Source: Deltaproteobacteria bacterium GWA2_38_16 (GTDB taxonomy: Bacteria > Bdellovibrionota > JACOXK01 > 2-02-FULL-40-11). From it: a stretch of 22,892 nt of DNA. A program made the position numbers and the translations under genes. The notes beneath the pieces are model-generated. The model did not search any database. It was not told the origin of the DNA and saw nothing but the letters and a program-made list of their open reading frames with translations. The stretch spans positions 3,721 to 26,612 of the forward strand of contig MGPE01000014.1 in the NCBI GenBank assembly GCA_001797335.1, written 5' to 3'. Positions 1 through 22,892 of this stretch are shown piece after piece (position 1 is the stretch's first letter; each line of letters starts with the position of its first letter).

Positions 1-582
1 GTTCATCCTATTGATTTATCTGGAACGCTAGACCATCCTACAAGAGATATTCTAGAAGCACGTTTTTCTCTTCCTCTGGGGCAAGAGCTTAGGGTTACAG
101 CCAATCATTGGCCTTCTCAGAATAATTCTTCAGATGCAAGGCTTCGTGCTGCGGAAGTTTTAAAAGAAATTGCCAATGAAGCGAAAGAAGATGGGGTTTT
201 GTTTGTGGGAATGGGGGATTTTAATACCCTTCCTTCTGAGACTCCTAATCCGATTGCAGATAATATTGCGGATAATACACTTAGGAATTTAGTTCGCCCC
301 TTGGTAGACATGCAAAGTTTTATGGGACTTCCTACTCCTTTTCCAGCAGGATCTTATTTTTATAAGAAAGCCTGGCAGCCTTTGGATAGATTTTTAGTGA
401 GTAAAAATTTGTTTAAAGGGACTTCTCCTGTTCCAGCTAATAATATTGAATTTGAAATTTTTTCACCTTCCTATTTATTTACAGAACAAAACATTCCTTT
501 TCGTTTCAATTTCCACACAGGTGAGGGATACTCCGATCACTTACCCATTGTTTTAAAACTGACCGAAACCGTAGAAAATTAA
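1..582 (+). CDS. Endonuclease/exonuclease/phosphatase family protein, 5'-truncated by window edge
   Basis: The reading frame is open from base 1, so the gene begins upstream of the window; 193 codons plus TAA are visible. Three motifs of the EEP (DNase I-like, metal-dependent phosphoesterase) fold appear in order: NHWPSQ (about 103-120), GDFN (214-225) and a C-terminal SDHLP (532-546), whose Asp-His pair is catalytic in the family. Members cut DNA, RNA or phosphodiester/phosphoinositide substrates; the substrate here cannot be told. HWPSQ followed by GDFN is typical of the secreted or stand-alone EEP proteins rather than of exonuclease III. Whether there is a signal peptide is unknown because the N-terminus is missing. 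The stop overlaps by 4 bp the stop of the convergent glycosyltransferase gene. Confidence 0.85.
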   Translation, partial: VHPIDLSGTLDHPTRDILEARFSLPLGQELRVTANHWPSQNNSSDARLRAAEVLKEIANEAKEDGVLFVGMGDFNTLPSETPNPIADNIADNTLRNLVRPLVDMQSFMGLPTPFPAGSYFYKKAWQPLDRFLVSKNLFKGTSPVPANNIEFEIFSPSYLFTEQNIPFRFNFHTGEGYSDHLPIVLKLTETVEN

Positions 583-2174
583 TTTTTTATTTTTTTATAA
601 ATGATAAGATTTGGAGCATCTGTCACTGTTTTAAACTTGTGGTAGGTAGGTTCTGGCATATTGTTCCAAAGAATATCTGGGTAATCAATAACAAATTTTT
701 CATAATTTGACAGAATAGTTTGACAAAAAGAACTTTTTTCACAGTTGCCGTAAATTTCTTCAAACCATCCTTTTTGAAAAACAATCCAATCAGCAAAAAC
801 TTCTTTTTCATAGCGCAAATGAAAAACCTTAAAATTTGTATAAAACATTAAGGGGTGATTATCATAAGGGATAGCAATGGTATCAGTTGGTTTTGCGTGT
901 TGTAGAAGAAAAGTAATCATTCCTTCTACGGGATCTTTGTAAGAATGCGTGAGTTCATAGAGGTAACTATAAACAGGTGAAAAAGAGGTCTCTTTAAGTT
1001 GCCGGTTTAATTTTCCTGGAGGGTAAAGAGCACTTAATTTTTGTTTTGTAGTAGAAGGCAATGTGCTGATGAGTAGAGTCGGAGCAGAATAATGTAAAAT
1101 ATTGGTAAATAAAATAAGAATGAATGCAATAGGCGCAAAATATTGACTATCTTTAAACCATTCGCGAAACAACAATGCTTCTAAAATAAGGAATAAGGGT
1201 AAAATATGTAAAATATAGCGAAAAAATCGTTGATCCCCTGTTAAGCTAAAAACAAAAGTAGAAATAATAATGAGAAGGAGTAACCACATATTGTTTTTAG
1301 GGAAAGAAGAATAAAAACTCAAAAGGGTTCGTTTTTTACGGCGTAAAAGCTGTACTATAAAAACAATGATAAAGAAAAGAAGAGGAAACATATATTTATA
1401 TGTGATTCTAAAGTAAAACTGAATTTGATGACTTAAGTTATGTAAATTAATGTGGCCTTTGTGTTGGTATCCTTTTAAATAAATAAACCAAGGGAAAGTT
1501 GAAATGAAGAGAATTGTTAAAGCGGCTATAAATTTTTGAGAAGATATTTTTTTATAATAAAATATAAAATAATGAAGAATAAATGCAAAGATAACCGGTA
1601 AAAAGGTCCCATAATTAGAATGGAATAAAAAATTCCCAGCAACAATAAAACTTAAAAAAGAATATTTCTTGTTCTTTATAAGATTTATATAAGACAAAAT
1701 AAACCATAAGGTAAAAAATACGGCAGGAGCATAATAACGGCATTGCCTCATGTGAAGAATAAAAGGGATAGAAAAAACAAAAAGTGAAAGGGTAATAAGG
1801 GCAATAGATCGATCTTTAAATAAAGTAAGTGCTAAGATATAAAGGGCAATGAGGGATAAAAATCCTAAAAGTGCAAAAGGAATTCTTGCAGAAAAGGTGG
1901 TTGGTTTTCCTGAAATCGCAAAAGAAGCAGCCGTAAGATAAAATTGAAGCCAAGGGTGGAAAGTCCAAATATCACCAGAGCGAAGACTGTCTTTGATATG
2001 TAAATAGATGCGATTTTTTCCATCAAACGTTTTTGGAACGCCTTCTTTTAAAACACTTTTTGCCAGAATAGCTGTTTCGGCTTCGTCTTCCCATAAATAT
2101 TGTGCTGAGATATTATAAAAAAGAAAAAAAGCTCCAATGCTTAAGAGCAAATAAAAAACTGTTTTATGCATCAT
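579..2174 (-). CDS. GT39-like (ArnT/PMT-type) integral membrane glycosyltransferase
   Basis: A 531-residue polytopic protein with about ten hydrophobic segments up to residue ~370 and a soluble C-terminal ~150 residues. An acidic motif, WEDEAE, lies at residues 28-33 just after the first membrane helix; GT-C enzymes of the PMT_2/ArnT family place the catalytic Asp/Glu in this first periplasmic loop. The following segment (FHPWLQFYLTAASF) and the MRQCRYYAP stretch are also typical of bacterial GT39-like sequences. Members transfer a sugar from a lipid-phosphate donor at the outer face of the inner membrane; donor and acceptor are unknown. It lies 16 bp downstream of the exported protein gene on the same strand and probably shares its transcript. 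Recognised from motif and topology, not from close similarity to a characterised enzyme. Confidence 0.75.
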   Translation of the reverse strand: MMHKTVFYLLLSIGAFFLFYNISAQYLWEDEAETAILAKSVLKEGVPKTFDGKNRIYLHIKDSLRSGDIWTFHPWLQFYLTAASFAISGKPTTFSARIPFALLGFLSLIALYILALTLFKDRSIALITLSLFVFSIPFILHMRQCRYYAPAVFFTLWFILSYINLIKNKKYSFLSFIVAGNFLFHSNYGTFLPVIFAFILHYFIFYYKKISSQKFIAALTILFISTFPWFIYLKGYQHKGHINLHNLSHQIQFYFRITYKYMFPLLFFIIVFIVQLLRRKKRTLLSFYSSFPKNNMWLLLLIIISTFVFSLTGDQRFFRYILHILPLFLILEALLFREWFKDSQYFAPIAFILILFTNILHYSAPTLLISTLPSTTKQKLSALYPPGKLNRQLKETSFSPVYSYLYELTHSYKDPVEGMITFLLQHAKPTDTIAIPYDNHPLMFYTNFKVFHLRYEKEVFADWIVFQKGWFEEIYGNCEKSSFCQTILSNYEKFVIDYPDILWNNMPEPTYHKFKTVTDAPNLIIYKKIKN

Positions 2175-2190
2175 AGAGATCTATCGGTGA

Positions 2191-2697
2191 TTATTCTTTA
2201 ATATACCAAAGCAGATTAAGTGTTGAATACCCATTTTCTAACGTGGCATAGGTAAAGAAAAAGTTCCATTCTCTAAAGAGTGGGAAATAAGGGTATCGAT
2301 CATGACTTGCAATGGTAATGGCGTGTCCATGCTCTATGTATTTTAATCTTTTATTCCCATCAAAAATAATTTTATCCGATGGTAAGGGGTAATAAAGTGT
2401 TTCGTGTTCGCAGTAGGAGTGGTAATAGGATTTACATTCACCATTTTCTCTGAGATCGGAACAGCCACCGGAAGCATAATTTGGATCGCAATCACCTTCT
2501 GTAGTAATAACAATGGTAGCGCTGTTGTTGCGATGTGTTTTCACATCGTATTTAGCCACATAGTAGGTTGGTTTTAAGGGAGTATTTTGAGATGGGATAC
2601 TTACCACATGCATGCCTTCATGTGCTCCAGAAAAAATAGGGCAGAGAAAAACTGAAACGAAACTTAGACTTACGGTTAAAAAAAATCTTTGATACAT
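2191..2697 (-). CDS. Hypothetical exported Cys-rich protein
   Basis: A 168-residue protein with a clear Sec signal peptide (MYQRFF, hydrophobic residues 6-22, likely cleavage near SGA-H at about residue 25). The mature part has four closely spaced cysteines (about residues 70, 79, 88 and 96), which suggests two disulfides outside the cytoplasm, and several His residues (HEGMH, HSYCEHE, EHGH) that could bind a metal, though no known site is recognised. The start is well supported: a full AAGGAGGT Shine-Dalgarno (2703-2710) sits 5 nt before the ATG. It is the promoter-proximal gene of a likely two-gene unit with the glycosyltransferase. No family recognised; function unknown. Confidence 0.7.
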   Translation of the reverse strand: MYQRFFLTVSLSFVSVFLCPIFSGAHEGMHVVSIPSQNTPLKPTYYVAKYDVKTHRNNSATIVITTEGDCDPNYASGGCSDLRENGECKSYYHSYCEHETLYYPLPSDKIIFDGNKRLKYIEHGHAITIASHDRYPYFPLFREWNFFFTYATLENGYSTLNLLWYIKE

Positions 2698-2701
2698 ACG
2701 A

Positions 2702-2721
2702 TACCTCCTTTTTTAGAGGTA
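2702..2721 (-). promoter_or_regulatory. Hairpin that can pair with the Shine-Dalgarno of the 2191-2697 gene
   Basis: On the mRNA, UACCUC (2721-2716) can pair with GAGGUA (2707-2702) across an 8-nt loop. The 3' arm is the core of the perfect AAGGAGGT ribosome binding site. The pairing is perfect over 6 bp but short, so a role in translational control is only a suggestion. Confidence 0.35.
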
Positions 2722-2777
2722 CCTTTTTTTAGATGTTAAAGTCAATAATACTCTATATGGCGAATAATTAAATATTA

Positions 2778-2814
2778 TAGACTTTATTCCGAAAATGGCG
2801 TACAATTTCGGAAT
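2778..2814 (+). promoter_or_regulatory. Promoter with inverted-repeat operator, abutting the ATPase start codon
   Basis: ATTCCGAAA (2786-2794) and TTTCGGAAT (2806-2814) form a perfect 9-bp inverted repeat with an 11-bp spacer, and the second arm ends immediately before ATG 2815. A -10-like TACAAT (2801-2806) overlaps the repeat and a -35-like TAGACT (2778-2783, 4/6 to consensus) lies 17 bp upstream. The ATG begins 8 nt after the -10 hexamer, so transcription would start at or next to the start codon (leaderless), and no Shine-Dalgarno is present. A protein on the repeat would block this promoter. The repeat also lies in the divergent gap shared with the 2191-2697 gene. Confidence 0.6.
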
Positions 2815-4002
2815 ATGATCAATAGATTCTTAACCCCTCGAATTGACAACAGTTTTTTTCTATTTGGCCCACGTGGTTGTGGAAAATCCACCTTATTAAA
2901 AACGCTGTTTGCTTCATTTGAACAAAATAAGATTCTATGGATTGATCTTTTAGAAGATGAGACAGCGGAACAATTTTCAAAACATCCGGGACATCTTAAA
3001 GATAGAGTACTGGCCCAAAAACCCAAAATAGTGGTGATTGATGAAGTTCAGAAAATTCCTCCCTTATTGGACACTGTTCACAGTCTTATCGAATCAACAC
3101 AAACACAATTTATAATGACGGGTTCTTCTGCTAGGAAGCTAAAACGGGGAGCTGGAAATTTACTGGCTGGAAGAGCCTTTGTGTATGAATTAGATTCCTT
3201 CACATCAGATGAACTGTCCAATATTTTTAATTTACAATATGCATTGGAATTTGGACTGTTACCAAAGCTTTATCAACCCAGTCTTATCGATACTTCTTTA
3301 ACATGGGATCAAGAACAAAAAAAACTATATCTTAAAGCGTATGTGCGGACATATCTAAAAGAAGAGATTCAATTAGAGCAAGAAGTTAGAAAAATAGAGG
3401 CATTTAGAAATTTTTTAGAAATTGCCGCACAAATGAATGGGCATATTTTAAATTACTCTAAGATATCTGAAGATGTGGGGATTGATGATAAGACTGTTTT
3501 TAATTATTTTAAAATTCTCGAAGATACATTAATCGGATTTTTTTTAGATCCTTATCATAGATCTATTAGGAAACGACAGCGAGAAGCCCCTAAATTTTAT
3601 TTTTTTGATACGGGCATTGTGCGTGCCTTAACACAAACATTGGATGTGCCCCTACACCCACAGACCAGTGCTTTTGGGCATGCCTTTGAGCATTTTATTC
3701 TACTTGAGATTATAAAGAAAAATAAAATTTATGGGAAAGATTTTCGTTTTTCATATTTAAGGACAAAAGATGATGCAGAGATCGATTTATTAATAGAAAA
3801 ATCCAATAAAGTCATTTTTGTATGTGAAATAAAATCTACGAACAAAGTATCTCAAAAAGATGTTTTATTGTTAAAACAATTTCAAAAAGATTTTCCTCAT
3901 GCAAAATACTTTATATTAAGTAATGAACTTCATCCTCGGCTTCATGAAGGAGTAATGATTTATCCCTGGCAGCAAGGCATTCAAAAGATTTTTGAGAATT
4001 AA
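2815..4002 (+). CDS. AAA_14/DUF4143-family ATP-binding protein (first copy)
   Basis: A 395-residue protein. Walker A GPRGCGKST is at residues 18-26, Walker B IVVIDEVQ at 72-79 and a sensor-like MTGSSARKL at 101-109, as in AAA_14 ATPases. Residues ~213-241 look like a winged-helix segment (KISEDVGIDDKTVFNYFKILEDTLIG). The C-terminal part carries the DUF4143 signature AEID (321-324) followed by EIK (338-340), which resembles the core of a PD-(D/E)XK nuclease fold. The family is widespread, often horizontally transferred, and mostly uncharacterised; defence, toxin-antitoxin-like and DNA-processing roles have been proposed. It is only about as similar to the second copy (7042-8382) as family members in general, so the two are not a recent duplication. 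ATG 2815 is chosen because it directly follows the operator. Confidence 0.85.
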   Translation: MINRFLTPRIDNSFFLFGPRGCGKSTLLKTLFASFEQNKILWIDLLEDETAEQFSKHPGHLKDRVLAQKPKIVVIDEVQKIPPLLDTVHSLIESTQTQFIMTGSSARKLKRGAGNLLAGRAFVYELDSFTSDELSNIFNLQYALEFGLLPKLYQPSLIDTSLTWDQEQKKLYLKAYVRTYLKEEIQLEQEVRKIEAFRNFLEIAAQMNGHILNYSKISEDVGIDDKTVFNYFKILEDTLIGFFLDPYHRSIRKRQREAPKFYFFDTGIVRALTQTLDVPLHPQTSAFGHAFEHFILLEIIKKNKIYGKDFRFSYLRTKDDAEIDLLIEKSNKVIFVCEIKSTNKVSQKDVLLLKQFQKDFPHAKYFILSNELHPRLHEGVMIYPWQQGIQKIFEN

Positions 4003-4006
4003 ATTA

Positions 4007-4051
4007 ATTGTTGCCTCATTGACAACACTGTAGGTCTCATGATAAACATCT
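4007..4051 (+). promoter_or_regulatory. Promoter of the TIGR02147-type regulator with inverted repeat and motif shared with 5462-5511
   Basis: A consensus -35 TTGACA (4019-4024) is followed after 16 bp by a -10-like GATAAA (4041-4046), 11 nt before ATG 4058, which leaves a very short leader. TGTTG (4009-4013) and CAACA (4023-4027) form an inverted repeat that overlaps the -35. Three blocks, ATTGTTGCCTC (4007-4017), GTCTC (4034-4038) and TGATAAACATCT (4040-4051), recur in the same order upstream of the 5582 gene, with TGATAGCATCT as the third block there. Autoregulation is an inference. Confidence 0.5.
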
Positions 4052-4057
4052 GCCCCT

Positions 4058-4867
4058 ATGATTTTTGAGCACACCGATTATCGCACGTTCCTCAAAGCAG
4101 ATCTTGCCAAACGGTGTCATACTAACCCGAGATACTCTTTAAGAGCCTATGCTCAGTATTTACAGATGAGCCCCGCACAATTAAGCCGGGTTTTGCAAAA
4201 AAAGAGGGCTATTTCTTCAGATAAAGCGCTAGAGATTTCTTCCATTTTAAATCTGAAGGGGAATAAAAGGGAGTATTTTTGTAATTTGATTCATTTGGAT
4301 TCTGCTAAAAGCCCCATGGCAAAAGAATATATTGAGAATAAATTAAAAGACAGCAGGCCTTCCAAAGATTTTTATTTATTAGAAATGGATATTTTTAGAA
4401 TGGTCTCGGATTGGTATCATAGTGCCATTTTAGAACTGGTGGAGTGCCATGATTTTAAGCCCAGCATTTCTTGGATTGCCAGGCGTTTAGGAATCCCTCA
4501 GGTGGAGGCAGAGTTAGCCATCGAGAGATTGAAACGACTCAATCTTTTAAGATGTGATGAAAAAAAATGGACAAAAATTGAAAATTCTTATTTAGCTTCT
4601 GCAGATATTCCCAATGAAGCTTTTCGAAAATTTCACAAACAAACATTGGAAAAAGCCATGCGGAGCATTGAAGAACAAGATGTGAAAGAGCGAAATTTAA
4701 GCTCAGTAACGGTTGCCATTGATACTTCTAAGTTATCAGAGGCGCAACAGCTCATTCGAAAATTTCGATGCGATATGGAAAAACTGTTAAGCAAGGGCCA
4801 GAGAACAGAGGTCTATCAACTAGCCGTTCAACTTTTTCGTTTAACACAGAAAAAAAAGAAGTCATGA
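4058..4867 (+). CDS. TIGR02147/DUF4423-family putative transcriptional regulator
   Basis: A 269-residue soluble protein. The N-terminal start (FEHTDYRTFLKADLAKRCHTNPRYSLRAYAQYLQMSPAQLSRVLQKKRAISSDKALEIS) has the form of the TIGR02147 family: a YR-FL segment followed by an HTH at about residues 27-63. A second winged-helix-like region lies at ~122-170 (WHSAILELVECHDFK..WIARRLGIP..EAELAIERLKRLNLL), matching DUF4423. Such proteins are abundant in Bdellovibrio and Fibrobacter and are often encoded beside small exported proteins, as here. The stop overlaps the next start (ATGA, 4864-4867), so the exported protein downstream is probably translationally coupled. No clear ribosome binding site precedes ATG 4058. 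The DNA target is unknown; the repeat in its own promoter is the best candidate. Confidence 0.8.
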   Translation: MIFEHTDYRTFLKADLAKRCHTNPRYSLRAYAQYLQMSPAQLSRVLQKKRAISSDKALEISSILNLKGNKREYFCNLIHLDSAKSPMAKEYIENKLKDSRPSKDFYLLEMDIFRMVSDWYHSAILELVECHDFKPSISWIARRLGIPQVEAELAIERLKRLNLLRCDEKKWTKIENSYLASADIPNEAFRKFHKQTLEKAMRSIEEQDVKERNLSSVTVAIDTSKLSEAQQLIRKFRCDMEKLLSKGQRTEVYQLAVQLFRLTQKKKKS

Positions 4868-5445
4868 AAAAATACTTTATTTTACTGTTATTTTTTTTCT
4901 TAGCTCTTCAGCGCTCAGAGATAGTCTTTGGGGGAGTACATGTGGAAGGAGGAGGGGATTATTTAAAAATTCTCTTTCGAGAAGGAAAAGAGCGCGCACT
5001 TTGGGCCCTTAAAATGGTATCTCCTGAAATGCTTTCCGAAGTTGAAGAAGATCTGGATAAAATAGAGTTGTATATTAAATATCGAAAAATGTTGGCACAA
5101 GACCTAAAAACAATTCCTTCTTTTATTTTTTGTGGAGAAGAGGAGCGAGAGCAATTTTTAAAACCCGAGGGAGAAAAAACGGCCCTAACAACCCATGAGT
5201 CAGCAGCTCCTATTAAGATTAATTTAAAAAGGTGTGATGAATTAAACATAACCTTAGCGGGTGTCCAGGTTCTTTTATGGCGAGAGGCTGGACGTCACAT
5301 CATTGAAAGACAAGAATTTGAATCAGATGAAGAATTGATGATTAGAATTGAACCTATACTGGATGCTTTGGAAGATATTGCGGTAAAGGCCGTAAGCATT
5401 CATGATTCCTTATTTCCTCCAGATCCTTTCATTCAGAAGCCCTAG
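4864..5445 (+). CDS. Hypothetical exported protein coupled to the TIGR02147 regulator
   Basis: The start is taken at ATG 4864 rather than at an in-frame upstream ATG (4768), because 4864 begins a canonical signal peptide (MKKYFILLLFFFLALQ, cleavage near residue 23-24) and overlaps the regulator stop as ATGA. The 193-residue product has a Gly-rich start to the mature part (GGVHVEGGGDYLKIL), a largely helical, charged middle and two cysteines (90 and 124) that could form one disulfide. WREAGRHIIE (139-148) faintly recalls a metal-binding helix but lacks the HExxH pattern, so no enzyme is claimed. Exported proteins starting with a similar GG..YL pattern next to TIGR02147 regulators are, to my knowledge, a recurring arrangement, function unknown. 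Confidence 0.7.
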   Translation: MKKYFILLLFFFLALQRSEIVFGGVHVEGGGDYLKILFREGKERALWALKMVSPEMLSEVEEDLDKIELYIKYRKMLAQDLKTIPSFIFCGEEEREQFLKPEGEKTALTTHESAAPIKINLKRCDELNITLAGVQVLLWREAGRHIIERQEFESDEELMIRIEPILDALEDIAVKAVSIHDSLFPPDPFIQKP

Positions 5446-5461
5446 GCAAAAACCTTAGAAT

Positions 5462-5536
5462 ATTGTTGCCTCTCTGGTAACAGAATCGTCTCTTTTTTCT
5501 TGATAGCATCTATACAAATCCCAAAAGCTCTGTTAC
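5462..5536 (+). promoter_or_regulatory. Regulatory region upstream of the exported-protein group, matching the regulator promoter
   Basis: ATTGTTGCCTC (5462-5472), GTCTC (5488-5492) and TGATAGCATCT (5501-5511) repeat, in order and similar spacing, blocks from 4007-4051. TGTTGCC (5464-5470) and GGTAACA (5476-5482) form an inverted repeat with one mismatch. A separate 8-bp inverted repeat pairs GTAACAGA (5477-5484) with TCTGTTAC (5529-5536). No convincing -35/-10 pair was found. The likely reader is the TIGR02147 protein encoded at 4058 (inference). Confidence 0.45.
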
Positions 5537-5581
5537 ATAGCAGCTACTTTTTAAACAAAAAGAGTAAGGGGGTATAAAAAA

Positions 5582-6181
5582 ATGAAAAAAATTGTTCTTA
5601 TTTTGTTAGTGGTTGTTTTCTTTGCGCTGCCTGCATTCTCAAAGACGGCTGTGTATCGCATGGAAGGTATATTTAATGCTGTATTTAAAGATCAGGTTGC
5701 TCGAGAAAGAGAAAAACCAAAAGCAGCTCAAATATTATATTTAGCCCTTCCTGCCCCTAAAGAAGATGCTGAGGATCCAAATCTCTTTCCCAAAAAAACC
5801 TGGCAAAGTAATTATGGGCACAGAATGATTTCATGTACTGTCGAAGTATTTCGTTGCCCTGGCTGTACATACTTCACCTGTGGTGCTGTTGCCAGCTCAG
5901 AAGACGAAGATACCGTTGTCCTGGATAGCTCATTGGAGACAACTCTAAATGCTCAGGATTCTGAAAGTCTTTATAAAGCACTCAAGTTGCCCCCTCAAAA
6001 AGATCCCAACCTTGGCGAACAAGTACTTACCAAGGAAGTCATTACGGAAGACAATCGTTTTCGCATCAGCTGCCATAAATTTCGATTTGCGATACATGGT
6101 AAAAATTATGTCTGCCAAATGGTGATTAATGGAAATGGCCTAACGGAGGATGGACAAGAAGAAGGCCAGGAAGGTAAATAA
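5582..6181 (+). CDS. Hypothetical exported protein with a CPGC motif
   Basis: A 199-residue protein with a strong signal peptide (MKKIVLILLVVVFFALPAFS, cleavage near AFS-K). A G-rich ribosome binding site (AAGGGGGT, 5566-5573) supports the start. The mature part holds six cysteines: C85, a CPGC at 92-95, C100, C164 and C178. The CxxC could be a redox or metal pair, but no thioredoxin fold is evident, so structural disulfides are equally likely. The C-terminus is Glu/Gly-rich (EDGQEEGQEGK). It is the first of three closely spaced exported-protein genes. Its signal-peptide DNA (5582-5623) matches that of the 6560 gene at 39 of 42 bases although the mature proteins are unrelated. Function unknown. 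Confidence 0.65.
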   Translation: MKKIVLILLVVVFFALPAFSKTAVYRMEGIFNAVFKDQVAREREKPKAAQILYLALPAPKEDAEDPNLFPKKTWQSNYGHRMISCTVEVFRCPGCTYFTCGAVASSEDEDTVVLDSSLETTLNAQDSESLYKALKLPPQKDPNLGEQVLTKEVITEDNRFRISCHKFRFAIHGKNYVCQMVINGNGLTEDGQEEGQEGK

Positions 6182-6183
6182 GC

Positions 6184-6525
6184 ATGAAAAAAGTAATTTT
6201 AGTACTATCATTATTGATAGGGGTTTCTTATCTTTCTTTACCAGTGTTTGGGGGAATAGATGTTGCCTATCCCGGCTTGATTGTAACATCTCCAAAAGTC
6301 AAATTTTTAATGAGTGTTTTGGCACAAGACCTTCAGCATCCTGATCAAAAAATTGTAACTAAAATGGCAGACACGGCGTGCCAGGAGAAAATAAAACAGC
6401 TTCAAAGTGAAGGAACTGAAGTTCTAGGTTACGAGATCATGTTAGAATCTCTGTACTGGAAAGATATTTACGCAAATTGTCATATTTTAATTTCTGTTCC
6501 CGAAGTGTCCGGGCAAGAGAAATAG
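6184..6525 (+). CDS. Small hypothetical exported protein
   Basis: A 113-residue protein beginning 2 nt after the previous stop, with AGGAAGG upstream as ribosome binding site, so it is cotranscribed with the 5582 gene. A signal peptide (MKKVILVLSLLIGVSYLSLPVFG) is followed by a short mature domain with two cysteines (C66 and C99), likely one disulfide. The pattern around the second cysteine (YEIMLESLYWKDIYANCHILISV) suggests a beta strand. A shifted frame (6150-6344) overlaps it but lacks a signal peptide and a ribosome binding site. No family recognised. Confidence 0.65.
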   Translation: MKKVILVLSLLIGVSYLSLPVFGGIDVAYPGLIVTSPKVKFLMSVLAQDLQHPDQKIVTKMADTACQEKIKQLQSEGTEVLGYEIMLESLYWKDIYANCHILISVPEVSGQEK

Positions 6526-6559
6526 ATTAAAATATCCCCCTGGTAGAATTGGAGATCAT

Positions 6560-7027
6560 ATGAAAAAAAATGTTCTTATTTCGTTAGTGATTGTTTTCTT
6601 TTCAGCTTTTGCTTTTGCGCAAGATAACCCATTCAATCCAGATGAGCTTAATATTATAACGGGTGTTTATGGTAATCGCAAAGAGGAGTGCCAAGTTAAA
6701 TTATCTCTGGAAGATTTTCATCGAACCGGACGCAATGTGCTGGTTTTAGAATTTTCTAAACATAATGCTATTACAGGAGGAGTGGGGATAGTTACGCAAG
6801 AATTGCCTCGTGTGAGCCAAGCATTAAAAACAGATTATGGGATTGTGGTTTTAAATAATTTTACAGGTTTATTAAATACGCGAGACAATCAAGCGTTGTT
6901 ACGTTTTTCAGATGAAGGAATGCTTTTAAATGTGATTCTTGAAATTACATTACCTACTCCAAGACAAATTCGCGAACCCATTAAAGGGATCAGCTGTTAT
7001 AATTTAGAATTAATCAAAGAAAATTAG
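6560..7027 (+). CDS. Hypothetical exported protein
   Basis: A 155-residue protein with signal peptide MKKNVLISLVIVFFSAFAFA (cleavage AFA-Q) and a GGAG ribosome binding site 6-9 nt upstream. The mature part has two cysteines (C44 and one in ISCYNLEL near the C-terminus), again fitting a single disulfide, and looks mostly beta. It lies 34 bp after the 6184 gene, probably in the same unit. The signal-peptide coding DNA is nearly identical to that of the 5582 gene (39/42), while the rest is not similar, which points to exchange or duplication of the leader segment. It converges on the second ATPase gene 14 bp downstream. No family recognised. Confidence 0.65.
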   Translation: MKKNVLISLVIVFFSAFAFAQDNPFNPDELNIITGVYGNRKEECQVKLSLEDFHRTGRNVLVLEFSKHNAITGGVGIVTQELPRVSQALKTDYGIVVLNNFTGLLNTRDNQALLRFSDEGMLLNVILEITLPTPRQIREPIKGISCYNLELIKEN

Positions 7028-7041
7028 ATTAATACTTTATC

Positions 7042-8382
7042 TTATCTCTGTACTTCTTGAAAAAGACGTCTCCATTGCCCAATCAGATAAAACGGTAAAG
7101 ACATAAGAATTATATTCCCTTCACTCAAGATTGTTGGAGGTTCTGAATTAAAGCGAATTCCCAAAGAAAGTTTCTTTTCTTTCAGAAAGAGATGCAAGGA
7201 CTTGAGAGTACCACTTTTCCCAGATTTAACTTCAATAGGAATAATATGTGTCCCAACGGATACTACGTAATCAATTTCTGCAGCTGCATTTTTCTTTTCA
7301 CGGGCCCAATAATAGAGCTCGGGTGTTTGATATGGAGGTGCATCATAGAGGAGATGTTGCCCCACCAATTGTTCAGACAACTTTCCCTGATTGACAAGAT
7401 TTAAATCCTCCACTTTTTCAATGTCTAAGAGATTTAATCCACTGGCAGAGATTGCCAAGCCCACATCCAAAAAAAGAAGTTTAAAAAATTTTGAATTGAT
7501 TTCGGATCCCAAGGGAACTCCATTGGAAGAACTGTGATAGATTCGATACCCCACACGAGCCATACATAAAAGATCAAGTGCCTGTCCAAGATCCTTTGCA
7601 CGCTCCAGTGGATCGATATTTACATACTTGAATTTTTCTCCGATCAATCGAGGCATTGTTTGAAAAATCTTTCGTAATCTTAAATCAGGAATGCGGTTCC
7701 GATATTTCGAAAAATCATCCATGTAGGTTGATAAAAGATTTTTTTTAACTGATTCGCAGGACTCCCAGGAGTTTTCTAAATAAGTTTTAATCGCTTCCGG
7801 CATCCCCCCTGTTACACTATAGGTACGTATTTGAGACATAAGTCGTTGGTGCAGTGGAGACGGAATGGAATCTCCGAAATGGTATGTTCCGATAAATTTT
7901 TTCAATTCTGTTTCTTCCTTCGCCTCCAAAAATTCCTCGAAGGTCATAGGGCCTAAGTGAAAGTATTCCACTCGGCCGACCGGCATAGAAAAAGAATGGT
8001 CCTTTAGAACAAATTCGAGAAGAGATCCTGCCGCAATAACGCACAGTTTGGGTTGCTCCTCGTAAAAATACCTTAAAATCGGAATCACTTGGGGAGCGGC
8101 TTGAATCTCATCCAGAAATAATACGGTCGTCTTCGGATCTAAGCGAGTTTTATACTGAATCTCAAGAAATTCACAGGTCTTATCAATTGAACTGATATCA
8201 AAGAGTTTCCCTATCTCAGGATTTTTTTCAAAATTAATCTCCAGAATCGACATGCCAGCCTGTTTTGCAAATTCTCTTACAAGATAGGATTTCCCCACCT
8301 GGCGTGCTCCACGAATGATCAGGGGCTTACGATTCTCTGTGTGATGCCATTTTCTGATATATTCCAGTGCATTTCTATGCAT
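7042..8382 (-). CDS. AAA_14/DUF4143-family ATP-binding protein (second copy)
   Basis: A 446-residue protein of the longer, commoner DUF4143 type. It opens with the family's short N-terminal helix (RNALEYIRKW), then Walker A GARQVGKS (25-32), Walker B TVLFLDEIQ (86-94) and sensor AGSLLEF (118-124). The DUF4143 region includes FKLLFLDVGL, and the C-terminal AEIDYVV (368-374) with EVKSG (384-388) matches a PD-(D/E)XK-like core; catalytic activity is unproven. VGRVEYFHLGPMTFEEFLEA is also typical. The gene faces the first ATPase gene across the exported-protein genes. ATG 8382 is chosen because it starts 8 nt after a TATAAT box inside a perfect palindrome; there is no Shine-Dalgarno. Confidence 0.9.
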   Translation of the reverse strand: MHRNALEYIRKWHHTENRKPLIIRGARQVGKSYLVREFAKQAGMSILEINFEKNPEIGKLFDISSIDKTCEFLEIQYKTRLDPKTTVLFLDEIQAAPQVIPILRYFYEEQPKLCVIAAGSLLEFVLKDHSFSMPVGRVEYFHLGPMTFEEFLEAKEETELKKFIGTYHFGDSIPSPLHQRLMSQIRTYSVTGGMPEAIKTYLENSWESCESVKKNLLSTYMDDFSKYRNRIPDLRLRKIFQTMPRLIGEKFKYVNIDPLERAKDLGQALDLLCMARVGYRIYHSSSNGVPLGSEINSKFFKLLFLDVGLAISASGLNLLDIEKVEDLNLVNQGKLSEQLVGQHLLYDAPPYQTPELYYWAREKKNAAAEIDYVVSVGTHIIPIEVKSGKSGTLKSLHLFLKEKKLSLGIRFNSEPPTILSEGNIILMSLPFYLIGQWRRLFQEVQR

Positions 8383-8388
8383 ATAGAA

Positions 8389-8418
8389 ATATTATACCAT
8401 GGTATAATATCATTTCAA
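8389..8418 (-). promoter_or_regulatory. Leaderless promoter with a perfect 22-bp palindrome before the second ATPase
   Basis: Bases 8389-8410 form a perfect 22-bp palindrome centred on CCATGG (half-site ATATTATACCA). On the minus strand it contains a consensus -10 TATAAT (8396-8391), with TTGAAA (8418-8413, 5/6 to consensus) 16 bp upstream. ATG 8382 begins 8 nt after the -10, the same distance as at the first ATPase gene. A dimeric repressor on the palindrome would cover the -10, and the mRNA would be leaderless. Confidence 0.65.
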
Positions 8419-8445
8419 TAATAAAATAATATGTTGTTTTATTAT
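8418..8445. repeat. AT-only perfect inverted repeat
   Basis: ATAATAAAA (8418-8426) and TTTTATTAT (8437-8445) are perfect 9-bp arms around a 10-nt loop. It lies just upstream of the second ATPase promoter and has no GC pairs, so a strong terminator is unlikely; protein binding or DNA unwinding are alternatives. Confidence 0.35.
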
Positions 8446-8493
8446 AAAAAGGCTATAGAAGATCTCTTCTTTCTCGTAACTCACAGGATGGTA

Positions 8494-8527
8494 TTGCTAT
8501 CCGGAGGCGAAGCCGAAGGTTGATATT
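8494..8527 (-). repeat. REP-like palindromic element, inverted partner of 9189-9223
   Basis: The core GGC-GAA-GCC (8506-8514) is flanked by CC/GG, giving an imperfect hairpin. Read on the minus strand, 8519-8494 matches 9198-9223 at 21 of 26 bases, and both copies are preceded by AATATC. The element sits in the 267-bp gap between the ATPase and the kinase-like gene. Confidence 0.5.
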
Positions 8528-8612
8528 CATTAGTCCATAAATTCTACACTTGATATATTTCGACATGGATATGCTATATTAGCGTTCATTATAAGTTTTA
8601 TAGTCAGGTACC

Positions 8613-8678
8613 ATGAAGATGATAGGGGTAGAAAATCTATTAGAAAGTTTATTGATAGTACAAAAAGAGTTTAAATAA
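8613..8678 (+). CDS. Possible 21-codon upstream ORF coupled to the kinase-like gene
   Basis: ATG 8613 opens a 21-codon frame (product MKMIGVENLLESLLIVQKEF plus K) whose TAA shares its last base with ATG 8678 (TAATG). An AGG 5 nt upstream is a modest ribosome binding site, whereas the downstream gene has only a weak one of its own, which fits translational coupling. It may instead be chance or the remnant of a lost gene. A second frame across the same bases stays open from 8534 to 8674 and ends in a charged tail without any ATG, so decay of a longer gene is a real alternative. Confidence 0.25.
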   Translation: MKMIGVENLLESLLIVQKEFK

Positions 8679-9172
8679 TGTTTAGAGTTTTTATCATCGG
8701 AAGAAGTGGTTCTGGAAAAACAACGCTTGCGAAACAATTAGCTAAAAAACTTAATTTAAAAGTTATTCATTTAGATCAGCTCTTTTGGAAGAGTGAAAAA
8801 GAATGGCGTGAAGCGGCTGAATTTAGAAAATTAGTTGGTAATTTATGCCTTCAAGAATCCTGGATAATTGAGGGACATTATTCTGATGTCTTCGATCTTA
8901 TTTTTTCTAAAGCTGACACAATCATTTATCTGGATTTTTCTCTATTAAGATGCCTTTATTATGAATTAAAAAGACGGTTAAGTAGTTGTTTTGCTGATGA
9001 CCGAAAAGAAATTCGCCCTAATATTTCTTTTTTTAAGGCACTTTCGTTTGTTGTTGGATTTAGTAAACATGATAAACAAAAAGTAAAAAAAGCAGCCGAA
9101 AGTTTACAAAACCAAAAAGATTTTATTATATGTAAGTCACCTCAAGAATTTAAGAGAAAACTTCATTTATAA
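8678..9172 (+). CDS. P-loop kinase-like protein (adenylate kinase / FlaR 'topology modulation' type)
   Basis: A 164-residue protein with an N-terminal P-loop GRSGSGKTT (8-16), then KVIHLDQLFW, ESWIIEGHYSD and a Walker-B-like DTIIYLDFS. This order matches the AAA_17/AAA_18 small kinases annotated as 'DNA topology modulation protein' or FlaR-like, which are adenylate kinase-related phosphotransferases of uncertain substrate. Length fits the family (about 160-180 residues). A tract of Arg/Lys (LKRRL) after the Walker-B strand may be the lid region. The gene is flanked on both sides by inverted copies of a REP-like element and has no functional link to its neighbours that I can see. Confidence 0.75.
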   Translation: MFRVFIIGRSGSGKTTLAKQLAKKLNLKVIHLDQLFWKSEKEWREAAEFRKLVGNLCLQESWIIEGHYSDVFDLIFSKADTIIYLDFSLLRCLYYELKRRLSSCFADDRKEIRPNISFFKALSFVVGFSKHDKQKVKKAAESLQNQKDFIICKSPQEFKRKLHL

Positions 9173-9188
9173 CACCTTAAAAAGAGTC

Positions 9189-9223
9189 AATATCGATCCA
9201 TCGGCCTCGCCTCTGGATGACAA
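9189..9223 (+). repeat. REP-like palindromic element, second copy
   Basis: ATCCATCGGC (9196-9205) pairs with GCCTCTGGAT (9209-9218) with two mismatches around CTC. It is related to the inverted copy at 8494-8527. It fills most of the 77-bp gap between the convergent kinase-like and DUF5615 genes and could act as a weak bidirectional terminator. Confidence 0.5.
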
Positions 9224-9249
9224 AAAAGAAAGGCACACTTCACGTAGGA

Positions 9250-9618
9250 TTACTCCCAAATCCGGATACGATGAGGTTCTGCAACAAATAATTTCCCCTT
9301 ATAATGACTCATGTCAGGATTATCTTTGAAATAGGGCTTTAAACGTCCCAAGATATGTCCCTGAAGCTTAGGTTGATTTTGAAACTGAATGGCAATGATG
9401 CCATTATAATTCTGTGGAGGATAAGAAAGAATATCTGCAAAGTCACCATTGAGCGAAATTAAAATAGCTTTTAATTCAAGAGCTTTTTCGATTACTTTTA
9501 TATCAGCTGTATTTGTAGGAAGAAAATCTTTAAGTTTCAATACCTCATGACCTTCATCTGTAAGAGATTCTATAAAAGAATTTGGAACACAGTGATCAAT
9601 AAAAAACTTCAAACTCAT
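9250..9618 (-). CDS. DUF5615 PIN-like protein, putative toxin
   Basis: A 122-residue protein starting MSLKFFIDHCVP, followed by a conserved GHEVLKLKDF and AILISLNGDFADI. The pattern D(8)...D near ~59-62 of a shrunken PIN/Mut7-C-like fold is typical of DUF5615 proteins, which lie downstream of DUF433 proteins in two-gene toxin-antitoxin-like pairs. PIN-type toxins are generally metal-dependent RNases, but activity for this family is poorly tested. The start is 2 nt after the stop of the DUF433 gene, so the two are cotranscribed in the usual antitoxin-first order. The normal acidic residues at the strand ends (IDHC, NGDF) look intact. Confidence 0.8.
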   Translation of the reverse strand: MSLKFFIDHCVPNSFIESLTDEGHEVLKLKDFLPTNTADIKVIEKALELKAILISLNGDFADILSYPPQNYNGIIAIQFQNQPKLQGHILGRLKPYFKDNPDMSHYKGKLFVAEPHRIRIWE

Positions 9619-9620
9619 TT

Positions 9621-9842
9621 TTAGGCAACCTGGTATTCGGCAAGATCCCTGGCGTATTCAAGACAAGCACTAATATGTTCTTTCCTAAGATCTGGGAATT
9701 CTTTTATAATGTCATTAGTCGCTCTTCCTTCCGCAAGGTAGCCTAAAATTAAACTTACTGGGATTCTTGTTCCTTTAATCCGAGGTTTTCCTTTAAGAAC
9801 ATCTGGAGAGCTTTCAATATACGATTTCCAATTTGGAGACAT
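9621..9842 (-). CDS. DUF433 protein, putative antitoxin
   Basis: The start is placed at ATG 9842 (73 residues) rather than the in-frame ATG 9848: the ribosome binding site AAGGA (9851-9855) lies 8 nt from 9842 but only 2 nt from 9848. The sequence has the whole DUF433 pattern: WKSYIESSPDVLKGKPRIKGTRIPVSLIL, GYLAEGRATNDIIKEFPDLRKEHISACLEYA. DUF433 folds as a small HTH-like domain and is commonly paired with DUF5615 or PIN toxins; it probably binds DNA and neutralises its partner. No palindromic operator could be picked out upstream. Function as antitoxin is inference from the pairing. Confidence 0.82.
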   Translation of the reverse strand: MSPNWKSYIESSPDVLKGKPRIKGTRIPVSLILGYLAEGRATNDIIKEFPDLRKEHISACLEYARDLAEYQVA

Positions 9843-9936
9843 GTTCATATTCCTTAATTTATCATTTTCCTATCATAAATGCCAGTCTGTCTTTATGCCT
9901 ATATGTATGTCCCAAGAGTTCGGACGTCTTTAGGAG

Positions 9937-9958
9937 ATTCGGAGGGGGGGAGATTTGA
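9937..9958 (-). repeat. Exact 22-nt duplicate of the tRNA-Ser 3' end
   Basis: Bases 9937-9958 are identical to 10126-10147, which covers the last 19 nt of the tRNA-Ser gene (acceptor strand and part of the T arm) plus 3 flanking bases. The copies are direct repeats 189 bp apart. After the match this copy continues with one base missing relative to the tRNA. Tyrosine-recombinase attachment sites leave such scars at tRNA 3' ends, but no integrase is present; the copy may also be one arm of the palindromic element at 9944-10057. Confidence 0.6.
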
Positions 9959-10057
9959 CTTTCGGTCAAAATCGCATTAGCGATTTTGCCTCCAGTCGGG
10001 GCTCGCTTGCACCTGCTAAAGCAGGTAACCGCAAGACTGCGCCATTCAAATTCCCCC
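9944..10057. other. Highly structured non-coding element of nested perfect hairpins
   Basis: Outer arms ATTTGA (9953-9958) with G-run 9944-9950 pair with TCAAAT (10046-10051) and CCCCC (10053-10057), one base bulged. Inside are three further structures. TTTGAC/GTCAAA (9954-9959 and 9965-9970) has a 5-nt loop. CAAAATCGC/GCGATTTTG (9967-9975 and 9980-9988) has loop ATTA. A compound stem pairs CAGT (9993-9996) with ACTG (10036-10039), CTTGC (10006-10010) with GCAAG (10031-10035) and ACCTGC (10011-10016) with GCAGGT (10021-10026) around TAAA. No convincing gene lies here. It could be a mobile palindromic (MITE-like) element or a structured RNA. Some helices are mutually exclusive. Confidence 0.55.
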
Positions 10058-10063
10058 TTTGTC

Positions 10064-10088
10064 GAAAATAGTCCTCAGGACTATTTTC
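10064..10088. terminator. Near-perfect palindrome, possible bidirectional terminator after tRNA-Ser
   Basis: GAAAATAGTCC (10064-10074) and GGACTATTTTC (10078-10088) are perfect 11-bp arms around TCA. The A-tract, GC core and T-tract arrangement fits a bidirectional terminator, and it lies about 40 bp beyond the tRNA 3' end on the minus strand. No U-run follows the stem, so termination is plausible rather than certain. Confidence 0.45.
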
Positions 10089-10128
10089 ACATTAGATACT
10101 CCTCATTTTCTCATTTCATTCGAAAATT

Positions 10129-10215
10129 CGGAGGGGGGGAGATTTGAACTCCCGAGGCCCTTTCGAGCCTAACGGTTTTCAAGACCGCCGCGTTCAACCG
10201 CTCTGCCACCCCTCC
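10129..10215 (-). tRNA. tRNA-Ser (anticodon UGA)
   Basis: An 87-nt class II tRNA. The acceptor GGAGGGG pairs perfectly with CCCCTCC, with G as discriminator. The anticodon loop CTTGAAA gives UGA (10181-10179), reading UCA and related serine codons. The long variable arm has a 6-bp stem (AGGCTC/GGGCCT, one G-U) capped by GAAA, and the T arm is GGGAG-TTCAAAT-CTCCC. The short D stem has one A-C mismatch. CCA is not encoded. The 5' end is 6 nt downstream of the serS stop on the same strand, so the tRNA is probably processed from the serS transcript. Confidence 0.97.
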
Positions 10216-10221
10216 AGAAAG

Positions 10222-11508
<1,287 letters not shown>

Positions 11509-11522
11509 CTAGCATTTTCTAG

Positions 11523-11545
11523 ATCCCCCGGTCAAGCTGGGGGAT
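11523..11545. repeat. GC-rich palindromic repeat between the TPR gene and serS
   Basis: ATCCCCC (11523-11529) and GGGGGAT (11539-11545) form a perfect 7-bp stem around GGTCAAGCT. The GATCC...GGATGA ends resemble the copy at 9196-9220. It stands alone in the 58-bp gap after the TPR gene stop and, with the following T-poor sequence, could be a terminator or a dispersed REP-like repeat. Confidence 0.5.
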
Positions 11546-11554
11546 GATAGTTAT

Positions 11555-14389
11555 TTAAAATTTCTTTAAATCTTTAATGAGTTTTTGAATGTCAGGGATG
11601 TTGGGAGCATCGGGGCTAACCCGGATATAGTTTTCAAAAGCTTCAATGGCGTTACTTTTTTGATCCAGATGTTTATAAATGTGACCCAACTGAAGATAGG
11701 CTTGCCCGCGATCGGGCGCTTTTTCCAAAGCCGTTTTAAAAAATTCAATGGCGGTATCAAAACGTCCCAAGCGTTGATGGATAAATCCCAAGTTCATATA
11801 GGCATCGGGATTGGAAGGATCTAATCGAATATACATTCGATATTGTTCTTGAGCTTCTTCTAGACGATTTTTCTGGGATAAAATATTTCCCAATGCCATA
11901 TAGGGATCTTTCAAATGGGGATTAATTTTAATTTCTTTTTTAAGTTCTGATTCAGCCAGTTCACTCTCACCTATTATAAATGCGGTACGAGCAGTATAAA
12001 AATGAACTAAAGGAAAATTGTCATTAATTTGACTGGTCAATTTAAATTCCAAAAGGGCTTGATCCACATTTCCGGTATTAAATTGGATTTTCCCTCGTTC
12101 AAAATACCACTTGGCATCGGTCGGATCAATTTTAATGATTTTTTTGTACGTATCTAGAGCTTCTTTATAATGTTCTAAAGCCACATAAGTGAGCGCCAGG
12201 CCTTCCAAAGCTTCGATGCTTTCAGGTTGAATGGTTAAGGCTTTTAAATAGGTTTCCTTAGAAAAATTATAATCTTCCCCTAAATAATAAAGTTTTCCAA
12301 GGCCTGTGACATAGAGGTGGTTTAAAGGATATGCCGTAATTAATTTTTTTAAATGTTCTACGGCCTGTGATTTTAATCCTTGTTCAAAATAAAGTTGAGC
12401 TACTTCGGTTTGAATTTTAGATTCATCGGGCTTTATCTTTAAACTTTTTAAAAAATATTTTTGAGATTTTAAATAATCTTTTTGCTTTCGACTCAAAACT
12501 CCTAGTTCAAAATGGGCTTCGAAATTATCTGGATCTAAATCCGCTGCTTTTTTATATTCACTCATGGCTTTTTCCGTATCCCCTTTTTGTGTGTAGTAAA
12601 AACCAGATAAGTTATAAATAAGGGGAGATCTGGGTTGAAAAGATTTTACTTTTTCAATATATTGAAGAGCCGTAGAGTAATTAAAATATCGAAGTTCAAT
12701 CTTTGAAATGGCCAGATAAGAATCAATATGATTTCCTTTAAGTTGAATAGCGCGTTGATAAAAATCAATGGCTTCCTTCCATTTTTTTTGTTTTTCAGAA
12801 ACTTGCCCCAATTGAAAATACGCCAGATAATTTTTAGCATCCATTTGAAGCGCTGCTTTATATTGAGCCAAAGCGTCGATTAAACGATTTTCCTCTAAAT
12901 AGCGATTTCCAATAGTTACAAAATATAAAGACTCTTCGTTAATTCCAGGGTCAGTGGGAGCGGCTGCCATGGCTTGATCTCCGCCGAGCTTCTTAAAGGC
13001 AGAAAGATATACATCTTGTTGGGGGTCCAGTTCGGTTGCTTTTTTATATTCTTTAAGAGCAAAATCGATTTGTTTTTGTTCCTCATAGATCCAGCCTAAG
13101 TGATAATGGGCTTTGGCCAAATCCAAAATAGTTAAAAGTGAAGGAAATTGAGTGACAATCTTTAAATTATCTTGGGCTTTGGTTAAATTATTAAAGGTTT
13201 GAATATCAATTAAGCTTGCTTCTAGGCGACTTAACGCATGTTCTGGATGAAGATTAAGCCCAATCCAAAAAAATTCATAAGCTTTTTCAGGATCATTTTT
13301 CTTTTGATAACTTTTTCCTAAAAGGTAGTGGCATCGAGCGAGTTCGGGATTTAGTTCTAGGGCTTTTTCAAAAGAAGAGATGGCAGTATCATAAGAGCCT
13401 TTTAAATATAAAATTTCTCCTTGAATTAAAAAAGATTCTCCCGAGGCGTTTTCTAATTTTAAATTACTTTCAATAAGTCCCAGGGCAGTATCTAATTTAT
13501 CTTTTCTTAAAAATAAAAGGGCTTTGGCCTCTTGTGCTTCTAAGGAAGAGGGATCTATTTTAAGAACACGGTCAATCAGAATTTGAATAGTATCAAGATA
13601 CATTTTATCTTGGTGAGATAAATCCCATAGATAAAGATAACTCTTGGCTAACAAGGTTAAGGAAGAAATATCCGTTGGAAATGCAAGTAGCCCTTCTTGA
13701 AGAAGCTTAAGGGTATCTTTATAGCTTTGCACCGTATCTTTTGAGTAAATATCGATGGCTTTTCCGTAGAGCTGTTTGGCTTTTAAAGGATCAGGAGTTT
13801 CTACCGTTTCTGGAGGAAGAGTAACCGTGACATAATCTATGGCATATGAAGAAAAAGTGGGTTTTTGAGGCTGCTCAGATTTTTGAGGAAGAAGCATAAT
13901 GGCAACCAGGACCAAAAGAAGAGCTAAGAAAAAGGTATATATAAAAAATCGTTTTTTAGAAGAGGGAGTAGAAGTTGGCTCGAATTCTTCTGGAAGTGTT
14001 TGAGAATCTGATTGAAGTGAAGTGGGAGGGATTACTTTAGAAGGAACCACGGCCTTTTGTTTTTTAGGAAGAATGTGGGTGGTGGTTGTTTTAGCAGCTT
14101 CTAAGACACGGGTAATATCTTCCTTTTGTACGGGAGTTAGATTGGTATTTTGAAGAATATAAAAAAGAAGATCATAAAAAATAGGCTCTAAAGAAAGGGG
14201 CTTAAAATTTTCTTGGGGATAAAGAGAAATTTCCTCTTGGCCTGTGAGCTTTTGATCGATGAGGGATTTGGCAATATCTTCTAAAGAAAGAGGGGAAGAC
14301 AGTGTGCCATCGCTATATTTAATTTGATATTGTCTGTCTTTGGGAATCCGGTACTTCTCAATGAGTTCTTGTAGAATAGGTAGTGCCAT
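11555..14389 (-). CDS. Membrane-anchored protein with many TPR repeats and an N-terminal GYF_2-like domain
   Basis: A 944-residue protein. Residues ~20-75 (YQIKYSDGTLSSPLSLEDIAKSLIDQKLTGQEEISLYP) resemble the GYF_2/DUF4339 fold. A low-complexity Pro/Thr linker (~105-140) precedes one membrane helix (KKRFFIYTFFLALLLVLVAIMLLP, about 143-167). The N-terminus is therefore probably cytoplasmic and the large C-terminal part outside. Residues ~200-930 are a nearly unbroken run of roughly 17-19 TPR units (many with A..Y..A..LDP or L.P endings), interrupted at ~480 by an Ala/Pro spacer (DQAMAAAPTDPGINEES). TPR arrays bind proteins, so a scaffolding role is likely; partners are unknown. It is divergent from selB (49-bp gap) and precedes serS on the same strand. 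Confidence 0.8.
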   Translation of the reverse strand: MALPILQELIEKYRIPKDRQYQIKYSDGTLSSPLSLEDIAKSLIDQKLTGQEEISLYPQENFKPLSLEPIFYDLLFYILQNTNLTPVQKEDITRVLEAAKTTTTHILPKKQKAVVPSKVIPPTSLQSDSQTLPEEFEPTSTPSSKKRFFIYTFFLALLLVLVAIMLLPQKSEQPQKPTFSSYAIDYVTVTLPPETVETPDPLKAKQLYGKAIDIYSKDTVQSYKDTLKLLQEGLLAFPTDISSLTLLAKSYLYLWDLSHQDKMYLDTIQILIDRVLKIDPSSLEAQEAKALLFLRKDKLDTALGLIESNLKLENASGESFLIQGEILYLKGSYDTAISSFEKALELNPELARCHYLLGKSYQKKNDPEKAYEFFWIGLNLHPEHALSRLEASLIDIQTFNNLTKAQDNLKIVTQFPSLLTILDLAKAHYHLGWIYEEQKQIDFALKEYKKATELDPQQDVYLSAFKKLGGDQAMAAAPTDPGINEESLYFVTIGNRYLEENRLIDALAQYKAALQMDAKNYLAYFQLGQVSEKQKKWKEAIDFYQRAIQLKGNHIDSYLAISKIELRYFNYSTALQYIEKVKSFQPRSPLIYNLSGFYYTQKGDTEKAMSEYKKAADLDPDNFEAHFELGVLSRKQKDYLKSQKYFLKSLKIKPDESKIQTEVAQLYFEQGLKSQAVEHLKKLITAYPLNHLYVTGLGKLYYLGEDYNFSKETYLKALTIQPESIEALEGLALTYVALEHYKEALDTYKKIIKIDPTDAKWYFERGKIQFNTGNVDQALLEFKLTSQINDNFPLVHFYTARTAFIIGESELAESELKKEIKINPHLKDPYMALGNILSQKNRLEEAQEQYRMYIRLDPSNPDAYMNLGFIHQRLGRFDTAIEFFKTALEKAPDRGQAYLQLGHIYKHLDQKSNAIEAFENYIRVSPDAPNIPDIQKLIKDLKKF

Positions 14390-14438
14390 GCAGCTTTTAG
14401 CCTACCATAATTAAATATCCTATGTTAAGGGAAGTTTT

Positions 14439-15968
14439 ATGAAATCCTTTATTATTGGTACAGCGGGGCATGTAGATCATGGAAAAACAGCGTTAGTTAA
14501 AGCTCTGACCTGTATTGATACCGATAGACTCAAAGAAGAAAAAAAACGGGGAATCAGTATTGAGCTGGGCTATGCACCTTTAAAATTATCTGAGGATATA
14601 ACAGCTGGTATTGTAGATGTCCCTGGTCATGAGCGACTCATTAAAACCATGGTCATGGGAGCCACACAAACGGATTTAGTTTTATTTATTGTTGCTGCCA
14701 ATGAAGGAATGAAACCCCAAAGTTTAGAGCACTTATCCATTTTTTCTCTTTTAGGCGTAAAGAATGCCATTTTGGTGATTACAAAAATAGATTGTGTTGA
14801 AAAATTGGAGCTCCCTTTTATTATCCAAAATATTCAAATAGTCACCAAGGGGACTTTTTTAGAAAATGCCCCCGTTGTTTTAACCTCGAGTTACACAAAA
14901 GAGGGTGTGGAAGAGTTAAAACAAAAAATTAGCGAATTTTCTAAACAATTTTTAGAAACCCAAAGTTCTCATAGAGCAACGCTTCCCTTAAGAATTCCCA
15001 TTGATCGAGTATTTACGTTAACAGGGTTTGGGACCATTGTGACAGGACCACTTCTTTTTGGGCAGATATCTAAAAATGATGAAATAGAAATTTATCCTCA
15101 TCATCTTAAAGCCACGATCCGCCAAATTCACGCTTATGGGAAAGAATATGATATTCTCAAAGCTCCCAGTCGTGTGGCTTTGAATTTAAGAGGTGTTTCA
15201 AAAGAAGATTTAAAAAAAGGACAAGTGATTGGATCACCACACACTTTTAAGGCGATTTCTAAAGCCTCTGCAAAAGTAACCTTTTTAAAACCTGTTCAAG
15301 GGCAAGAATTTATTTTTCATACAGGAACGATGCGAACGAATGTTATTCTTAAGAAGAAAAATATACTTCAATTTTCAGACCCTCTAGTTCTTCAGCCAGG
15401 GGATAAATTTATTTTACGAAGGGATACAACGCTGGGAGGCGGGGAGATTGTAAATGTTAGTGTCAATACCCACAAATCAATAAAGAGAGGGGGAGAGGAG
15501 GTCTTCTGGAGCGGAAGTAAAGCGCAGCCCCTTCAAGGGCGAGCCATGAAGCGAAAGACGACCTCCTCTCCCCCTTTGCTTGGGGATAATGGGCAGGCCT
15601 TGAGGATATTAGAATATTTTAAAAAAACAGATACCTCTTCTTCCTGGATCCCTATTCATACGGATGATATATGTAAAAATATTCAAATGCCTCGTTTGGA
15701 AATCTCCGAAGCTCTCCTTGATCTTATAAAACAAGCAAAAATCATACGTCTTCCTCAAGGATATTATCTTTCTTGCAAACAAGGAGATGAGTTGAAAGAA
15801 AAAATAAAAACTTTTTTCAAAACTAAAGGTGAGCTGAGCGTGGTGGATATTAAAGAAATTTTTTCTATTTCCCGGAAATATGCCATTCCCTATCTTGAAT
15901 TTTTCGATGAGCAAAAATGGACAATCAGACGAGGAGATGTCCGCATTCCTTGGAAGATTTTAGAGTAA
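14439..15968 (+). CDS. selB: Selenocysteine-specific elongation factor SelB, with an in-frame palindromic insert
   Basis: A 509-residue GTPase that delivers Sec-tRNA to UGA codons marked by a SECIS hairpin. G1 is GHVDHGKT (10-17), followed by the SelB-specific CIDTDRLKEEKKRGISIELGY (25-45), DVPGHE (60-65) and TKID (115-118). Domains II-III follow (VFTLTGFGTIVTGPLLFGQI). The last ~32 residues (SRKYAIPYLEFFDEQKWTIRRGDVR) match the SECIS-binding winged helix. SelB usually has 600 or more residues with four winged helices; here only ~130 residues follow domain III, so the array is reduced to about two. Residues 350-379 are encoded by a palindromic element (15488-15575). A GGAAG ribosome binding site precedes ATG. 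selA, selC and selD are not in the window. The 3' end overlaps nuoN by 9 bp, convergently. Confidence 0.93.
   Translation: MKSFIIGTAGHVDHGKTALVKALTCIDTDRLKEEKKRGISIELGYAPLKLSEDITAGIVDVPGHERLIKTMVMGATQTDLVLFIVAANEGMKPQSLEHLSIFSLLGVKNAILVITKIDCVEKLELPFIIQNIQIVTKGTFLENAPVVLTSSYTKEGVEELKQKISEFSKQFLETQSSHRATLPLRIPIDRVFTLTGFGTIVTGPLLFGQISKNDEIEIYPHHLKATIRQIHAYGKEYDILKAPSRVALNLRGVSKEDLKKGQVIGSPHTFKAISKASAKVTFLKPVQGQEFIFHTGTMRTNVILKKKNILQFSDPLVLQPGDKFILRRDTTLGGGEIVNVSVNTHKSIKRGGEEVFWSGSKAQPLQGRAMKRKTTSSPPLLGDNGQALRILEYFKKTDTSSSWIPIHTDDICKNIQMPRLEISEALLDLIKQAKIIRLPQGYYLSCKQGDELKEKIKTFFKTKGELSVVDIKEIFSISRKYAIPYLEFFDEQKWTIRRGDVRIPWKILE
15488..15575. repeat. 88-bp palindromic element inserted in frame within selB
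   Basis: AGGGGGAGAGGAGGTC (15488-15503) and its exact reverse complement (15560-15575) form 16-bp perfect arms around a 56-bp centre that itself contains CCCTTCAAGGG and imperfect pairing. The element is translated without a stop as residues 350-379 of SelB, a low-complexity Gly/Lys/Ser/Pro stretch (GGEEVFWSGSKAQPLQGRAM and onward) between domain III and the first winged helix. This is the behaviour of Rickettsia palindromic elements, though the sequence family is not claimed to be the same. Confidence 0.75.
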
Positions 15969-17408
15969 GGCGGTGATGGATTTAGTGATGATTTTAAATA
16001 CGGAAGAAGGGAAAAGTCCCACTAAGAGAGTCCCCACAGCAGTTATCCACAAAACACTATTAAAGACAAGAGAAGAGGCCAGAGAAGATGAAAGAGAAGA
16101 GGAGGCTGTATCTGTTTCTTTTTTCATGTAAAGCGTAACCAGTACTCTTAAATAATAGTAAGAAGCAATGACGCTATTTATAATTCCAATAATGGCTAAC
16201 CAAAAAAATCCTCCTTTTAAAGCGGAACTAAAAATATAAAATTTCCCCATAAACCCTACCGTTGGAGGAACGCCGATCAAAGACAACATAAAAATGGTCA
16301 TGGCGATGCCCAAATAGGGATGTTTAAATCCAAAACCGTTTAGATCTTGCGTAAAACTAACAATGGTAAAAGCACCAATCGTCATAAAGCTATAGGCAAT
16401 TAAATAAAATAAAATAGAACTGGTAGCTAAATCAAATACACGGGTTTCTTGGGCAGCAGCCAGAGCAATTAAAATATATCCTGCATGGGCAATACTGGAA
16501 TAGGCCAGCATCCGTTTAATATTGTTTTGTACAAGAGCTGCAATATTTCCAACCGTCATGGTGAGGATAGAAAATCCAATAATGATAACTCCCCATTGAG
16601 GCTTAAGAGAAGAAAGAGTAACTAAAAAGAGACGGATTAAAGCCGAAAATCCTGCTGCTTTTACGCCTGTTGCCATGAGAGCAGTAATAGGTGTGGGGGC
16701 GCCCTCGTAAACATCTGGAACCCACATGTGGAAGGGGACCGCAGAAATTTTAAACCCAACCCCAACCAACAAAAGTCCAAGCCCAATATAAATAGTTGGA
16801 GGGAGGGTATATTTAGAGCTCATTAAGAAATGAGCGATGGTTGAAAATTGTGTAGATCCGGTAGCGGCGTAAATAAAAGTAATGCCGTAGAGTAAAAATG
16901 CTGTGGAAAAGGCACCTAAGAGAAAATATTTTAAGGCACCTTCAGAAGAGGTCAGCCGTTCTCTTTCAATCCCCGTTAAAATATAGACGGCTAAACTCAT
17001 AATTTCTAAGCTAATAAAAAGAGTGATTAAATCTGTTGCCCACGCCATAAGACTCATTCCCACGCAGGCAGACAAAAGAAAGAAAAGATATTCTCCTAGA
17101 GGCCAATTATTTTTTTGAAGCAGGGGGTAAGAACTTAAAGCGGTCAGTAGAGTAAGGCCCAAAGATAAAAAAGTAAAAAAGAGAGAAAATTTATCCAATC
17201 GAATCGCTTCATGAAAAAGATACAAAGCATCTCCATTCCACAATTGAAGAGAAGTGGCCGCTGAACCTATTACACCTAAGGAAGCGATAGAGAAAATGAG
17301 GCGCCTATTATTTTTTTGAATAAAAACATCTAATAGCAATACAAAAATAGCCGTAAAAATAAGAATGATCAGAGGAGAAAGATAAAAAATAAAATGAATA
17401 TTACTCAT
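15960..17408 (-). CDS. nuoN: NADH-quinone oxidoreductase subunit N
   Basis: A 482-residue, about 14-helix antiporter-like subunit of the complex I membrane arm, at the inner proton-pumping position near K and J. It has the ND2/MrpD-like core: the Glu of ISLEIMSLAVYIL, the Lys-containing SAVPFHMWVPDVYEGAPTPITALMATGVKAAGF, and NIKRMLAYSSIAHAGYILI. Length is normal. Its ATG overlaps the nuoM stop as ATGA (17405-17408), so translation is coupled. It is the last gene of the nuo run and converges on selB with a 9-bp overlap. Confidence 0.97.
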   Translation of the reverse strand: MSNIHFIFYLSPLIILIFTAIFVLLLDVFIQKNNRRLIFSIASLGVIGSAATSLQLWNGDALYLFHEAIRLDKFSLFFTFLSLGLTLLTALSSYPLLQKNNWPLGEYLFFLLSACVGMSLMAWATDLITLFISLEIMSLAVYILTGIERERLTSSEGALKYFLLGAFSTAFLLYGITFIYAATGSTQFSTIAHFLMSSKYTLPPTIYIGLGLLLVGVGFKISAVPFHMWVPDVYEGAPTPITALMATGVKAAGFSALIRLFLVTLSSLKPQWGVIIIGFSILTMTVGNIAALVQNNIKRMLAYSSIAHAGYILIALAAAQETRVFDLATSSILFYLIAYSFMTIGAFTIVSFTQDLNGFGFKHPYLGIAMTIFMLSLIGVPPTVGFMGKFYIFSSALKGGFFWLAIIGIINSVIASYYYLRVLVTLYMKKETDTASSSLSSSLASSLVFNSVLWITAVGTLLVGLFPSSVFKIITKSITALL

Positions 17409-18937
17409 TGGTGTTTCTCATAAATTCCTAAGTCATAGTGTTTGTAGTTACTGACCAAATAATCAATAGATTTTTCCATTCTAGATAAAAAAGGTTTTGG
17501 ATAAATTCCCATCCAAAAAATCATGACAATCATGGGAAGCATGACACATATTTCTCTTAAAGAAAGATCGGATAGGACTTTATTTTCTGGGTGTGTCACG
17601 GGGCCAAACATGACGCGCTGAAACATCCAAAGCATATAATAGGCTCCCAAGATAACCGTGGAAGCTGCTAGGATAGCCCATAAAGGATTTTTTTCAAACG
17701 TTCCCAGTAAGATTAAAAATTCTCCAATAAATCCATTAGTAGAAGGAAGAGCAATGGAGGAAAGAGTAACCATTAAAAAGGCGACAGAAAAATAAGGCAT
17801 GACTTTGGTGAGTCCTCCAAAAGAAGCAATTTCTCGCGTATGGCGACGATCATAAATAATTCCTACAATTAAAAAGAGAGCTCCTGTTGAAATGCCGTGG
17901 CAAAGCATTTGAAAAATACTACCACTCACCCCATTGGTATTTAAAATAAGAAGTCCCAGCATGATAAGCCCCATATGACTAATGCTGGAATAAGCGACGA
18001 GTTTTTTTAAATCTGTTTGGGCCAGGGCTAAAAATGCACCATAAATAATCCCAATAATGGAAAGAGCAATTAAATAGGGCATAAAAAACTGAAGGGCTTC
18101 TGGAAATAAAGGCATGGCAAAACGTAAAAACCCATAGGCTCCCATTTTAAGAAGTACCCCTGCTAAAATAACACTTCCCCCGGTAGGAGCTTCAACGTGG
18201 GCATCTGGAAGCCAGGTATGAAAGGGAAACATAGGAACTTTAATGAGAAAAGCCACCGCAAAGGCTAAAAATAAGAGGGATTGAATATTAAATATTTTAG
18301 AAGTTTCAAATGGAATTTGAAGAGAATACATATTTAGAAGACTGGTTGAAAATACTCCAAACTGATCATAGTGAAGATAAACTAAAAAGATAATCGCTAG
18401 AAGCATGAGCACGCCTCCAGCCATGGTATAAATAAAAAACTTTAAGGTGGCATAAATCCGTCTGGCTCCGCCCCAAATTCCAATTAAAAAATACATGGGG
18501 ATAAGCATCATTTCCCAAAAAACATAAAAAAGAATAAGGTCAAAACTTACAAATGTGCCTAACATGGCTGTTTCTAAGATTAAAAGACACGCCATATAAC
18601 TTTTGACATTCCGCTCAATGGTAGAAGAAAGAATAACGATGGGGGTTAAGAAAGTGGTTAAAAGAACAAGCCAAAGACTAATCCCATCGATTCCTACAAA
18701 AAAGGAGGTTCCCAGTTCTGGGATCCAAGAAACTTTTTGAACCAGCTGAATGAGATGCGAAGAAGAATTAAAATAACGCAACAACAGCAAAGAAAGGCCA
18801 AATTCTATAAGAGAAATTCCAAAGGCAACCATTTGGAGTTTGACATTGGAAGTTTTTGGGAAAAGAAAAACGACAAGGCTTCCCAACAACGGAAGAAAAA
18901 TTAAAATAGACAGAAGATGATTTTCTAAAAATGTCAT
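17405..18937 (-). CDS. nuoM: NADH-quinone oxidoreductase subunit M
   Basis: A 510-residue antiporter-like subunit. Key features are FYVFWEMMLIPMYFLIGIWGG with the essential Glu of helix 5, FLIKVPMFPFHTWLPDAHVEAPTGGSVILAGVLLKMGAYGFLRF with the conserved Lys residues of helices 7-8, and TDLKKLVAYSSISHMGLI. It forms one of three parallel proton channels with L and N. The start overlaps the nuoL stop by 4 bp (ATGA) and its own stop overlaps nuoN the same way. Nothing unusual in length or motifs. Confidence 0.98.
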   Translation of the reverse strand: MTFLENHLLSILIFLPLLGSLVVFLFPKTSNVKLQMVAFGISLIEFGLSLLLLRYFNSSSHLIQLVQKVSWIPELGTSFFVGIDGISLWLVLLTTFLTPIVILSSTIERNVKSYMACLLILETAMLGTFVSFDLILFYVFWEMMLIPMYFLIGIWGGARRIYATLKFFIYTMAGGVLMLLAIIFLVYLHYDQFGVFSTSLLNMYSLQIPFETSKIFNIQSLLFLAFAVAFLIKVPMFPFHTWLPDAHVEAPTGGSVILAGVLLKMGAYGFLRFAMPLFPEALQFFMPYLIALSIIGIIYGAFLALAQTDLKKLVAYSSISHMGLIMLGLLILNTNGVSGSIFQMLCHGISTGALFLIVGIIYDRRHTREIASFGGLTKVMPYFSVAFLMVTLSSIALPSTNGFIGEFLILLGTFEKNPLWAILAASTVILGAYYMLWMFQRVMFGPVTHPENKVLSDLSLREICVMLPMIVMIFWMGIYPKPFLSRMEKSIDYLVSNYKHYDLGIYEKHQ

Positions 18938-20802
18938 ACGTATTTTCCTAAATAAAGAAGAATAGCTAAAACGCCTAAAATAAAAATAAAGGCATAGCGT
19001 TGTAAGTTGCCATTTTGCATAAAGCTAAGTTTAGATCCAAAATACCCATTCAAATAAGCAATATTATTGACGGTCCCATCTATAAAGAGGGTATCAATGA
19101 TAGACCAGAAAAAATGAGCCCCTTTTTGAATAGGGGAGATAATGAGAAACTGATAGAGCTCATCTACATAATATTTGTGAGAAAGAAGTGTATGAAGTTT
19201 TAAAAATTTTAATCTTACATGAACGGCCCATTCTTGTTTTTTATGGAATATAAAAAAGGTGAGAATGGCTGTGACTAAAGTTGAGAGTATCATGACAATC
19301 ATCAGGGTGTGTTCCGTGTGGGAAGAAAGTGTCACTTCTAAATGTTTGGTAAATAAGGGAGTTAAAAACTGTTCTAAAAAGTGTCCCCCAATAACCATGC
19401 CTCCTCCTAAAGATAAAATGGCAAGTACAATAAGACTTAATGCCATGAGCGGTGGAGCTTCATGGGGATGCTCGGCATGGTGATGAGAAGGGCCATAAAA
19501 CGTCAGTGTAAATACACGAACCATGTAGAAGGTTGTCATTAAAGCACCCAACCATCCACATACCCAAAAGAGGGGGTGTTTATTAAAAGCCATCCACAAA
19601 ATTTCATCTTTACTGAAAAATCCACTAAAAGGAGGGATCCCAATAATGGCGAGTAACCCAAATAAAAAGACAATGTGAGTGAGGGGAAGTTTTGAAGAAA
19701 GTTTTCCCATTTTTTGAATGTCTTGCTCTCCATGAAGGGCATGGATCACGCTTCCCGCAGACAAAAAGAGAAGGGCTTTAAAAAAAGCATGGGTGATTAA
19801 ATGAAAAATTCCACTGGTATAAGCACCGATGCCCACACCTAAAAACATATATCCCAATTGGCTAATGGTTGAATAGGCCAGCACTTTTTTAATATCATTC
19901 TGAAAAAAAGCCATGCTGGCGGAAAATAAAGCCGTAGAAATTCCAACAATAGCAACCACAGAAGAAGAAAAAGGAGTGAGGGCATACCAAAAATGAAGGC
20001 GTGCTACCATATAAACACCTGCCGTGACCATCGTTGCTGCATGGATGAGAGCAGAAACAGGTGTGGGTCCTGCCATGGCATCTGGAAGCCAAACATAAAG
20101 AGGAATTTGGGCGGATTTTCCACAAGCGCCGATAAATAATAAAAGTGTAATTAATGTTAAACTAGGAAGTTGAGCTTCATGAATTTCATAAATTTTAAGA
20201 CTGTCGATATTGAAAGTACCAAAAGTAACAAAAATTAAAAACATGGCCATTAAAAATCCAAAATCTCCAACCCGATTAACGAGAAATGCTTTTTTTCCTG
20301 CCTGCGCTTTTTCGTTATCCTCAAACCAAAAACCAATGAGAAGATAGGAACAAAGCCCCACTCCTTCCCATCCAATGAATAAAAGTAAAAGATTATTGGC
20401 TAAAACCAAAAGCAGCATGGCAAACGTAAAAAGGTTTAAAAATGAAAAATAACGAGCAAAGCCAGGATCTTCCCCCATATAATTGACAGAATAGAGATGG
20501 ATAAAAAATCCAACTCCTGTGACGACTAAAATCATGAGCTGTGACAGGGGATCTAACTTTAAAGAAATGGCAACTCCCAGTTGAGGAATCCAATCAAAGA
20601 GGGTAAGACTTAGTTCTCTTGAGGCTGTAGGGTCTTGTAAAAATTGGATAAAAGCATAGAACGAAAAAACCAAAGACAATAAAATAGAACCACATCCCAA
20701 CGTGGCGACTACCGAATTAGGAAGCCGTTTTCCAAAGAGACCACCTAGAATGCCAATGACTAAAAATCCGATGAGAGGAAATAATAAAATAAATCCTAGC
20801 AC
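18934..20802 (-). CDS. nuoL: NADH-quinone oxidoreductase subunit L
   Basis: A 622-residue subunit at the distal tip of the membrane arm. It has FIGWEGVGLCSYLLIGFW with the channel Glu, KKAFLVNRVGDFGF, and KSAQIPLYVWLPDAMAGPTPVSALIHAATMVTAGVYM, diagnostic for NuoL, and NDIKKVLAYSTISQLGYM. The C-terminal ~120 residues hold the segment expected to form the long lateral helix and last membrane helix. A His-rich loop (HHHAEHPHEAPP) lies at about 445-456. The start codon is GTG, preceded at 5 nt by AAAGGA that overlaps the end of nuoK. Confidence 0.98.
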   Translation of the reverse strand: MLGFILLFPLIGFLVIGILGGLFGKRLPNSVVATLGCGSILLSLVFSFYAFIQFLQDPTASRELSLTLFDWIPQLGVAISLKLDPLSQLMILVVTGVGFFIHLYSVNYMGEDPGFARYFSFLNLFTFAMLLLVLANNLLLLFIGWEGVGLCSYLLIGFWFEDNEKAQAGKKAFLVNRVGDFGFLMAMFLIFVTFGTFNIDSLKIYEIHEAQLPSLTLITLLLFIGACGKSAQIPLYVWLPDAMAGPTPVSALIHAATMVTAGVYMVARLHFWYALTPFSSSVVAIVGISTALFSASMAFFQNDIKKVLAYSTISQLGYMFLGVGIGAYTSGIFHLITHAFFKALLFLSAGSVIHALHGEQDIQKMGKLSSKLPLTHIVFLFGLLAIIGIPPFSGFFSKDEILWMAFNKHPLFWVCGWLGALMTTFYMVRVFTLTFYGPSHHHAEHPHEAPPLMALSLIVLAILSLGGGMVIGGHFLEQFLTPLFTKHLEVTLSSHTEHTLMIVMILSTLVTAILTFFIFHKKQEWAVHVRLKFLKLHTLLSHKYYVDELYQFLIISPIQKGAHFFWSIIDTLFIDGTVNNIAYLNGYFGSKLSFMQNGNLQRYAFIFILGVLAILLYLGKYV

Positions 20803-20804
20803 AG

Positions 20805-21110
20805 CTATCCTTTCAATTGGTTAACTTCATCAATATTGGTTGTTTGTTTCTGCCTAAATAAAGAAATTACAATTGCCAGTCCCGTTGCGGCTTCTGCTGC
20901 CGCTACCGTAATAACAAAAAAAACAAAAATTTGAGCATCTGGAGCCTGAAGATATTCAGAAATAGACACTAAGGCCAGATTGACGCTATTTAACATAAGC
21001 TCTATCGACATAAAAATAATAATTAAATTTCTTCTTAAAAGAACTCCCATCACCCCAATGGTAAATAAAAGGGCGCTTAAAATAAGATAATGTGAATGGT
21101 CAATTGTCAT
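20805..21110 (-). CDS. nuoK: NADH-quinone oxidoreductase subunit K
   Basis: A 101-residue, three-helix subunit, the usual size. The two membrane glutamates of the central proton path are present: one in [15 protein letters not shown] (residue 36) and one in [17 protein letters not shown] (about 72). The start overlaps the nuoJ stop by 4 bp and the stop lies 2 bp before the GTG of nuoL. Confidence 0.98.
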
Positions 21111-21613
21111 TTTTTCTTGGCTAAAATAACTCCTCCAACCATGGCAATGAGTAATAAAAGAGAAAGTAGTTCAAATGGAAATAAATATTTTGAAAATAAA
21201 AGAGTTGCAATATTCTCAATAGAAAATCCATGAAATGCTTCGGGCAAGGCACGGGAAAAAGAGGTGAGATGAATAAAAGAAATCAAAAGGCCGACCAATA
21301 AGAAAAGAGCTAAATATTTTGGAAATCGGGGTTTTGTTTCTTTAGAAAATCGATCTGGATCTCGCCCAAGATTTAAAAGCATCATAACAAAGACAAAAAG
21401 GACCATAATGGCCCCTACATACACAATAATTTGAATGGCGGCTAAAAAAGGGGCATGCAGTTCTACATATAACCCTGCTAGAGCAAAAAAACTCCCAATT
21501 AAAAAAACAGCACTGACAACGGGATTTTTATGGAGTGTAACTCCCAATGCGCATACAACGCTCATGATTGCTAATATCCAAAAAATAATCGTATGTGCCA
21601 TTCTTAAATCCAT
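21107..21613 (-). CDS. nuoJ: NADH-quinone oxidoreductase subunit J
   Basis: A 168-residue, five-helix subunit with the diagnostic helix 3 sequence [25 protein letters not shown], containing the flexible pi-bulge region and conserved Tyr-Val-Gly-Ala. Upstream, [29 protein letters not shown] fits the family. Two starts are possible: ATG 21613 (used here, overlapping nuoH by 10 bp) or ATG 21601, which gives the more typical N-terminus MAHTIIFW, has GGA 7 nt upstream and leaves 2 nt after the nuoH stop. nuoI, which usually sits between H and J, is absent. Confidence 0.95.
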
Positions 21614-22653
21614 TTAAAATAAAGGGCTAAAGAAGTCACCAAAACATTCAAAAGCCCCAGAGGAATTAATATTTTCCATCCAAAAGCCATCAATTGATCG
21701 TATCGGAAACGAGGGAAAGTCCATCGAATCCACACAAAAAACCAAATAAAAAAAGCAGTTTTAAGACAAAAAGAAAGAACTTGGAGCAAAGAAAGCCCTA
21801 AAGACGTTGGGAAAATTGCTATCCCACACCACTCTGCCACAGAGGTTAATCCTGGAATTAATTGCCAGCCACCAAAAAAGAGAGTGGAAATAAGAGCGGA
21901 CATGGTTACTAAATGCAAGTATTCCGCCATAAAGAAGAAAGCAAATTTCATGCTTCCATATTCTGTATGATAACCCGCCACAAGCTCTGCTTCTCCTTCC
22001 GGTAAATCAAAGGGCAAGCGATTACATTCGGCAAAAGCAGCTACTAAAAAAATTAAAAAAGCAAACGGTTGGGTTACAATTCCCCAAAGATGATGTTGTT
22101 CTAAAACAATTTGGCGAAGGGAAAAAGTGCCATACATGAGAATGGGACCAATTAAAGATATTCCCAGAGCAATTTCATAACTAATCATTTGTGCAGAAGA
22201 TCTTAAAGCTCCCAAGGTTGAATATTTATTATTAGAAGACCATCCCGCAATGAGGACGCCATAAATTCCTAAAGATCCAAAAGCGACAATGTAGAGAATG
22301 CCAATATTTAAATCTGCAATTTGAAGGACGATGGTTTTTCCAAAAAAATCAAGGGTATCTCCAAAAGGAATAGCGGCAAAGGTAATGGCGGCAGGCAGAA
22401 ATGAAAGGAGGGGAGCCAGAGGAAAAAGCCACGGATGTGCATGAAAGGGGATGGGGTCTTCTTTAAAAATAAATTTAACAGCATCAGCCACAGGCTGCAA
22501 AAGCCCTAACGGGCCTACCCGGTTTGGGCCCAGCCGATCTTGGATGAATGCAGAACCGCGACGTTCTACCCAGACTAAGATAGGAACCATCGTTAATAGA
22601 GCACTCATAACAACCACCACTTTTACTGCCGTAATGAGAAGATCTAAAAACAT
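21604..22653 (-). CDS. nuoH: NADH-quinone oxidoreductase subunit H
   Basis: An eight-helix subunit that forms much of the quinone chamber. Start ATG 22653 (349 residues) is preferred over an in-frame ATG at 22740, because the extra 29 residues would lie inside nuoA and the family begins close to this first helix. Motifs: WVERRGSAFIQDRLGPNRVGPLGLLQPVADAVKFIFKED, SSAQMISYEIALG, AECNRLPFDLPEGEAELVAGYHTEYGSMKFAFFFMAEY and WIRWTFPRFRYDQLM. All are intact. It follows nuoA after 7 nt and overlaps or abuts nuoJ, with no nuoB-G before it and no nuoI after it. Confidence 0.96.
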   Translation of the reverse strand: MFLDLLITAVKVVVVMSALLTMVPILVWVERRGSAFIQDRLGPNRVGPLGLLQPVADAVKFIFKEDPIPFHAHPWLFPLAPLLSFLPAAITFAAIPFGDTLDFFGKTIVLQIADLNIGILYIVAFGSLGIYGVLIAGWSSNNKYSTLGALRSSAQMISYEIALGISLIGPILMYGTFSLRQIVLEQHHLWGIVTQPFAFLIFLVAAFAECNRLPFDLPEGEAELVAGYHTEYGSMKFAFFFMAEYLHLVTMSALISTLFFGGWQLIPGLTSVAEWCGIAIFPTSLGLSLLQVLSFCLKTAFFIWFFVWIRWTFPRFRYDQLMAFGWKILIPLGLLNVLVTSLALYFKWI

Positions 22654-22660
22654 GATTTTT

Positions 22661-22891
22661 TTAATCCCAGCGGAGAGCTCCTTTTTTCCAGATATAAAGG
22701 TAGCCAACAATGAGAATACCGATAAATAAAAACATTTCAACTATCAACACTGGGCTTTGGGCAATCTGATGTTTAAAAATAAATGCCCAGGGGTACAAAA
22801 AAACAACTTCAATATCAAAAATAAGAAAAAAAATAGCAAAAAGGTAAAATTTTACAGAAAATCGATCATGAGGAGTTCCAGAAGAGGGAAC
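22661..22891 (-). CDS. nuoA: NADH-quinone oxidoreductase subunit A, N-terminus beyond window edge
   Basis: The visible 76 residues are the C-terminal two-thirds of NuoA. RFSVKFYLFAIFFLIFDIEVVFLYPWAF is the family signature, with the conserved FDIE acidic pair facing the quinone cavity, followed by a last membrane helix (VEMFLFIGILIVGYLYIW) and a KKGALRWD tail. The stop is 7 nt before the nuoH start. NuoA would normally be followed by nuoB, so this junction marks a rearranged operon. The upstream part of the gene lies outside the window. Confidence 0.95.
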   Translation of the reverse strand, partial: VPSSGTPHDRFSVKFYLFAIFFLIFDIEVVFLYPWAFIFKHQIAQSPVLIVEMFLFIGILIVGYLYIWKKGALRWD

Positions 22892-22892
22892 G

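Follow-up and report, generated by a model that had tools for sequence, protein, structure and literature searches.

A translated palindromic element in selB belongs to a family with a conserved core and locus-specific arms

The protein-coding palindromic repeats of Rickettsia (RPE) and Wolbachia are short palindromic repeats lying in frame within conserved genes. RPE have also been inserted in RNA genes, namely those of tmRNA and RNase P RNA, and for protein-coding palindromic elements such as RPE target duplication is listed as unknown and the mode of insertion is left open (PMC2229807). Template switching between inverted repeats is known to homogenise their arms (PMC8604942; PMC8794818), and fold-back inverted insertions of about 5–34 bp have been documented at DNA breaks in yeast (PMC11724301). 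Here we describe palindromic elements from outside the Rickettsiales by which a translation factor and signal peptides have gained stretches of peptide.

The window, that is, the whole stretch of 22,892 nucleotides analysed here, contains a selB gene of 509 codons whose frame stays open across an 88-bp palindrome. Its product matches GTP_EFTU, GTP_EFTU_D2 and SelB-wing_3 in Pfam, and its top PDB match is SelB (4zu9). The gene and the parts of the element, which we call F1, are the following.

14439 to 15968, + strand: selB, selenocysteine-specific elongation factor of 509 amino acids carrying the in-frame insertion (ORF, Pfam and PDB)
15488 to 15575, + strand: F1 hairpin element, encoding SelB residues 350–379 in a predicted disordered linker
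15488 to 15503, + strand: left arm, AGGGGGAGAGGAGGTC
15508 to 15527, + strand: conserved core, 5' half, GGAGCGGAAGTAAAGCGCAG
15528 to 15539, + strand: variable apical stem-loop, CCCCTTCAAGGG
15540 to 15553, + strand: conserved core, 3' half, CGAGCCATGAAGCG
15560 to 15575, + strand: right arm, exactly complementary to the left one, GACCTCCTCTCCCCCT

The element consists of a perfect 16-bp inverted repeat around a 56-nt spacer; inverted repeats of at least 16 bp within 260 bp were seen in 0 of 100 shuffles of the window. Its predicted RNA fold has an energy of −55.7 kcal/mol (z about −5), and three of its six reading frames are open, including the one used by selB. The position, the arms and the open frame are as given in the preliminary description, which had also placed some 30 additional residues in the stretch joining domain III to the winged helices. 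The predicted structure agrees: in an AlphaFold model built on a shallow four-sequence alignment, residues 344–383, which follow the last strand of domain III and precede the first helix of the winged-helix part, have a pLDDT of 29–46, so that the insertion-encoded residues 350–379 most likely sit in a flexible or disordered linker. This segment had been expected to be missing from the SelB of relatives, and the protein of the nearest complete relative (L010, also the gene of G005), 56% identical overall, indeed falls short by about 25 residues in the linker. The length of the linker, a soft measure, is compatible with the insertion of the core plus one arm.

We then looked at which parts of the element recur. 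The inner part of the left arm, GAGGAGGTC, is common to two other copies in the host genome (a third has GAGAAGGTC), and the outer part is specific to the locus. Across 19 aligned copies TAAAGCGCAG in the 5' half of the core and CGAGCCA in the 3' half, which includes an ATG, were invariant; the apical stem differs in the other copies, yet it is complementary there too. The consensus centre reads GGAAGTAAAGCGCAG, then a variable complementary apical stem, then CGAGCCATGAAG. F1 was found in six copies in the host genome (G000), 16 in G003, four in G001, two in G005 and at least eight in G006. A covariance model (E up to 1e-4) returned 6, 16, 3, 2 and 8 of them, respectively, and no copy in G002, G004 or G007; in G001 a fourth copy, which lies at the end of a contig, came from a pattern search. 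In 191 genomes of the phylum, pattern searching gave 21 genuine copies, all in G000, G001, G003 and G005, members of the host's own family; four further matches elsewhere had no arms and were set aside as chance. The arms had at first been taken as the repeat. Other copies do exist in the host genome, but it is the core that they have in common; since their outer arms change from locus to locus, most of them would escape a search based on the arms only. The idea of an in-frame, RPE-like palindrome outside Rickettsia was borne out, with further copies in the genome and translation within selB, and no distant SelB was seen to carry the segment without palindromic DNA.

F1 lies in both orientations, within genes, at gene ends and between genes. 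It is in frame within conserved protein genes: selB, a comEC-like gene (L104), pabB (L099) and genes for signal peptides. At L105, L094, L098, L108, L111 and L092 it lies close to, or at, the N-terminal signal-peptide region in genes for exported proteins, where the core may supply the ATG (ATGAAGCG or ATGGCTCG). Among sister genomes, which are assemblies, several of them fragmentary, its presence is patchy; in dctP of G001 the element is cleanly absent from three aligned relatives (G000, G003 and G005), the native arm being ambiguous. A 265-kb sample of G005 held one already known F1 element and no other palindrome of at least 16 bp. The F1 core was not found in viral contigs, and no element matched Rfam at gathering thresholds. 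A selected, non-mobile DNA or RNA structure, such as a regulatory hairpin or a protein site, would account for the conserved core and the compensatory stems; the occurrence in both orientations within, at the ends of and between genes, together with the patchy presence and the lack of an Rfam match, makes this very improbable.

Another palindromic structure of the window lies beside tRNA-Ser.

9944 to 10057, no strand assigned: two-hairpin element beside tRNA-Ser, related but distinct, sharing GGCTCG...CTGCGC
9937 to 9958, no strand assigned: direct repeat of the tRNA-Ser 3' end, 22 bp; the second copy, 10126 to 10147, overlaps the tRNA gene

Shared sequences had been taken as a hint that the two elements form one class. 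They do share GGCTCG and CTGCGC around a hairpin, a motif present 10 times in the host genome against 2 for the reversed control, but the tRNA-side element has direct repeats of the tRNA 3' end and is therefore a related or convergent type, not strictly the same class. Three copies of this two-hairpin type were found, at the 3' ends of tRNA-Ser (the window), tmRNA (L052 1379–1602) and an apparent intron-bearing tRNA (L056 1442–1618), with direct repeats of the RNA 3' ends of 22, 18 and 19 bp, respectively. The sharing of GGGGGAGA, on the other hand, looks coincidental, as the G-run arm corresponds to the 3' end of the neighbouring tRNA-Ser. Beside the direct repeat of L056 there is a group I intron (1666–1866; Rfam RF00028, 61.8 bits), apparently inside a tRNA gene uncalled by ARAGORN.

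A census of inverted repeats in stretches of G000 (417 kb) and G003 (312 kb, contigs partly picked for matches) indicated that nearly all those with arms of at least 16 bp are core elements. It revealed a second core family, F2 (GGGAGGATCYACACCGGGCGGAGGGGCCC), of which 27 exact copies are spread over the five genomes that carry F1, with one diverged copy in G004. A third core, F3, was seen in pabB. The linker of pabB is an insertion hotspot, with F1 in G005 (C71), F3 in G000 (C6:260974) and G001 (C143) and none in G002; G000 and G001 carry their cores at one position of the gene, in opposite orientation. In G006 (L325–L354) there are 46 occurrences of a single outer palindrome end, CAAGAACNTAAG; of the 30 such loci read, nine contain F1, eight contain F2 and 13 have a different content, F3 being among these. 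These G006 elements are mosaics with exchangeable cores. Two C-termini, SAQDDRACQDD of purS (L091 1571–1855) and CHPERSEGS of a microcompartment-shell-like protein (L002 1844–2134), resemble the ends of another translated repeat.

We then compared the arms. In 31 measured F1 and F2 copies they are 15–35 bp long (median 23). In three related genomes the arms vary by locus around a constant core and yet remain perfectly complementary. Between the copies of G003, identity drops to 0.26–0.33, that is, background, by about 20 nt from the core, and self-complementarity within copies stays at 0.91–1.00 out to 30 nt. Inner arms are common to four G000 copies and are inherited in subfamilies; in G006 most of the arm sequence is shared and co-varies between copies; and the F1 and F2 arms of G003 are weakly similar (gapped alignment, the observed score being reached by 0 of 200 mononucleotide shuffles). 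These three observations indicate that part of the arm diversity, and perhaps a large part, comes from transmitted arms that drift fast and in concert. In orthologous copies the two arms co-change at 3/3 and 4/6 of the changed positions. Such co-changes and the inversion of the pabB core are both known outcomes of template switching between inverted repeats (PMC8604942).

We also considered an artefactual origin, in which the elements are chimeric inverted repeats produced during sequencing or assembly. Library adaptors or amplification can yield inverted repeats around a constant sequence. This explanation is scarcely credible here: the apical stem varies with compensation, the arms are only 15–35 bp long, reading frames are kept and different assemblies share orthologous insertions.

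Filled and empty versions of the same site could be aligned at two places, both within one genus (G001, G004 and G005). Between purS and purQ, F2 is present in G001 and absent in its sister G004. The left arm, ATAAGAGATGAAAAGATTTATCTC, matches ATAAGAGATGAGAAGAATTAT of G004 (randomisation p 0.0005) and the right arm has no counterpart there (p 0.67); about 17 nt past the copied arm are unexplained. In the signal peptide of a btuF-like gene, F1 is present in G001 and G005 and absent in G004; at this site the native arm is the right one (p 0.002 and 0.007) and the left one is not native (0.7). Comparison of the aligned sites thus shows, in both cases, one arm that corresponds to the native target and another that reads as its inverted copy. 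At two other places (F2 at C18 of G001 against C64 of G005, and C6 of G001 against G004) the flanks are too rearranged to assign a native arm.

Could the core instead have inserted into the tips of palindromes already present in the genome? The varied contents found behind a single outer end in G006 (9 F1, 8 F2 and 13 others including F3 at 30 loci) would fit such a scenario, as would the YPAL elements, whose targets are at or next to dyad symmetry (PMC2229807). Yet the census has almost no core-less palindrome with arms of at least 16 bp, and the empty purS-purQ site of G004 holds no palindrome of arm length, so we consider this explanation improbable.

The same sites bear on another view, in which these are ordinary RPE- or MITE-like elements whose arms travel with the core and drift fast as each arm can be rewritten on the model of its partner by template switching. 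The inner arms common to four G000 copies, the shared and co-varying arms of G006 and the co-changed arms of orthologous copies are all in its favour. It would nevertheless require very different rates within about 30 nt in G003, where near-identical cores and apical stems are bordered by unrelated outer arms, and two loci have an arm that agrees with the empty site and another that does not. We therefore regard it as rather unlikely.

Taken together, these results lead us to propose that the selB element is probably a protein-coding palindromic element like RPEs, and that DNA synthesis by fold-back and template switching both generates its arms and maintains their perfect pairing. The mobile unit would be the conserved core with roughly the inner 10–20 nt of the arms. 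At insertion, DNA synthesis would fold back onto the target beside the core, the outer arm of one side being the native sequence and that of the other side an inverted copy of this native arm, with no duplication of the target site in direct orientation. Template switching from arm to arm would later keep the arms perfect as their sequence drifts. Arm copying would presumably take place at the moment of insertion, and the selB copy itself may have arisen by such fold-back copying of its target. Its insertion would have survived because its length keeps the frame, this frame has no stop and the linker is flexible.

As for the machinery, several candidates were examined. Direct repeats flanking the arms of the 31 F1 and F2 copies average 4.55 nt against 4.58 for the null. 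Reverse transcriptase (PF00078) was found in none of the five carriers and only in the non-carrier G007, which discards a retroelement such as a group II intron, a retron or a DGR. A Y1 transposase was not found in the carriers G001, G005 and G006, some assemblies being incomplete, and is present in F1 non-carriers; it was thus rejected as mobiliser. A MITE was rejected as well, the outer arms being at background identity in G003 and the 31 copies having no direct target duplication. With no reverse transcriptase, no Y1 enzyme that tracks the elements and direct repeats at chance level, the possibilities left are the host's own replication or repair and an enzyme that has escaped recognition; template switching by the host replication or repair machinery is the candidate that we put forward. 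More tentatively, the elements may possibly represent a new mobile class, in which a hairpin core joins a target strand and the polymerase turns, copies 15–35 nt and rejoins, giving an inverted target duplication while the element itself has neither transposase nor reverse transcriptase. The yeast insertions (PMC11724301) and the template-switch events (PMC8604942) are precedents for fold-back and template-switch chemistry by analogy, and not evidence in these genomes. Natural filled and empty sites, together with at least two core families showing the same arm behaviour, make the insertion chemistry readable from sequence.

How do these elements compare with known systems? Perfect inverted repeats in functional genes also occur in the mitochondria of Nematomorpha; there, however, both arms reportedly code for conserved protein, and the abstract describes no shared core (PMC6649704). 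The yeast fold-back insertions are likewise short inverted copies of flanking DNA (about 5–34 bp), but that case is eukaryotic and experimental and has no conserved mobile core (PMC11724301). Quasipalindrome mutation by template switching also homogenises arms and inverts spacers, as in pabB, where the core is turned round with respect to the gene between G000 and G001; the cases cited here, in contrast, modify resident repeats and spread no conserved core. REP/BIME sequences mobilised with RAYT (Y1) are dispersed hairpins too, and the mosaic arrangement of G006 is alike, whereas F1 arms are not conserved and the Y1 transposase was missing from three carriers. MITEs (Correia/NEMIS, RUP, ERIC) are likewise dispersed in the genome, small and non-coding, and end in inverted repeats, but their defining conserved terminal repeats and direct target duplication are both missing in the measured F1 and F2 copies. 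The closest likeness, that to RPE, is drawn from features and not from RPE sequences; F1 differs in its lineage, in its constant core with locus-specific arms, and in the native arm and inverted copy seen at two loci. What is novel with respect to this known kind is the locus-specific, partly target-copied arms.
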